Shown here one piece after another: positions 1-64,000 of a stretch of 64,000 nt of DNA (the first letter of the stretch is position 1; the number at the start of each line of letters is the position of its first letter). The DNA is from Microbulbifer thermotolerans (GTDB lineage Bacteria; Pseudomonadota; Gammaproteobacteria; Pseudomonadales; Cellvibrionaceae). Under the pieces are notes generated by a model that saw nothing but the letters and a program-made list of their open reading frames with translations, made no database searches and had not been told where the DNA came from. The stretch spans positions 186,001 through 250,000 of the forward strand of contig NZ_FOKT01000001.1 of NCBI RefSeq assembly GCF_900112305.1. The letters run 5' to 3'. The position numbers were made by a program, and so were the translations under genes.

Positions 1-135
1 CGCGTCAACGGCAATCTGGTCAAGGTAATGGCCTGGTATGACAACGAGTGGGGCTTCTCCCACCGCATGCTCGACACCAGCCTGGCCATGGCGGAGTCAC
101 TGCAACTGAATCAGGTTGCGGCTGAAACTGCCTGA
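1..135 (+). CDS. gap: glyceraldehyde-3-phosphate dehydrogenase, C-terminal end (partial)
   Basis: Only the last 44 codons lie in the window, and the 5' part is cut off by the window edge. The fragment carries WYDNEWGFS, the conserved C-terminal signature of NAD(P)-dependent GAPDH, followed by the usual helix ([14 protein letters not shown]). The enzyme oxidises glyceraldehyde-3-phosphate to 1,3-bisphosphoglycerate in the cytoplasm. Pyruvate kinase begins 97 bp downstream on the same strand, so the two glycolytic genes may be co-transcribed. The family is secure; which GAPDH paralogue it is cannot be told from this piece. Confidence 0.9.
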
Positions 136-231
136 GTTTTCCTCCCGCCTCTCTCACGGTTGACTTGAGTGGGGCGGGGGCGTGCAGCCTTTCCGAACCT
201 CATTTTTCATAATAACTCCCAACAGGATCCC

Positions 232-1668
232 ATGATTCGCCACACCAAAATTGTCGCCACCCTCGGCCCCGGCACAGACAAACCCCGTGTCATCGAAGAA
301 ATGATTCGCGCCGGTGTCAATATTGTGCGTTTGAACTTTTCCCACGGCTCCGCCGACGACCACCGCCGCAGGGTGGAGGAAGTGCGCCGCGCCGCTGCGG
401 CACAGAACAAGATGGTCGCTGTGCTCGGAGATCTGCAGGGACCAAAAATCCGCATTGCCCGCTTTGCCGAAGGCAGTATCTGGCTGGAGAACAACAGCGA
501 GTTCACCTTGGATCTGGACTGTCCCGCGGACGGCGGTGACCAACATCGGGTCAATGTGGACTATCCCAGTCTGATCAGCGATTGCAAGGCGGGCGATATA
601 CTGTTGCTCGATGACGGCAAGATCCGCCTCGAGGTCACTGGTACTACTTCGACGAAACTTTATTGCCGTGTACTGCAGGGCGGAAAACTGTCGAACAACA
701 AAGGTATTAACCTGCTCGGCGGCGGCCTGTCTGCTCCGGCGCTGACGGAAAAAGACTACCGCGATATCAAGCTGGCAGCGGAACTTGAAGTGGACTTTCT
801 CGCGGTCAGTTTTCCGCGCTGTGCGGAGGACCTGGAAACCGCTCGCAGCGCCATGCAGGAAGCCGGCAGCCGCGCTGCCATCGTCGCCAAAGTGGAGCGC
901 GCCGAAGCGGTCGCCAGCGACGAACAGATGGATAGCCTGATTTTGGCTGCCGATGCAATCATGGTTGCCCGTGGCGACCTGGGCGTGGAAATCGGGGATG
1001 CCGCTTTGATCGGGGTGCAGAAAAAACTGATCAATCGCGCGAATGCTCTGAACCGGGGAGTGATTACCGCTACCCAGATGATGGAGTCAATGATCACCAG
1101 CCCCACTCCGACACGTGCCGAAGTAATGGATGTGGCCAACGCCGTGCTCGACGGTACAGATGCTGTCATGTTATCGGCGGAGACAGCAGCTGGCGAATAC
1201 CCGGTTGCGGCGGTGGAATCCATGAGTGAAATTATCGTCGGTGCGGAACAGTATCTCGGCAGCGTGCCGCAATCAGCCGCAAGCCAGAGCGCTTCCGAAC
1301 GCATCGACACGGTGATTGCTCAGGCGGCTATTGATGTGGCCGCGCGGGTGGAAAATCTCTGTGCTATCGCGGCGCTGAGTGAATCCGGCCGCACCCCGCG
1401 CATTATGTCCAGGGCCACTACGCGCCTGCCAATTTACGCCTTGACCCGCCACCCGTCGGTTGCCCGCCAACTGGTCTTGTTGCGCGGTGTGGAGCCCGTG
1501 GAGTTCGACCCCGCGTCCGTCCCGCTCGGCCATTTGACGGAAGCCATTATTGAAGTGTTGAGCTCTCGTCTGGATTTGCAAAAAGGCCAGCGCATTTTGA
1601 TCACTCAGGGCGAGCGACTGAATATGGGAGGGCATACCAACTCGATGCGGATTAAAGAAATCGAGTAG
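232..1668 (+). CDS. pyk: pyruvate kinase
   Basis: Pyruvate kinase converts phosphoenolpyruvate and ADP to pyruvate and ATP at the end of glycolysis. The 478-residue protein starts MIRHTKIVATLGPG, the family N-terminus. It contains KVERAEA (about 218-224), the metal and substrate loop MVARGDLGVEIG (about 243-254) and TATQMMESM (about 282-290). The C-terminal regulatory domain ends at about residue 478. The length fits the PykA (type II) class. The ATG at 232 is chosen over an in-frame codon at 169 because it gives the canonical N-terminus and has AGGA just upstream. It lies downstream of gap. Confidence 0.96.
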   Translation: MIRHTKIVATLGPGTDKPRVIEEMIRAGVNIVRLNFSHGSADDHRRRVEEVRRAAAAQNKMVAVLGDLQGPKIRIARFAEGSIWLENNSEFTLDLDCPADGGDQHRVNVDYPSLISDCKAGDILLLDDGKIRLEVTGTTSTKLYCRVLQGGKLSNNKGINLLGGGLSAPALTEKDYRDIKLAAELEVDFLAVSFPRCAEDLETARSAMQEAGSRAAIVAKVERAEAVASDEQMDSLILAADAIMVARGDLGVEIGDAALIGVQKKLINRANALNRGVITATQMMESMITSPTPTRAEVMDVANAVLDGTDAVMLSAETAAGEYPVAAVESMSEIIVGAEQYLGSVPQSAASQSASERIDTVIAQAAIDVAARVENLCAIAALSESGRTPRIMSRATTRLPIYALTRHPSVARQLVLLRGVEPVEFDPASVPLGHLTEAIIEVLSSRLDLQKGQRILITQGERLNMGGHTNSMRIKEIE

Positions 1669-1691
1669 CCTTTTCTTCTCCCACTTCCCGT

Positions 1692-1755
1692 CCCGCCGCC
1701 AGGCAGGGCGGGAGGCAGCCGGTGCGCCGGTTTCCCCGCCTATTCTCTCTTTTTA
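1692..1755 (+). terminator. possible terminator region after pyk with competing stems
   Basis: CCCGCC (1692-1697), GGCGGG (1707-1712) and CCCGCC (1735-1740) can form two mutually exclusive stems. The second stem encloses a small CCGG-TGCG-CCGG hairpin and is followed by a pyrimidine-rich tract ending in TTTTT. This looks like transcription end of the gap-pyk unit, but the U-tract is broken and the stems are short. Confidence 0.35.
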
Positions 1756-1890
1756 TCACGCGGTCAGTTTTCCAAGAGGGGCTGACGGTTCGCTGTGGAT
1801 TGTATACCGGAAAGCCCTGATTCATTCACTCAATAAATTAGATTCTGCCCCCGAACAATTGGATGGCGAATGCAAGACGGGAGACACATC

Positions 1891-2049
1891 GTGAAAGCGG
1901 CGGGGAAGGTAGTGTTCGCTTGCGAAATGTACGTCCCTTCAGGCGGGGTATTTCTGGTGCGGTGGCAGGGGGGGGCGTGTGATCAGCTCGGAAATGCGTC
2001 TGTCGTCTTATTCAACACGATGGCGCGAAATAAAACCTGTAAAACGTGA
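1891..2049 (+). CDS. possible 52-aa small ORF (uncertain)
   Basis: This GTG-initiated frame of 52 codons lies in the 543-bp gap between pyk and the TonB receptor gene. GGGAG sits about 7 nt before the start, a good ribosome-binding position. The peptide has two internal cysteines and a hydrophobic middle (GGVFLVRW) but matches no family I recognise. It could be a leader peptide of the receptor gene or chance. The only evidence is the open frame and the Shine-Dalgarno-like sequence. The rest of the gap holds the hairpins after pyk and the operator-like palindromes. Confidence 0.15.
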   Translation: MKAAGKVVFACEMYVPSGGVFLVRWQGGACDQLGNASVVLFNTMARNKTCKT

Positions 2050-2108
2050 ATAAACGCCTGGCCGCTAGCTTTTTGTTTTTTTTCTGTGTAGCTTCGGTCT
2101 GTCGCAGA

Positions 2109-2146
2109 TGACAGCGTTATCATAACCAAATATGACAACGCTATCA
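2109..2146. promoter_or_regulatory. two LacI-family-like operator palindromes upstream of TonB receptor
   Basis: TGACAGCGTTATCA (2109-2122) and TGACAACGCTATCA (2133-2146) are 14-bp imperfect palindromes with the central CG typical of LacI-family operators. Their centres are 24 bp apart. The two sites are also near-inverted copies of each other: 19 of 21 bases pair between 2104-2124 and 2131-2151. They lie 66 bp before the receptor start. In related bacteria, sugar-uptake TonB receptors are commonly controlled by LacI-type repressors. The regulator gene is not in this window. Confidence 0.6.
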
Positions 2147-2211
2147 TCTGCACTTAAACCAAGACCAAAACGCTTACGACTTGGGAATATCAATAAAAAA
2201 AGGGGAAACCG

Positions 2212-4836
2212 ATGCTACAGCGCAACAAGCTTTCACTTTCCATTGGGGTGGCCGTGCTCAGCGGCGGTCTGTTCTCGCCACTAGTGGTGGCGCAAGAAGC
2301 TCTATTCGAAGAAATTACTGTCACTGGTATTCGTACTTCCCTGCAGGACGCGATGAGTACCAAACGCAATGCCGATAATATTGTGGATGCGATTTCCTCC
2401 GAGGATGTGGGCAAGTTTCCCGATAAAAATATCGCAGAGTCTCTCTCCCGCATGACCGGCGTAGCGGTCAGCCGAGAATTTGGCGAGGGCGAAAAAGTAT
2501 CTATTCGCGGCGCGGGTCCGGATTACAACCGCACAACTCTCAACGGCCAGTCTGTTGCGACCGCTGACTGGTTTATTCTGGATAATCCCGCCCGCAGTTT
2601 TAATTTTACGCTTTTGCCTTCCACATTGATTTCCTCGCTGGAAGTTTCCAAGAGCCCGACGGCCTCTCAGGATGAGGGATCCCTGGGCGGCACAGTGAAT
2701 GTGCGCACACACCGCCCACTGGATCTGGCGGCAGGTGAGGGCGCTATTGCAGTGGAGAGTATTTATTCCGAGACTTCCGAGGAAATGGATCCGAGTATCT
2801 CCGGCCAGTATTCCTGGAAAAACGATAGTGAAACTTTTGGGGTTCTGCTGTCTGCGACCAGGCAGGACCGCACGGTACAAAGATCCGGTTTTGAAGTTCT
2901 CTCCTGGACCGATGAGGCTACTCCGGGAATTATGGTGCCCGGCACTATGGGGGCACCAACTTTTTATCAAGAGCGTGAACGGGAAACTTACTTCCTATCC
3001 GCACAGTTCCGAGCGACAGACCAACTGCTTTTCACTCTGGACGCACTGGACTCCACAATGAGTGCCGACAACATGAATGGCAATTGGCTGGTGTTTTCCG
3101 GTGACAACGCGGCTGAGCATGCCGCCAACGGTGAGATCAGCGGATCCAGTGTTGTGGCCTCGGAAATCACTGGTGCTGGCCGGGGCGTGGTGAACTGGAT
3201 CAACCGTGTATCCTCCTCTGAAACGCAGTCGTTCACCTTGACTGCCGAATATGAATCCGATGTTTTCGCTTTGGATGTGGTGCTGGGAAGCACTTCGGCG
3301 GAAGGGGGAACCTACCGTGAAACTTCGTGGGAGTACGGATGGGATGGTGGGGATTATGCTTTTGATTTGAATGCCCCCTCCCTAAGTACGAATCCGGCGC
3401 CCAGCGATGCCGAAGCCTATACCTCTACCGCCGGCTGGATCTGGGGTGGCGAGAAGCCGACTACCGATGAAGAAAACTATTTTCAGGTGGATTTGGAGCT
3501 TCCCGTTGATGCCGGTGCGTTTACCGCCATCAAAACGGGCATCAAGGTGCGCAATGCAGAACGCACGCAGGATCGCATTGTCTACAGCTGGCACGGTGCA
3601 GACACCATGGCCGGCAACGAAGATCTCGCGGACACCTACCTCGACTATATCCTTGCCTCATGTCCGACGCTCGCCAGTTGTGGGCTGAATTCTGGCGGTA
3701 CCATAAATATTGACTCCCCGGTGGGTGGCAACGCGACAGAAGTCATCGAGCAAATGCGGGAAGTGATGGAAGAGATCGCTTTTGGCGGGCTCAACGGTGT
3801 TTCCGCTGACTATGCGATATCCCGTGAATTGGCGAATAACTGGGAGGTCGAAGAAGATATTTTCGCGGTATATCTACAAGCGGATTTTGAAAGCGAGAGT
3901 TTTCGGGGCAACTTCGGAGTGCGCTATGTGACAACCGATCAGGCCTCTTCCGGCTGGCGCTTCAGCGATGACTCCTGGGGCTTTGATACTCTGGACCGCG
4001 AATGGCTCGCACCCTCAGAGTTGGAGTGGGTAACGGTCGACAATAAATACAGTGAATTTCTGCCGAGTGTTAATTTAGCGTATGACTTGAATGAGGATAT
4101 GGTGCTGCGGGCATCCGCGGCGCGGGTCATGGCCCGGCAGAACTGGAATCAGATTTCTCCCTTTGAGACATACGGAGCATTGAATGCTCCCGATCCCAAA
4201 GGTCAGGCGGGCAACCCGGAGTTGAAGCCCTTTATTGCCAATCAGCTGGATTTTGGCTACGAGTGGTACTACGGCGACGTCTCGGCTTTTTCCGCCACCT
4301 TATTCTTTAAAGATAATCAGAGTTACCTGGTCCAGGAAACCTATACCGATGCCCGTTACTACGAGGCGGATGATGTGTGGGTGGACGTGGATTTCTCGCG
4401 TCCTGCCAACGGAATAGGGGGCGCTGTCAGTGGTCTGGAACTCGCCATTCTCCATGATTTTGACAATGGATTCGGCTTTCAGGCGAACTATACCTACACG
4501 GATACCAATGACGATGTGGTGGTCGGTATTTCCGAGAATATGGCCAACTTAATGGGCTACTTTGAGAACGACACCTTTGGCGCCCGCTTGATGTACAACT
4601 ACCGTTCAGAATGGAGTAAGGGCTTCCACTGGAATGGCAATCCGCTCTCGAATGATGCCTACGGGCAATGGGATGCCAGCTTTTCATACAATATCACCGA
4701 TAATGCCCAGCTGACCTTCGAGGCGGTCAATCTGACCGATGAGCAGATCATCGAATACAGTGAGGATGAGGATCGCCTGATGTCGCTGTATGAAAATGGC
4801 CGCCGCTTTGCCATCGGTGCCCGCTACACCTTCTAG
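2212..4836 (+). CDS. TonB-dependent receptor, carbohydrate-uptake type
   Basis: An 874-residue outer-membrane receptor with a signal peptide (about 1-27, cleavage near VVA-QEA). A plug domain follows with DNIVDAISSEDVGKFPDKN (about 56-74) and VSIRGAGPDYNRTTLNGQ, features of the Xanthomonas/Caulobacter TonB receptor class (TIGR01782 type). A beta-barrel ends in the typical C-terminal aromatic residue (ARYTF). It should import an oligosaccharide across the outer membrane using TonB energy. The ATG at 2212 is preceded by AGGGGAAA. Two LacI-like operators lie upstream and a sapC-family gene follows, a pairing common in polysaccharide-utilisation regions. The substrate cannot be read from the sequence. 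Confidence 0.92.
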   Translation: MLQRNKLSLSIGVAVLSGGLFSPLVVAQEALFEEITVTGIRTSLQDAMSTKRNADNIVDAISSEDVGKFPDKNIAESLSRMTGVAVSREFGEGEKVSIRGAGPDYNRTTLNGQSVATADWFILDNPARSFNFTLLPSTLISSLEVSKSPTASQDEGSLGGTVNVRTHRPLDLAAGEGAIAVESIYSETSEEMDPSISGQYSWKNDSETFGVLLSATRQDRTVQRSGFEVLSWTDEATPGIMVPGTMGAPTFYQERERETYFLSAQFRATDQLLFTLDALDSTMSADNMNGNWLVFSGDNAAEHAANGEISGSSVVASEITGAGRGVVNWINRVSSSETQSFTLTAEYESDVFALDVVLGSTSAEGGTYRETSWEYGWDGGDYAFDLNAPSLSTNPAPSDAEAYTSTAGWIWGGEKPTTDEENYFQVDLELPVDAGAFTAIKTGIKVRNAERTQDRIVYSWHGADTMAGNEDLADTYLDYILASCPTLASCGLNSGGTINIDSPVGGNATEVIEQMREVMEEIAFGGLNGVSADYAISRELANNWEVEEDIFAVYLQADFESESFRGNFGVRYVTTDQASSGWRFSDDSWGFDTLDREWLAPSELEWVTVDNKYSEFLPSVNLAYDLNEDMVLRASAARVMARQNWNQISPFETYGALNAPDPKGQAGNPELKPFIANQLDFGYEWYYGDVSAFSATLFFKDNQSYLVQETYTDARYYEADDVWVDVDFSRPANGIGGAVSGLELAILHDFDNGFGFQANYTYTDTNDDVVVGISENMANLMGYFENDTFGARLMYNYRSEWSKGFHWNGNPLSNDAYGQWDASFSYNITDNAQLTFEAVNLTDEQIIEYSEDEDRLMSLYENGRRFAIGARYTF

Positions 4837-4945
4837 CAAAGGTGGCTAGCGGTCTTGCCGGGCCTGCACAGGGGTTGAATCGCGCAGTTAACTCTCCGCC
4901 ACGACAATGGCGTTGCGTGTGTGTGGGCAGGCCCAAATATCCTTG

Positions 4946-4967
4946 GGGGGAGCCTCTCCCCCTTTTT
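4946..4967 (+). terminator. rho-independent terminator after TonB receptor
   Basis: GGGGGAG (4946-4952) pairs perfectly with CTCCCCC (4956-4962) around a 3-nt loop, followed directly by TTTTT. It lies 110 bp after the receptor stop and separates it from sapC. The rest of the 300-bp gap 4837-5136 shows no gene. Confidence 0.75.
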
Positions 4968-5136
4968 CTGGGCTTTACATGGGGAGGGCCCAAGAGCGAA
5001 CGAAGATTGCCAAATTGCTACAAAATCCGCGCGAAAAAATGATAGGGGCGTAAAGGCTTTCTTTTTCTGCTAAGGAAAATATACTGTTGCGCTATTTACA
5101 CAATAAGCAAACCAATAAGGTTACAGGTAGCGTTAT

Positions 5137-5853
5137 ATGTCTGATAAGCAGCCCCCCAAAATCGTTCCCTTGCGCCGCGATGTGCACGGTAAACTGAAGA
5201 TTCGCGAGCTCGCTTCATTTGAGCACGTTAAGAATGCTCATATGGTGCCGGTGACTGCTCATGAATTCGCCAGACTGGGCGCGGAGTACCCAATTGTCTT
5301 CGTCAAGAACTCCGACACCGGCGAGTTCCAGTCCGTGGCCCTGCTGGGGCTGAAAGTCGGAGAGAACCTCTTTGTCGATGGGGACAGCTGGAAAGGCGTG
5401 TTCGTCCCCGGCAGTATCCGCAATCATCCGTTTGTACTGGCACCCGCCGGTCAGAACAGTGACCAATTGGTGGTGGGCCTAATTGAAAACAGCCCCCTCG
5501 TCAGTGAAGAAGAGGGCAATGCGCTGTTTAGTGAAGAGGGTGAAGAGACTGACTACCTCAAGGCCAAGAAGGAAACCCTGGTGAGCTTCCTCGAGAGCGA
5601 CAAGATGACCAAGGCCTTCGTCAATATTCTGGCAGAAAAGGAGTTGCTGACTTCGCAGACGGTAACCGTCAACGCCGGCAAGGAGAAGATCAATCTCAAC
5701 GGTATCTACATTGTTGACGAGAAAAAACTGGGCGAATTGAGCGACGAAGATTTTGCTGATTTCCGCAAGCGCGGCTTCCTGCCCCCGCTGTACGCACAAC
5801 TGGGTTCGCTGCACCAGTTCTCTAAACTCGCGAAGATGCAGGCCGGCGCCTGA
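5137..5853 (+). CDS. SapC family protein
   Basis: A 238-residue soluble protein of the SapC family (PF07277 type). It has no signal peptide and no membrane segment. Recognisable parts are the N-terminal basic stretch (PKIVPLRRDVHGKLKI), the central YPIVFVKNSDTGEFQSVALLG and the GLKVGENLFVD region. Family members are often coded next to TonB-dependent receptors and tryptophan-halogenase-like genes in marine and xanthomonad glycan loci. Their biochemical role is unknown, so the name says little about function. A terminator separates it from the receptor upstream, so it probably has its own promoter. Confidence 0.85.
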   Translation: MSDKQPPKIVPLRRDVHGKLKIRELASFEHVKNAHMVPVTAHEFARLGAEYPIVFVKNSDTGEFQSVALLGLKVGENLFVDGDSWKGVFVPGSIRNHPFVLAPAGQNSDQLVVGLIENSPLVSEEEGNALFSEEGEETDYLKAKKETLVSFLESDKMTKAFVNILAEKELLTSQTVTVNAGKEKINLNGIYIVDEKKLGELSDEDFADFRKRGFLPPLYAQLGSLHQFSKLAKMQAGA

Positions 5854-5862
5854 TGCGATTGG

Positions 5863-5895
5863 GGCGGTCTGAGGCCCACCGGGCCTCAGACCGCC
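5863..5895. terminator. long perfect hairpin after sapC
   Basis: A 15-bp perfect inverted repeat (5863-5877 with 5881-5895) with a 3-nt loop begins 9 bp after the sapC stop. There is no T-tract, so termination would rely on the stem alone, or it may stabilise the 3' end of the mRNA. Confidence 0.5.
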
Positions 5896-5976
5896 AACCG
5901 AAGCGCAACTGTCCCGAAACAGCACCTGCCTTCTCTTTCACCCAGCCGCCAGTTCTCCTTTTCTCTGGACACCGTT

Positions 5977-7008
5977 ATGCGTACATATCTTTGGGTGTGG
6001 CTGATATTCCTGCTTGCTTTCTATGGCGTCTGGCTGCTTCTGGTTGCGAGCTATGGCTATTGGCCCGAAGCTCGTGAAAACTGGCCAATGGCGTTGGCCA
6101 TGGCTCTCGGCAGTTATGCAGCCGGTTCCACGCCGATGGGTGGGGGAACAGTGGGCTTTCCGGTTCTCGTTCTCCTGTTTGATACCCCGGCGAGCTTGGG
6201 GCGCGACTTCAGTTTTGCAGTGCAATCCATAGGTATGGTCAGTGCCAGTATTTTTATTCTTTGTCGCCGGCAGCCCCTGGCCTGGTCAATGTTGCGCGGC
6301 AGTATGCTGGGCGCACTGATCGGCACCCCCCTCGGCATATTACTGGTCGCCCCGTTGATTCCCGAGCTGTGGATTAAACTGGTGTTTGCCGTGATCTGGG
6401 GCAGTTTCGGCATACTTCACCTCTACCGACTCGGTGAGATTACCGCGCACAGCGAGAGCGCCGGTCTGTGTCCGCGACGGGATTTCCGTGTGGGCTTGGC
6501 GTTGGGTGTGCTGGCGGGGGCTTTTGCCGCGGCAGTCACTGGTGTCGGTATTGATATGGTGGTCTACGCAGCCTTGGTGCTGCTGTGTCGTGTGGATTTG
6601 AAAGTTGCGATTCCCACCTCGGTGGTGATTATGGCGTTTACCTCTCTTATCGGAGTGGCGGTAAAGACGTTGGTGGGAGACTGGCAGGCGCAGGTTTTTG
6701 GCAACTGGTTGGCGGCGGCACCAGTGGTGGCTTTGGGGGCGCCACTGGGCGTATATATCGTCGGCCTGATTGGTCGGCGGCCGACGTTGCTGGTGGTGGC
6801 TGTGCTCTGTGTGGTGCAGTTTGTTTGGACTTGTATCGCGGAGTGGGATGCGCTGGGCCCTATTGGGCTGCTGGGAACCTTGGTTGCTGCCGGTGTCGGC
6901 CTGCTTGGTTTGGAGTGGTTGCGCCGCTTGGGGCTGCAACTGGCCACTTCCGGTGCGGCGGTGAGGAAGGCTTCCAGTATGCGCGAGGAGTTGTCCGGGG
7001 CGGCCTAA
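5977..7008 (+). CDS. TauE/SafE family sulfite/anion exporter
   Basis: A 343-residue polytopic inner-membrane protein with about nine hydrophobic segments. It has the two-repeat layout of the TauE/SafE family: repeat one around AMALGSYAAGSTPMGGGTVGFPVL (residues about 41-64) and repeat two around LAGAFAAAVTGVGIDMVVYAAL. Members export sulfite, sulfoacetate or other organic anions, but substrates are rarely known. No sulfonate-degradation genes lie nearby, so no substrate is proposed. The start at 5977 follows a pyrimidine-rich leader with no clear Shine-Dalgarno sequence. Confidence 0.88.
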   Translation: MRTYLWVWLIFLLAFYGVWLLLVASYGYWPEARENWPMALAMALGSYAAGSTPMGGGTVGFPVLVLLFDTPASLGRDFSFAVQSIGMVSASIFILCRRQPLAWSMLRGSMLGALIGTPLGILLVAPLIPELWIKLVFAVIWGSFGILHLYRLGEITAHSESAGLCPRRDFRVGLALGVLAGAFAAAVTGVGIDMVVYAALVLLCRVDLKVAIPTSVVIMAFTSLIGVAVKTLVGDWQAQVFGNWLAAAPVVALGAPLGVYIVGLIGRRPTLLVVAVLCVVQFVWTCIAEWDALGPIGLLGTLVAAGVGLLGLEWLRRLGLQLATSGAAVRKASSMREELSGAA

Positions 7009-7085
7009 TTGGCGCGCCCTTGGCGCTCGTCTGCGTGTACTAAGATGCTCCTGATTTGTTCGCATTCCGAGGGTGGCACTACTCT

Positions 7086-7264
7086 AGGGAACCTCTGATT
7101 AATTCGCGAGAACACTATGGTAGGTTCCGGGGCGCTCAGGCAACGGGATGGACATTTCAAAAACGCACGAGTACTTCCCTGTGGCTCCATCCTATCACCT
7201 GAGCTTCTCATCCTCTCCCCGAAGAACTACTGCCGTCAGGAAGCGGATTAATCAGAGGTTTCTT
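7086..7264 (+). mobile_element. MITE-like palindromic element, copy A (internally deleted)
   Basis: A 179-bp copy of a dispersed family. It begins AGGGAACCTCTGATTAATTC and ends with the inverted repeat ATTAATCAGAGGTTTCTT. Against the four full copies (214-217 bp) it lacks about 38 bp covering the inner hairpin and half of the right stem arm, with the junction at CTCC/CATCC. It lies between the TauE/SafE gene and the tRNA pair and has no credible coding content. Confidence 0.85.
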
Positions 7265-7359
7265 GGCACTTCGTAGCCCGCCAACTTAGCGCACACGAGA
7301 CTGTCGTGAGTTCAGGAATTCGCAAATGCGAGGCGCGGGGATGGAAGAGTAAGGGAAAA

Positions 7360-7434
7360 TGGCTGGGGCGGTAGGATTCGAACCTACGCATGACGGGATC
7401 AAAACCCGCTGCCTTACCGCTTGGCTACGCCCCA
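7360..7434 (-). tRNA. tRNA-Gln (anticodon TTG), copy 1
   Basis: On the minus strand this reads TGGGGCGTAGCCAAGCGG onwards, with the acceptor stem closed by CCGCCCCA, an anticodon loop TTTTGAT giving TTG, a TPsiC arm with GGTTCGAATCC, and an encoded CCA. It is 75 nt including CCA and is identical in sequence to the tRNA-Gln at 12790-12864. It lies 38 bp downstream of tRNA-Met and is probably transcribed with it. A T-rich stretch follows on the minus strand. Confidence 0.95.
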
Positions 7435-7472
7435 GTTACAGGACTGTGAATCATGGATTCACGGTTTGAAAA

Positions 7473-7549
<77 letters not shown>

Positions 7550-7594
7550 ACTGTTGCTCGATAATTTTGCCCGTGGGCCTTACCGAGGGCGCGC

Positions 7595-7623
7595 ATTATC
7601 GGGCGCCGGGGCGGGGCTGTCAA
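7595..7623 (-). promoter_or_regulatory. sigma-70 promoter of the tRNA-Met/tRNA-Gln unit
   Basis: On the minus strand there is a perfect -35 box TTGACA (7618-7623), a 17-bp spacer and a -10 box GATAAT (7595-7600), followed by a GC-rich discriminator (GCGCGCC). That is the layout of stringently controlled stable-RNA promoters. Transcription would start near 7588, about 39 nt before the tRNA-Met. Repeat copy B begins only 31 bp upstream of the -35 box, where UP elements or Fis sites would normally lie. Confidence 0.85.
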
Positions 7624-7653
7624 CCCCTGTTTTCGCTGTCTTTTCAGTAAGTT

Positions 7654-7870
7654 AGGGAACCTCTGATTAATTCGCGTGAACGCTTTGGCTAGTTCCGTGG
7701 CGCTCAGGCAATAGGATGGCCATTTCGAAAACGCACGAGTACTTCCCTGTAGCTCCGACGGATACATCCCTGTATCCGACGGTTTCGAAATGGCCATCCT
7801 ATCACCTGGGCTTCTCATCTAGCTCCAAAGAATTTTTACCGTCAGGAAGCGAATTAATCAGAGGTTACTT
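7654..7870 (+). mobile_element. MITE-like palindromic element, copy B (full length)
   Basis: A 217-bp copy with terminal inverted repeats AGGGAACCTCTGATTAATTC and GAATTAATCAGAGGTTACTT. The internal stem ATAGGATGGCCATTTCGAAA (7712-7731) pairs perfectly with its partner at 7783-7802 and encloses a smaller hairpin GGATACA-TCCC-TGTATCC. TA lies at both ends (7653-7654 and 7870-7871), compatible with a TA target duplication. It abuts relic B'. Short reading frames inside it recur in other copies and are not genes. Confidence 0.88.
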
Positions 7871-7963
7871 AGAGAAACTCTGATAAATTCGCGTGCGCGC
7901 TGCAGTCGGCTCTGGTCTTTAAGCCACTTTCCCGCCAGGAGGTGAATTAATCAGAGGTTCCTT
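7871..7963 (+). repeat. MITE relic B' (93 bp, termini only)
   Basis: The sequence begins AGAGAAACTCTGATAAATTC, a decayed left terminus, and ends GAATTAATCAGAGGTTCCTT, a good right terminus. The entire internal stem-loop is missing. It directly follows copy B. Its right terminus overlaps the 3' end of the DMT permease gene on the minus strand and provides that gene's stop codon. Confidence 0.75.
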
Positions 7964-8891
7964 GATCCGAGTGTCTGCGCTGGCCTTTGCCCACAGCGGC
8001 TAGCAGGGAGCCACAGGCTACCGCAGCCGCGCCCAGCCAGCTGATCCAGTTTAGCGGCTCCACTTCGATATAGCCCGGCCAGAGGGTGCCTATCAGTGCT
8101 CCCAGCGCCAGAGTGATCAGCGGGACCAGAGCCAGTGTTGCGCTCACGCGGGATGCTTCCCAGTTGGCCAGTGCCTTGCTGAAGGCGCCGTAAGCGATCA
8201 GGGTATTGGCGGTGAGAAAAACCAGCAGTGTCCATCCGAGCCCGTTCAGACGGGTGACACTGAGAGGGTCGGCCATCGGTAGAAAGCAAAGTGTGCCGGT
8301 AATGTAAATCAGCACCAGCAGGTGCTGCGAGGCGGCGTGACGCAATATTTTCTTTTGGTTGTACCCATACACAGCCCAGCCAATGGCTGCGACAAGGACA
8401 AAACCGAGCCCCAGCAGATAGTCTCCACCGGCACCGCTGAGCAGCTGCGGCAGCCGCTGATTAAAGAAAAGCGGCAGACCGGAGGCCACCATGATGACGC
8501 CCAGCCACTGGCGTGGGGAAAAATCTTCGCCGAGCCACAGCACGCTGGAAACCAACAGCATCAGCGGCGCCAGCTGGATCACTATCTGCGATGCTCCGGC
8601 GGTGATGTAGTTGAGCCCGGTGGCGTAGGTCAGGTAGTTGGTGAGCAGGCCGCCGACGGCCAGGAGTGTAAAAGGCAGCAGGGTGCGTCCGAACAGCTGG
8701 CGCAGGTTCAGTCTGCGCGACCAGCCGTAGTAACCACCCGCCAGTAAGGCGGCGCCCACGAAACGGTACCAGGTGGCGGTGGTGGCGGAGATGGTGTCTA
8801 GCAGGCCTTTGAGGGCAATGGGCAGCAGTCCCCACATGAAAGCGGTGATCAGGGCCAGTGGTAGGCCGATTTTCCAGTTGGATTGATGCAT
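7947..8891 (-). CDS. EamA/DMT-superfamily permease
   Basis: A 314-residue inner-membrane protein with about ten hydrophobic segments in two EamA-type halves (about 8-140 and 158-300). Early on it has WGLLPIALKGLLDTISATTATWYR, and it has the conserved LAPLMLLVSSVLWLGEDFS region. DMT permeases export amino acids or other metabolites; the substrate here is unknown. The C-terminus (QGTSD then TAA) is coded by the right terminus of repeat relic B', so the original tail was replaced or extended by the insertion. The final transmembrane segment is intact, so the protein may still work. Confidence 0.87.
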   Translation of the reverse strand: MHQSNWKIGLPLALITAFMWGLLPIALKGLLDTISATTATWYRFVGAALLAGGYYGWSRRLNLRQLFGRTLLPFTLLAVGGLLTNYLTYATGLNYITAGASQIVIQLAPLMLLVSSVLWLGEDFSPRQWLGVIMVASGLPLFFNQRLPQLLSGAGGDYLLGLGFVLVAAIGWAVYGYNQKKILRHAASQHLLVLIYITGTLCFLPMADPLSVTRLNGLGWTLLVFLTANTLIAYGAFSKALANWEASRVSATLALVPLITLALGALIGTLWPGYIEVEPLNWISWLGAAAVACGSLLAAVGKGQRRHSDQGTSD

Positions 8892-9004
8892 TGTAATTCC
8901 GCGAAAGCTTGTGGGGCGGACAGGCGGGGCGGCTGGTTGCTGGCCTGCGCCGCCCCTGCAGGGATTGTAGTCGGTGCAGGAACGGCGCTCGCGGCGGACG
9001 GGGG

Positions 9005-10096
9005 TCAGACGTTAAAGCGGAAGTGGATAACGTCTCCATCCTGAACTACGTATTCCTTGCCTTCCAGGCGCCACTTTCCGGCCTCTTTGGCACCGGCTTC
9101 GCCGTTGTGGGCCACGAAGTCGGCGTAGCTGATGACCTCGGCGCGGATAAAGCCTTTTTCGAAGTCCGTATGGATTTTACCTGCAGCCTGGGGCGCGGTA
9201 GCACCGACGGGAATGGTCCAGGCGCGGACTTCCTTGACGCCGGCGGTAAAGTAAGTGTGTAGGCCCAGGAGTTGGTAGCCGGCGCGGATAACACGGTTTA
9301 GGCCCGGCTCCTCCATGCCCAATTCTTCGAGGAACTCCTGTTTTTCTTCGTCGTCCAGCTCGGCAATTTCCGCTTCCAGCTTGTTGCAAATGGGTACCAG
9401 TACCGCATTTTCTTCCGCCGCAATGGCGGCTACCGCATCCAGGTGCGGGTTGTTTTCGAAGCCGTCTTCGTCCACGTTGGCGATGTACATGGTGGGCTTG
9501 ACGGTGAGCAGGTTCAGCTCGCGCAGATTTGCCAGTTCTTCATCGGAAAGGCCGAAGGAGCGCAGTGGTTTGGCTTCATTCAGGTGAGGCTGGATTTTTT
9601 CCAGCAGCCCCTTCATCACAATGGCATGCTTGTCCTGTCCTTTCGCCGCGCGAGTGTAGCGCTGCAGGGCTTTTTCTACAGTTTCCAGGTCTGCCAGTGC
9701 CAGCTCCGTGTTGATGACTTCAATATCCGCAGCGGGGTGCACCTGGTTGGCCACGTGGATCACATTGTCGTCCTCGAAGCAGCGCACCACGTGGGCGATG
9801 GCATCCGTTTCGCGGATATTGGCCAGAAATTTGTTGCCGAGTCCTTCCCCTTTGGAGGCTCCGGCCACAAGGCCGGCGATATCGGTGAATTCCATCGTGG
9901 TTGGAAGCACCTTTTGCGGTTTCACGATTTCCGCCAGTTTGTCGAGCCGGGCGTCGGGTACTGGTACTACTCCGGCGTTGGGCTCAATGGTGCAGAAGGG
10001 GAAGTTTTCGGCGTCGATGCCCGCTTTGGTCAGGGCATTAAACAAGGTGGACTTGCCCACGTTGGGCAGTCCGACGATTCCGCAAGTGAATCCCAT
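9005..10096 (-). CDS. ychF: redox-regulated ribosome-binding ATPase YchF
   Basis: A 363-residue Obg-family P-loop protein that hydrolyses ATP rather than GTP and binds the ribosome, with a role in oxidative-stress response. The Walker A motif GLPNVGKST lies at about 8-16 and the G3-like DIAGLV at about 70. Where GTPases have NKxD it has NVDE (about 205), the change linked to ATP preference in this family. The TGS domain is at the C-terminus ([13 protein letters not shown]). It is the last gene of the rplY-pth-ychF set, 18 bp after pth, an order conserved in Pseudomonas. Confidence 0.96.
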
Positions 10097-10114
10097 GGTC
10101 GATATTCCAGTGGT

Positions 10115-10732
10115 TTACGGGCGTTTGCCGGGGCCCGGTTTTTGTGTGTGCAGTGTTTTCATGGCCGCTTCCCAGTCGCCGGCGACGGCGGCTGGGATTA
10201 TTTCCATAGCGCGCTCGATGGCTGTGGCCAGTTGTTCCTGTTCCACCCTGGGGGCGCGCGCGAGCACATAGTTGACCACTTCGCGGGCGCTGCCCGGGTG
10301 ACCAATACCGAGACGCAGGCGCTTGAAGTCGCGGTTGTTGCCCAGGGCGGCGATGATGTCCCGCAGACCGTTGTGGCCGCCGTGTCCGCCGCCGGCTTTC
10401 AGCCGCGCGGTGCCCGGGGGCAGATCCAGTTCGTCGTGGGCCACGAGGATAGCCTGGGCGGGAATCTTAAAGAAATTTGCCAGCGGGCCGACGGACTGGC
10501 CGCTGCGATTCATATAGGTGGTGGGAATCAACAGGCGTACATCTTCACCGCCAATCCGCACCCGGCCGGTGAGGCCGTGGTATTTACTGTCTGGGGAGAG
10601 CTGGCCGCCGCAGTGGCGCGCCAGCTCGGCGACAAAGTCGGCACCGGCGTTGTGCCGCGTCCGGTCATATTCCGGGCCGGGGTTGCCCAGCCCGACGATC
10701 AGTTGGATTGGCGTCTCCGGTGCCTTGGCCAA
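10115..10732 (-). CDS. pth: peptidyl-tRNA hydrolase
   Basis: A 205-residue enzyme that releases peptides from prematurely dropped peptidyl-tRNA. The N-terminus carries [18 protein letters not shown] (about 13-30), including the catalytic His and the conserved Asn. HDELDLPPG and [13 protein letters not shown] follow in the right order. It lies 11 bp after rplY and 18 bp before ychF on the minus strand, the usual arrangement. The length is normal for bacterial Pth, with a short basic tail rich in Pro and Lys. Confidence 0.97.
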
Positions 10733-10743
10733 GGTACTGACCC

Positions 10744-11370
10744 TTACTCTTCGCCTTCGCCTTCGGCAGCTTCTGCTTCAGCTTCGACAGCGCCGCGCGG
10801 CTTGTGCACGGAAGCGACAACCAGATCGTGGTCCGGGCCGTGGCTCAGGTCTACGGACTCGGTACCTTCCGGCAGTTTGATGTCGGAGATGTGCAATACG
10901 CCGTCGATATCCAGATCGGCCAGATCAACTTCGATAAATTCCGGCAGTTTGGAAGCGGGGGCGCTGATATCCAGTTCGGTCAGGGTGTGGGAGACGATTC
11001 CGCCAGCCTTGACGCCCTTGCAGGTATCTTCGTTCAGGAAGTGCAGTGGCACCTTAAGGTGTACCTTGGTGTTGGCGGATACGCGCTGGAAATCCACGTG
11101 CAGCAGTATCGGCTTGGCCGGGTGGCGCTGCAGGTCGCGCAGGATGACTTTTTCCTCTTTTCCGTCGATGTCCAGGGACAGGACTGAGGAGAAGAAGGCT
11201 TCGTTTTCCTGGGCTTTGAGCAGGTCTTTTTGCAGTACGGAGATGGATTGCGGCTCGGCCTCGCCGCCGTAGACGATGCCGGGTACACGGCCTTCCAGGC
11301 GACGCAGGCGGCGGCTCGCACCTTTCCCTTCGTCGCTGCGGACGCTGGCGTTCAGTTTGATATCAGACAT
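10744..11370 (-). CDS. rplY: 50S ribosomal protein L25, Ctc (long) form
   Basis: This 208-residue form joins the 5S-rRNA-binding L25 domain (about 1-95, with [11 protein letters not shown] and [19 protein letters not shown]) to the C-terminal TL5/Ctc beta domain. It ends in an acidic Glu/Ala tail typical of the Ctc type. It binds 5S rRNA in the large subunit. It precedes pth by 11 bp and follows prs across a 194-bp gap that contains a terminator. ATG at 11370. Confidence 0.96.
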
Positions 11371-11461
11371 GGGATAAACCTCGGGTTGTCTGTTCAGGAC
11401 AACCTGCGACCGGGCTGTCCTGACGTTGCTGTAGATCGGATTGTGTCAATCCAATAGTAAA

Positions 11462-11483
11462 CGCCCGGCAGTGCTGCCGGGCG
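11462..11483 (-). terminator. terminator hairpin between prs and rplY
   Basis: CGCCCGGCA (11462-11470) pairs perfectly with TGCCGGGCG (11475-11483) around a 4-nt loop. On the minus strand it is followed by TTTACTATT. It probably ends most prs transcripts before rplY. The U-tract is interrupted. Confidence 0.5.
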
Positions 11484-11564
11484 GGCGCGTATTCTACGGG
11501 ATGTGCTGATTCCGCGCCAGTGGGGCGCGGGGGAAATTTGGGGCGAGGGTTCGCCCCGGGGGCG

Positions 11565-12506
11565 TCAGCGGAACATTGCCGACAGGGATTCCTCGTTGCT
11601 GATGCGGCGCACTGCCTCCGCCAGCATTGCGGACAGGGTCAGCTGGCGGATGCGAGGGCAGCGCTCCTGCTTGTCGCCAAGCGGAATGGAGTCGGTGACG
11701 ACCAGCTCATCCAGGACCGAGTTGTTTAGGTTGTCGATGGCTGCGCCGGACAGGACCGGGTGGGTGCAGTAGGCGATAACCTTCTTGGCGCCGTGGTCCT
11801 TCAAGGCCTTGGCTGCGTTGCACAGGGTTCCGGCGGTGTCGACCATATCGTCCACCAGCAGACAGGTGCGGTCTTTGATTTCTCCGATAATGTTCATTAC
11901 CTCGGCCACGTTGGCGGTGGGGCGGCGTTTATCGATAATCGCCAGGTCGCATTCCAGGCTCTTGGCCACTGCGCGGGCGCGGACCACGCCGCCGATATCC
12001 GGAGAAACCACGGTCAGATTCTCGTGGTTCTGGCGCTCGATGTCGTCCAGCAGTACGGATGAGCCGTAGACGTTGTCCACCGGGACATCAAAGAAGCCCT
12101 GAATCTGTTCCGCGTGCAGGTCGACGGTCAGTACCCGGTCAATGCCTACGCTGACCATCATGTCGGCGACGACTTTGGCGGAAATGGGCACCCGCTGGGA
12201 GCGCACGCGGCGGTCCTGGCGCGCATAGCCGAAATAGGGTACCACCGCAGTGATGCGGCCCGCGGATGCGCGGCGCAGGGCGTCCACCAGCAGTATCAGC
12301 TCCATCAGGTTGCGGTTGGTGGGCTGACAGGTGGACTGCACTACAAAGACGTCGCGGCCGCGCACGTTATCGGTGATCTCCACGGCGATCTCGCCGTCGG
12401 AGAAGCGCTTGACGGTCGCTTCTCCCATGGGAATTGCCATATGGTCGACAATTTTCTGTGCCAGTTCCGGGTTCGCATTGCCGGTAAAGACCATTAAGTC
12501 AGCCAC
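11565..12506 (-). CDS. prs: ribose-phosphate pyrophosphokinase
   Basis: It makes PRPP from ribose-5-phosphate and ATP for nucleotide, His and Trp synthesis. The 313-residue protein has [16 protein letters not shown] at the start, the flexible-loop region [31 protein letters not shown] and the PRPP-binding loop [13 protein letters not shown]. The GTG at 12506 is chosen because AAAGGAA sits 7 nt upstream. The next ATG (12494) would remove four residues, and the longer frame to 12596 adds an unrelated tail. It lies downstream of ispE and tRNA-Gln, as in Pseudomonas. Confidence 0.96.
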
Positions 12507-12789
12507 TGAGAGTTCCTTTGGTTTTGTCTGGAAGTGAAATGCGGTGCGGATACCTGTAAGGGGTGGGTATCTGTGCTGTGCAGGAGTGATCCACAAGTGC
12601 GAGCGGAATCGGAATAGGGTTCAGCGTTCATCGCGATCGCGGGTCGCTCCCACAGGGAATTCGTCAGTTGGGGAATGGCCGGGACTCGGAGGGAGCTCAG
12701 TCTTTTGGACTCGCAGCCTCAGTGGCTTGCGGCTCGAACCGGTTGCGCCCGGCGGCTTCATTCGGGCATCGCTCCGCCCGAAAAAAAAA

Positions 12790-12864
12790 TGGCTGGGGCG
12801 GTAGGATTCGAACCTACGCATGACGGGATCAAAACCCGCTGCCTTACCGCTTGGCTACGCCCCA
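12790..12864 (-). tRNA. tRNA-Gln (anticodon TTG), copy 2
   Basis: A 75-nt gene on the minus strand, base-for-base identical to copy 1 at 7360-7434, with anticodon TTG and encoded CCA. Only 14 bp separate it from the ispE stop, so it is probably processed from the lolB-ispE transcript. This ispE-tRNA-Gln-prs order is the ancestral one known from Pseudomonas. A T9 run follows the CCA on the minus strand. The 283-bp spacer to prs shows no further gene. Confidence 0.96.
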
Positions 12865-12878
12865 GTGTATTTTGCGTC

Positions 12879-13751
12879 TCAAGTGGTGGACGCTATCTTC
12901 GCGAGTTGCCGGTGGGTGGGAGACACCTGTACGCCGCTGGCGACAAAGCCGCTCCATTTTCCCGGTAGCTCGGCGAACACTTCTGTCGCCGACTGTTTGG
13001 ACTCAAACACCCCGAATACGCAGGCGCCGGTGCCGGTCAGTTGCACTTTGGCGAACTGCTGCAACCATTCTCTGGCCTCCCGCACTTGCGGGTAGAGTGT
13101 TTCGACCAGTGCCTGGCAGTCGTTGCCGGAGTGCCGCTCCAGCCACTGGCTGTTCAGGTCCCCCTCACGAAGGTGCGCTAATTTAATGGCGGGCGAATCT
13201 CTTGTCAAACGCGGGTCACTGAAAATCGCGGCGGTGCTCACCTGACAGTCCGGCATCAATACCAGATAGTGGCGGGTTTCGGTGGTCGCCGGGGTCAGTA
13301 TTTCACCTATGCCTTCCGCCCAGGCGGTACGCCCTCGCACGAACACGGGCACGTCAGCACCCAGTTGCCGGCCCAGCGTCGCCAGTTGCTCGAGCGTCAG
13401 CCCGCAGTCCCACAGATGATTGAGACCCAGTAGCGCTGTGGCCGCGTCGGAGCTGCCGCCGCCGATACCGCCGCCCTGGGGCAAATTTTTCTGCAGGCGG
13501 ATATGTGCGCCTTTGTCGCAACCAGTTGCCTGCTGCAACAGCTGCGCGGCACGGAAAATTAAATTGTCCTGTAGGGGAATATCCAGGCCGTCGCATTCGA
13601 CACTGACCGCTTTGTGATTGCGGCGTTCGAACTCGAGTACGTCGCCGAAGTCAAGGAGCTGAAAGAGTGTCTGTAGCTGGTGGTAGCCGTCCGCGCGGCG
13701 GCCGAGAATGCGCAGGAACAGGTTGAGTTTGGCGGGAGCGGGAAGCTGCAT
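12879..13751 (-). CDS. ispE: 4-diphosphocytidyl-2-C-methyl-D-erythritol kinase
   Basis: A GHMP-family kinase of the MEP isoprenoid pathway that phosphorylates the 2-hydroxyl of CDP-methylerythritol. The 290-residue protein starts with PAPAKLNLFLRILGRRADGYH (substrate site, about 4-24). It carries the ATP-binding motif LPQGGGIGGGSSDAATALLG (about 90-109) and, near the C-terminus, VQLTGTGACVFGVF. It lies between lolB and tRNA-Gln on the minus strand. ATG at 13751 with only a weak purine stretch upstream, so translation may depend on lolB. Confidence 0.96.
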   Translation of the reverse strand: MQLPAPAKLNLFLRILGRRADGYHQLQTLFQLLDFGDVLEFERRNHKAVSVECDGLDIPLQDNLIFRAAQLLQQATGCDKGAHIRLQKNLPQGGGIGGGSSDAATALLGLNHLWDCGLTLEQLATLGRQLGADVPVFVRGRTAWAEGIGEILTPATTETRHYLVLMPDCQVSTAAIFSDPRLTRDSPAIKLAHLREGDLNSQWLERHSGNDCQALVETLYPQVREAREWLQQFAKVQLTGTGACVFGVFESKQSATEVFAELPGKWSGFVASGVQVSPTHRQLAKIASTT

Positions 13752-13819
13752 AATTTCTGATAAACGATGAATGATGAAAGCCGAATCATAACGCTATGAC
13801 CGGCTTTCATCATTTCGTA

Positions 13820-14494
13820 TCAGAACAGCCACTCCTTGATAATCAGCTTGACTGTCACCGGTCCGGCGGCGCCTTGTGTGGACGCATTGATGCGCGTCGG
13901 TAGTACATAGGCCCCGCGGTTCTGGTAGTCACTGAAGATCAGTTGCCAGCCGGCTTGTTGCAAACTTTGCAGTTGTCCCTGGGCATTGCGCTGCTGCTGA
14001 CTGGCAGGGCCGGGTGCGGCGAGGCCGCGAACCCAGTAAAACATTTCGTTGACCGGCAGTGGCCAGCCCAGAGTTTGCGTTGTGAGCTCTTCCGCGTTGC
14101 GCGCTTCCATTGGGGGATCTCCGCCGCGCTGTAAACGGATACCGGCGGGGGAGCCGGTAATCACGGTACTGCCGGCGCCCAGCGGTCCGCTGAGGTGAAT
14201 GCGGTAATCGCTCGCGGCCTGTTGTTGCCAGGTCAGGTTGGCGCTGCCGTTTTCATTGGGGGAGCGCACACCCAGCTTGCCTTTGATGGTCCAGTGCTGC
14301 AGTTGCGCCGCCGGGGAAGCGGCCGGGGCGGGTATTTGCGGCGGTTGCGGGCGCTGGCCGGCGCAGGCGCCGAGCAGTAGTGCGGTCAGGATCAGGACCA
14401 GTTGTGCGGAGGCTCCGCTCACCGCGCGCGCAACGCACTTTCCGTGTTTCGAACTCCGGCGTTCCGGGTTCGTCTGTTCAGGATTCCGATGCAT
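13820..14494 (-). CDS. lolB: outer-membrane lipoprotein insertase LolB
   Basis: LolB receives lipoproteins from LolA and inserts them into the outer membrane. The 224-residue precursor has a long N-terminal leader, a hydrophobic segment and a lipobox LLGAC with the acylated Cys at about residue 44. The mature part has HWTIKGKLGVRSP and the NLTWQQQAASDYRIHLSGPLG beta region typical of the fold. The start overlaps the end of the upstream TPR gene by 17 bp, implying translational coupling. The leader is unusually long; a shorter start inside it is possible. Confidence 0.92.
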   Translation of the reverse strand: MHRNPEQTNPERRSSKHGKCVARAVSGASAQLVLILTALLLGACAGQRPQPPQIPAPAASPAAQLQHWTIKGKLGVRSPNENGSANLTWQQQAASDYRIHLSGPLGAGSTVITGSPAGIRLQRGGDPPMEARNAEELTTQTLGWPLPVNEMFYWVRGLAAPGPASQQQRNAQGQLQSLQQAGWQLIFSDYQNRGAYVLPTRINASTQGAAGPVTVKLIIKEWLF

Positions 14495-16232
14495 GTTGTT
14501 CCAAAGACTCGTTGATTTGCAGGCGTTTCATTGCCGCCGGGATGATCTTGCTCTGCGGGTTGATTTGCAGTCCCTGTTGCCAGATTTCCATGGCCCGTTC
14601 GCGGTTGCCTTGCACCCAGAGTACTTCGCCGAGGTGGGCGGCAATTTCGTGATTGGGCATTTTCTCCATAGCGTCTTGTAAGTATTTCACTGCTTCGCTG
14701 TGGTTGCCGAGACGGTACTGTATCCAGCCCATGCTGTCGATGATGGATGCATCGTCCGGGCGCAGCTCTAGCGCCTTGCTGATCAGGGCGAGCGCTTCAT
14801 CCAGGCGGTCTTCGTCTTCAGACAGCTTGTATCCAAGTGCATTGAGCACAGTGGCGTTGTCTGGGTCGCGCTCCAGTAGCTGCCGCATGCCCCGCTCAAA
14901 GGCAGTGACATTGCCCAGTTGTTCGTTGAGTAGTGCCTGGACATAGAGCAGTCGGCCGCTGTCGCTGTGTTTTTCCAGTGCGCGGTCGGCGAGTTTCAGT
15001 GCTTGCTGGTACTCCTCGTGTTTGCTGAGCAGCTGGACTTCCATCAGGTAAAAGTGTTCCGACTGATCCGGGTGGCGCCGGCGTAATTCCGTGAACCAGT
15101 CGCGGTTGTGTTGTAGCTCGCCCGCACTGGCGAGCAGGCGAGTGCCTCGGGAGATGGCTTCGACATAGTCGTTGCCGGGCTGTACTTGGCGGTAGTGAGT
15201 GATGGCTGTGGAGGCGTCGTTTTTATCTTCGGCAATACTGCCGAGATAGAAGTGCGCGGCGGATTCATGCTGTCTCAACACCAGCAGGCGTTCAAACAGC
15301 GGTTTGGCCGCGTCCAGGTCGCCGGTCTCGTAGCGAATCAGCGCCAGGGATAGGATCATATTGCCGTCATTCGGGTGCAGCTTGACCAGCTCCGCAAACT
15401 GCTCTTGAGCCAGGGATAAGTCTTCGCGGATCAGTAATCGCGCGTACTGCAGACGCAGGCGGCTCTCCCGCGGATAGATGCTCACCAGTTTTTCCAGCAG
15501 CTGGACGGCCTCTGTGCGTTCGCCTTGGTCGACAAGCAGATGTGTCTCCAACAGCAGGGCGTCCAGCAAATCAGGGTCCTGTTCCTGAACTTGTCGAACG
15601 ATCGCCAGCGCCTGCGGGTATTGCTCTGTGGCCCGCAGCATCATTGCATGGGCCAGGGCGGCCTCGTTGTTGTCGGGGTATTGCTGCGCCATGCGCCGAA
15701 ATTCCGGCAGTAACTTTTCTGCAATGGTGCGATTGTTGACGGCGGTGGCAGCCAGGGATTGCAGTGGTGCGTCGCCGCCCAGAGCCAGCGCCTTTTCCGC
15801 GTGTGTCAGGGCGGTGTCCAGTTCTCCCGCCAGGGTCAGTTCCGCGGTGGCGGCCAGCTGGGCCTCGGCGTTTTCCGGCTCCAGTTCCGCCCACAACTGC
15901 GCCGACCGCAGCGCCATGCGGCGCGCGTTCAGAAACCGCGCTATGCGGGTTGCGCGGGCGGCCACTCCGGGGTCCCGTGTCTGTGCCGCCTGCCGGTAGT
16001 AGTTCAGCAATGCGACGTCGTAGTGTTCGCGATTGCCGGCCACTTCGGCTACGAGCAGGGTATAGAACGTATCAATAGGGAAGGGGCGCGCGGCGATTTC
16101 CCCTCCGCCGGAGACCGCCATTCGGGATTGTGGCGTCTCTTTGGGGTCGGGGGCCGCTCCCTGCTGGGTACAGGCAGGGAGCAGGTACAGGATCACCGCA
16201 AGCAATGAAGCCGGCAGACGGAAAAACTGCAT
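14478..16232 (-). CDS. TPR-repeat lipoprotein upstream of lolB
   Basis: A 584-residue predicted lipoprotein with a signal peptide ending in the lipobox LLPAC (Cys about residue 20). At least eight tetratricopeptide-like repeats span most of the protein (such as AALAHAMMLRATEQYPQALAIV and ASIIDSMGWIQYRLGNHSEAV). It is the counterpart of Pseudomonas PA4667, which also precedes lolB. TPRs mediate protein contacts; a role as an envelope assembly scaffold is inference. The ATG at 16232 is preferred over the frame start at 16262 because it gives a clean signal peptide. Its 5' end faces hemA across a 250-bp divergent promoter region. Confidence 0.87.
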   Translation of the reverse strand: MQFFRLPASLLAVILYLLPACTQQGAAPDPKETPQSRMAVSGGGEIAARPFPIDTFYTLLVAEVAGNREHYDVALLNYYRQAAQTRDPGVAARATRIARFLNARRMALRSAQLWAELEPENAEAQLAATAELTLAGELDTALTHAEKALALGGDAPLQSLAATAVNNRTIAEKLLPEFRRMAQQYPDNNEAALAHAMMLRATEQYPQALAIVRQVQEQDPDLLDALLLETHLLVDQGERTEAVQLLEKLVSIYPRESRLRLQYARLLIREDLSLAQEQFAELVKLHPNDGNMILSLALIRYETGDLDAAKPLFERLLVLRQHESAAHFYLGSIAEDKNDASTAITHYRQVQPGNDYVEAISRGTRLLASAGELQHNRDWFTELRRRHPDQSEHFYLMEVQLLSKHEEYQQALKLADRALEKHSDSGRLLYVQALLNEQLGNVTAFERGMRQLLERDPDNATVLNALGYKLSEDEDRLDEALALISKALELRPDDASIIDSMGWIQYRLGNHSEAVKYLQDAMEKMPNHEIAAHLGEVLWVQGNRERAMEIWQQGLQINPQSKIIPAAMKRLQINESLEQHASES

Positions 16233-16323
16233 GAGGGGAATCGGGTGAGCTGCTGGAAGCATAGGGGCGAATCCGTGCGTTGGCGCCGCGTGGCAGCCGG
16301 CGTGGTTTATGCGTTGACCGCCG

Positions 16324-16329
16324 TATAAT
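16324..16329 (+). promoter_or_regulatory. putative -10 box of hemA promoter
   Basis: A perfect TATAAT lies in the divergent region, about 155 bp before the hemA start. No good -35 box is visible at 16-18 bp, so activation by another factor, or chance, is possible. Confidence 0.4.
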
Positions 16330-16482
16330 TCTAGCCGCGATTCGCGTATTGGGGCGTTCGGGGCCCGCCTTTCTTCGAGTATCTTACTGCCCGGCGACCG
16401 CCCATCGCTTGCAAGTGGCCCTGTCCCCCGGGAAAATGCGCTCCCGACGCCGTACCTCCAGATTTAACACCGACAGATATCT

Positions 16483-17760
16483 ATGCCAATCCTCGTTCTG
16501 GGAATCAATCACGACAGCGCGCCAATCGAGGTGCGCGAGCGGGTGGCCTTCGCCCCCGAGCTGGTCCCCGGAGCGCTGGCGGCTGCGCGCAAGGCGCTGG
16601 ATTGCAAGGAGCTGGCGATACTTTCCACCTGTAACCGGACAGAGATATACGGCCAGCTCGAGCCCGGTCGGTTGCTGGAGTGGCTGGCCGATTACCACCA
16701 GGTTGACCTACAGCAGCTGGAGAAATCCTGCTACTGCTACACGGGCGAATCCGCTGTGCGGCATATGATGCGGGTGGCCTGCGGTTTGGACTCACTGGTG
16801 CTCGGGGAGCCGCAGATTCTCGGCCAAATCAAGTCCGCCTACGCAGTGGCGCGCGATAGCGGCAGTGTGGGCAGCCTGCTCCACAGCACTTTCCAGCAAG
16901 TGTTTGCGGTGGCGAAAAAAGTGCGGACCGAGACCGCCATCGGCGAAAACCCGGTGTCCGTGGCCTATGCCGCTGTTTCTTTGGCCTCGCGTATCTTTAC
17001 GGATTTGAGCCAGCAGAAAGCGCTGTTGATCGGTGCTGGTGAGACTATTGAGCTGGTGGCGCGCCACCTCTTGGAGCAGGGCGTCAATCAACTGATCGTC
17101 GCCAACCGCACCCTGAGCCGGGCGCAACAGTTGGCGGATAATCTCGATGCCGAGGCGATATTGCTGGCGGATATTCCGCAGCACCTGCCGCGGGCGGATA
17201 TTGTGATCAGCTCCACCGCCAGCCAGTTGCCAATTCTCGGCAAGGGCGCGGTGGAAACGGCCCTGAAGAAGCGCCGCCATCGGCCGGTATTTATGGTGGA
17301 TATCGCCGTGCCGCGGGACATCGAACCCCAGGTGGGTCAGCTGGATGATGTTTACCTCTACACAGTGGATGATCTGCGCGGTGTAATCGATGAAGGTAAA
17401 CGCTCGCGGGAAAAGGCTGCAGAGGCTGCGCACACTATTGTTGACTCGGCCGCGGCCGAATTTATGCGCCAGTACCGCGCCCTGGGCGCGGTGGACAGCA
17501 TCCGCAGTTATCGCCGCCGCGCCCAGGAGATTGGCAGTGCGGAGCTGGAGCGGGCGCTGGCACAGCTGGAAAAGGGCGGAGACCCGCGGCGGCTTCTGGA
17601 GCAACTGACCCGTTCCCTGACCAACAAACTGATTCACGCTCCCACAGTCAGCCTCAAACGCGCCACTGCCGAGGGCGATCTGGAGCGGCTGCGTGTCGTG
17701 CGGGAGGTAATCGGCCTGGACCCCTCGCCCAATGCCGAATTAGAGAAGAAAGACGGATGA
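16483..17760 (+). CDS. hemA: glutamyl-tRNA reductase
   Basis: The first committed enzyme of C5 tetrapyrrole synthesis, reducing Glu-tRNA(Glu) to glutamate-1-semialdehyde with NADPH. The 425-residue protein has [18 protein letters not shown] at the start and the catalytic Cys in [12 protein letters not shown] (about residue 50). [17 protein letters not shown] (about 105) comes next, and an NADPH domain carries [18 protein letters not shown]. The stop overlaps the prfA start by 4 bp (ATGA), so hemA-prfA-prmC is one coupled operon, as in E. coli and Pseudomonas. Confidence 0.97.
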
Positions 17761-18839
17761 AAGACTCGCTGTTAACCAAACTCGATCATCTGGTGGAACG
17801 CCACGAGGAGGTCTCCGCGCTGCTTGGTGACGCCGGTGTAATTTCCGACCAGGAGCAGTTTCGCGACCTGTCCCGGGAATACGCCGAACTGGAAGATGTG
17901 GTCAAGTGCTACCGCCGCTACAAGCAACTGCAGGAGGATATGGCAGCGGCGCGGGAAATGCTGCAGGAAAATGATCCAGAGATGCGGGCGATGGCCGAGG
18001 AGGAGTTGCGGGACGCCGAGGTGCAGCTGGAGCCGCTGGAGAGGGAGTTGCAGACGCTGTTACTGCCCAAAGACCCCAATGACCGCAAGAATGTCTTCCT
18101 GGAGATCCGCGCCGGTACAGGCGGCGATGAGGCCGCCATTTTCTCTGGCGATCTGTTCCGCATGTATTCCCGCTATGCCGAGCGCCAGGGGTGGAGAATC
18201 GAAATAATCAGTGAAAATCCCGGCGAACACGGTGGTTACAAGGAGATTATTACCCGCGTGATCGGCGAGGGCGTCTACGGCAAACTGAAATTTGAGTCCG
18301 GGGCGCACCGGGTGCAGCGGGTGCCGGAGACGGAATCCCAGGGCCGCATTCACACCTCCGCCTGTACCGTGGCGGTGATGCCGGAGCCGGATGAGCGGGA
18401 TGTGATCGAGATCAACAAGGCGGATTTGCGCGTGGATACCTTCCGCGCTTCCGGCGCTGGCGGCCAGCATGTGAACAAGACTGATTCGGCCGTGCGTCTC
18501 ACCCACATCCCCACTGGTATTGTGGTGGAGTGTCAGGACGAGCGCTCCCAGCACAAGAATCGCGCCAAGGCCATGGCGCTGCTGCAGGCCAAGCTTTCCA
18601 GCGAGCAGGAGGCCGCGGCGGCCAAGGAAATCTCCGATGCGCGCCGGGATCTGGTGGGCAGTGGCGACCGGTCCGAGCGTATTCGCACCTACAACTTTCC
18701 CCAGGGGCGCGTCACCGATCACCGCATCGGTCTGACACTGTACAAGCTCGACGAGATCATGCAGGGGGCACTCGAAGAGGTCATCGAGCCGTTGCGCACC
18801 GAGTACCAGGCGGATCAATTGGCTGCGCTCGGCCAGTGA
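17757..18839 (+). CDS. prfA: peptide chain release factor 1
   Basis: RF1 ends translation at UAG and UAA. The 360-residue protein has the GGQ loop ([17 protein letters not shown], Gln about residue 235) that triggers peptidyl-tRNA hydrolysis, and a well-conserved codon-recognition domain before it. It overlaps hemA by 4 bp and precedes prmC by 21 bp. PrmC methylates the GGQ glutamine, so the pair is functionally linked. Confidence 0.97.
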
Positions 18840-18860
18840 CGGGCCGGGTGCAGATTTGCA

Positions 18861-19688
18861 ATGAGTACGGTGAAAGAAACGCTGTCCCGCTGTAGAGAAT
18901 TGGCGGACAGCGACAGCGCCCGCCTGGATACAGAGGTGCTCCTCGGCTATGTGCTCGGCCGCCCGCGTACCTGGCTTTACACCTGGCCGGAATATCAGCT
19001 CACGCCGAGCGAGCAGAGACAGTTTGAGCGCCTGTTCGAGCGGCGTAAAAAAGGCGAACCGGTCGCATACCTGACGGGAGAGCGGGAGTTTTGGTCGCTG
19101 TCGCTGAAAGTCAACGCTTCCACTTTAATCCCGCGCCCGGAAACCGAGCTGCTGGTGGAAATCGCTCTGCAGCTGTGTCCGCAAACGCAATTGCGGGCTC
19201 TGGATTTGGGCACCGGCAGCGGCGCCATCGCCCTGGCGCTGGCCGCGGAAAAACCGGGATGGGCGATTGTTGCCGCGGAGAAATCCGCCGATGCGCTGGC
19301 GCTCGCGCAAGAAAATCGCAAGGCACTTGGTTTTGGCAATGTGGAGCTGGTGCAGAGCGATTGGTTTGCCGAGATTCCGCAGCGGGAATTTGACCTGATT
19401 GTCAGCAACCCGCCCTATATCGATGCCGCCGACCCGCACTTGTCGGAAGGCGACGTCCGTTTTGAGCCGCGCTCCGCTCTGGTGGCGGAGGGCGAAGGAC
19501 TGGCGGATATCGCGGCGATAGCGCGGCACAGTGGCGAATACCTCAAGCCCGGAGGCTGGCTGATGGTGGAGCACGGCTGGCAGCAGGCGGCGGCGGTGCG
19601 CGAACTGTTTGCCGATGCGGGCTTGCACGGGGTAGAGAGTCGCAAAGATTATTCCGGTTGGGAGCGCGTGACGCTGGGGCGGAAGTAA
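18861..19688 (+). CDS. prmC: release factor glutamine methyltransferase
   Basis: A SAM-dependent N5-glutamine methyltransferase that modifies the GGQ Gln of RF1 and RF2. The 275-residue protein has the SAM motif ALDLGTGSGAIALALA (about 113-128) and the catalytic NPPY in LIVSNPPYID (about 181). The N-terminal helical domain binds the release factor. It is the last gene of hemA-prfA-prmC and is followed by repeat copy C 68 bp later. ATG at 18861. Confidence 0.97.
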   Translation: MSTVKETLSRCRELADSDSARLDTEVLLGYVLGRPRTWLYTWPEYQLTPSEQRQFERLFERRKKGEPVAYLTGEREFWSLSLKVNASTLIPRPETELLVEIALQLCPQTQLRALDLGTGSGAIALALAAEKPGWAIVAAEKSADALALAQENRKALGFGNVELVQSDWFAEIPQREFDLIVSNPPYIDAADPHLSEGDVRFEPRSALVAEGEGLADIAAIARHSGEYLKPGGWLMVEHGWQQAAAVRELFADAGLHGVESRKDYSGWERVTLGRK

Positions 19689-19756
19689 TATCCGAAGCTG
19701 CTCCCTGCCATTGGGCGCCGCTTCACCGGTTGCCGTGGCTGGGACTTTTTATCGCA

Positions 19757-19970
19757 AAGGAACCTCTGATTAATTCGCGTGAACACTATGGTAGCTTCCG
19801 GGGGGCAGGCAATAGGACGGATATTTCGAAAACGCACGAGTATTTCCCTGTAGCTCCGTCGGTTACATCCCTGTATCCGACGGTTTCGAAATGTCCGTCC
19901 TATCGCCTGAGCTTCATATCCGCCCCTGAGAACTTCTGCCACCAGAAAGTGATTTAATCAGAGGTTCCCT
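19757..19970 (+). mobile_element. MITE-like palindromic element, copy C
   Basis: A 214-bp copy in the 305-bp gap between prmC and the CDF transporter. Termini are AAGGAACCTCTGATTAATTC and GATTTAATCAGAGGTTCCCT. The internal stem ATAGGACGGATATTTCGAAA (19812-19831) faces a partner at 19883-19902 with one T-G wobble. Compared with copy B, the changes on one arm are matched on the other. The right end lies 23 bp before the GTG of the CDF gene. Confidence 0.87.
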
Positions 19971-19993
19971 AAAAAAACTGGAGGGGAGCACCC

Positions 19994-20860
19994 GTGCACG
20001 ACCATGTCCATCATCGCCGCGGCAGTGGCCATTTGCGCCCGCTGGTGTGGGGCTTGGTGATTACCTTTGTTTTTGCGCTGGTCGAAGCCGTTGGTGGCTG
20101 GCTGTCCGGCTCCCTGGCCCTGCTCGGCGATGCCGGGCATATGGCCACGGACTCGCTGTCGCTGGGCCTGGGTGCGGTGGCGGCGCTGCTGGCACAGCGG
20201 CCGGCGGATCGCGCTATGTCTTTTGGCTGGGGCCGGGCGGAGGTGCTGGCGGCCATCGTCAACGCGGTATTTATGATTCTGATCGTGATCGGCATCTGCG
20301 TTGCGGCTGTCGGCCGACTGCGCAATCCGCAGCCGGTGGCGGGCGGTACGGTAATGCTGATCGCCCTAATCGGTCTGGCGGTCAACCTGCTGGTTGCCTG
20401 GACTTTGCACCGCGGGGAACAGACGCTGAATATCCGCGGCGCCCTGCTGCATGTGATGGGGGATCTGCTCGGTTCAGTGGCGGCACTGATTTCCGGTGCG
20501 GTGATCTATTTCACCGGCTGGACACCAGTCGATCCGTTGCTGTCGCTGCTGATTTGCCTGTTGATTCTCTTCTCGAGCCTGCGTCTGCTGCGCGATGCGG
20601 TGGATGTGCTGATGGAGCGGGTACCGCGCGAGCTGAGCCTGCCGGTGGTAAGCGACACCATGGTGGATGTGGACGGGGTGCGCTCGGTGCACGATCTGCA
20701 TATCTGGCGTCTGGATTCCAGCACCATCTCACTGTCTGCACATATCGTTGTCGATGATCTGCGGGCTTGGCCGGCGGTGTTGGAGCGGTTGCGGGAGACG
20801 CTGATTGTGCGTTTTGACATAGAGCACATCACGCTGCAACCGGAGCCGATCCACCCTTGA
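19994..20860 (+). CDS. cation diffusion facilitator (zinc/cadmium/cobalt efflux)
   Basis: A 288-residue inner-membrane proton/metal antiporter of the CDF family. It has a His-rich N-terminus (MHDHVHHRRGSGH), six transmembrane segments and the paired metal-site motifs DAGHMATD in TM2 (about 44-51) and HVMGD in TM5 (about 152-156). A cytoplasmic C-terminal domain carries VRSVHDLHIWRLDS. This motif set is typical of CzcD/ZitB-type zinc exporters. The GTG at 19994 is preceded by GGAGGGGAG. Repeat copy C ends just upstream and could affect its transcription. Confidence 0.92.
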   Translation: MHDHVHHRRGSGHLRPLVWGLVITFVFALVEAVGGWLSGSLALLGDAGHMATDSLSLGLGAVAALLAQRPADRAMSFGWGRAEVLAAIVNAVFMILIVIGICVAAVGRLRNPQPVAGGTVMLIALIGLAVNLLVAWTLHRGEQTLNIRGALLHVMGDLLGSVAALISGAVIYFTGWTPVDPLLSLLICLLILFSSLRLLRDAVDVLMERVPRELSLPVVSDTMVDVDGVRSVHDLHIWRLDSSTISLSAHIVVDDLRAWPAVLERLRETLIVRFDIEHITLQPEPIHP

Positions 20861-20894
20861 CCTGACTTCACGCGGGGCCCCTATGCGGCGGCCC

Positions 20895-22367
20895 CTAATC
20901 ATCGTCGCTTTCTTCTGCGGGAGGCTGACTCTCTGTGTCTGTAGCCGGTGTCGCTGCCTCGTGCGGCGCTCCGACTTCCCCAGAGCCTGCCGACTCCTCC
21001 ACAGCCTGCTCGCTGTCTGCGGTGACTTCTTCCGGTGGACTGATCTGCTCCTCCGGCGCCTGTATCCCGATGTGGTAGGCGGCAAAGCCCGGCTGCACCA
21101 CTTGGTTCATGGCCATGCCGAGAATGCGGCCGTTGTACTCGGAGCGGATTTCCGTGCGCACATTGGTGATCGGGTTGGTGACGGTGCCGAGCAGGTCGCC
21201 TTTGCGCACGAACTGCCCCAGTTGCACTTCGCTAAAGATAATCCCCCCAGTGGTGGCCCGCTGCCATGTGGAGTTGTAGTAGACCGGCTCCGGATCGCCC
21301 CAGAGGCGGAACTTGGCCACCATGCCCAGCTGGTTCAGCAGGGTGCGGATGCCCTTGACGCTGTGACTGACCGAGCGCTCGTCCAGCACCATGGGCGCGC
21401 CCGCTTCCAGGGTTACCGCGGGGATACCCGCCTCCACGGCGGCGCGGCGCAATGTGCCCTTGGCGCCGGTGCTGTGCAATACCACTGTGGAGCCAAAGCC
21501 CTTGGTCAGCTTGACCACCTTGGGGTTTTGTAAGTCGCCGCGCAGCTGTGGCAGGTTGGTGCGGTAAAAGGAGCCGGTGTGCAAATCGACCACGGCGTTG
21601 CAGTGGCTGATAACCTCGTGAAAAAACGAGTAGGCGATGCGCGAGGCCGAAGAGCCGTTGGGGTCGCCGGGGAAATGCCGGTTCAGGTCGCGGCGGTCGG
21701 TCAGATAGCGGGAACCGCGGTGGAAGCCCTGCAAATTGACGATGGGCACACCGATCACCGCGCCGCTCATTGTATTCGCGTCCAGGTTGTACATCACCCG
21801 TCGCACCGTCTCTATGCCGTTCAGCTCGTCACCGTGCACGGCTGCGGTCAGGCACAGAGTGGGGCCCGGCTTGGCGCCTTTGACTACCAGTACCGGTGTC
21901 GGGCTGTAGACGCCTTCAAAATGCTGCGAGGGGGACCAGGCGAGGCGGGTGGCGGTAGCCGGCGGCACCTCGGCGCCAAGCAGGCGCAGTGGCCGGTTCT
22001 GCTCCTCTGGGGCGGGGGTTGAATCCGGTTGCGGTGCCGCGCGCTTTTCTCCGCTCGCGGTGCTGCTCTCCGGCGGTTGGGGTGTTTCCTCAGCCGCTGT
22101 TGGCACTTCCAGCTCTTCGATGGGCTGATCCAGTTGCAGGTTCTCCGCCTGGGGTAGCGGGGCTTCGTCGGGCTGTTGCGCCAGGGGCTCGGCTTCCTCC
22201 CCCTGTCCCTCCGCGCGCGGCTGGTCTGCCTGCAACTCCTCCGCTTGGGATGGCGCGGTGGTCTGGTTTTCCTCTGTCTCGGTGAAGCTGTAGCCCTGCG
22301 CGGATACGAGCATCAGGGTCAGGGAAAGGGCGCGATACGCTGAGCGCAACGGCGGGCGCAATGACAT
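20895..22367 (-). CDS. M14-like succinylglutamate desuccinylase/aspartoacylase family protein
   Basis: A 490-residue protein with a predicted signal peptide (about 1-26). A Pro/Glu/Gln-rich low-complexity stretch (about 27-125) precedes a zinc-hydrolase domain of the AstE/ASPA group with HGDELNG (His and Glu ligands, about residue 188) and the later ligand in DLHTGSFYRTNLP. A C-terminal biotinyl-lipoyl-like region (VQLGQFVRKGDLLGTVTNP) is followed by an acidic tail. Relatives remove acyl groups or cut amide bonds; the substrate is unknown. The signal sequence and acidic arms suggest a periplasmic or surface enzyme, unlike the cytoplasmic family prototypes. It is convergent with the CDF gene. 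Confidence 0.8.
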   Translation of the reverse strand: MSLRPPLRSAYRALSLTLMLVSAQGYSFTETEENQTTAPSQAEELQADQPRAEGQGEEAEPLAQQPDEAPLPQAENLQLDQPIEELEVPTAAEETPQPPESSTASGEKRAAPQPDSTPAPEEQNRPLRLLGAEVPPATATRLAWSPSQHFEGVYSPTPVLVVKGAKPGPTLCLTAAVHGDELNGIETVRRVMYNLDANTMSGAVIGVPIVNLQGFHRGSRYLTDRRDLNRHFPGDPNGSSASRIAYSFFHEVISHCNAVVDLHTGSFYRTNLPQLRGDLQNPKVVKLTKGFGSTVVLHSTGAKGTLRRAAVEAGIPAVTLEAGAPMVLDERSVSHSVKGIRTLLNQLGMVAKFRLWGDPEPVYYNSTWQRATTGGIIFSEVQLGQFVRKGDLLGTVTNPITNVRTEIRSEYNGRILGMAMNQVVQPGFAAYHIGIQAPEEQISPPEEVTADSEQAVEESAGSGEVGAPHEAATPATDTESQPPAEESDDD

Positions 22368-22433
22368 GTAATAACTCCGATAAAACCTGGTCGGTAATGG
22401 CAGGGTGCCACCCGATGCCCGACTTGGAGCGCG

Positions 22434-22439
22434 ATTATA
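22434..22439 (-). promoter_or_regulatory. putative -10 box upstream of the M14-like gene
   Basis: The minus strand reads TATAAT 67 nt before the ATG of the M14-like gene, at the very end of the MATE coding region. No convincing -35 box is visible, so this is tentative. Confidence 0.33.
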
Positions 22440-23829
22440 GCGAATGTGTTCCCGCCGAAGAGTGATCTACTCGCGCTCGGTTTTGTCGTATCAGCTTGCC
22501 GCTACTGTGCCACAGGCGGAGCCCGAGCAGAATCGAAGCCGTGCCCAGGCCCACGCAGATGCCCGTCCAGTAGCCGTAAACCCCCCAGAGATTCTCTCCC
22601 AGCCAGTAGGCGGCAGTGAGGCCCACCAGCCAATAGGAAAAGAGTTGCACATACATGGGGACACGGGTATCGCGGTAGCCGCGCAGCGCGCCCCAGGCCA
22701 TGGCCTGGGCTACGTCCACCAGTTGGAAGGCCGCGCACAGCAGCAGCAGATTGGCGGCCACGGCAATGATGTCCTCATTGCTCGTATAGGCGAGCACAAA
22801 CAGATAGCGCAGGGAAATCAGCAGTGCACCGGTGGCCAGGGCGTACACCAAGCCGCAACCTACCCCCACGACACTGGCGAAACGGGCCCGTCGCGGGCGC
22901 CCCTGGCCCAAGAGCTGGGCGACGCGGATGGACAGTGCTTGGGCCAGAGCCAGCGCCACCAGGTAGAAGATGGAGCCAATATTCAGGCTTATTTGGTGCG
23001 CGGCAACGATGGTGGCGCCGTAGGAGGCCAGAAGAACGGTCAGACTGGCGAAGAAGGTTACTTCGCTGGCGGCGCCGATACAGATAGGCAGCCCCACCGC
23101 CAGCAGGTGGCGCTGAGTCGGCCAGTGGGGGCGGGCTGGCAAAGTGCTGAGCTTGAGCCCCCGGTATACCGGATCGCTGCCCGCGTGCCAGAAGAGAGCG
23201 CCGGCAATGGCCCAGCTCACCAGAGCCGTCGCCCATCCGCAGCCGGCACCGCCCATGGCGGGAATGGGGCCAGCGCCGAAGACGAAGAGCATGTCCAGCG
23301 GAATATTCAGCAGTGCGGCGGCCAGGTAGATGCGCATAACCGGGCGTACCTGGCCCATGCCCTCGCAGTAGCCGCGGGCGGCCGTGCCCAATGCAAAAGG
23401 CAGAGTGCCGGTGGCGAGTGCCAGCAGATATTGCTGCATGACGTGTCGCACGGGTTCTTCCGTGTCTATCCACTGGCTCCACACTGGCACTGCCAGCAGT
23501 GCGCCCACGATGATGAGGCCGCCGATCATGGCGATCCACAGCGCTTGCTGGAATTGCCGCGCGCAGCCCGCTTCATCCCGGCTGCCGCGCAGGTGTGCCA
23601 CGATTGGCGATACCGCTGCCAGAAGGCCCAGTAATGTCACAGCGCACACTGCCCAGATGCTCGATCCCAGGGCCAGTCCGGCCAGATCCACCTCGCCGGC
23701 GCGACCAGCGACTATGGTGTCTGTTACACCCATACTCACCACGGCCAGGTTGCTCACTACCAGAGGGCCGCCGAGGGTGGTCAGGTGTTGGAGTTCAGTG
23801 GCGGCGGCGCGCCGGTAGAATCTGGGCAT
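22435..23829 (-). CDS. MATE family multidrug efflux transporter
   Basis: A 464-residue membrane protein with twelve hydrophobic segments and two MatE domains (about 17-178 and 242-400). Typical features are GGPLVVSNLAVVSMGVTDTIVAGRAG near the N-terminus and AAHQISLNIGSIFYLVALAL in the second half, as in NorM-type Na+ or H+ antiporters of cationic drugs. The 5' end is divergent from the DoxX gene across 68 bp. The C-terminal tail is short and basic. Confidence 0.9.
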   Translation of the reverse strand: MPRFYRRAAATELQHLTTLGGPLVVSNLAVVSMGVTDTIVAGRAGEVDLAGLALGSSIWAVCAVTLLGLLAAVSPIVAHLRGSRDEAGCARQFQQALWIAMIGGLIIVGALLAVPVWSQWIDTEEPVRHVMQQYLLALATGTLPFALGTAARGYCEGMGQVRPVMRIYLAAALLNIPLDMLFVFGAGPIPAMGGAGCGWATALVSWAIAGALFWHAGSDPVYRGLKLSTLPARPHWPTQRHLLAVGLPICIGAASEVTFFASLTVLLASYGATIVAAHQISLNIGSIFYLVALALAQALSIRVAQLLGQGRPRRARFASVVGVGCGLVYALATGALLISLRYLFVLAYTSNEDIIAVAANLLLLCAAFQLVDVAQAMAWGALRGYRDTRVPMYVQLFSYWLVGLTAAYWLGENLWGVYGYWTGICVGLGTASILLGLRLWHSSGKLIRQNRARVDHSSAGTHSL

Positions 23830-23897
23830 AGGGGATGTGTAACAGCTGGGGAAGCGCGCCGAGCGACGGGGATCAACGCAAACAAAGAGGCGGAATT

Positions 23898-24533
23898 ATG
23901 GCGGGCGTACCGGGCGTGTTCAATTGGCTATACGGAATTTTTTTGCGCTGTCTGCAGCGATTTGACTGGCTGGGCCCCCTTGTTTTGCGCATCTACCTGG
24001 CGCCGATCTTTATCCTGTCCGGCATGAATAAAGTCAGCCACATCGGTGATGTGGCTGCCTGGTTTGGCAACCCCGACTGGGGGTTGGGGTTGCCGGCACC
24101 AGTGCTGATGGCGTGGGTGGCGGCATTGACGGAACTCATTGGCGGTATCGCGTTGCTCGCTGGGTTGGGGGTACGCCTGGTGGCGCTGCCCCTGTTGATC
24201 GTGATGGCGGTGGCCGCCGTCACCGCCCACTGGCAGTACGGTTGGTCCGCGCTGCCGGATAAGACACTGGTGATGCCGTGGGAGTGGCGACGGGATCTGA
24301 TCGAAGCGGCGGCGGTGCGCAAGGAGAAGGCGGTGGCACTGTTGAAGGCCTATGGCGACTATGAGTGGTTAACGGCGGCGGGCAACTTCACTGTATTGAA
24401 AAACGGCATTGAATTTGCCGCCACCTATTTCATCATGCTGCTATCGCTGCTGTTTACTGGCGCGGGTCGCTACGCCAGCCTGGACTACTGGGTCAGCCGC
24501 CGCAGCGGCGGTAGAGAAAGCCGGGATCCATAA
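23898..24533 (+). CDS. DoxX family membrane protein
   Basis: A 211-residue protein with about four hydrophobic segments. The DoxX signature lies in LVLRIYLAPIFILSGMNKV (about 27-45) and LTELIGGIALLAGLGVRLVAL. Family members are small quinone- or redox-related membrane proteins with poorly known roles. An insertion between the third and fourth segments (about 117-165) makes it longer than the usual 130-150 residues. The ATG at 23898 is preferred over the earlier in-frame 23835 because AGGCGGA precedes it. It runs towards the helicase gene on the same strand. Confidence 0.82.
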   Translation: MAGVPGVFNWLYGIFLRCLQRFDWLGPLVLRIYLAPIFILSGMNKVSHIGDVAAWFGNPDWGLGLPAPVLMAWVAALTELIGGIALLAGLGVRLVALPLLIVMAVAAVTAHWQYGWSALPDKTLVMPWEWRRDLIEAAAVRKEKAVALLKAYGDYEWLTAAGNFTVLKNGIEFAATYFIMLLSLLFTGAGRYASLDYWVSRRSGGRESRDP

Positions 24534-24620
24534 GTGGTATACTCGCCGATCAACGTACGCCCTTCGCGGCGTTCAAATTCGCATCCCGTGGATTTGTCAC
24601 CATCTGAGCGAGTATTTCAC

Positions 24621-26096
24621 TTGATAGGAAAGCTGTTTCGCCGATCCGCGTCACAAGACGAGGCTCAAAAACCGCAAAAAGCCCCCCGAGCCAAGCGCGA
24701 CATGTCCGCCAAAGGGGCTGCGAGCGCTATGGACAAGTCCGCCAGCACGGACAAGAGCAGGCCCCGCCGCCGTGGCGGCAAGCGCGCCAAGAGCGGCGCC
24801 GGGCAGGGGCAGTCCTGGTCGCTGGACGATTTCAAAGTGCCGCAGCAGAAAGGCAAGGTGCGCTTCCACGACCTGGACCTGCCGTTGCCCTTGATGCATG
24901 CGATTCACGACCTGGGTTTTCAATATTGTTCGCCGATCCAGGGGCGCTCCCTGCCGCACACTCTCAATGGTCACGATCTTGTGGGCAAGGCGCAGACCGG
25001 TACCGGCAAGACGGCGGCCTTTCTGATCACCATTATCGACGATCTGCTCAAAAATCCCTTCGAGGGTGAGCGCTATGCCGGCGAGGCGCGGGCATTGATT
25101 ATTGCGCCGACCCGCGAGCTGGTGATGCAGATTGCCGATGACGCCAAAGCGCTGTGCAAGTACACCGACTTGGAGATCCACACCCTGGTCGGCGGCATGG
25201 ATTATCAGAAGCAGCAGCGCCGGCTGCACGAGCGTTTTGTGGATATTCTCGTCGCAACACCGGGGCGCTTGCTGGATTTTGCGGGCAACCGCGACTGTTA
25301 CCTGGATCAGGTGGAAATACTGGTAATCGATGAGGCGGACCGCATGCTGGATATGGGGTTTATCCCCCAGGTGCGCCGCATAGTGCGCCAGACGCCGCGC
25401 AAGACCCACCGCCAGACTATGTTCTTTTCTGCCACTTTCACGCCGGAAGTGGACGCCCTGGTGGATCAGTGGACGGAAGATCCGGTAGTGGTGGAGATCC
25501 AGCCGGAGCGGGTGGCCACGGACACAGTGGAGCAGCGCGTCTACCTGGTCGCCAGCGAGGAAAAATATCCCCTCCTTTACAACATTCTGCAGAGCGACGA
25601 AGTGGACAGCCTGATTGTCTTCGCCAACCGCCGCGATCAGTGCCGCCGTCTGCACGAACACTTGATTGCCCACGGTATTTCCGCGGGACTCTTGTCCGGC
25701 GAGATCGCACAGAACAAGCGGGTGCGTACTCTGGAGGACTTCAAGTCCGGCAAGACCAAAGTGCTGGTGGCCACAGACGTGGCCGGGCGCGGAATTCATA
25801 TCGACGGTATCAGCCACGTGGTCAATTTCACCCTGCCGGAAGAACCGGAGGATTATGTCCACCGCATCGGCCGCACCGGCCGCGCCGGAAAAACCGGTAC
25901 ATCCATCAGCTTTGCCTGTGAAGACGACGCCATGCGCCTGGAGCCGATCGAGCAGTTGCTGGGCCAGAAGCTTAAATGTGAGGTGCCACCGGAAGCGCTG
26001 CTCGCCGCGCCGCCGGAGGTTGAGGTGCAGCGCAGAAGTGGTGATCGGGACGGCCGCGGCGGGCGCCGCGCCGGGCGGAGCCGCCCGCGGCGCTGA
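24621..26096 (+). CDS. rhlB: DEAD-box ATP-dependent RNA helicase, RhlB-like
   Basis: About 491 residues. A basic, low-complexity N-terminal arm (about 1-60, rich in Lys, Arg, Ser and Ala) is followed by a complete helicase core: AQTGTGKT (motif I), PTRELVMQ (Ia), TPGR (Ib), DEAD in [13 protein letters not shown] (II), FSATF (III) and [10 protein letters not shown] (VI). The Arg/Gly-rich tail resembles RhlB of pseudomonads. Such enzymes unwind RNA with the degradosome. No ATG lies near the expected N-terminus. TTG at 24621, coding (M)IGKLFRR, with a GAGCGAG upstream, fits best; a GTG at 24534 or ATG at 24702 are alternatives. Confidence 0.9.
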
Positions 26097-26179
26097 TCCG
26101 TTACCGCTGTGTCGGTTGGCGGCTGGGAATAATGCCGCTTTTGGAGGCTGCCGGGAAAGCCCGCTGTCTCCCCCGGTGA

Positions 26180-26995
26180 TTAGTTCGCGCCGGGATCCCC
26201 TTCCTGCCGCAGGCGCTCTATCCACAGCGCCGTGCCGCCGGCCACAGCCGCCGGCATCACAAAAATATTTAGTACGGGTACCATCTTTGCCAGCATCACT
26301 GCGCCGCCGAAACTCAGGGTGGTGAGCTTGCGCCGCATCAACACGCGCTTCAGTTCGTCGAAGGGGCGCTGGTGGTTGTCGAGGGGGTAGTCCACGTATT
26401 GAATCGCCATGCACCAGGCGCCCCAGAGTGCGCCCAGCACCGCCGGCACGAAGACAGTCCAACTGGTGAAAAGCGCGATTAGCATGATCACCAGGCCCCA
26501 GCCGATAAAGTAGCGCAGCTTGCGCAGTTCGCGCCCCAGGGTTCGCAATATCATCCTGCCTAGAGGCTCTGGTGGCGGTCCTTTGCCGGTGAGTATTTCC
26601 TCAACTTTTTCCGCCAGAAAGCCGTTGAAAGGCGCTGCGATGATGTTGGTGATAATGCCGAACAGGTAGCCGTAGACGAAAAGGAAGAGCAGCAATACCG
26701 CCAGCGCGATAATCCAGGCCAGCCATTCGAACACATTGGCAGCCCAGGCGGCGCCCTTCGCCATAATCGATTCCCACCAAGACATGTTTTCAGTGTTCAC
26801 TGGAGTGTGGGAAAGCAGGCTGGTGAGGTAATCCGTGAGACCGCTCAGCTGGGAGAGCATCACTGCACTGATGATGACAAACAGCACCAGGTTGATGGCC
26901 AGCGGGACGATAACGAAGGGGCGCAGTTCGCGCCGGGTCAGCAGGCGGGCGCCGCGCATCAGGGCGTCGACGCCGTGTACCGGGTTGGATGTCAT
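26180..26995 (-). CDS. cysZ: sulfate transporter CysZ (EI24 family)
   Basis: A 271-residue inner-membrane protein with four to six hydrophobic segments. The CysZ-type features are a start of GVDALMRGARLLTRRELRPFVIVPL, a central IIAAPFNGFLAEKVEE and YPLDNHQRPFDELKRVL near the end. CysZ mediates high-affinity sulfate uptake for cysteine synthesis. No other cys genes adjoin it, but an ATP sulfurylase is coded at 60.9 kb in this window. It is convergent with the helicase gene; the 83-bp gap has no strong terminator. Confidence 0.88.
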   Translation of the reverse strand: MTSNPVHGVDALMRGARLLTRRELRPFVIVPLAINLVLFVIISAVMLSQLSGLTDYLTSLLSHTPVNTENMSWWESIMAKGAAWAANVFEWLAWIIALAVLLLFLFVYGYLFGIITNIIAAPFNGFLAEKVEEILTGKGPPPEPLGRMILRTLGRELRKLRYFIGWGLVIMLIALFTSWTVFVPAVLGALWGAWCMAIQYVDYPLDNHQRPFDELKRVLMRRKLTTLSFGGAVMLAKMVPVLNIFVMPAAVAGGTALWIERLRQEGDPGAN

Positions 26996-27008
26996 GTCTT
27001 GTGCCCGG

Positions 27009-27308
27009 TCAGCTTTTTGCGCCGGCGGCTTTCAGAATGGCCGCGTACTCGGCGCTCTGGCGGTGTTCTTCAATGCGGGCCAGCAGAGATCTGCCATCCG
27101 GTCCGGGGCAGTTCAGGTCCAGGTCCCGTTCCTGGAACATACGCACGAAGGTTGCGAAATTTTCCGCCTTCATGCCCCGGTAGGCGCGGTCGAGTAGGTA
27201 GTAGTCGCGATTGATGCCTTCCGGCGCTTCACCAACCAGAAATCCGGCGATGCGCTCATCGTCAAACACTTCGCCGATGACTTTTTGCTTGTCTTTTCTC
27301 AGGCTCAC
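27009..27308 (-). CDS. conserved hypothetical protein, PA4642 family
   Basis: A 99-residue soluble protein beginning (M)SLRKDKQKVIGEVFDDERIAG, which resembles the Pseudomonas PA4642 family. It contains the conserved-looking GINRDYYLLDRAYRGM and FVRMFQERDLDLNCPGPDG. Function is unknown. GTG start at 27308, with AAGGAAG about 5 nt upstream. It lies 13 bp before cysZ on the same strand, so the two may be co-transcribed. Confidence 0.82.
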   Translation of the reverse strand: MSLRKDKQKVIGEVFDDERIAGFLVGEAPEGINRDYYLLDRAYRGMKAENFATFVRMFQERDLDLNCPGPDGRSLLARIEEHRQSAEYAAILKAAGAKS

Positions 27309-27406
27309 AGACGCTTCCTTAAGGTAATTGCTAAGTAGGGGCCAAGGGCCGGCTCGCAGGCAATTGTACGCGCCGCGGCCCGGCCTGTCCTCCTACCAGC
27401 GCAGCG

Positions 27407-29095
27407 TCACTCCGCGAGGCCGAGTTCGGCGATGGATATTTCGCGCATTTTGAATTTTTGGATCTTGCCAGTCACGGTCATGGGGAAGCTGTCCGTGAAT
27501 TTAAAGTAACGCGGTATTTTAAAGTGGGTAATCTTCCCCTTGCAGAATTCCCGCAACTCCTCTGCGGATACCGCGTCGGCATCGGTGCGCAGCTGTACCC
27601 AGGCCACCAGTTCCTCACCGTATTTCTTGTCCGGCACGCCGGTCACTTGTACATCGGCGATCGCCGGGTGCGTGAAGAGGAATTCCTCCACCTCCTTCGG
27701 GTAGATGTTCTCACCACCGCGGATCACCATGTCTTTGATGCGGCCGGCGATCTGGATGTAGCCGTCTTCATCCATGGTGGCCAGGTCGCCAGTGTGCATC
27801 CAGCCATCGTCGTCGATGGCGGCGCGGGTGGCTTCGTCGTTGTTCCAGTACCCGAGCATAACGCTGTAGCCGCGGGTGCAGAGTTCGCCGATGGCGCCGC
27901 GCGGCAGTGTCTCGCCGCTGGCGGGATCGATGATTTTCGATTCCAGATGCGGCTGGGTGCGACCGACAGTGGTTACGCGTTTATCGAAGGGATCGTCGGC
28001 AGCAGTCTGGGTTGAAACCGGGCTGGTCTCAGTCATTCCGTAGGCAATCTGCACTTCCCGCATATGCATTTTGTGGTTGACAGCCTTCATCACTTCTGCG
28101 GGACAGATGGAGCCGGCCATAATGCCTGTGCGCAGGGAGCTGAGGTCGTAGCTGGCGAAATTCGGGTGTTCCAGCTCCGCGATAAACATGGTCGGTACCC
28201 CGTACAGTGCGGTGGCACGCTCCTCCGCCACTGTTTCTAGGACCGCGCCCGGATCAAACCCTTCTCCCGGGTAAATTATGGTGGCGCCGTGGGTCAAGCA
28301 TCCGAGGTTGCCCATCACCATGCCGAAGCAGTGATACAGCGGTACCGGAATCACCAGGCGATCCCGCTCCGTCAGTTTGATACTCTCGGCAACAAAGTAG
28401 CCGTTGTTGAGAATGTTGTGATGGGACAGGGTGGCTCCCTTGGGGAAACCGGTGGTGCCGGAGGTGTACTGAATATTGATCGGGTCGCGAAAGTGCAGTG
28501 ATTGCTGCACCGCTTGCAGGTGCTTGGCGCCGACTTTTTCCGCTTCTTCGAGCAAGTCGTTCCAGCGCCACATGCCATCGTGTTTCCCTTCCGAGAGGTT
28601 GGCGACGATTTGCAGGTGCGGCAGCTTTGCGGCGGAAAGTTTTCCGCGGGGAGATGCCCGCAGTTCTGGTGCCAGTTCGTAGAGCATTTCAGTGTAGCTG
28701 GAGCTTTTGAAGCGCTCGGCAAGCACTAGCATGCGGGTCTGGGAGTGGTTGAGGGCGTATTCGAGTTCGTGCAGACGGTAGGATGGGTTGATATTGACCA
28801 GGATGGCGCCAATCTTGGCGGTGGCGAGCTGCAGCGTGACCCACTCGGCGCAGTTTGGAGACCAGATGCCCACTCGGTCCCCTTTGTTGATGCCGACGGC
28901 CAACAGCGCCCGGGCACAGATGTCCACCTGCTGCCGGAATTCCCGGTAAGTCCAGCGAATGCCTTGGTGGCGCACTACCAGAGCTTCGTTGTCGGGGAAG
29001 TCCCCGGCGATCTGGTCGAACTTGTCGCCAATGGTCATATTGATCAACGGCAGGTCGCTGTTGCCGCGGGTATAGCTGAGGAGCGTATCTGTCAT
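27407..29095 (-). CDS. AMP-binding acyl-CoA ligase (fatty-acid type)
   Basis: A 562-residue member of the ANL superfamily that activates a carboxylic acid as acyl-AMP and then acyl-CoA. Motifs in order are [11 protein letters not shown] (P-loop, about 196-206), [51 protein letters not shown] and the C-terminal catalytic Lys in [11 protein letters not shown]. The sequence fits medium/long-chain acyl-CoA synthetases used in beta-oxidation. The ATG at 29095 is favoured by a GAGA upstream; a GTG at 29122 would add nine residues. Repeat copy D lies about 100 bp upstream. Confidence 0.88.
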
Positions 29096-29197
29096 CGCCG
29101 GTCTCTCGTTGTTGTTTTGCACTGTGTTGTCGTTATCGGATACTGCTCCTCAATTTATGAGTCTTTCGACGTATGTCTACTAGCCATTGGTCGAATA

Positions 29198-29413
29198 AGG
29201 GAGCCTCTGATTAATTCGCGTGAACACTATGGTAGCTCCCGGGGCGCTCAGGCAATAGGACGGGCATTTCAAAAACGCACGAGTACTTCCCTGTAGCTCC
29301 GACGGATACATCCCTGTATCCGACGGTTTCGAAATGCCCGTCCTATCACCTGAGCTTCACATCCGCCCCCGAAGCGCCTCTGCCGCCAGAAAGTAACTTA
29401 ATCAGAGGTTCCT
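29198..29413 (+). mobile_element. MITE-like palindromic element, copy D
   Basis: A 216-bp copy in the 407-bp gap between the gatB end and the acyl-CoA ligase start. Termini are AGGGAGCCTCTGATTAATTC and AACTTAATCAGAGGTTCCT. The stem ATAGGACGGGCATTTC (29256-29271) pairs with GAAATGCCCGTCCTAT (29331-29346) without mismatch; one mismatch occurs near the loop. At one position this copy has a G-C pair where copy B has C-G and copy C has A-T. Confidence 0.88.
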
Positions 29414-29466
29414 AAGTGCGGCTGTTACGAGTATCTAGCGGTGCGCTATTGTGGAGGGGCGGGGGG

Positions 29467-29494
29467 CAGGGGAGCGACTTCCGGCGCTCCCCTG
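29467..29494 (-). terminator. hairpin after gatB
   Basis: CAGGGGAGCG (29467-29476) pairs perfectly with CGCTCCCCTG (29485-29494) around an 8-nt loop. It starts 9 bp past the gatB stop on the minus strand. There is no T-tract after it, so its action as a terminator is uncertain. Confidence 0.45.
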
Positions 29495-29502
29495 GGATGA
29501 GG

Positions 29503-30954
29503 TCAGAGTAGAGCGTCGAGCTTTTCTTTGAGGATCTTGTTGATCATCTGCGGGTTGGCTTGCCCCTTGGAGGCTTTCATCACCTGGCCGACGAAGTAGC
29601 CCATCATTTTTGGCCGCTTGGATTCGTCGGCGTTGCGGTAATTTTCCACCTGGGTGCCGCTTGCGGCGAGAACCTGGTCCACCATTTGTTCAATGGCGCC
29701 GCTATCGGATACCTGTTTCAGCCCGCGTTTTTCGATGACCTGGTCCGCGCTGCCCTCACCCTTGGCCATGGCTTCGAACACCTGCTTGGCAATCTTGCTG
29801 GAAATGGTGTTGTCGGTGACGCGCTTGATCAGGCCGGCCAACTGCAGGGCGGAGACCGGGGACTGCTCGATGGAAAGCTCCTCGCGGTTCAGCAGTGCCG
29901 CCAGTTCACCCGTGATCCAGTTGGCGGCCAGTTTGGGCTCGCCGGATTCCTTTGCCGCAGCTTCGAAATAATCGGCCAGGGCCCGCTCCTGAGTCAGCAG
30001 GCTGGCGTCATAGGCGGACAGTTGATACTCGCTCTGGAAGCGGGCCAGTTTTGCGTCCGGCAGTTCCGGCAGTTCGCTGCGTATCTTTTCCACATAATCG
30101 TCGGTCAGTATGACCGGCAGCAGATCGGGGCAGGGAAAGTAGCGGTAGTCGTTGGCCACTTCTTTGCTGCGCATGGAGCGGGTTTCGTTTTTGTCCGAGT
30201 CGTAGAGGCGTGTCTCCTGAATTACCGTGCCGCCGTCCTCGAGAATGTCGATCTGACGTTCGGCTTCCACCTTGATGGCGCGCTCGACGAAACGGAAAGA
30301 GTTGATATTTTTCAGCTCTGTGCGGGTGCCGAGTTTTTCCTCGCCTTTCAGGCGCACTGATACGTTGGCGTCACAGCGCATGGAGCCCTGGGACATGTCT
30401 CCGTCGGAGATCCCCAGGTAGGTGACAATGCTGTGGATTTTCTTCAGGTAGGCGACCGCCTCGGCGGGGCTGCGCATATCCGGTTCGGAGACAATTTCAA
30501 TCAGCGGTGTGCCGGCCCGGTTCAGGTCGATGCCACTCATGCCCTGGAAGTCTTCGTGCAGGGATTTGCCCGCATCTTCCTCCAGGTGGGCGTGGTGCAG
30601 GCGCACCTTTTTGCTGGTGCCGTCATCGAGATGGATCTCTATTTCTCCGGCGCCCACGATCGGCTCGGCCAGCTGCGTAGTCTGATAGCCTTTGGGCAAG
30701 TCCGGGTAAAAATAATTTTTGCGCTCAAACACTGAGCGTTTGCCGATTTCGGCGTTCATTGCCAGGCCAAACATTACCGCGTAGCGGAAGGCTTCCTCGT
30801 TGGGAACCGGCAAGGTGCCCGGCATTGCCAGATCGATGGCGCAAGCCTGAGTATTGGGTTCGGCGCCGAAGCGGGTGCTGGCACCGGAGAAAAGTTTCGA
30901 TTTGGTGGACAGCTGGACGTGTACCTCCAGCCCGATCACGATTTCCCATTCCAC
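29503..30954 (-). CDS. gatB: Asp/Glu-tRNA amidotransferase subunit B
   Basis: GatB activates misacylated Glu-tRNA(Gln) or Asp-tRNA(Asn) with ATP and carries the tRNA-binding tail. The 483-residue protein begins [23 protein letters not shown], has the [26 protein letters not shown] region (about 145-170) and ends with the YqeY-like helical domain ([18 protein letters not shown]). It is the last gene of gatCAB, 3 bp after gatA. Whether the complex makes Gln-tRNA or Asn-tRNA here depends on which synthetases the genome has, not visible here. Confidence 0.97.
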
Positions 30955-30957
30955 GGT

Positions 30958-32433
30958 TTATTCTCCTGCGCCGCCAGCTGTTTCTATTGAGAATGCGCTC
31001 GCTGTGTGCCAATCGGTGACCTGTTGATACTGATGCGCGATGTTGAGCATGCGCGCCTCACAGAGGTAGTTGCCGATGATCTGCAGGCCCACCGGCAGAT
31101 TGTTCACCAGTCCGCAGGGCAGGGACATGGCAGGCAGTCCCGCCAGGTTCGCGGCGATGGTGTAAATGTCCTCCAAATACATGGCTACCGGGTCTGCTTT
31201 TTTGGCGCCGATCGCGAACGCTGGGTTGGGCGATGTCGGCCCCATGATGACATCCACTTTTTCGAAAGCCTGTACAAAATCCTGCTTGATCAGGCGGCGC
31301 ACCTGTTGCGCCTTGTTGTAATAGGCATCGTAATAGCCGGCGGACAGTGCGTAGGTGCCGACCAGAATGCGGCGCTGCACCTCCTCGCCGAAGCCCTCGC
31401 CGCGGGAGCGCATATAGAGATCGCGCAGATCTTTCGGGTCCGCGCAGCGGTAGCCGTAGCGCACGCCGTCGAAGCGGGATAAGTTGGCGGATGCCTCTGC
31501 CGGTGCGATTACGTAATAGGCTGGGACTGCCAGGTCGGTGTGCGGCAGGCTGATCTCAACCAGTTTGGCACCCAGCGCTTCGAACGCCTTCAGTGCGGTT
31601 TCCACCCGTGCGGCCACATCCGCATTCAGTCCTTCCCCGAAATACTCTTTCGGCACACCGATTTTTAAGTCCGCGATGGAGTCATTCAGGCTCCGCGTAT
31701 AGTCCTCTGCCGGTCGGTTCAGGCTGGTGGAGTCCTTGCCGTCGTGGCCGGCCATGGCCGACAGAAGATAGGCACAATCCTCGGCGTTGCGGGCGATGGG
31801 GCCGCCCTGGTCGAGGCTGGAAGCAAAGGCGATCATGCCCCAGCGGGACACGCGCCCGTAAGTGGGTTTGAGGCCGGTGGTGTTGGTCAGGGCCGCAGGC
31901 TGGCGGATGGAGCCGCCGGTGTCGGTTGCGGTGGCACCGGGGACCAGCTGCGCAGCCACCGCGGCGGCGGAACCGCCGGAAGAGCCCCCGGGAACACAGT
32001 CGACATTCCAGGGGTTTTTTACCGGGCCGTAGTAACTGGTTTCGTTGGAGGAGCCCATGGCGAACTCGTCCATATTGGTTTTACCCAGGGTCACGCTGCC
32101 GGCGGCGTTGAGTTTTTCCACCACAGTGGCGTCATAGGGCGGCGCGAAATTATCGAGCATCTTCGAACCGCAGCTGGTGCGCACGCCCCGGGTGCAGAAG
32201 AGATCTTTATGGGCGATGGGTACGCCGCAGAGCGCCGGCGCCTCGCCGGCGGCCAGGCGCCGGTCCGCCGCCGCGGCCTGTTCCAGCGCCTGCTCTTCGG
32301 TGACGGTGATAAAACTGTTGTAGTGGCCATCCAGTTGCTGGATGCGATCGAGTAAATGGCGGGTGATCTCGGCGCTGGAGAACTGTTTGTCGCGCAGCCC
32401 GCGAATAATCTCGGCGATGGTTAATTGGTGCAT
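30958..32433 (-). CDS. gatA: Asp/Glu-tRNA amidotransferase subunit A
   Basis: The glutaminase subunit, an amidase-signature enzyme of 491 residues. Catalytic Lys lies in [13 protein letters not shown] (about residue 78), the cis-Ser in [13 protein letters not shown] (about 153-165) and the nucleophile Ser in [11 protein letters not shown] (about 177). It releases ammonia from Gln and channels it to GatB. The ATG at 32433 has AAAGGGAAGG just upstream, and the longer frame upstream is antisense-like junk over gatC. It lies 34 bp after gatC and 3 bp before gatB. Confidence 0.97.
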
Positions 32434-32467
32434 AGCCTTCCCTTTTGGTGTATTCCGTGCGGCAGAG

Positions 32468-32755
32468 TCAGTCGATGACTTTGGGGACCAGATAGAGGCC
32501 CGCTTCCGACTGTGGCGCCAGGGCGAGGAATTCCTCGCGGCGGTTGGGTTCGGTGACTTCGTCCGCGCGCAGTACCTGTACTTCGTCCAGTGGGTGGGCC
32601 ATGGGTGCCACACCCTCGGTGTGCACTGCCTGCAACTGATCTACCAGTTGCAGTACATCGCCCAGGCGATTGCTGACTTCATCAATGGTTTCTGCGGAGA
32701 TAGCGATGCGGGCCAGCTCCGCCAGTTTTTCTACGGTTTGCGTATCCACGGCCAT
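32468..32755 (-). CDS. gatC: Asp/Glu-tRNA amidotransferase subunit C
   Basis: A 95-residue subunit that wraps around GatA and stabilises the complex. The sequence ([19 protein letters not shown] at the start, [17 protein letters not shown] in the middle, [13 protein letters not shown] at the end) is typical. The ATG at 32755 gives the family length; the longer frame to 32833 has no support. It is the first gene of the gatCAB operon. Its 5' region is divergent from mreB, 356 bp away. Confidence 0.95.
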
Positions 32756-34146
<1,391 letters not shown>

Positions 34147-34262
34147 TCGCTGTCAGCTGATTCCCGGGCTGCGTCGCAGCCCGGATGACTGTCGGCTTTG
34201 GCCCGGAATTTAATCGAGCTCTGAAACCATACACCAACTGATCTGTAGAGGGGTGTCCGCCT

Positions 34263-35123
34263 ATCAAACCGCTTTTTACCCGCGGCCCCTCGCCTGAGTC
34301 CCGCATCCTTGTGCTGGGCTTGGCGGCGGTGGTGCTGATCGCAATCAACCACTACACCGACTGGCTGCAGCCTCTGCGCGAGCGCGCTGCCGGGTTGGCG
34401 GCCCCCCTTTACTGGCTGACCGGCGCTCCTGAGCGTGTTGGTACTTGGGCCGGGGAGCAATTGCGCACGCGTGAGGAATTGCTGGAGGAGAACAGCCGTC
34501 TCCGGCGCCAGGTGCTGCTGCTGGAACAGCGCAGTCAGCAGTTGGCGGCGGTTAAGGCGGAAAATACACAGCTCAAGGAGCTGATGAATTCCGCCGGAAT
34601 GGTCGATGAGCGGGTGCTGGTGGCGCAGGTAATCGGGGTATCGCCCGATCCGCTCGAGCATGTGCTGCTGATCGACAAGGGACGCGACGACGGCTTGACT
34701 CTGGGCACACCGATCATGGATGCCAGTGGCCTGCTGGGACAGGTGATAGAGGCGGGAGGCTCTGCCAGCCGCGTTTTGCTGATCACAGACTCCAGTCACG
34801 CGATCCCGGTGCAGGTGCTGCGTAACAATATCCGTGCGGTGGCCGAGGGTACCGGTGATCTATACCGCCTCAAGCTTCGCCATCTGGCCAATACCAGCGA
34901 TATCCGCGAGGGCGACCTACTGCTCAGTTCCGGTCTTGGTGGCCGTTTTCCCGCCGGTTACCCAGTGGGGGAAGTCATCGCCATAGATCGCGATCCGGGC
35001 CGTCCCTTTGCCGAGGCGGAGGTTGTGCCTCGCGGGCGCATGAACCGCAGCCGTTTTGTGCTGGCGGTGGTCGGCGAAAGTAACGCTTCCGGCAGTGGGG
35101 ACAAAGACCTTGGAAGCGAATAA
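34263..35123 (+). CDS. mreC: rod shape-determining protein MreC (apparent ATC start)
   Basis: MreC is a bitopic periplasmic scaffold of the elongasome. The protein has a transmembrane segment (about 16-34), a coiled coil (about 65-105, EQLRTREELLEENSRLRRQ) and the beta-rich MreC domain (VIGVSPDPLEHVLLIDKGRD onwards). No ATG, GTG or TTG lies in frame between the upstream TGA (34239-34241) and a GTG at 34311. ATC at 34263 begins the sequence IKPLFTRGPSPESR, matching the N-terminus expected of MreC, and GAGGGG sits 9 nt before it. Starting at 34311 would cut into the membrane segment. The reading gives 286 residues; a sequence error at this codon is the alternative. Confidence 0.85.
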   Translation: MKPLFTRGPSPESRILVLGLAAVVLIAINHYTDWLQPLRERAAGLAAPLYWLTGAPERVGTWAGEQLRTREELLEENSRLRRQVLLLEQRSQQLAAVKAENTQLKELMNSAGMVDERVLVAQVIGVSPDPLEHVLLIDKGRDDGLTLGTPIMDASGLLGQVIEAGGSASRVLLITDSSHAIPVQVLRNNIRAVAEGTGDLYRLKLRHLANTSDIREGDLLLSSGLGGRFPAGYPVGEVIAIDRDPGRPFAEAEVVPRGRMNRSRFVLAVVGESNASGSGDKDLGSE

Positions 35124-35589
35124 CCGCTGGTTTATCGCCGTCACCGTGGTTGTGGCGCTGTTATTGGCGGTAATGCCGTTGCCGTATCAGTGGCTCTGGT
35201 TTCGCCCCGCGTTTACCGCTTTACTGGTGATTTTCTGGGTCAACTACATGCCCCAGAGCCTGGGGGTGGGTTTTGCCTGGGCCGTGGGGCTGCTGGAGGA
35301 TTTGGTGACGGGGGCCGCGGTCGGCAGCCAGGCGCTGGCACTGGCGGTTGTGGCCTATTTTAGTCTGCTCACCTACCAGCGCACCCGCGCTTTCAACATG
35401 GGGCAGCAGCTGATGTGGGTGTTTATTCTGGTCGGTATCAATCAGGTGCTGGGCAACTGGGTGCACAGCCTGGCCGGCAAACCGGTATCGGGTTTGACCT
35501 TCCTGTGGCCCGCCGTCACCAGTGCACTCCTGTGGCCTTGGATCGCCCCCTGGATGAGTGGGGTGGCGGGGCGGCTGCATGTGAAATAG
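35110..35589 (+). CDS. mreD: rod shape-determining protein MreD
   Basis: A 159-residue integral membrane protein with five or six hydrophobic segments (such as VTVVVALLLAVMPLP and LALAVVAYFSLLTYQRTRAF), the third member of the MreBCD elongasome. The TTG at 35110 is the likely start: it gives (M)EANNRWFIAVTVV, with GGGGAC upstream, and overlaps the mreC stop by 14 bp. A GTG at 35095 is possible. The overlap implies coupling to mreC. Confidence 0.92.
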   Translation: MEANNRWFIAVTVVVALLLAVMPLPYQWLWFRPAFTALLVIFWVNYMPQSLGVGFAWAVGLLEDLVTGAAVGSQALALAVVAYFSLLTYQRTRAFNMGQQLMWVFILVGINQVLGNWVHSLAGKPVSGLTFLWPAVTSALLWPWIAPWMSGVAGRLHVK

Positions 35590-35648
35590 GGTCATATGAA
35601 GACAGCGTAAAGCCGGGTAAAGATCGATTATTTTTCGACCGATATCGC

Positions 35649-35654
35649 TATAAT
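35649..35654 (+). promoter_or_regulatory. putative -10 box of maf-rng promoter
   Basis: A perfect TATAAT lies 42-47 bp before the maf ATG and 60 bp after mreD. The upstream -35 region (TTATTT-like) is poor. It suggests that maf-rng-yhdP can be transcribed apart from mreBCD. Confidence 0.42.
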
Positions 35655-35695
35655 CAGCCGCTAATCCACCGAGAATAAGTAGTACTGTGCTAAAC

Positions 35696-36307
35696 ATGCC
35701 CGCCGATAGCCGACTTGTCCTCGCTTCCGCTTCCCCGCGCCGCGCCGCGTTGCTGGCGCAGATCGCGGTGCCTTTTACCGCCGTTACACCCTCAGTCCCC
35801 GAACAGCAGCGGCCGGATGAGTCACCTCAGGACTATATCCAGCGCCTGGCTCACGACAAGGCCGCAGCCGGACTTGCAATTGCTGGCGGGCTGGACCCGG
35901 CGGTCTGGGCCCTGGGCGCCGATACCGTGGTACTGGCTGGCGATCAGGTGCTGGAAAAGCCGCGGGACTTCGCCGACTTTGAAGCCATGATGCAGTGTCT
36001 TTCCGGCGCCGAGCACTCGGTGCTGACCGCCGTCTGCCTGCGTTCGCAGACACGTCAGTTCAACCGCCTGGTGGAGACCCGGGTGCGTTTCCGCCACTTG
36101 AACCGTGGGCAGATCGAAGCTTACTGGCACACCGGGGAACCGGTTGACAAGGCCGGGGGCTACGGGATTCAGGGGTTGGGCGCCGCACTGGTGGCGTCCA
36201 TCAGCGGCAGTTATAGCAATGTGGTGGGGCTGCCTCTGGAAGCGCTGGTGCCCATGCTGGAGAAAGCCGGGATTCCCTACTGGCAGGAGCGGGAGGCGAG
36301 CGCGTGA
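35696..36307 (+). CDS. maf: Maf-like nucleotide pyrophosphatase (YhdE type)
   Basis: A 203-residue Maf/HAM1-fold enzyme that hydrolyses nucleoside triphosphates such as dTTP, UTP or modified pyrimidines to monophosphates. The signature [15 protein letters not shown] is at about 8-22, [16 protein letters not shown] at about 76-91 and [13 protein letters not shown] at about 145-157. The ATG at 35696 is preferred, though a GTG at 35687 is also in frame; neither has a strong Shine-Dalgarno sequence. It lies between mreD and rng, as in E. coli and Pseudomonas, and its stop overlaps the rng start. Confidence 0.93.
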
Positions 36308-37794
36308 GCGAGGAGCTATTGATCAATGTCGCGCCCACGGAGACCCGGGTTGCGCTGGTTGAAAACGGTGTGCTGCAGGAGGTCTACCTGGAGAGGAGCG
36401 CGCGCCGCGGCATCGTCGGCAATATCTATAAAGGCAAGGTGATCCGCGTGCTGCCGGGCATGCAGGCGGCCTTCGTGGATATCGGCCTGGAGCGCGCGGG
36501 CTTTATTCACGCCTCCGATATCGCCCCTCTGGACGAGGAGGGCATGGAATCCCGCGAACCGGCGGAAGTGGCGGATATCCGGGCGCTGGTGCGCGAGGGG
36601 CAGTCCCTGGTGGTGCAGGTGGTGAAAGATCCGATCAGCAGCAAGGGGGCGCGCCTGACCACGCACCTGTCGGTATCCGCCCGTTACCTGGTGTACATGC
36701 CCCAGACCCGCCATATTGGCATCTCCAACCGCATAGAGGACGAAGGCGAGCGGGAGCGACTGCGCCAGCTGGTGGAACTGGCCTCGACCAAACTGGCGGA
36801 AGAGGGGTTGTCCGGCGACGGCGGTTTTATTCTGCGTACCGTAGCGGAAGGGGTCAGCGAGGAGGATTTGTTGCGGGACATTCCCTTTCTGTACCGCCTG
36901 TGGCGCGAGCTGGAGACCCGTATCAAGGAGCTCCCGGTACCGGCGGTGATCTACGAGGACCTGCCGCTGTTTATGCGCGCCCTGCGCGATCTGGCCCGTC
37001 CCCATACAGAAAAAATTCGCATCGACTCCCGCGAGGCCCACGGTCGCGCGGCCGAATTCGCCGGCAAGTATGCGCCGGAAATCGCCGGGCGTCTGGAACA
37101 CTACCCCGGCGAACGGCCGCTGTTTGATCTCTACGGTGTGGAGGAGGAAATCCGCAAGGCCCTGCAGAACAAGGTGACGCTCAAATCCGGCGGTTACCTG
37201 ATTATCGAGCAGACCGAGGCCATGAGCACCATCGACGTCAATACCGGCGCCTTTGTCGGTCATCGCAACCTGGAAGAGACCATCTTTAAGACCAACCTGG
37301 AGGCCGCCACGGCGATCGCCCGGCAACTGCGCCTGCGCAATCTGGGTGGCATCATCATTATTGACTTCATCGATATGAAGGACCCGGAGCATCAGCGGCA
37401 GGTGTTGCGCACACTGGAAAAGACCCTGGAGCGGGACCATGCCAAGACCAGCATCACCGGAGTGTCCGAGTTGGGGCTGGTGGAAATGACCCGCAAGCGC
37501 ACCCGCGAATCGCTCGGCCAGATTCTCTGTGAGCCGTGCCCCGTGTGCCAGGGGCGCGGCACACTGAAAAGCGCGGAGACTGTCTGCTACGAAATATTTC
37601 GCGAAATTATCCGCGAGGCGCGCGCCTACGACAGCGACAAGATCATGGTGCTGGCCAGTCAGGTGGTGATCGACCTGCTGTTGGATGAGGAATCCGCCAA
37701 CGTTGCCGATCTTGAGGAATTTATCGGCCGGCCGATACAGTTCCAGGTGGAGCCCATTTATAACCAGGAGCAGTACGACATTGTTCTTGTGTAA
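36304..37794 (+). CDS. rng: ribonuclease G
   Basis: A 496-residue endoribonuclease of the RNase E/G family that matures the 5' end of 16S rRNA and helps mRNA decay. The S1 domain lies at about 35-125, the catalytic Mg-binding region [12 protein letters not shown] at about 309-320, the second Asp in [14 protein letters not shown], and the zinc-link cysteines in CEPCPVCQG at about 411-419. GTG start at 36304 overlaps the maf stop by 4 bp. The C-terminus is short, as in RNase G rather than RNase E. Confidence 0.96.
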
Positions 37795-37989
37795 CGGCGG
37801 GAATCGAAAATTGCGATGTGCCCGAACCCGGCGCCCGGTTTCCGGGTGTCGGCAGTGCAAATGGCATTGGCGCCCGGGTGCGTGCGGTGGTGCGCGGCCA
37901 GCGCTTACCCCTGTCTTCTGTTTTCCCGCATCGTACAACCGGAGCGCCGGATCATTGTTGCCGCACAGGAATTGCGGCGGAGGCGTGCG

Positions 37990-40900
37990 ATGATCCCATT
38001 TCTCCGCTGGTTTGCGCGCAAATTCTGGCTCCTGAGTGTCACCCTGGTTATCGCACTGGCGTTGCTGGTGCAGGCGGGCCGCCTGCTGTCGCCCCAGGTG
38101 GAGCAGTATCGGCCGCAGATCAGCGCCTGGCTGTCCGATAGCCTCGGCGTTCCGGTGCGGATGGAGCGCCTCTCCCTGCGCTGGCAGGCGCTGGAAGTGG
38201 CGTTGCAGCTGGACGGACTGCAGCTCGGTGAAAACAGCGAAATGCGCATGGGCTACGGCCTTTTCCAGCTGGATCTTCTGGCCAGCTTGTGGAACCGCGA
38301 GCTGGTGTGGAAAAACCTGGAGGTGCACGATTTCTCCACCGGAATCACCCGTGGCGACGACGGCCACTGGTATCTCGATGGTTTTCCTGTCGCGGCGGAG
38401 GCGGATGAACACAGCGGGGACGGCGGCACCCGCCTCGCCGACCCTGCGCGCCTTTTCCAACTGAGCCCCAAGGTACAGGTGCGCAATGCCCGCATTACCG
38501 TGCGCCTGGCCGACGGCCAGCTGGCGCAACTGGACCTGCCGCAGATTCAACTGGAAAACGGTGGCGGCTTCCACCGCCTTATCGCCCGCGCCCAAGTCTC
38601 CCGGGATGGCGCCGCGGATGTTTCCGACGGGATAGCGCAGGTACGCCCGGTGCCGGCGGCCGATACAGAGACACTGCGCCTGGTGCTGGAGGGCCGCGGC
38701 AACCCGCGGGACGAGGCAAACTTTTCTCTCAACGGCTATCTGCAGCTAAATGATCTAGTGCTGGATGACGACATTGTCACCCTGTTACACCAGCTGACGC
38801 CCTTGCCGGAAGCGTATCACTGGCACGGTCGCAAGCTGGCACGCGGCAAGCTGTGGCTCGCCCGTGACACCGAGCAAGGTTATCGGCTGCTTGGTCAACT
38901 CAGTCTGGAACAAATGGCGCCACTGGAAGCCAGCGATGATGCAGGGGAGCAGCAGGGCGAGACAGCGGCAGCTCTGGCACCTTTGGGGGCAGTGGCTGGC
39001 AATTTGTCGGGGCGCTGGCAGCCGGGAGCGCAGTGGCAGTTGGCATTGCAGGACATCCAGCTGGACTGGCGCGGTCTGCAGATGCCGCCGCTGAATCTGC
39101 AGGCGAGTTCCGGCGCCGACGCCGGTCTGCAGTTGGCCGCGGATGTGATCGACCTGGGGGGATGGAGCCGTATCCTCAAGCGTCTGCAAGTGCTCAAGGG
39201 TCCGGCGGATGAGTGGTTGCGCGCCCTTGAGCCCAGTGGTCAATTGCGCAATATCCAGCTGTCCCGCGGCAGTGATGGTCGGGTAAAACTGGGTGCCAAT
39301 CTGATCGATTTCAGCGCCAGTGCCCACCGCGGGGCACCGGCGGTGAAGGGACTGAATGGTTATCTGTATCTCGAGGGCGCGGATGGTCACGTGGAGCTGG
39401 GCGGCGGTCCGTTGAGTATGCATTTCCCTCAGCTTTATCGGGAGGCGTTCCATTTTGAGCGGGCCAGTGGCACCGTCGCTTGGCGTGTGGATCGGGATGG
39501 CAATTCTGTGCAGGTCTTTTCGGGCCCCCTGCAGCTTGACGGACAGCTCGGCGAGGTCGACGGCCAGTTCTTGCTGCAGTTGCCGTACTTTGCCCGCACA
39601 CGCGCATCGGACTTCACCCTGGCGCTGGGGCTGAGGGATGCGCCAGTATCCGCGCAGCGCCTATTGGTCCCCTTATCTGTCGGGGACGATCTGCGCCAGT
39701 GGCTCGACAAGGGGCTGGGTAAGGATAATCCCGGGCGGGTTGCCAGTGCGGCCTTTGTCTATCGCGGTACCAGTTACCGCGATGGCGAGGACGGCGAGTT
39801 ACTGGCCCTGGGGCGGCACCCGGAACGGCAGACTGTGCAGCTGGCAGTGGATGTCACCGCCGCCGATCTGGACTATGCCCCGGGCTGGCCGGCAGCGAGG
39901 GATGTGGATGCCCGACTCTTGCTCAGCGACCGCAATGTGCAGGTCAATGCCCGTGCTGCCAAGTTGTGGAATATCGATGCGCGGGATATCGAGGTGGGGG
40001 TGACCCCGAATCCGTCGGGCAAGGGCTCGCTGTTGGGTGTGCACGCAAAGCTGTCCGGCCCGGCGGCGGACGGTCTCCGGCTGCTGCGGCAGTCGCCTCT
40101 GCGCAAGCAGCTCGGCAGTGCTTTTGACGACTGGCGGCTTGAGGGGCGTATCGATGGCAGTTTGACCTTGTCGCAGCCCCTGGGCGGCGCCGGGCTGCCG
40201 GCCCGTCAGACAGTGACCCTGTCCCTTGACGGCGGGGAACTGGAGCTGCGCGATCTGCGCCTGCAGATCGACGGTCTGCACGGTCGTGTGGATTACGACA
40301 GCGAACGGGGGCTCGCCGGCACCAGCCTGGAAGGCAAACTGTGGGGGCGGCCGTTGAGAGCGCGAATTCACCATCCGCAAGAGGGCGATACCCGCGACAC
40401 CCAAGTGGTGCTGGAAGGCAGTGCTGCTATTGAGTCGGTGCACGCCTGGAGCCAACGCCCGGAATTGCAATGGCTGGAGGGGGCGTTCGACTATCGGGCA
40501 CTGCTGACAATTCCCGCCAAATCGCGGCAAATGCCTTATTCGGCCGTTTTTGAGCTGAATTCCGACCTGGCGGGTGTTGCAGTGCAGCTGCCCGCGCCCC
40601 TGGGCAAGCTGGCTGAGGATAAGACCGACTATGTGCTGCGGGTGCCCATCGGCGAGCAGGGCAGCCTGTTTCATATGAAATACGGTGAGCATCTGCAGGG
40701 GCTTTTCTGGCAGGTGAAGGGTGAGCTGGAGCGCGCCGCCATTGCTCTCAATGCGGAAGCAAAGCTACCTGAGGCACCGGGGCTGTCGATCGGTGGCCAC
40801 CTGTCGCAGGTCGACCTGCCGCGTTTGCACCAGTTGCTGCAGGTGTACGATGTCGATAAGAGTGGGGAGGGTGGCACCGCTGGCGACCCCTTGCCGATCT

Positions 40901-42099
40901 CTCTGGATCTCAGTACTGACCGCCTGATTCTCGGAACTGTCGAGGTGCCGGATATCCATGTACGGGGCAGCGGCCAGGGGGCGCGCTGGCAGTTGACCTT
41001 CGACAGTGAGATGGCCGCTGGGGATTTAAATGGCCCGCTCGACGGATCTGCACCGCTGCGGTTGGCACTCAGTCACCTCCGCTTGCCGGGACAGGAATCG
41101 ACCGCAGAAGCGGTGCAACCGGCGGACCCCTGGGCCGGGTTTGACTTCACTTCCTTGCCGCAAATGGATTTCAGTACCGAGAATCTCGCTATCGGTGACG
41201 AGGTACTGGGCCGCTGGTCCTTCCGTGTGCGTCCGTCCTCCGAACGGCTGGTGTTGAGTGATATCCGCGGTGCCATGCGCGGTGTGCGGGTCGAAGGCAA
41301 TGGAGAGGACGAGCAGGGCGCCCAGCTGACTTGGCTGCGGGATGGCGAGGGGCGCGAGTCATCGCGGTTCACCGGTCGCCTGGTGGCGGACAACCTGGCG
41401 GATGTGCAGCGGGCCTGGGGGCAGGATCCGCTGATCGAGAGCAAATCCGCCAGCTTCGACACATCGTTGCGCTGGGACGGTTCGCCGTTGCGCGCAGCCG
41501 GTAACCTGCTGTCCGGGGAGTTAAAAATCGATATCCGCAAAGGCCGCTTCCTGCGAGCGACCGACAGTGCCGGCCCGGCCCTGTTGCGCCTGTTATCCCT
41601 GTTTAATTTTGATACCTGGGCGCGGCGTCTGCGCCTCGATTTTTCCGATCTCTACCAGAGCGGTCTCGCTTTCGACAGTGTGCGCGGAGAGGTAGTGTTC
41701 GAGGGAGACGGCCAGCTGCTGATCGCGGTGCCGATCCAGGTGGAAGGCCCCACCAGTGAGCTGCAGATGGCCGGTCGGGTGAATCTGGAACGGGAGGATT
41801 TGAACCTGACCCTGGTGGCGACCCTGCCGGTGGGCAACAATCTCGCCTTGGTGGCGGCACTGGCCGGAGGCTTGCCGGCGGCGGCGGGCGTTTACCTGAT
41901 CAGTAAAGCGTTCAAAAAACAGGTGGACAAGGTAGCCAGTGTCAGTTATCGCATCAGTGGCGCCTGGGATGAGCCTGAAGTGCGCTTCGACAAGCTGTTC
42001 GACGGCGACGGCGCCCAGCGCGAGGGGGCGGCCGCAGAGCGGCAGCGGGAACCGGTCGAAGTTGAGAGCATGCACTCGTCATTCGCGCCATCAATTTGA
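37990..42099 (+). CDS. yhdP: YhdP family AsmA-like envelope protein
   Basis: A 1369-residue protein with an N-terminal transmembrane anchor (about 12-36, LLSVTLVIALALLVQAGRLL) and a very long periplasmic part of AsmA/DUF3971 type. The C-terminal region (FLRATDSAGPALLRLLSLFN, then LTLVATLPVGNNLALVAALA) is typical. YhdP, with TamB and YdbH, is a bridge-like protein moving phospholipids to the outer membrane. The ATG at 37990, preceded by GGAGG, is preferred over an in-frame codon at 37816. It follows rng, as in pseudomonads, where a nitrilase gene and tldD come next; those are missing here. Confidence 0.93.
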   Translation: MIPFLRWFARKFWLLSVTLVIALALLVQAGRLLSPQVEQYRPQISAWLSDSLGVPVRMERLSLRWQALEVALQLDGLQLGENSEMRMGYGLFQLDLLASLWNRELVWKNLEVHDFSTGITRGDDGHWYLDGFPVAAEADEHSGDGGTRLADPARLFQLSPKVQVRNARITVRLADGQLAQLDLPQIQLENGGGFHRLIARAQVSRDGAADVSDGIAQVRPVPAADTETLRLVLEGRGNPRDEANFSLNGYLQLNDLVLDDDIVTLLHQLTPLPEAYHWHGRKLARGKLWLARDTEQGYRLLGQLSLEQMAPLEASDDAGEQQGETAAALAPLGAVAGNLSGRWQPGAQWQLALQDIQLDWRGLQMPPLNLQASSGADAGLQLAADVIDLGGWSRILKRLQVLKGPADEWLRALEPSGQLRNIQLSRGSDGRVKLGANLIDFSASAHRGAPAVKGLNGYLYLEGADGHVELGGGPLSMHFPQLYREAFHFERASGTVAWRVDRDGNSVQVFSGPLQLDGQLGEVDGQFLLQLPYFARTRASDFTLALGLRDAPVSAQRLLVPLSVGDDLRQWLDKGLGKDNPGRVASAAFVYRGTSYRDGEDGELLALGRHPERQTVQLAVDVTAADLDYAPGWPAARDVDARLLLSDRNVQVNARAAKLWNIDARDIEVGVTPNPSGKGSLLGVHAKLSGPAADGLRLLRQSPLRKQLGSAFDDWRLEGRIDGSLTLSQPLGGAGLPARQTVTLSLDGGELELRDLRLQIDGLHGRVDYDSERGLAGTSLEGKLWGRPLRARIHHPQEGDTRDTQVVLEGSAAIESVHAWSQRPELQWLEGAFDYRALLTIPAKSRQMPYSAVFELNSDLAGVAVQLPAPLGKLAEDKTDYVLRVPIGEQGSLFHMKYGEHLQGLFWQVKGELERAAIALNAEAKLPEAPGLSIGGHLSQVDLPRLHQLLQVYDVDKSGEGGTAGDPLPISLDLSTDRLILGTVEVPDIHVRGSGQGARWQLTFDSEMAAGDLNGPLDGSAPLRLALSHLRLPGQESTAEAVQPADPWAGFDFTSLPQMDFSTENLAIGDEVLGRWSFRVRPSSERLVLSDIRGAMRGVRVEGNGEDEQGAQLTWLRDGEGRESSRFTGRLVADNLADVQRAWGQDPLIESKSASFDTSLRWDGSPLRAAGNLLSGELKIDIRKGRFLRATDSAGPALLRLLSLFNFDTWARRLRLDFSDLYQSGLAFDSVRGEVVFEGDGQLLIAVPIQVEGPTSELQMAGRVNLEREDLNLTLVATLPVGNNLALVAALAGGLPAAAGVYLISKAFKKQVDKVASVSYRISGAWDEPEVRFDKLFDGDGAQREGAAAERQREPVEVESMHSSFAPSI

Positions 42100-42217
42100 A
42101 TTCCCCGCTGCGGTGGGCGCGAGGTCTTGCTTATGGGCTTTTTGTCCAAAGTGGCGTATTTTGGCGCTTGTAGGCGAATCTATCAGTGGTTCTCCATGGC
42201 TTAGGGGGAATGTCACC

Positions 42218-42751
42218 ATGCATCGATGGCCTTATTTCATGTCTTTGCTGCTGGCGCTGCATATCCTGCCCGCGTGTACTCAGGAAGACGAGGACCGGGA
42301 TCAGACGATGACAGTGGCGGAGGCCAGGGCGAACATCGCCGCTGGAACCAACTTGTCCGCGATTCCGCAAGCGGTATGGCGGCAGCTGTTGCCGGAGGCG
42401 CAATATGAAGTTCTGTGGGAGAAAGACACGGAGCGCGCATTTACCGGCAAGTGGCTGCGCCACGGAGATCCCGGGGTCTATGTAACTGCCGGCTGTCGCC
42501 TGCCGGTATTCAGCTCCGAGCACAAGTATGATTCCGGGACCGGCTGGCCGAGTTTTTGGGATATCGCCTACCCGGAGAATGTTGTCCTCAAGGAAGATTA
42601 CAGCTGGGGAATGAAGCGTATAGAAGTGCAGTCCGCCTGCGGAGAGCATCTTGGTCACCTGTTCAAGGATGGTCCCGCGCCAACCGGGCTGCGTTACTGC
42701 ATCAATTCCCTGGCCCTGGATTTTGTCCCTGCGGTTGAAAAAGCCGAATGA
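42218..42751 (+). CDS. msrB: methionine-R-sulfoxide reductase, lipoprotein form
   Basis: A 177-residue protein with a signal peptide and lipobox LHILPAC (Cys about residue 20), then a MsrB domain with YDSGTGWPSFWD and the catalytic Cys in GLRYCINSLALDF. It reduces methionine-R-sulfoxide in proteins, here probably in the envelope. Only one cysteine is seen at each of the two places where zinc-type MsrBs have CxxC (AGCRLP and SACGEH), suggesting a zinc-free form. The ATG at 42218 gives the lipoprotein signal; an upstream frame from 41939 overlaps yhdP. Repeat copy E begins 27 bp downstream. Confidence 0.9.
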   Translation: MHRWPYFMSLLLALHILPACTQEDEDRDQTMTVAEARANIAAGTNLSAIPQAVWRQLLPEAQYEVLWEKDTERAFTGKWLRHGDPGVYVTAGCRLPVFSSEHKYDSGTGWPSFWDIAYPENVVLKEDYSWGMKRIEVQSACGEHLGHLFKDGPAPTGLRYCINSLALDFVPAVEKAE

Positions 42752-42778
42752 TAGTTCAATATTGTTTTCCGCAAGCCT

Positions 42779-42994
42779 AGGGAACCTCTGATTAATTCGC
42801 GTGCACACTGTGGTAGGTTCCGGGGCGCTCAGGCAATAGGCTGGCCATTTCGAAAACGCACGAGTACTTCCCTGTAGCTCCTATGGATACATCCCTGTAT
42901 CCGACGGTTTCGAAATGGCCAGCCTATCACCTGAGCTTCTCATCTGGCTCCAAAGCGTTTTTACGTCAGGAAGTGAATTAATCAGAGGTTCCCT
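42779..42994 (+). mobile_element. MITE-like palindromic element, copy E (best preserved)
   Basis: A 216-bp copy with near-perfect termini AGGGAACCTCTGATTAATTC and GAATTAATCAGAGGTTCCCT, flanked on both sides by TA (42778-42779, 42994-42995). The internal stem ATAGGCTGGCCATTTCGAAA pairs perfectly with TTTCGAAATGGCCAGCCTAT. It differs from copy B at one pair (C-G in place of A-T). It sits between msrB and the orphan membrane-protein gene, ending 9 bp before that gene's first ATG. Confidence 0.9.
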
Positions 42995-43003
42995 AGAACA
43001 ATA

Positions 43004-43861
43004 ATGAAACAGAGATCCATGCCCATGTCCGAATTGGCCGCGGGACGTCTGCCCGATAACCGTTACTTGCTTTTCCGGGTGTTCAAGTACACCGTCTATC
43101 TCCTGCTCACCTACAACGTTTACGCCTTCTTCGTGGAGAACCACGCAGCTGCCGGTGCTGTCTTCTCCGATGGGCTGCAGTGGGGACGGGTGATCGAGGC
43201 TTACAACGATTCCATCGACACCCTGGCCTGGGTGTTGTTGTTATTGGTGTTCGAATTGGAGACATTTGTGTTGGACGACCGCCTGATCCGCGGCTGGGTC
43301 AAGTGGTCGTTAAACGCGGTTTCCACTGTCTGCTACCTGTTTATTACCTATTCCTGCTACGGCTATATCGCGGAGATGGTTCATCTGACCGACTTGTCGC
43401 CAGTGGTGGAGACGGCTTGTGAACTGGCCGCACAGGGCGGCTGGCAGCTGGTGGTAGGGCAGGATGACTATGTACCTCTGGCTGCAGGAAACTGTGCGTC
43501 GCTTGGCGGAACACCGCTACTGCGCCTTGCTGATGCGGCGGTTCTCGGCTCGGCCGCTACCTGGAGTGCTATCAAGTGGCTGGCCTGGACCGATGTGATC
43601 AACGCCAGTGCGTGGTTGTTGGTGGTCGTTATTCTGGCTTTTGAAGTGTGGCTGCAGCTGCGGCAGAAGCTCTCCGAGCGCGTTATGCGCTGGTCGCAGA
43701 TAGTAAAAGGGAGCTTGTATTTCACCCTGTTCCTGTGTGCAATTTATTGGGGCGTCAGCGGCAGTTTTCTGGATTTTTGGGATGCCTTCCTGTGGCTGGT
43801 GGCCTTTTTCTTTATTGAGATGAATCTGTTTCAGTGGCAGGCGGAGACCCGTGGCGAGTAA
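43004..43861 (+). CDS. hypothetical membrane protein, family not recognised
   Basis: A 285-residue protein with about six hydrophobic segments (roughly 25-45, 72-88, 103-125, 185-215, 230-248, 255-275). Charged residues (Glu, Asp) lie within or next to segments, such as LLLLVFELETFVLDDRLIRGW and VVILAFEVWLQLRQK. The loop between segments three and four (about 128-180) holds two Cys. I do not recognise the family. ATGs at 43004, 43019 and 43025 are all possible starts; none has a strong Shine-Dalgarno sequence. The gene begins right after repeat copy E, which may carry or have displaced its promoter. It is convergent with yjgA. Confidence 0.7.
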   Translation: MKQRSMPMSELAAGRLPDNRYLLFRVFKYTVYLLLTYNVYAFFVENHAAAGAVFSDGLQWGRVIEAYNDSIDTLAWVLLLLVFELETFVLDDRLIRGWVKWSLNAVSTVCYLFITYSCYGYIAEMVHLTDLSPVVETACELAAQGGWQLVVGQDDYVPLAAGNCASLGGTPLLRLADAAVLGSAATWSAIKWLAWTDVINASAWLLVVVILAFEVWLQLRQKLSERVMRWSQIVKGSLYFTLFLCAIYWGVSGSFLDFWDAFLWLVAFFFIEMNLFQWQAETRGE

Positions 43862-43925
43862 AAAAGTGGAGGAATCTCTGACTGGCCCGCGCCAGCGCGA
43901 GCACGTCAGAGATTTGGTTACCCCG

Positions 43926-44441
43926 CTATTGAGATGCCTGGATAAAGAAATCGCGCAGATAGCGGAACAGTTTACGCTGGTTGGTGGGCGGTTTGTTGTT
44001 TTTGATTTCCCTTTGCGAGTCCCGTATCAGCTGGCGCAGCTGTTGGTGATCCGCATGGGGGTAGCGATAGAAAAAGTCGCTCTGCGCGGCGTTGCCCTCC
44101 TGTAGCAGCCGCTCGCGCCAGTCCCCGGCCATCTTGTCGAAGCGCAGGTGCTGCTGGTCCCGTTCCTTAAACCGCTCCAGTACTTTCTCTATGGCGTCGA
44201 CGTCGGCACTGCGCATCAGGCGTCCGATATACTGCAGTTGGCGCCGGCGCGCTTCATTGGATTTGATCCTGTGCAGTGTCTCTACCGCCTCTCGCAGATC
44301 TCCGTCTAGTGGCACCTCCGCCAGCTGCGCGGCGGACAGTTCGGTCAGCCGCTTGCCCAGTTCCTGCAGCTGGTGCATTTCTTTTTTCAACTGGGTTTTG
44401 CTTTTCGGCAGTTCTTCTTCGTAATCGTCAAATTCTTCCAT
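43926..44441 (-). CDS. yjgA: ribosome biogenesis factor YjgA/DarP (DUF615)
   Basis: A 171-residue, highly charged helical protein. The features that identify the DUF615 family are EELPKSKTQLKKEMHQLQELGK at the start, the central IKSNEARRRQLQYIGRLMR and the C-terminal QRKLFRYLRDFF. The E. coli protein binds late 50S precursors and helps assemble the peptidyl-transferase centre. It is convergent with the orphan membrane protein and lies 20 bp after mgtE on the minus strand. In pseudomonads yjgA is next to pmbA/tldD, which are absent here. Confidence 0.93.
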   Translation of the reverse strand: MEEFDDYEEELPKSKTQLKKEMHQLQELGKRLTELSAAQLAEVPLDGDLREAVETLHRIKSNEARRRQLQYIGRLMRSADVDAIEKVLERFKERDQQHLRFDKMAGDWRERLLQEGNAAQSDFFYRYPHADHQQLRQLIRDSQREIKNNKPPTNQRKLFRYLRDFFIQASQ

Positions 44442-44461
44442 TGATTCTTCCGCGTAATGCG

Positions 44462-45829
44462 TTAAGCGAAATACCAGGTGGCCAGACCGAGGAAGGACAA
44501 AAAGCCTACAACGTCGGTAACTGTGGTCAGGGCCACACCACCGGCCAGCGCCGGATCTATGCGCATGGCGCGCAGGGCCACTGGCAGTATGGCGCCGGCG
44601 AGGGCGGCGGTGAGCAGATTGATCACCATGGCGGCGACGATCACCAGTGCTATGCGGCTGTCATTGAACCACAGCGCGGTGATCGCCCCCATCACCAGTG
44701 ACCAGAGCAATGCATTCAGGGCCGCGGCTCCCAGCTCTCTGGACAGCAGCCAGTTTAAGTTACTGCGGCCGATCTGCCCCAGGGCCATGCCGCGGATGAC
44801 TACTGTGAGTGTCTGGCTACCGGCGACACCCCCCATGCTGGCGACGATTGGCATCAGCACCGCCAGTGCCACCACTTTATCCAGAGTGCCCTGGAAGAGG
44901 CTGATTACCCAGGATGCCAGCAGCGCGGTGAGCAGGTTGATGCCCAGCCAGACAGCGCGCCGGCGGGCGGTGCGCCGCACAGGGGCGAAGGTGTCCTCTT
45001 CTTCGTCCAGGCCGGCGAGACTCATCAGTGAGTGATCGGCATCTTCGCGGATCACGTCCACCACGTCGTCGATGGTAATACGGCCGACCAGGCGGTTGTC
45101 CTCGTCCACCACCGGTGCGGTGATCCAGTCGTATTTCTCGAACAGCCGCGCGACTTCTGTGTCGGGCATATCCGCGGGAATGGGGTCCACATCGGTGTTC
45201 ACCACCTCGCGTACTGTCACCGAGGGGTCCGTGGTCAGCAGTTTGGATAGGGGCAGTAGGCCGATGTACTGACCTTTGCGGTTGACTACAAAGAGGCTGT
45301 CGGTGGACTCGGGCAGCTGCTCGTGGCGGCGCAGATAGCGCAATACCACATCCAGGCTCAGATTGGGGCGCACGGAGATGGTATCCGTGTCCATCAGGCC
45401 GCCGGCGGTTTCCTCATCATAGGCGAGAACGTCCTCCACGCGCGCTCGGTCCGTCTCGCTCATGGCGGAGAGGACTTCGGCCATTACCCGCTCGGGCAGG
45501 TCCTGGAGTATATCGGCGACGTCGTCGGCATCGAGCCCTTCCATCACCGCCACCATTTCCTCTGTGTCCATGGTGGCGAGTATCTGGCTGCGCACGTCGT
45601 CGCTTAGTTCCTGCAATACCTCGCCTTCGACTTCGTGGTCGATCAGTTTCCACAGTACTTGGCGGATACGTGGCGGTGAGCTCTCCAGCAGTTGCGCAAC
45701 GCTCTGCGGTGTCAGGGTGCTGAGCATGCGCCGCACTTCACGCCCGGTGCCGCTGTCGAGCGCGGCGAACAACTCACCCAGCTGGTTTTGCGCGCGGAAC
45801 TTGATATCAGCCGGGGGTTGGTTGGGCAC
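44462..45829 (-). CDS. mgtE: magnesium transporter MgtE
   Basis: A 455-residue magnesium channel with the full MgtE layout: an N-terminal superhelical domain (about 20-130), two CBS domains (about 140-260), a plug helix and five transmembrane segments with the pore sequence VAGSQTLTVVIRGMALGQ (about 328-345). Cytoplasmic Mg2+ bound by the N and CBS domains closes the channel. It lies downstream of ptsO (137 bp). No Mg riboswitch is visible in that spacer. ATG at 45829. Confidence 0.95.
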   Translation of the reverse strand: MPNQPPADIKFRAQNQLGELFAALDSGTGREVRRMLSTLTPQSVAQLLESSPPRIRQVLWKLIDHEVEGEVLQELSDDVRSQILATMDTEEMVAVMEGLDADDVADILQDLPERVMAEVLSAMSETDRARVEDVLAYDEETAGGLMDTDTISVRPNLSLDVVLRYLRRHEQLPESTDSLFVVNRKGQYIGLLPLSKLLTTDPSVTVREVVNTDVDPIPADMPDTEVARLFEKYDWITAPVVDEDNRLVGRITIDDVVDVIREDADHSLMSLAGLDEEEDTFAPVRRTARRRAVWLGINLLTALLASWVISLFQGTLDKVVALAVLMPIVASMGGVAGSQTLTVVIRGMALGQIGRSNLNWLLSRELGAAALNALLWSLVMGAITALWFNDSRIALVIVAAMVINLLTAALAGAILPVALRAMRIDPALAGGVALTTVTDVVGFLSFLGLATWYFA

Positions 45830-45966
45830 GGAGGAACCTCTTGAAACAGGACACTAAATGCGCGGCTCAACCCTCTAATGGGGCTTGGCCGGTGACCGCG
45901 ATCATACTATCAGTGCGTGTGGAAATCGATTGTGGAGAGGGGAGGCTGCTTCTGCGTGGAACTGCT

Positions 45967-46236
45967 TTATTCCGCCTCGCCGAAACGGTCCGCCACCAGT
46001 TTGGTAATCGCGTTCAGTGCGTCTTCCTCGTCGCGGCCGGTAACTTCCAGCTCCAATTCTGTACCCTTCCCCGCGGCTAGCAGCATCAGCGCCATGACAC
46101 TCTTCCCGTCCACGCACTTGCCGTTGCATTGCACCTTCACGTCGGCGGAGAATCGCGCGCAAGTCTGTGCAAACTTGCTGGCGGCTCGGGCGTGCAGCCC
46201 GAGTTTGTTGACTAACTGGAGGCGGCTTTTTTGCAT
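45967..46236 (-). CDS. ptsO: phosphocarrier protein NPr (nitrogen PTS HPr)
   Basis: An 89-residue HPr-fold protein of the nitrogen-related phosphotransferase system. The phosphorylated His lies in NKLGLHARAASKF (residue about 15) and the Ser-46-like site in DGKSVMALMLLAAGKG. It passes phosphate from PtsP to PtsN in a regulatory, non-transport relay. The gene lies 20 bp after rapZ in the rpoN-hpf-ptsN-rapZ-ptsO order conserved in gammaproteobacteria. Confidence 0.95.
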   Translation of the reverse strand: MQKSRLQLVNKLGLHARAASKFAQTCARFSADVKVQCNGKCVDGKSVMALMLLAAGKGTELELEVTGRDEEDALNAITKLVADRFGEAE

Positions 46237-46256
46237 GGGGGATCTGTTTTCCGAGG

Positions 46257-47138
46257 TTACCTCTGTTGTTCGCGATGGCGAATTTGCACATTATCGAATT
46301 GGACGGCAAAGGTTTTCGCCAGTTGCTCGACCATGTACACGGAGCGGTGTCGGCCTCCGGTGCAGCCGACGGCGACGCAAGTATAGCTGCGGTTGCTCTG
46401 CTGATAGGAGGGCAGCCAGTGCTGCAGGAAGTTTGTAATGTCCCGCTCCATTGCATCTGTTTCCGGCTGGGCGCGCAGAAATTCTACGACTTCTGGGTCC
46501 TGGCCGGTCTTTTGGCGCAGCTCAGCCACCCAGTAGGGGTTGGGCAGGCAGCGCAGGTCGAATACCAGGTCTGCGTCCACGGGCACGCCGTGTTTAAAGC
46601 CGAAGGACTGGAAGAGGATCGCCATGCCCGGTGATTTTTTCCCAACCACCCGGTTCTTCACCAGATCGCGCAGTTGGTGAAGGCTGAGACTACTGGTGTC
46701 GATGACTAGATCGGCCATGGCCGCCAGCGGGGCGAGCAGCTCCTTCTCCCGATTCAGGGCTTCGAGCAGGTGGGTCCGGTTGTCGGAGAGCGGGTGCTTG
46801 CGCCGGGTTTCACTAAAACGCTGCACCAGTACCGGGGAGCGGGCGTCCAGGTATATGACATCGCACTGCAGGCCGCTTTCGCGCAGCTGGCCGATGACCC
46901 GCGGTGCCTGTTGCACGTCCTGCCACAGGTTGCGCGCGTCTATGCCGAGCGCCAGGCGGGGGCCGTCGGGGGCCTCGCGGGTCTCGTCCGCTGGGGGGTG
47001 CTCGCGCACCCGCCGCACCAGTTCGGGCAGCAGGCTGGCGGGCAGGTTGTCGATACAGTTGAAGCCGACATCTTCCAGCAATTGCAGGGCGGAGCTTTTT
47101 CCGGAGCCGGAGCGGCCGCTGATAATTACCAGGCGCAT
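46257..47138 (-). CDS. rapZ: RNase adapter protein RapZ
   Basis: A 293-residue P-loop protein that in E. coli delivers the GlmZ sRNA to RNase E to control glucosamine-6-phosphate synthesis. Walker A is GRSGSGKS (about 8-15), and the C-terminal RNA-binding part carries GCTGGRHRSVYMVEQLA. The ATG at 47138 has AAAGGA 7 nt upstream; the frame start at 47174 lacks one. It lies between ptsN and ptsO, tying cell-wall precursor control to the PTS-Ntr. Its sRNA partner is not in the window. Confidence 0.95.
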   Translation of the reverse strand: MRLVIISGRSGSGKSSALQLLEDVGFNCIDNLPASLLPELVRRVREHPPADETREAPDGPRLALGIDARNLWQDVQQAPRVIGQLRESGLQCDVIYLDARSPVLVQRFSETRRKHPLSDNRTHLLEALNREKELLAPLAAMADLVIDTSSLSLHQLRDLVKNRVVGKKSPGMAILFQSFGFKHGVPVDADLVFDLRCLPNPYWVAELRQKTGQDPEVVEFLRAQPETDAMERDITNFLQHWLPSYQQSNRSYTCVAVGCTGGRHRSVYMVEQLAKTFAVQFDNVQIRHREQQR

Positions 47139-47239
47139 TGGGCGGTCCTTTTTCAGCGCTTTGTGGTCAGGCAACGATAGCTTATCTGTGTAGGATGACC
47201 TGGGCGAGGGTTTTACGGCGGTCCCCGCTCCGGTACAGA

Positions 47240-47701
47240 TTATGCAGCGGCAGTGCTGTTGATTGCCAGTGCGTAGAGTTCGTCATTGGTCCGGGCTTGG
47301 CGGAGTTTTTCCCTGATCCGGCTGTCGCTGAACAGGGCGGCAATTTCCGCCAGGGTGTCCAGGTGTTCCTGCTCAGAGTTTTCCGGGACCAAAAGGGCAA
47401 ATAGCAGATCCACCGGTTGGCGGTCGGCGGCATCGAAGTCTATCGCCGGTTCAGTGGTACAGAGTACGCCGATGGGGCGCTCGCAGCCGGGCAGGCGACA
47501 GTGGGGAATAGCCACACCGTCACCAATCCCGGTAGAGCCGAGGCGCTCGCGGGCGATCAGCTGGTTAAAAATGGTATCGGCATCGTGTTGTGGATACTGC
47601 TCGGCGATGGCCTGGGCGATGTCGAGCAGCAACTTCTTTTTGCTGCTCCCCGCCAAGTGACAGAGGGTCAGGCGGGGAGAAAGTAGTGCGTCCAGTGTCA
47701 T
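47240..47701 (-). CDS. ptsN: PTS IIA-like nitrogen regulatory protein PtsN
   Basis: A 153-residue EIIA(Ntr) protein phosphorylated by NPr. The active His is in GIGDGVAIPHCRLPG (about residue 67). It regulates potassium transport and sigma-54-linked processes by binding partner proteins. The start codon lies 2 bp after the hpf stop, and rapZ begins 101 bp beyond its end. Confidence 0.96.
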   Translation of the reverse strand: MTLDALLSPRLTLCHLAGSSKKKLLLDIAQAIAEQYPQHDADTIFNQLIARERLGSTGIGDGVAIPHCRLPGCERPIGVLCTTEPAIDFDAADRQPVDLLFALLVPENSEQEHLDTLAEIAALFSDSRIREKLRQARTNDELYALAINSTAAA

Positions 47702-47703
47702 AG

Positions 47704-47994
47704 TCAGCGGTGGCTCTGCAACTTCTCTTTGTATTTTTTCAGTTGGCGATCCAGCTTGTCGGCGAGGGCGTCTATGGCCGCGTAGATATCTTTGTCTTCA
47801 GATCCCGCGCAAAGGTCATGCCCGTTGACGTGTACTCTGGCCTCGGCTTTCTGGATCAGTTTGTCCACGGACAGGATTACCTGCGCGGTGGTGATGTTGT
47901 CGTAGTGTCGGGAGAGCTTTTCCAGCTTGCTTTCGCAGTAGTCGCGAATGGGAGGAGTGAGATCCAGGTGGTGGCCACTAATGTTGATCTGCAT
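47704..47994 (-). CDS. hpf: ribosome hibernation promoting factor, short form
   Basis: A 96-residue protein of the HPF/YfiA family that binds the 30S decoding region and promotes 100S dimers in stationary phase. The start MQINISGHHLDLTPPIRDYC, the AEARVHVNGHDLCAGSEDKDIYAAID segment and the short basic C-terminus mark the short (HPF) form. It lies between rpoN (218 bp upstream) and ptsN (2 bp downstream). Confidence 0.95.
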   Translation of the reverse strand: MQINISGHHLDLTPPIRDYCESKLEKLSRHYDNITTAQVILSVDKLIQKAEARVHVNGHDLCAGSEDKDIYAAIDALADKLDRQLKKYKEKLQSHR

Positions 47995-48212
47995 GGATAT
48001 CTCCTTTTTGAGCGCATCGCTAGGCGGCGCCCTCCCGTTTGGGCCGCAACCCTACAAGGAAGTGCGCCAGAATGGAAGCATACACTCAAAGTTTGGACGT
48101 CGGTCGCGCATGGGGTGGAGCGGAACGCCCCGGTAATGTGACCACCTAAAGGTCAATGGTCAGTATTGCCGCGTTGTGTTGGGTGTCGCGGCGGTATTGA
48201 AGGTGCTGCGCT

Positions 48213-49661
48213 TTATACCAACCGCTTGCGCTCACTGGAAGACGGGATGCCCATCGCCTCGCGGTATTTGGCCACAGTGCGGCGCGCCACCTTGATACCC
48301 TGTTTGCCGAGTTCCTGGCTGATTTTGTTGTCTGACAGGGGTTTGCGCGGTTGTTCCGCATCGATCAGTTTGCGGATCAGGGCTCGGATCGCGGTGGAGG
48401 AGGCTTCCTCGCCGGAGTCAGTGCTCACATGGCTGGAGAAGAAATATTTGAGCTCGAAGACGCCGCGGGGGGTGAGCATATACTTCTGGGTGGTGACGCG
48501 GGAGATAGTGGATTCGTGCATGCCGATAGTCTCGGCGATATCCGCCAGCACCATGGGTTTCATCGCCTCGGGGCCATGTTCGAAAAAGCCCTGTTGCTTT
48601 TCGACGATGCTGGTGGCCACTTTCAGCAGAGTTTCATTGCGGCTCTGCAGACTCTTGAGAAACCACCGCGCTTCCTGCAGGTGATCGCGCAGGAAATTGT
48701 TGTCACTGGAGTTGTCGGCGCGCCTGATCAGTGACGCGTAATTGCTGTTGATGCGCAGGCGGGGCGTGGTCTCGGGGTTTAGCTCCACCAGCCAGCGCTG
48801 CTCCTTGCGGCGGACGATGATATCCGGAATCACGTACTGAGGATCTTCGCCACCGAAGGCTTCCCCGGGATTGGGGGTCAATGTCTGGATCAGGCGCATC
48901 ACCTCTCCGAGCTGTTGCTCGTTGAGGCGGGTGCGGCGGCTGAGGGTGCGGAAGTCGCGCTTGCCGAGCAGGTCCAGGTGCTGTTCGACCACTGTCAGCG
49001 CTTGCTCCAGCCAGGGAGTGTCGGGCGGTAACTGGCGCAGTTGCAGCAGCATGCATTCGCGCAGGTCGCGGGCTCCGCAGCCTGTGGGGTCGAATTGCTG
49101 AATGGTCTTGAGCACCGCCAGGACTTCGTCTTCCTCCACCTCAAGGGCCGCGGCGATATCGGCCGGTGGCGTTTCCAGGAAGCCGTTCGGCGCTATGCCG
49201 TCGATCAGGTTCTCGCCGATCAGCTTGTCCTGAACGGACAGGGAGGTGAGGTTGAGTTGCCAGAGCAGGTGATCGTGCAGACTGTCGGAGGCGGCGTTGC
49301 GCTGTTCCAGAGCCACTTCCTCACCGTCGCCGCCGCTGTAGCTGCCACTGCTGTAGATATCTTCCCAGCGGGTATCCACGGGCAGCTCATCGGGAATATT
49401 CTGGCTCCAGTCGCCGCTATCCGCTTCTCCGGCCTCCACATTCCCTTGTTCGGTCCCCGTCGGATCCGTCGACTGCTCGCCGGTATTTTCCGCCTGGGCA
49501 GGTTCCTCTCCGTCGACTTCCAGCAGGGGGTTGCTGTCCAGCGCCGATTGCACCTCTTGCTGAAGATCCAGAGTCGACAGTTGCAGCAGCCGGATAGCCT
49601 GCTGCAACTGGGGTGTCATGGTCAGCTGAGTGCCAAGCTTTAGCTGGAGAGACTGCTTCAT
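48213..49661 (-). CDS. rpoN: RNA polymerase sigma-54 factor
   Basis: A 482-residue sigma factor for -24/-12 promoters. Region I is Gln/Leu-rich ([20 protein letters not shown] at the start), region II is acidic (about 50-105), and the core-binding domain follows. The DNA-binding region ends with the RpoN box [10 protein letters not shown] near residue 465. It needs AAA+ activators to open promoters. It lies downstream of lptB across a 285-bp gap that probably holds its own promoter. ATG at 49661. Confidence 0.97.
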
Positions 49662-49889
49662 AGTGAGGGACTGCGAAATCTTGTGGCGGATGAATTTGCT
49701 AAAAATCCAAGATGTCGCAGACTAACCCTCTACAAAGCGGATTACAAGCAATAACTGTGCCGACTTTTTAGTCGCTGGTGGGGGTTGGGGAGTGTTACGG
49801 CAAGCTGTTTTCCGCGTATCCACCGACTTGGGGGCAGCTACCGCGTTGGGTTGTCAATCGCGTGCGGCGTTCATTCGGGAGTGAGTGAA

Positions 49890-49911
49890 TTCGGGGCCTG
49901 AGCGCCCCGAA
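49890..49911 (-). terminator. hairpin between lptB and rpoN
   Basis: TTCGGGGC (49890-49897) pairs perfectly with GCCCCGAA (49904-49911) around a 6-nt loop, starting 36 bp after the lptB stop on the minus strand. It has no T-tract. It may partly separate lptB from rpoN transcription. Confidence 0.35.
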
Positions 49912-49946
49912 GCCCACCGCAGCTCCCGTGTGAATGATCTGGGGCC

Positions 49947-50672
49947 CTAGATCGTGAATTCGTGACCCAGATAGACCTCTCGCACCTGCTGGTTGGCGAG
50001 CACCTCTTCGGGGGTGCCGGCGGCGATAATGTGTCCTTCGCTCACTATGTAGGCGGTTTCGCAGATATCCAGGGTCTCGCGCACGTTGTGGTCGGTGATC
50101 AGTACGCCGATACCGCGTTCGCGCAAGTGACGGATAATCTGCTTGATATCATTGACTGAAATGGGGTCTACACCGGCGAAAGGTTCGTCAAGCAGTACGA
50201 AATCGGGGTCCGTGGCCAGGGCCCGGGCGATCTCAACACGGCGGCGTTCACCGCCGGATAGAGCCATGCCGAGGCTGTTCTCAATGTGGGTGATGTTGAA
50301 CTCTTGCAGCAGTTCCCGCACGCGTTGCTGCCGTTCGGTCCGGCTCAGGTCCTTGCGGGTTTCCAGGATGGCGAGGATGTTGTCGCGCACGGAGAGACGG
50401 CGGAACACCGAGGCTTCCTGGGGCAGGTAGCCAAGGCCTTTGTGCGCACGCCCGTGCATGGAAAGACGGGTAATATCCTCGTCGTCGATCAGGACCTGGC
50501 CTGCGTCGGCCTGCACCAATCCGGCGATCATGTAAAAGCAGGTGGTTTTGCCGGCGCCGTTGGGACCGAGCAGACCGACCACCTGGCCGCTGGTTACGTT
50601 GATGGAGACGTCCTGGACGACTTTTCTTTTTTTGTATTGTTTGGCGAGGTGTAACGCTTTCAGCGTTGGCAT
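49947..50672 (-). CDS. lptB: LPS export ABC transporter ATP-binding protein LptB
   Basis: A 241-residue ATPase that powers LPS extraction by LptFG. Walker A is [12 protein letters not shown] (about 35-46), the signature is [16 protein letters not shown] (about 139-154) and Walker B is [13 protein letters not shown] (about 159-171). The C-terminal [10 protein letters not shown] is LptB-like. The ATG at 50672 gives the family start [15 protein letters not shown]; the longer frame to 50798 is unsupported. It follows lptA by 141 bp on the minus strand. Confidence 0.96.
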
Positions 50673-50813
50673 AGTGTATTCCGAGTTTGATTTTAGGACC
50701 GGCTCTTTGGCCCGTTTCATGGAGGTTCCGCCGCTTATAACCCTTCGCGGGAGTGCTCCCGGCGGCGAGGCGCCGCGGGGATCGGGTTTCCGCGCCAAGA
50801 TAAAGGGAGCGGG

Positions 50814-51362
50814 TTATTGCTGCTGTTGGCCCTCGTCGGTTTGTTGGTCGCTATTCTTTTTTTCCGGCTTCCAGATCATTTCCACGCGCCCGTCGCCGGA
50901 CTGTCCCTGGGCCTGCATCTCTTCGCTTTTCAGGTCGTAGTCGATTTTTTCCGCAGTCAGGGTATTGCCGTCCCGGTTTACGTGGGCATCGCCGATCAGG
51001 TGCAGCTCGTCGGTGCTGACAGTGAATTCGATACGTCGCGCCCGCGCCTTCACTGGGTTCTGGCTCTGTACCATCTGCTGTTGAAAGTGCGCCGGCCGAC
51101 CGGTGGCGATCACGCGGCTGATCTCGCCAGTGGCGTTGCCGTGCACTTCCACGCGGTCGGCGCGGATCTGCAGTGAACCCTGGGTGATGACCACGTCGCC
51201 GCTGTAGACGGAAAGATTTTTGCCGCGGTTGGCTTCCAGCTTCTTGGCCTGCACTTTGATCGGTTGCTCGCGATCCTGTGGCAGAGCCAGGCCCCGGGTG
51301 CCCGGAAGCAGCAGGGCAATGGCGGCGATGAGCCACAGATGACGGAGTTTATTTGCTTTCAT
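50814..51362 (-). CDS. lptA: LPS transport periplasmic protein LptA
   Basis: A 182-residue periplasmic protein with a signal peptide (about 1-27, cleavage near GLA-LPQ) and an OstA/LptA beta-jellyroll core (QPIKVQAKKLEANRGKNLSVYSGDV and VEVHGNATGEISRVIATGRPAHF). It forms the bridge carrying LPS to the outer membrane. The Gln-rich tail (DQQTDEGQQQQ) is an extension beyond the fold. The ATG at 51362 overlaps the lptC end by 14 bp, showing coupling. Confidence 0.94.
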   Translation of the reverse strand: MKANKLRHLWLIAAIALLLPGTRGLALPQDREQPIKVQAKKLEANRGKNLSVYSGDVVITQGSLQIRADRVEVHGNATGEISRVIATGRPAHFQQQMVQSQNPVKARARRIEFTVSTDELHLIGDAHVNRDGNTLTAEKIDYDLKSEEMQAQGQSGDGRVEMIWKPEKKNSDQQTDEGQQQQ

Positions 51363-51915
51363 AGCTGCTCTTAACATCGGAGAGGATTTCCACCCGGTCC
51401 TCCTTGAGGAAGGCGCGCAGGCCCTTGCCGGAGGTGATATTGGGGCCGGCGGTAATGGTAACAACTTTGTCTGTCTCAGCGTATTCCTGGCGCGGTTTGA
51501 TAGTGATGGCCTGGGTATCCAGGCGGATGCCTCCCGCTTCCGGCAGTTCGTTGATTTTGACATCGCCGCGCAATACCACCCGCTCGCCATTATTGTGGGC
51601 GACACCGCTTCTGGACTCGGTGCGCCACTTGGGTTGGTGCGCCTGGTAGAAGAGAAAGCGCGGCTCGGTCAGATCGGCGCGGTCCCGGCGCTCGAACTGG
51701 AAATAGGTGATCTGATCCGCGTCTACGCGATAGGCGAGGGTGCCCTCTTCGTTGAAGTGGCGCGTGCGGGCGTCGCGGATAATCAGATCCGCAGCCTTTT
51801 TCTGTTGCTGGGGAGTGGGGCGCTTGCCGAGCAGCTGTTGCGGCGGGCTCTCTGCAAACCAGAGTCCGGCACTGATCAGCAGTACCACGGCGACCAGGGG
51901 CAGCCAACTGCGCAT
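51349..51915 (-). CDS. lptC: LPS export protein LptC
   Basis: A 188-residue bitopic protein with one N-terminal transmembrane segment (about 5-21, WLPLVAVVLLISAGLWF) and a periplasmic jellyroll (TRHFNEEGTLAYRVDADQITYF, and GVRL-like repeats). It docks on LptFG and hands LPS to LptA. The ATG shares an A with the kdsC stop (TAATG), and its 3' end overlaps lptA by 14 bp, so kdsC-lptC-lptA is tightly coupled. Confidence 0.93.
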   Translation of the reverse strand: MRSWLPLVAVVLLISAGLWFAESPPQQLLGKRPTPQQQKKAADLIIRDARTRHFNEEGTLAYRVDADQITYFQFERRDRADLTEPRFLFYQAHQPKWRTESRSGVAHNNGERVVLRGDVKINELPEAGGIRLDTQAITIKPRQEYAETDKVVTITAGPNITSGKGLRAFLKEDRVEILSDVKSSYESK

Positions 51916-52454
51916 TACTCTTCTCCGAGGTAGGGCGCCAGGGCGGCGTCAAAGGTACCCTGGGCCTGCATTATGCGGTCGCAGACTTCGCGTACTGCGC
52001 CCTCGCCGCCGCGGGCCTGGGTGATCCACAGAGCCCGCTCGCGCACTGGCGGTGCGGCGTTGGGAACGGAGATGGGGCAGCCGATACGGGTCATTACCAG
52101 TAGGTCCGGGTAGTCGTCGCCCATGTAGGCGATATTTTCCAGGCAGCAGGGCTCGTCGGTAAATAGCTCTTGCAATGCGGAGAATTTGTCCTCGCGCCCC
52201 TGGATTAGTTTTTCGATCCCCAGTTCGTGCGCGCGCCGCTCCACCACGGTGCTGCGCCGGCCCGTGATAATGGCAACGCGTACACCGGACTTCTGCAGCA
52301 TTTTGATGCCGTGGCCGTCCAGGGTGTTAAAGCTTTTGAGTTCGTTGCCACTGCTGTCGAAACTCAACTTGCCATCGGTCAGCACACCATCCACATCCAG
52401 TACCAGCCAGCGGACTTTTTTCAGGGCTTGAGTGAGTTTTTTTTCTGAGGTCAC
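51915..52454 (-). CDS. kdsC: 3-deoxy-manno-octulosonate-8-phosphatase KdsC
   Basis: A 179-residue HAD-family phosphatase that removes phosphate from Kdo-8-phosphate in LPS core synthesis. The nucleophile motif is LVLDVDGVLTDG (about 17-28), with a later IITGRRS and YMGDDYPDLLVM carrying the metal-binding Asp pair. The GTG at 52454 fits the family N-terminus and has AAGGAC upstream. The frame reaching 52622 runs into kdsD and is not used. It lies between kdsD and lptC. Confidence 0.94.
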   Translation of the reverse strand: MTSEKKLTQALKKVRWLVLDVDGVLTDGKLSFDSSGNELKSFNTLDGHGIKMLQKSGVRVAIITGRRSTVVERRAHELGIEKLIQGREDKFSALQELFTDEPCCLENIAYMGDDYPDLLVMTRIGCPISVPNAAPPVRERALWITQARGGEGAVREVCDRIMQAQGTFDAALAPYLGEE

Positions 52455-52618
52455 AGGTGACTTGTCCTTAATGTATTTGTGGGGCCTCGCCGCCGGTTTT
52501 TTGCCGTGGGTGAGTAAACCCTGTGCTTGCTGTCGTTGCCCGGTGTCGTACCGAGTTTTGCAAAATGTTCCGGGGGCGGTGCTTGTGTATAGAGTATCGG
52601 TGTTTGTGCGGCGGTGGA

Positions 52619-53590
52619 TCAAATCACCCCGGCGCGCAGTATATCGTGCATATGCACCACGCCCACTGGTTGGTGTTCCTCGCCTTCTACCACCAGAGCG
52701 GTAATTTTGTGGTCTTCCATGATGCGTAGGGCCTCTGCCGCCAGAGTTTCTGCAGAGACAGTTTTAGGGCGGCGGCTCATGACTTGGTCCATGGTCGCCT
52801 TATCCAGTTCCACTTTGTGGTCGATAACCCGGCGCAGGTCACCGTCGGTGAAGACACCGAGTAGAGAACCTTTATGATCGACCACTGTGGTCATGCCGAA
52901 TCCCTTGCTAGTCATCTCCAGCAGGGCTTTTGGCAGCAGTGTCTCGGGGGAGACTTGTGGCAGTTCATCGCCGGAATGCATGACGTCCTCTACTTTTAGT
53001 AGCAAGCGCCTGCCCAGGGCGCCGCCGGGGTGGGAGAAGGCGAAGTCTTCGGCAGAGAAACCCCGTGCTTCCAGCAGCGCAACCGCCAGGGCGTCGCCCA
53101 TCACCAGGGTTACGGTGGTAGATGAGGTGGGAGCCAGTCCAAGGGGGCAGGCCTCAGTTTCCACGGCGATATCCAAATTGACATCCGCCGCTTGTGCCAA
53201 GGGAGAGTCAGCCTTGCCGGTCATACTGATCATGGGGATACCCAGCCGCTTCAGCAGTGGCAGCAGGGTCAGTACTTCGGCGGAGGTACCAGAGTTGGAA
53301 ATGGCGATGACCAAGTCATCGCGGGTGATCATGCCCAGGTCGCCGTGGCTGGCCTCGCCCGGGTGCACGAAAAAGCTCGGGGTGCCGGTGCTGGCCAGAG
53401 TGGCGGCGATCTTGCGGCCGATGTGTCCGGATTTGCCCATGCCAGTGACGATAGTGCGGCCGCCGCACTGTAGGATGAGCTCGCAGGCGCGCTTGAAGTC
53501 TCCATTGATACGTTCTTCCAGCTTGGTGACGGCTTCCGTTTCCATCAGCACGGTGCGGCGTCCCGCTTGTAAGATCAGGTCCTGGGTCAT
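52619..53590 (-). CDS. kdsD: arabinose-5-phosphate isomerase KdsD
   Basis: A 323-residue sugar isomerase making arabinose-5-phosphate from ribulose-5-phosphate for Kdo. The SIS domain (about 35-180) contains GMGKSGHIGRKIAATLASTG and ISNSGTSAEVLTLLPLLKR, followed by two CBS domains (about 205-320) ending VVEGEEHQPVGVVHMHDIL. It starts the kdsD-kdsC-lptCAB block. In E. coli a calcium/sodium antiporter gene (yrbG) precedes it; here a 344-bp gap and then divergent mlaC follow. Confidence 0.95.
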   Translation of the reverse strand: MTQDLILQAGRRTVLMETEAVTKLEERINGDFKRACELILQCGGRTIVTGMGKSGHIGRKIAATLASTGTPSFFVHPGEASHGDLGMITRDDLVIAISNSGTSAEVLTLLPLLKRLGIPMISMTGKADSPLAQAADVNLDIAVETEACPLGLAPTSSTTVTLVMGDALAVALLEARGFSAEDFAFSHPGGALGRRLLLKVEDVMHSGDELPQVSPETLLPKALLEMTSKGFGMTTVVDHKGSLLGVFTDGDLRRVIDHKVELDKATMDQVMSRRPKTVSAETLAAEALRIMEDHKITALVVEGEEHQPVGVVHMHDILRAGVI

Positions 53591-53934
53591 CGGTTGTCTC
53601 TGATTTCAGTCTTTAATGTGAAAATCTGTGCAGAGCTGCCGTCTTGTGGCAGCTGGTGCCGGGTTTGGCCCCGGTGTCTCTCCGGCGTGCTAACCTCATC
53701 TATAGGATGATTTGTACGACGCTCGGCGAGGCGGAGCGGAGCATAGCTACGACGTGCCGCCACAACGCAGGGCGCGGCCATGGTATAGTTTGCCGCCGCC
53801 GCTGTCAGCTCCGCCGGTCAATGGATGATCCGGAGGGCTGCGGAAGAATGGCGGTTATCTGTAATAGCGGCGACGCGGGGCACTTTGATGCCCTTTTTGC
53901 GTCCAAGGATCGATTTGCCAACGGGAGAATTTGT
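53591..53934. other. divergent gap kdsD/mlaC, where mlaFED would be expected
   Basis: The 344-bp spacer has no credible gene. An open frame from 53644 runs into mlaC but has no family features before the mlaC start. TATAGT at 53784-53789 could be a -10 box for mlaC. No recognisable remnant of an ABC ATPase, permease or MCE domain is visible in any frame. Confidence 0.6.
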
Positions 53935-54588
53935 GTGAACGTATTGTCATTGAATGGTCGAGTGGGATTTGCAGCTTGGCTGAGGGCCGCTTTGTGCACT
54001 CTATTCGTATCCGCCTGGGCCTCCGCCGCAAGCGCCGCCCAGAACCCCTACGCCATGATCGAAGGGGTTTCCGAGAATTTGCTGGGGGTGATCCGCGCCA
54101 ATGCTCAGTATCTGGAGTCAGACCCGCAGCGCTATTACAGCGCGGTGGACAGCGTTCTGAACCCCGTCGTGGATTTTAATTTTATCGCCCGCGGAGTGAT
54201 GGGGCGTTATGCGAAACAGGCGACTGCAGACCAGCGCGCGCGCTTCGCTAGTACTTTCCGGCGCGATCTGGTAGCGACTTTTGCCCGCGGTGTGGCCGGT
54301 TTTGGAAGTATGGATGTGAAGGTGGTCAATCCTGGCTCCACTCCCAACGGCAATCGTGTCAATGTGTTGCAGGAAGTGCGCAGTAAGGAAGGGGTGACCA
54401 AGGTTTCTTACACGCTGGTGCGCAACCGCGCCGGTCAGTGGAAATTGATCAACGTGATTTTGAACGGCGTTAACCTTGGCAAAACTTTCCGCAGTCAGTT
54501 CGCCCAATCCATGCAAACTTACGGCGATATAGACAAGGTGATCAGCAACTGGTCCGCAGCTGAGGAGGTCGCTGACCAGGTCGGGTAA
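53935..54588 (+). CDS. mlaC: phospholipid-binding protein MlaC (Ttg2D family)
   Basis: A 217-residue periplasmic protein with a signal peptide (about 1-34, ending ASAASAAQ) and the MlaC fold (QNPYAMIEGVSENLLGVIR, then VDFNFIARGVMGRYAKQATADQRARF). It shuttles phospholipids between the MlaA-porin complex and MlaFEDB. The GTG at 53935 has GGGAGA 6 nt upstream and gives a clean signal peptide. The genes normally before it (mlaF, mlaE, mlaD) and after it (mlaB) are not here, although the ibaG-murA side of the usual cluster is kept. Confidence 0.92.
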   Translation: MNVLSLNGRVGFAAWLRAALCTLFVSAWASAASAAQNPYAMIEGVSENLLGVIRANAQYLESDPQRYYSAVDSVLNPVVDFNFIARGVMGRYAKQATADQRARFASTFRRDLVATFARGVAGFGSMDVKVVNPGSTPNGNRVNVLQEVRSKEGVTKVSYTLVRNRAGQWKLINVILNGVNLGKTFRSQFAQSMQTYGDIDKVISNWSAAEEVADQVG

Positions 54589-54684
54589 TCTGCCCATCTG
54601 CGGGATGCGCGCGGCGGCTGCTGCGCGGCCCGCTGGTTTCCAGTACACTTGCGCGCTGGTTTCAACGCAACGTTTTTCCCACCT

Positions 54685-54918
54685 ATGCAAGCCGATGATA
54701 TCAAAGCCCTGATCGAGGGGCAGATCCCCGACAGCCGCGCCGAGGTCGCTTTCGAAGGCAGCCACCTGATGGTGACCGTAGTGAGTCCCGCTTTTGAAGG
54801 TTTGAGCCGGCTGAAGAAACAGCAACTGGTCTATGCGGCGCTCAGCGACAAGATCGCCGACGGCACCCTGCATGCGGTTCAGATGCAGACGCTCACCCCT
54901 GAAGAGGCTGGCCGTTAG
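54685..54918 (+). CDS. ibaG: BolA family protein IbaG
   Basis: A 77-residue BolA-like protein with EGSHLMVTVVSPAFEGLSRLKKQQLVY, the usual surface His and the basic KKQ helix, and HAVQMQTLTPEE at the end. IbaG works with monothiol glutaredoxin in Fe-S or acid-stress functions. The ATG at 54685 gives the normal family length; the frame start at 54649 does not. It lies between mlaC and murA, as in E. coli. Confidence 0.92.
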   Translation: MQADDIKALIEGQIPDSRAEVAFEGSHLMVTVVSPAFEGLSRLKKQQLVYAALSDKIADGTLHAVQMQTLTPEEAGR

Positions 54919-56217
<1,299 letters not shown>

Positions 56218-56324
56218 CCTAGACGGGAGCCGGTTGTCGCGAGGTTCCGCTACCGGCATCTGGCTTTTGCGTTTCTATCCGCCGCCACTGAATAAATCGA
56301 AATGACTTATAAGCGATAACAGCT

Positions 56325-56954
56325 ATGCAGATCACCATTGCGCTGACCAAGGGGCGAATCCTCAAGGAGACCCTGCCATTGCTCGCAGCCGCGGGGCTCG
56401 AGCCGCTGGAGGATATTTCGCGCAGCCGCAAGCTGATTTTTCCCACCAATCAGCAGGGCGTGCGCCTGCTGATTTTGCGTGGCGTGGATGTGCCCACCTA
56501 TGTGCAGCACGGCGCCGCGGATATGGGGGTTGCCGGCAAGGATACGCTGCTTGAGCACGGCGCCGACGGTATCTACGAACCGCTCGATTTGGGTATCGCC
56601 CGCTGCCGACTGATGACCGCCGGTGTCAAGGGGGTGGAGCTGCCGCAGGGACGTATCAAAGTGGCCACGAAGTTTGTGCGCAGTGCCAAGCGTTACTACG
56701 CGGCCCAGGGGCGCCAGGCGGATATCATCAAACTGTACGGCGCCATGGAACTCGCGCCGCTGATGGATTTGGCGGATGAGATAGTCGATATCGTCGACAC
56801 CGGCAATACGCTGAAAGCCAACGGCCTGGAACCCCGGGACACCATTGCTCATATCAGCAGTCGCCTGATCGTCAACAAGGCGTCGATGAAGATGAAGTAC
56901 CAGCCCATCAATGCCCTGATTGAAAAGCTCGCCGCCGCCGCAAAGAAAAATTAA
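56325..56954 (+). CDS. hisG: ATP phosphoribosyltransferase, short form
   Basis: A 209-residue catalytic subunit for the first step of histidine synthesis. The start [20 protein letters not shown], the [25 protein letters not shown] segment and [14 protein letters not shown] (PRPP loop) are typical. It lacks the C-terminal regulatory domain of long HisG, so the enzyme should need HisZ, which is not in the window. It precedes hisD by 28 bp. Confidence 0.96.
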
Positions 56955-56982
56955 CCTTGCAAACAACCCCGTAGATACAGCC

Positions 56983-58290
56983 ATGACGATCGACAGCATC
57001 CGCCGTCTCAATGCCGCAGACTCGGATTTTAATGCGCAGCTGGACCAGCTGCTGGCGTGGGAATCTGTCGCCGATAAGAGTGTGGAGAGCAGTGTTGCGG
57101 AAATTCTGCAGCAGGTGCGAAGCCGTGGCGACGCAGCGGTGATTGAATACACCAATCGCTTTGACCGCCGCCAGCTCACTAGTGCCGGTGAGTTTCAGCT
57201 CTCTGCGTCGGCAATGGCCGCCGCCCTCGAGCGCACCCCCCACGCGGAGCGGGCGGCGCTGGAACAAGCCGCCGAGCGGGTACGGGATTACCACCAGCGC
57301 CAATTGCAGGTGTCCTGGCGTTATACCGAGGCCGATGGCTCAGTGCTGGGTCAGCAGATAACGCCCATGGAGCGGGTCGGTGTCTATGTGCCCGGTGGCA
57401 AGGCCAGCTACCCGTCCTCGGTACTGATGAATGCCATTCCCGCCAAGGTCGCTGGTGTCGACTGCGTGACAATGGTGGTGCCTGCCCCGGATAACCAGTT
57501 GAACGACTTGGTGCTGGCGGCTGCGGCCATCGCCGGGGTGGACCGCCTCTACACCATTGGCGGTGCCCAGGCGGTAGCAGCGCTGGCCTATGGTACAGAG
57601 ACCGTAGAGAAGGTGGATAAGATTGTCGGTCCCGGCAATATTTTCGTTGCCGCTGCCAAGCGCGCCGTGTTTGGGCGTGTCGCTATCGATATGATCGCCG
57701 GCCCCTCGGAAATTCTGGTTATCTGTGACGGCAAGACAGATCCCGATTGGATTGCTATGGATTTGTTGTCCCAGGCGGAGCACGATCAGCAGGCACAGTC
57801 GATACTGCTGAGCCCGGACGCGGCTTTTTTGGATAAGGTGGAAGTGTCGCTGCAAAGGCAGTTGGCGGAATTGCCTCGGCGGGAAATCGCCGCCCGCTCG
57901 TTAGCGGATCGCGGTGCGCTGATTCAAGTGGCGTCCGTTGAGGAAGCTATTGCGGTATCCAATCGCATAGCGCCGGAACACTTGGAGGTATCCGTGGAAG
58001 ACCCGGAAAAATACCTGCCGCAAATCCGTCATGCCGGCGCTATTTTTCTCGGTCGCCACACTGCCGAGGCACTGGGGGACTACTGCGCCGGTCCCAACCA
58101 CGTGTTGCCCACCAGCGGCACCGCGCGCTTTTCTTCTCCGCTGGGTGTTTACGATTTCCAAAAGCGCAGCTCCGTTATTTTTTGTTCGCCGCAGGGCGCC
58201 GATACCCTGGGCCGGGTGGCCGGCACGCTGGCGCGGGGCGAGGGTCTGGAGGCGCACGCGCGTTCGGCGGAATATCGGGTAAAGGATTGA
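56983..58290 (+). CDS. hisD: histidinol dehydrogenase
   Basis: A 435-residue zinc enzyme that oxidises histidinol to histidine in two steps. Motifs include [22 protein letters not shown] (about 130-151), the NAD site [17 protein letters not shown], the signature [13 protein letters not shown] and the zinc ligands around [10 protein letters not shown]. The ATG at 56983 is chosen; the frame to 56920 overlaps hisG. In Pseudomonas hisC follows; here an unrelated lipoprotein gene does. Confidence 0.96.
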
Positions 58291-58374
58291 TACCCCGAGT
58301 GCGTGGCAACCGCCCGCAGTGCGAGTACAATCCCCCAAGATGCCTGTGATGCAGAGTATTTTGGGTCTTTAAAA

Positions 58375-59559
58375 ATGAAAAAAATAGTTGTTCTTTCTAT
58401 TTGGGCTGCCATCTTTTTTCTTTTGGGAGGCTGCGCAGCCACCAATAAATTCAGCGTGGTGGAATACCAGCAGACAATGGATGCAAAGTTTCCGCCCCTG
58501 GCCGTTTTCTCAAAAGTGCCCGATGGTGACTTCAGGCAGCGTTGCGAAGCAGTCAATAAAGAGTCTCTGTTGAAGCAATGCAGCTTCAATACCATTGATT
58601 ACTCGCAAATCTACCAAGAGCTGAGCCAATCCGGGCTGTTTAAGTCCGTGCACCTAGCCAACGATGCGGTGCCCTATCAATTGTTGATATCGTCAGCGAT
58701 GTATGACAAGACCAGCGCAGTGGAATTGGGGCAGGCGGCAGTGGCTGGCGCAACGCTGATGCTGGCGCCGGTAAACACTTCGTGGGAAATTCACATAGAC
58801 GCGGCGCTCACTTGGCACGGGCATTTGATCCGGCGCTACCAATATGAAATTCCGTTTACCTCCAGCGTCAATCTGTTCAGCGAGCACGGCAGCATGGACA
58901 GGGATCAGGCCAGGGCAGTGGTTTCCCGGTTGATTGCCGATTTTCAAAAAGACGAGGCGCTCTCACCGGGAGTGCTGTATCGCTCTCTGGAGGCAAGCAA
59001 TTATGAAACTGAATTGCACCTGCCAGAGGCTGTGGGGGAATACCTCGCCAACCCCTTAGTAATGTTTCGGCACCCTTTATACGGCGCCCAGGCTCGCTAT
59101 GAGCACAAGCAATTTCAGTTTGATTTCGTCGATGTTTCCGTCTATCCGGTTCCCAGCTGGGAGTGGGTGGATGAGAAGAGCGTGCTCGCGCGGGAATCGC
59201 TGCGCGTGCGCAAGGAAATGGAATACATGGAGAAAAAGGGGCAGTGGAGGGATTTAAGCCTTGGTGATGATGTATGGAACTATTGGCACCGTGCTGATCA
59301 GCAGGTGCTCGTGCTGGAATTGTCCGGTGGCTTCTCGGTAGTAGCGGACGAGGCCCGCTATCACACCTATGCATACCTCTTTTTGTTAAAAGACAAATTT
59401 GTCAAGGTGGCGGCCTCCTTTAGCGGGGAAGGGCGTGATAAGAAGGATGTTGAGTTGTTTGCGCGGGAACTGTTGGCGTCCGTCGAAGTCCCCGATGAAT
59501 CGCACTTTATGGCGCGTGTGCGGAAGGTGTGGAGGGATGGCCAGCCTTCACAGCTCTAA
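58375..59559 (+). CDS. hypothetical lipoprotein, family not recognised
   Basis: A 394-residue predicted lipoprotein with a signal peptide and lipobox LLGGC (Cys about residue 21). The mature part has AVFSKVPDGDFRQRCEAVNKESLLKQC near its start and an alternating, mostly beta-like C-terminal half ending in FARELLASVEVPD. A hydrophobic Ala/Leu stretch (about 118-132, AAVAGATLMLAPVN) resembles a glycine-zipper. I do not recognise the family. It sits where hisC is expected between hisD and the DegS/AlgW gene. Codon usage looks more AT-rich than its neighbours, which may mean a later arrival. ATG at 58375. Confidence 0.72.
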   Translation: MKKIVVLSIWAAIFFLLGGCAATNKFSVVEYQQTMDAKFPPLAVFSKVPDGDFRQRCEAVNKESLLKQCSFNTIDYSQIYQELSQSGLFKSVHLANDAVPYQLLISSAMYDKTSAVELGQAAVAGATLMLAPVNTSWEIHIDAALTWHGHLIRRYQYEIPFTSSVNLFSEHGSMDRDQARAVVSRLIADFQKDEALSPGVLYRSLEASNYETELHLPEAVGEYLANPLVMFRHPLYGAQARYEHKQFQFDFVDVSVYPVPSWEWVDEKSVLARESLRVRKEMEYMEKKGQWRDLSLGDDVWNYWHRADQQVLVLELSGGFSVVADEARYHTYAYLFLLKDKFVKVAASFSGEGRDKKDVELFARELLASVEVPDESHFMARVRKVWRDGQPSQL

Positions 59560-59683
59560 AGAGTTGCCTGTGCATCACGTGTGCGCCGTTTTTGCCCCTG
59601 GGCGCTCCCCCGGCTATTTCTAGCGCCCTGGGAAACGAGCTGCTTCCCGAGCCTCTGGGGGCGACGCCACTATTCATCAGAGC

Positions 59684-60832
59684 TCAGCTGCGGCGTTGTG
59701 TGTTCGGTCTTTCCGAGACAGTAGCTTCGACAGTATCGACCACGCCATCGCGTATGAAGGTGATAGATATGGTATCGCCGGGGCGCAGAGTGGCCATGGT
59801 GGCAACACCGCGCCGGCCGTCATTGATCGGGAGGCCGTCGATATGGGTGATTACGTCGCCGGGCTTAAGCCCCGCATGGTGCGCGGGCCCCTGATTGTAA
59901 ATGGCCGTGATCAGCACGCCGTTGGTGGAAGCCAGATTGTAATTGCGCGCCAGTTGCGGAGTCACCGCCTGGGCCTCGATGCCCAGCCAGCCTGGCACTA
60001 CCCGGCCGTACTCAATGATGTCTTGCATCACTTTGAAAGCGATATTGGCCGGTATTGCAAAGCTGATGCCGCCGGAGTAGCCGGACTGATTGAGAATGGA
60101 TGTATTGATTCCCAATAGGCGGCCGTGAGCGTCCACCAAGGCGCCGCCGGAATTGCCCGGGTTTACCGCTGCATCTGTCTGCAGGAAATTCTGCAAGTAG
60201 CCGCCGGCACCGGTGGCGGCCAGGTTCAGGTTGCGCTCGCCGGTGGCGCTGATAATGCCTTGAGTGACGGTCTGTCCCACACCGAACGGGTTGCCGATGG
60301 CGAGTACCACATCTCCCACCTGGGCTTTTTCCGGTTCTCCAACTTCGATAGACGTGAGACTGGGCAGCTCGATTTTTAGTACTGCCAGGTCGAAATCCGC
60401 ATCTGAACCCACCAGCTGGGCCTGTGCTTCCCGGCCATCCGCCAGTAACACCACTATGGCATCCGCCTCATCCACTACATGGTGATTGGTGAGAATGTAG
60501 CCGTCATCGCTAACAATGACGCCGGAGCCCAGATTGGACTGCATGCGCTCCCGCTGGGGGAGGTTCATGCTGTTGAACAGGCGCTGAAACAGGGGATCGT
60601 TGAAAAGCGGATGCTGTCGCTGGGGCACGGCCTTGCGCGTGTAGATATTGACCACCGCCGGTCCCGCGAGGCTCACCGCGCTGGCGTAGGAAACCGGCCC
60701 CTGCCATTCTCCCGCTTGCGGAGACGGTGCCCCGTTGCGCAGCTGTGGGAACACGAACAACAGCAGTGCCGCCACTGCCAGTCCAATGCCGGTGGGCGCG
60801 GCCCAGTCTTGAATAAAACGTTGTAGGGACAC
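59684..60832 (-). CDS. algW: DegS/AlgW-type periplasmic serine protease
   Basis: A 382-residue S1C protease with one N-terminal membrane anchor (about 15-30). The catalytic triad is His in LTNHHVVDEAD (about 117), Asp in DADFDLAVLKIE (about 147) and Ser in NPGNSGGALVD (about 224). One PDZ domain (about 265-370) carries HHAGLKPGDVITHIDG. In gammaproteobacteria it senses misfolded porins and starts cleavage of the anti-sigma factor RseA/MucA. It lies near murA-hisG-hisD, as algW does in Pseudomonas, but on the opposite strand. ATG at 60832. Confidence 0.93.
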   Translation of the reverse strand: MSLQRFIQDWAAPTGIGLAVAALLLFVFPQLRNGAPSPQAGEWQGPVSYASAVSLAGPAVVNIYTRKAVPQRQHPLFNDPLFQRLFNSMNLPQRERMQSNLGSGVIVSDDGYILTNHHVVDEADAIVVLLADGREAQAQLVGSDADFDLAVLKIELPSLTSIEVGEPEKAQVGDVVLAIGNPFGVGQTVTQGIISATGERNLNLAATGAGGYLQNFLQTDAAVNPGNSGGALVDAHGRLLGINTSILNQSGYSGGISFAIPANIAFKVMQDIIEYGRVVPGWLGIEAQAVTPQLARNYNLASTNGVLITAIYNQGPAHHAGLKPGDVITHIDGLPINDGRRGVATMATLRPGDTISITFIRDGVVDTVEATVSERPNTQRRS

Positions 60833-60855
60833 TCTCGACTCCTCGATTTGCGGCC

Positions 60856-60861
60856 ATTATA
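60856..60861 (-). promoter_or_regulatory. putative -10 box of the DegS/AlgW gene
   Basis: The minus strand reads TATAAT 24 nt before the ATG, about 45 bp from the divergent sat -10 box. No good -35 box is visible. Confidence 0.35.
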
Positions 60862-60883
60862 CATGGGTGCAGCGGTGAAGCCG

Positions 60884-60911
60884 TTGGTCATCGCCCGCAG
60901 ATCCGTATAAT
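60884..60911 (+). promoter_or_regulatory. putative sigma-70 promoter of sat
   Basis: TTGGTC (60884-60889) and a perfect TATAAT (60906-60911) are separated by 16 bp. They give a leader of about 45 nt before the sat ATG at 60964. Confidence 0.5.
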
Positions 60912-60963
60912 GGCGGGTCCAAATTTTGTGACCCGCCTGCTTTTCAAGTTTTTGGAGATCGCT

Positions 60964-62154
60964 ATGTCCCTGGTTCGACCCCACGGCAGTATGGAGCTGC
61001 AGCCCCGGTTTGTGTATGACGCTGAAAGGCATCACCAGCTGATCCATGAGGCGGAGTCGCTTCCGTCCATCGTGGTCAGCTCCGCTGCCGCGGCCAATGC
61101 GGTAATGCTGGGTGCCGGCTATTTCAATCCGCTGCACGGTTATATGAATCTGGCCGACGCCCTGAGCGTTGCCGAATCGCTGCGTACCGTGGACGGCCTT
61201 TTCTGGCCGGTGCCGATCGTCAATATGGTTGAGGACACCAGTGCCATCGAAGGGGCATCCCGTATCGCGCTGCGCGACCCCAATGTCGAGGGCAATCCGG
61301 TTTTGGCGATCATGGACGTCCAGGCAATAGAAACGGTGTCCGAGGAGCAGATGGATACCATGGTGCAACAGGTGTTTGGCACCTTAGATGAAAAACATCC
61401 GGGTGTGGCCACTTTCCGCTCCGCCGGCCGCCAGTTAATTTCCGGTCCCATCGAGGTGCTGAACTTCAGTTACTTCCAAAGTGACTTCCCGGATACCTTC
61501 CGCACCGCGGTGGAGATCCGCAACGAATTTGCTGAGCGCGGCTGGAGCAAGGTGGTGGCCTTCCAGACCCGCAATCCGATGCACCGCGCCCACGAGGAGC
61601 TGTGCAAAATGGCTCTTGAAGCGGTGGATGCCGACGGTGTACTCATTCATATGTTGCTGGGCAAGCTGAAGCCGGGCGACATTCCCGCAACCGTGCGCGA
61701 CGCCGCGATACGGAAGATGGTGGAGCTCTATTTTCCCAGTAATACCGTGATGGTGACCGGCTACGGTTTCGATATGCTCTATGCCGGCCCGCGGGAGGCT
61801 GTGTTGCATGCAGTCTTCCGCCAAAACTGTGGTTGCAGCCACTTGATCGTCGGTCGCGACCACGCCGGGGTAGGCGACTACTACGGTGCTTTTGATGCGC
61901 AGACCATTTTTGATGAGAAAGTACCGGAGGGCGCGCTGGAGATTGAGATTTTCCGCGCCGACCACACGGCCTACTCAAAAAAGCTGAATAAAGTGGTGAT
62001 GATGCGCGATGTCCCGGATCACACAAAGGAAGATTTTATTCTGTTGTCTGGAACCAAGGTGCGCGAGATGCTGGGAGATGGCATAGCTCCGCCGCCAGAA
62101 TTCTCCCGCCCTGAAGTGGCTCAGATTCTGATGGATTACTATCAGAGCCTGTAA
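60964..62154 (+). CDS. sat: ATP sulfurylase, homo-oligomeric (Sat) type
   Basis: A 396-residue sulfate adenylyltransferase forming APS from ATP and sulfate. It carries AFQTRNPMHRAHEELCKMAL (about 202-221, the ATP-site QTRNPxHRAH motif) and the second site motif IVGRDHAGVGDYYGAFDAQ (about 298-316). It is the single-subunit type found in archaea, sulfate reducers, sulfur oxidisers and some marine gammaproteobacteria, not the CysD/CysN type of enterics. Whether it serves assimilation or sulfur oxidation cannot be told here. The ATG at 60964 has GGAG upstream; a terminator follows the stop. Confidence 0.95.
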   Translation: MSLVRPHGSMELQPRFVYDAERHHQLIHEAESLPSIVVSSAAAANAVMLGAGYFNPLHGYMNLADALSVAESLRTVDGLFWPVPIVNMVEDTSAIEGASRIALRDPNVEGNPVLAIMDVQAIETVSEEQMDTMVQQVFGTLDEKHPGVATFRSAGRQLISGPIEVLNFSYFQSDFPDTFRTAVEIRNEFAERGWSKVVAFQTRNPMHRAHEELCKMALEAVDADGVLIHMLLGKLKPGDIPATVRDAAIRKMVELYFPSNTVMVTGYGFDMLYAGPREAVLHAVFRQNCGCSHLIVGRDHAGVGDYYGAFDAQTIFDEKVPEGALEIEIFRADHTAYSKKLNKVVMMRDVPDHTKEDFILLSGTKVREMLGDGIAPPPEFSRPEVAQILMDYYQSL

Positions 62155-62160
62155 GTAATA

Positions 62161-62199
62161 AACAAAAAAGGGCGGAGTGTTATCCGCCCTTTTTTGTTT
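62161..62199. terminator. bidirectional rho-independent terminator, sat / zapG
   Basis: A 16-bp perfect inverted repeat (62161-62176 with 62183-62198) and a 6-nt loop. The GC-rich core GGGCGGA is flanked by A6 on one side and T6 on the other, so it works for sat on the plus strand and for zapG on the minus strand. It begins 7 bp after the sat stop. Confidence 0.88.
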
Positions 62200-62265
62200 G
62201 CAATCGCTTGGGGTGCCCCTGATATGGTTGCCCAAGTGCTGCGACACCTGGGCTGGATTGGGGGG

Positions 62266-62727
62266 TTAGCGTGTCGCGGTGCCTTCTCCGCTCAAGGGCT
62301 CTTTTTCCAGGCCGAAGTCTTCTGCCAGGGTGCCCTTGGCCCCGGGTTCTTTCGGTGCCCAGTCCCGCGGCGGGGCGACGACTTCCTGTAGGTGCTCATC
62401 GTTGTCGCTCAGTTTCCCGCTGCCCGCTTCCAGCATTTGGCGCCCGATGTCCTGGCTGGAAAGGCGCAGGGCGCTGTTGGCCAGATATTCGTGCACTTCC
62501 CGGTAACTTTCGGTGAGGTTGTGGACCAGCTGGGCAGTTTGGTCAAAGTGCTCGTTAACCTGCAGCTGAAAATCCTCCAGCTTCTGGTTGGCCTCCCGCA
62601 GGCGCAGTTCCAGCTCCTGGGTGCGGGCTGTACTGTTGCCGCGGCTGCGTACAGCCAGGAAAGCGAGCAGGGCGCCCAGTGCCAAGCCTAGGATACCCAC
62701 CAGAATCAATAGCGAAGTAGAGTGCAC
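62266..62727 (-). CDS. zapG: ZapG/YhcB family cell-envelope protein (DUF1043)
   Basis: A 153-residue protein with one N-terminal transmembrane segment (about 6-26, LLILVGILGLALGALLAFLAV) followed by a coiled coil (about 35-85). The conserved LVHNLTESYREVHEYLANSALRL and a disordered acidic tail follow. In E. coli YhcB/ZapG links cell division, wall synthesis and membrane balance. It is divergent from zapE (182 bp), a neighbour relationship common in this group. ATG at 62727. Confidence 0.92.
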   Translation of the reverse strand: MHSTSLLILVGILGLALGALLAFLAVRSRGNSTARTQELELRLREANQKLEDFQLQVNEHFDQTAQLVHNLTESYREVHEYLANSALRLSSQDIGRQMLEAGSGKLSDNDEHLQEVVAPPRDWAPKEPGAKGTLAEDFGLEKEPLSGEGTATR

Positions 62728-62908
62728 TAATGCTTCCTCCTCTAGATAAATGACAGCAGCGGTCGTCCGTGACGGAGTGGCCGGCGGTGATGGCCGGCGC
62801 TGGGCTATGAGTATACGCGAATAGTGCCGCGCCGTCGGCTAGTCGGTCAGTCGTTGAATTTGATAGAGTGCGCCCCTCGTAAGAAGGTAGTTGATTTTCT
62901 CGCCAGTT

Positions 62909-64000
62909 ATGTCCCTAGTCAGCAGTTCCCAACTCTCACCGCTTGAGCGTTATCGGCGCGATCTGCAGCGTCCGGATTTTATTGCCGATCCGGCGCAGGA
63001 AAGCGCGGTACGCGAGCTGCAAGATCTGTACACGCGCCTGTTGCAACGGGAGAGGGGGAACGGAGGCGGGCTGTTCGGGCGTGTCCGGCGTTTGTGGCAA
63101 GGCGCAACCGAGCCCGAGCGCGGCCTCTATTTCTGGGGCGGGGTAGGGCGGGGTAAAACCTACCTGATGGATGCATTTTTCGAGTCGTTGCCTTTCGAGC
63201 GCAAGCAGCGCACTCATTTTCACCGCTTTATGCGTGAGGTGCACCGGGAGCTGAAGGCGCTAGCGGGGGCGAAGAACCCACTGGAGCGGGTGGCGGACCG
63301 CATCGCCGCCAGGGCAAAGGTCTTGTGCTTCGATGAGTTTTTCGTTTCCGATATTACCGATGCGATGATACTCGCCAACCTTCTCGGCGCTCTCTTTCAG
63401 CGAGGAGTGACTTTGGTGGCCACCTCCAATATTGAGCCGGAGGGGCTCTATAAGGATGGTCTGCAGCGAGCGCGTTTCCTGCCCGCCATCGCTCTGCTGA
63501 AGCGGCACACCAAAGTGGTCAATGTGGACAGCGGTGTCGATTACCGGTTGCGCGCGCTGGAAATGGCGGAGCTCTATCACTCACCCCTGGGGGCAGTGGC
63601 GGATGCCAGTCTGGCCCGCAGCTTTGCGCGCTTAAGCGTGGAGGGTTGTGAAGTGCGGGAAAGGGTGGATCTGAGTATTGAGGGGCGCCCCATCCGCGCG
63701 TTGAAAGTGGCCGACGATGTGGCCTGGTTCGATTTTGCTGCGCTCTGTGACGGCCCGCGCTCACAGAATGACTACATAGAGCTGGCGCGGGAATTCCATA
63801 CCGTGCTGCTGGCTGGGGTACCGCGCTTTGACGAGCGTATGGAAGCGCAGGCGCGGCGGTTTATTAATATGGTGGACGAGTTCTACGATCGCAGCGTCAA
63901 GCTGGTGATTTCCGCCGAAGTGCCGGCCGAGCAGCTGTACGGTGGCAAACACTTGCGATTTGAGTTCGAGCGCACAGTCAGCCGGTTGCTCGAAATGCAG
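62909..64000 (+). CDS. zapE: cell division protein ZapE, AFG1-like ATPase (partial, 3' end cut)
   Basis: The first 364 codons are in the window; the gene runs past its right edge with no stop. It is a P-loop ATPase of the AFG1/ZapE family: Walker A GGVGRGKTYLMDAF (about 77-90), Walker B VLCFDEFFVSD (about 138-148) and sensor-like TLVATSNIEPEGLY. ZapE binds FtsZ and destabilises rings during late division. ATG at 62909 gives MSLVSSSQLSPLERY. Only the very C-terminal end should be missing. Confidence 0.95.
   Translation, partial: MSLVSSSQLSPLERYRRDLQRPDFIADPAQESAVRELQDLYTRLLQRERGNGGGLFGRVRRLWQGATEPERGLYFWGGVGRGKTYLMDAFFESLPFERKQRTHFHRFMREVHRELKALAGAKNPLERVADRIAARAKVLCFDEFFVSDITDAMILANLLGALFQRGVTLVATSNIEPEGLYKDGLQRARFLPAIALLKRHTKVVNVDSGVDYRLRALEMAELYHSPLGAVADASLARSFARLSVEGCEVRERVDLSIEGRPIRALKVADDVAWFDFAALCDGPRSQNDYIELAREFHTVLLAGVPRFDERMEAQARRFINMVDEFYDRSVKLVISAEVPAEQLYGGKHLRFEFERTVSRLLEMQ

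Follow-up and report, generated by a model that had tools for sequence, protein, structure and literature searches.

A YPAL/TwoAYGGAY-type hairpin element, a candidate CsrA ligand, carried by an IS5-type MITE in Microbulbifer thermotolerans

The window, a 64-kb (64,000-nucleotide) stretch of Microbulbifer thermotolerans DNA, contains copies of a MITE, designated A to E, and a shorter relative. Throughout, the plus strand is the strand of the window as presented and the minus strand is its complement.

7088–7262, unstranded: copy A, a MITE deletion derivative without hairpin P2 (see below); its ends have 0 and 2 mismatches
7656–7868, unstranded: copy B, a complete 213-bp MITE; TIRs at 7656–7675 and 7849–7868; TTAG duplication at 7652–7655 and 7869–7872
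7873–7961, unstranded: 89-bp short MITE relative, abutting the target duplication of copy B
19759–19968, unstranded: copy C; differing flanks, CAAA and CTAA
29200–29412, unstranded: copy D; TAAG duplication
42781–42992, unstranded: copy E; CTAG duplication

The inverted ends of copy B are GGAACCTCTGATTAATTCGC, with TTAG on either side. The window also carries two copies of tRNA-Gln(TTG), at 7356–7436 and 12786–12866, as an identical 81-base block repeated 5.4 kb apart.

The MITE is abundant in its genome, which comprises 3.92 Mb in 30 contigs. A search with a 16-base piece of the MITE end, allowing up to 2 mismatches, yielded 372 matches (182 + 190); the reversed control yielded 0. The pattern for the central core of the element matched 70 + 72 times. 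Among the sequence stretches examined, we counted 98 full-length copies, each distinct; 89 measured 212 or 213 bp. Identical 4-bp flanks occurred in 70 of the 98 and were TTAA, TTAG, CTAA, or CTAG in 62 of those 70. A YTAR target duplication is the signature of the IS5 subgroup. Moreover, at two loci (L141 and L142), both at contig ends, the C-terminus of an IS5-type transposase (PF01609) lies beside the end GGAACCTCTGATCAAC, which differs from the MITE end by 2 mismatches in 16. The IS with MITE-like ends was seen in this genome in contig-end pieces, with no intact copy. Based on the inverted ends shared with the transposase element and the YTAR duplications, we classify the MITE as IS5-type. 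It resembles IS5-family MITEs in its inverted ends (GGAACCTCTGATTAAT), its 4-bp YTAR duplication, and the occurrence in the same genome of a related transposase end of IS5 type; unlike them, it carries a structured RNA-type element as cargo. A second DDE transposase was observed at two contig starts (G000 C5:53–460 and C6:53–460), with no MITE end near.

A first-pass annotation of the window had described a long hairpin in copy B whose stem covaries between copies while its loop stays nearly constant. This hairpin (7711–7802) is the middle of the 213-bp inverted-end element, which that annotation did not include. It consists of a long outer stem, P1, that encloses two short hairpins, P2 and P3. 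The features of copy B, and the corresponding elements found in the other copies with the covariance model R1 described below, are as follows.

7705–7808, minus strand: YPAL/TwoAYGGAY-type RNA element of copy B (model R1, 105.7 bits, E 1.4e-22)
7711–7730, minus strand: 3' arm of P1, the 20-bp arm of the first-pass annotation (sequence, alignment A1, model R1)
7740–7751, minus strand: hairpin P3, with GGA in the loop; UACAGGGAAGUA on the minus strand
7755–7782, minus strand: hairpin P2, containing AUACAGGGAUGU, an exact match to RUACARGGAUGU
7783–7802, minus strand: 5' arm of P1 (sequence, alignment A1, model R1)
19806–19909, minus strand: RNA element in copy C (R1, 96.7 bits)
29249–29352, minus strand: RNA element in copy D (R1, 103.9 bits)
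42830–42933, minus strand: RNA element in copy E (R1, 94.3 bits)

Copy A was not picked up by R1 in the scan of the window. In copy B, the 20-bp arm ATAGGATGGCCATTTCGAAA (7711–7730) paired with 7783–7802 with zero mismatches; the hairpin thus exists as described, except that the arm begins at 7711 and not, as annotated, at 7712. The details given for the other copies also held. Specifically, the stem of copy C has one T-G pair, that of copy D has one A-C mismatch beside the loop, and that of copy E is fully paired. At arm position 10, the pair is C-G in B, A-T in C, G-C in D, and C-G in E. The segment described as a conserved loop corresponds to P3 (7740–7751) together with 7732–7739 and 7752–7756. 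Its near-constancy was confirmed in the 98 full-length copies: the mean diversity of the loop core was 0.038, compared with 0.171 and 0.246 for the spacers, and was the lowest in the MITE, below even the MITE ends (0.059 and 0.121). As DNA, positions 7654–7870 folded with an energy of −60.4 kcal/mol, as against a mean of −24.3 kcal/mol for shuffled sequences (z = −11.1); as RNA, the z score was −10.1. With fold energies this far below those of shuffles, the hairpin is beyond chance.

The differences among copies B–E are subfamily states: the stem states that distinguish them at three pairs are common to 23, 34, and 39 of the 98 full-length copies. Each of the 98 copies was evaluated against its six nearest copies, as defined by the non-stem columns, for a total of 3166 pair cells. 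Relative to these nearest copies, 150 changes were one-sided and 18 were two-sided. Approximately 0.6 two-sided changes were expected, and all 18 were Watson-Crick; six of the 18 states were seen in a single copy only. The one-sided changes were near-symmetric (56 A-C and 45 G-U on the plus strand), indicating that individual copies decay without strand-specific constraint. The two-sided changes point to a single-step origin or to unsampled sources, and template switching, for which a mechanism is described in PMC8794818, fits them. Thus, arm-to-arm correction, which the first-pass annotation had named as a rival explanation, does contribute. Taken to its limit, this explanation holds that the stem pairing arises from replication copying one arm from the other and that the element itself lacks a function. 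The surplus of two-sided changes, the single-copy states, and the tolerance of 150 one-sided changes are all in keeping with it. Nevertheless, some of the two-sided states may stem from source copies outside the sample, and template switching leaves unexplained the near-invariant GGA loops beside a variable stem, the predominance of G-U on one strand among the P1 mispairs, and the near-constant loop spacing, all described below. As an account of the whole element, we consider it rather unlikely.

Selection on the structure was evaluated using elements outside the MITE. Alignment A1 comprised 67 non-MITE elements, gathered by patterns and without a model and aligned on the complement. These derived from 87 non-MITE core items, 74 of which passed the stem score; three were removed by length, two as near-identical, and two further ones (L182 and L196) on account of insertion or loss in P2. 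In A1, 93.4% of cells were paired and 35 of 41 pairs showed two-sided changes. The covariation score was 0.573, as compared with a mean of 0.152 in 500 shuffles and a maximum of 0.125 in slid versions. Unguided, RNAalifold predicted essentially the same structure from A1, with 36 pairs, 31 of which had two-sided changes. A covariance model built from A1, R1, was then the source of a second alignment, A2, containing 75 elements: all R1 matches in all 68 loci (L303–L370) of genomes from the class, with the M. thermotolerans genome excluded. In A2, 94.4% of cells were paired, a percentage that leans towards the model as the alignment was fitted to R1. The covariation score was 0.967, versus 0.197 for shuffles and a maximum of 0.179 for slid versions, and, of the 26 pairs of P1, 24 occurred in all four Watson-Crick forms. 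Most P1 columns were poorly conserved in sequence, so shared stem sequence is not what R1 found. Further pair types in A2 showed no clear excess over shuffles (40 of 500 shuffles reached the number).

In both A1 and A2, the covariation score and the cells paired were higher than in any of the 500 shuffles or any slid version. The claim that the hairpin is selected, its loop conserved while its stem covaries, is supported for the class of elements, as represented by the 67 non-MITE and 75 class-wide members. It is weaker for the window copies B–E, whose stem states are common to many copies and whose family tolerates the 150 one-sided changes. Both of the explanations originally offered, a selected hairpin and arm-to-arm correction, are therefore partly supported. 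Further evidence of compensatory change came from nine Microbulbifer genomes that share what appears to be an orthologous site (read in 12 loci, three of them repeats). At this site, five P1 pairs differed two-sidedly; locus L115 had a G-U intermediate on the minus strand and L113 a G-G mismatch. A few unpaired changes occurred in P2, for example in L114 and L212. A possible alternative hairpin, GUAY-NN-RUGC, which overlaps P3, had 17 two-sided cells but showed no gain over controls in pair number or pair types. A tandem wobble, U-G and G-U on the minus strand, was observed near the foot of P1 (A1 columns 6/103 and 7/102) in approximately half of the stand-alone elements and in most MITE copies.

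The P1 mispairs were not distributed equally between the strands. In A1, excluding the two tandem-wobble columns, they comprised 51 G-U and 15 A-C on the minus strand; 26 rows had more G-U and three had more A-C. The corresponding values in A2 were 65 G-U and 21 A-C (33 and five rows); the model may slightly favour G-U in A2, whereas A1 was gathered without it. In P2, there was little or no asymmetry, the ratio of G-U to A-C being 8:4 in A1 and 8:8 in A2. A cruciform or template switching should give similar numbers of G-T and A-C, so the P1 data point to a single-stranded minus-strand molecule. Moreover, sense-strand deamination would be expected to push the mispairs the opposite way wherever the plus strand is sense. 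The complement, rather than the plus strand, is therefore probably the strand that folds. The first-pass annotation had left the choice between RNA and extruded DNA; the asymmetry favours an RNA-like single strand on the complement over a symmetric structure. It makes a plain DNA cruciform unlikely, while a strand-specific DNA hairpin still fits. The structure, the strand signal in P1, and the kinship described below are all well supported; the element is a genuine structure of the RNA type, under selection and akin to YPAL/TwoAYGGAY.

Gene context counts against the minus-strand reading, as tandem genes favour the plus strand as the sense strand. Contexts were classed for 50 of 66 Microbulbifer-type and 43 of 75 class-wide elements, the others lying within ORFs or having no flanks. 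Between tandem genes, the plus strand was sense in 31 cases and the minus strand in 16 (p = 0.04); the 31 represent 17 class-wide and 19 Microbulbifer-type cases less five repeats of one apparently orthologous site, any other repeats being retained in the count. Gene neighbours were convergent in 18 of the 50 and 13 of the 43 classed cases, and both strands may be transcribed there. Finally, gene ends, based on mechanically called ORFs, made up 62 of the 100 flanks of the 50 Microbulbifer-type elements. These data raise the possibility of a 3' UTR hairpin that protects or ends the upstream mRNA, whichever strand is sense, with the loops incidental. The prevalence of gene ends and the tandem bias are consistent with this, and in Yersinia the YPAL repeat, a relative of the element (see below), was reported to be expressed with upstream genes and possibly to affect the stability of the upstream transcript (PMC2229807). 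Any stable hairpin would serve this role, however, which leaves the near-invariant A(N)GGA loops and their spacing across families unexplained, and the P1 mispairs favour the minus strand. We judge a 3' UTR role of this kind to be unlikely.

The loops were among the best conserved parts of the element. On the complement, the best conserved columns of A2 were CANGGA in the P2 loop, the AGC linker, CANGGANG in P3, and parts of UUYAC-GCGU. The P2 loop contained A(N)GGA in 66 of 67 rows of A1 and 71 of 75 rows of A2. The P3 loop contained ACANGGA in 65 of 67 and 55 of 75 rows, respectively, the A1 value being inflated by search patterns that held P3 letters, which did not affect P2; the shorter CANGGA was present in P3 in 71 of 75 rows of A2. 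Loop conservation in A2 is partly selected, as these elements were gathered with a model containing both loops. As an internal control, UUUCGAAA in P1, which the model also prefers, was mostly lost in A2. Taking the two alignments together (142 rows), 110 rows matched CANGGANG at both sites, and all but one of these (109) had 19–21 nt between the GGAs. Among the full-length MITE copies, 82 of 98 kept both sites.

These features match those of CsrA ligands. The SELEX consensus for CsrA is RUACARGGAUGU, in which ACA and GGA are invariant, mostly presented in hexaloops, and one CsrA dimer bridges two sites 10–63 nt apart, as set out in PMC7652899 and PMC4347634. The elements present A(N)GGA in hairpin loops, with two sites within 10–63 nt. 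P2 of copy B is the exact consensus (AUACAGGGAUGU) and P3 retains ACAGGGA; the exact consensus occurs in 69 of the 98 MITE copies. The GGA of the linker was considered as a third CsrA site and rejected: although GGAGC is the norm in the Microbulbifer-type set, other elements often have CGAGC.

The core corresponds to a palindrome already known as YPAL/RU-2; the source that prints the RU-2 sequence assigns it to the YPAL class. When folded, the printed 168-nt RU-2 sequence gave the same P2, linker, and P3 as copy B, on the same strand: P2 is CGCGCC-AAGGAU-GGCGCG, the linker GAGC, and P3 UACAUGGAUGUA, UUUACGGCGU. According to PMC2229807, YPAL is a repeat that abounds in intergenic regions of Yersinia, lies next to dyad symmetry, and is flanked by 3–26-bp target duplications. 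Like YPAL/RU-2, the element reported here is a dispersed intergenic repeat with two GGA hairpins in a long palindrome. In contrast to YPAL/RU-2, the core here lies within an IS5-type MITE that has its own ends and YTAR duplication. The MITE as a whole is mostly 212–213 bp long with 4-bp duplications, the corresponding values for YPAL/RU-2 being approximately 168 bp and 3–26 bp.

Two orphan RNA families in Rfam are also related. Ysr224 (RF02770) shares the core, giving sub-threshold matches in six of 11 and seven of 20 loci; its gathering score of 70 was not reached in these loci, the best matches being 34.5 bits (L246 and L320). Unlike the minus-strand reading, Ysr224 was modelled on the plus strand, as seen in the alignments at L246 and L241. 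For TwoAYGGAY (RF01731), a single locus among the 20 class-wide ones scored above the threshold of 43 bits, namely L323 with 45.2 bits on the complement; a second relative came near the threshold on the same strand. The elements of the window did not reach RF01731, and L108 and 10 relatives gave no match to it at E 5. As in the element described here, TwoAYGGAY comprises two GGA-loop hairpins in a poorly conserved outer stem, on the same strand. PMC2864571 gives gut samples, gammaproteobacteria, and Clostridiales as its sources, and the passages on it there and in PMC4333381 do not describe it as a mobile repeat. On the basis of motif matches, Gardner and Eldai had already predicted CsrA binding by TwoAYGGAY (PMC4333381). 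The idea of CsrA binding thus has an independent precedent for one branch of these elements. By comparison, CsrB, RsmY, and RsmZ share the GGA-containing hairpin loops and the presumed sequestration of CsrA, but are distinct sRNA genes with many sites, whereas the present element is dispersed and has two. Rfam searches gave no match to these RNAs at E 5 (11 loci) or E 0.5 (20 loci). In the open-licence literature, we found no paper tying YPAL or Ysr224 to CsrA, nor one linking the TwoAYGGAY-CsrA prediction to YPAL, Ysr224, or a MITE.

The core also occurs outside the MITE. A search of 38 genomes drawn from the species itself, its genus, and its order matched 13: that of M. thermotolerans and 12 more, every one a Microbulbifer. 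In those 12, no listed match extended to the MITE ends. A scan for the exact core pattern yielded 37 stretches in Microbulbifer, Cellvibrio, Photobacterium, and other or metagenome-derived gammaproteobacteria; in most, the same two loops were enclosed by a long outer stem with a sequence peculiar to the element. In a few non-MITE elements, P2 was lost or expanded. With R1, matches at E ≤ 0.001 were obtained in 35 of 185 genomes sampled across the class, including that of M. thermotolerans. A virus collection contained 0 exact matches to the core pattern. Neighbouring stand-alone elements were sometimes paired in opposite orientation (L136, L174, L178, L241, L243, L246, L247, and L256). Further hairpins with GGA-type loops were nested in P2 loops or adjoining spaces (L206, L182, L126, L175, and L196), as if palindromes had been inserted into palindromes.

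The dispersal of the elements, several as inverted pairs, suggests that the hairpins could serve a transposase as single-stranded DNA substrate, in the manner of REP sequences and RAYT, with the loops as its recognition site. Many elements start with GGTGGCG on the plus strand, and the mispair asymmetry indicates that one strand matters. However, PF01797, the Y1 transposase, was absent from three genomes that contain the element (G011, G021, and G048, with 11, 18, and two core-pattern matches, respectively). In the M. thermotolerans genome, moreover, the MITE ends together with the YTAR duplications explain how the element moves, and the identity of the loops to the CsrA consensus would be a chance match for a transposase site. 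Given the missing PF01797 in the three genomes, we reject a RAYT/REP origin as the main account, and we regard a transposase-substrate role for the hairpins as quite improbable.

We also evaluated the occurrence of csrA (PF02599), which was found in the M. thermotolerans genome and in 42 of 48 Microbulbifer genomes. Six near-complete Microbulbifer genomes (G017, G018, G039, G040, G050, and G054) had no PF02599 match. A protein search of these six for CsrA returned nothing convincing (best E 0.15), compared with 5e-29 in the control, G011. Two of the six, G017 and G018, are each a single contig and 100% complete, and contain one element each (L119 and L117, respectively), with GGA kept in both loops. 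Three readings fit these two genomes: loss of the regulator, with the element left behind as a relic; a csrA gene that is withheld or masked in the data; or a partner other than CsrA. Across the class, 159 of 185 genomes had csrA, as did 32 of the 35 that bear the element (Fisher p = 0.08). It was present in all 27 element-bearing genomes that are at least 90% complete; the three element-bearing genomes without it are 67–88% complete. Because csrA is nearly universal in the class, this co-occurrence is weak evidence.

Overall, the explanation that we favour, with moderate confidence, is that the core is a CsrA-binding RNA element of the YPAL/RU-2/TwoAYGGAY kind, read from the minus strand and hitchhiking in an IS5-type MITE. 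In such an element, P1 would be free in sequence and bound in pairing, holding together two short hairpins whose loops show A(N)GGA, usually with 19–21 nt between the GGAs, a layout that a single CsrA/RsmA dimer could clamp. Judging from loop motif and spacing, binding of CsrA by the minus-strand RNA is somewhat probable; it presupposes that this strand is transcribed. An element of this kind, scattered in many gammaproteobacteria, became cargo of an IS5-type MITE in this Microbulbifer, and the MITE multiplied it to approximately 100 or more copies. The predicted effect is that CsrA is titrated or that neighbouring mRNAs are placed under CsrA.

More tentatively, YPAL-type palindromes in general may be dispersed CsrA/RsmA decoys or docking sites, and the MITE-multiplied double site may have rewired or titrated the entire Csr network of this one Microbulbifer species; we regard this broader proposal as possible but doubtful. 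It joins what the papers searched had left unlinked: the mobile YPAL repeats, the orphan RNAs TwoAYGGAY and, on the other strand, Ysr224, and CsrA/RsmA. If it is true, bacterial genomes hold from one to more than 100 mobile CsrA sites, the counting of Csr regulons changes, and the MITE offers a concrete example of how sites for a global post-transcriptional regulator can be spread by a transposon. The elements are also a natural data set for separating selection on pairing from template-switch correction.

Finally, the number of csrA genes varied among the Microbulbifer genomes. Many had one, and another six of the 48 (G056, G009, G055, G042, G003, and G059) had 10–27 each, based on PF02599. 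No core-pattern match was found in those six genomes. In G056, locus L371 (G056:C1:637500–656500) contained several near-identical csrA ORFs of 58–61 aa, in repeated cassettes within an Rhs/YD-repeat-like island.
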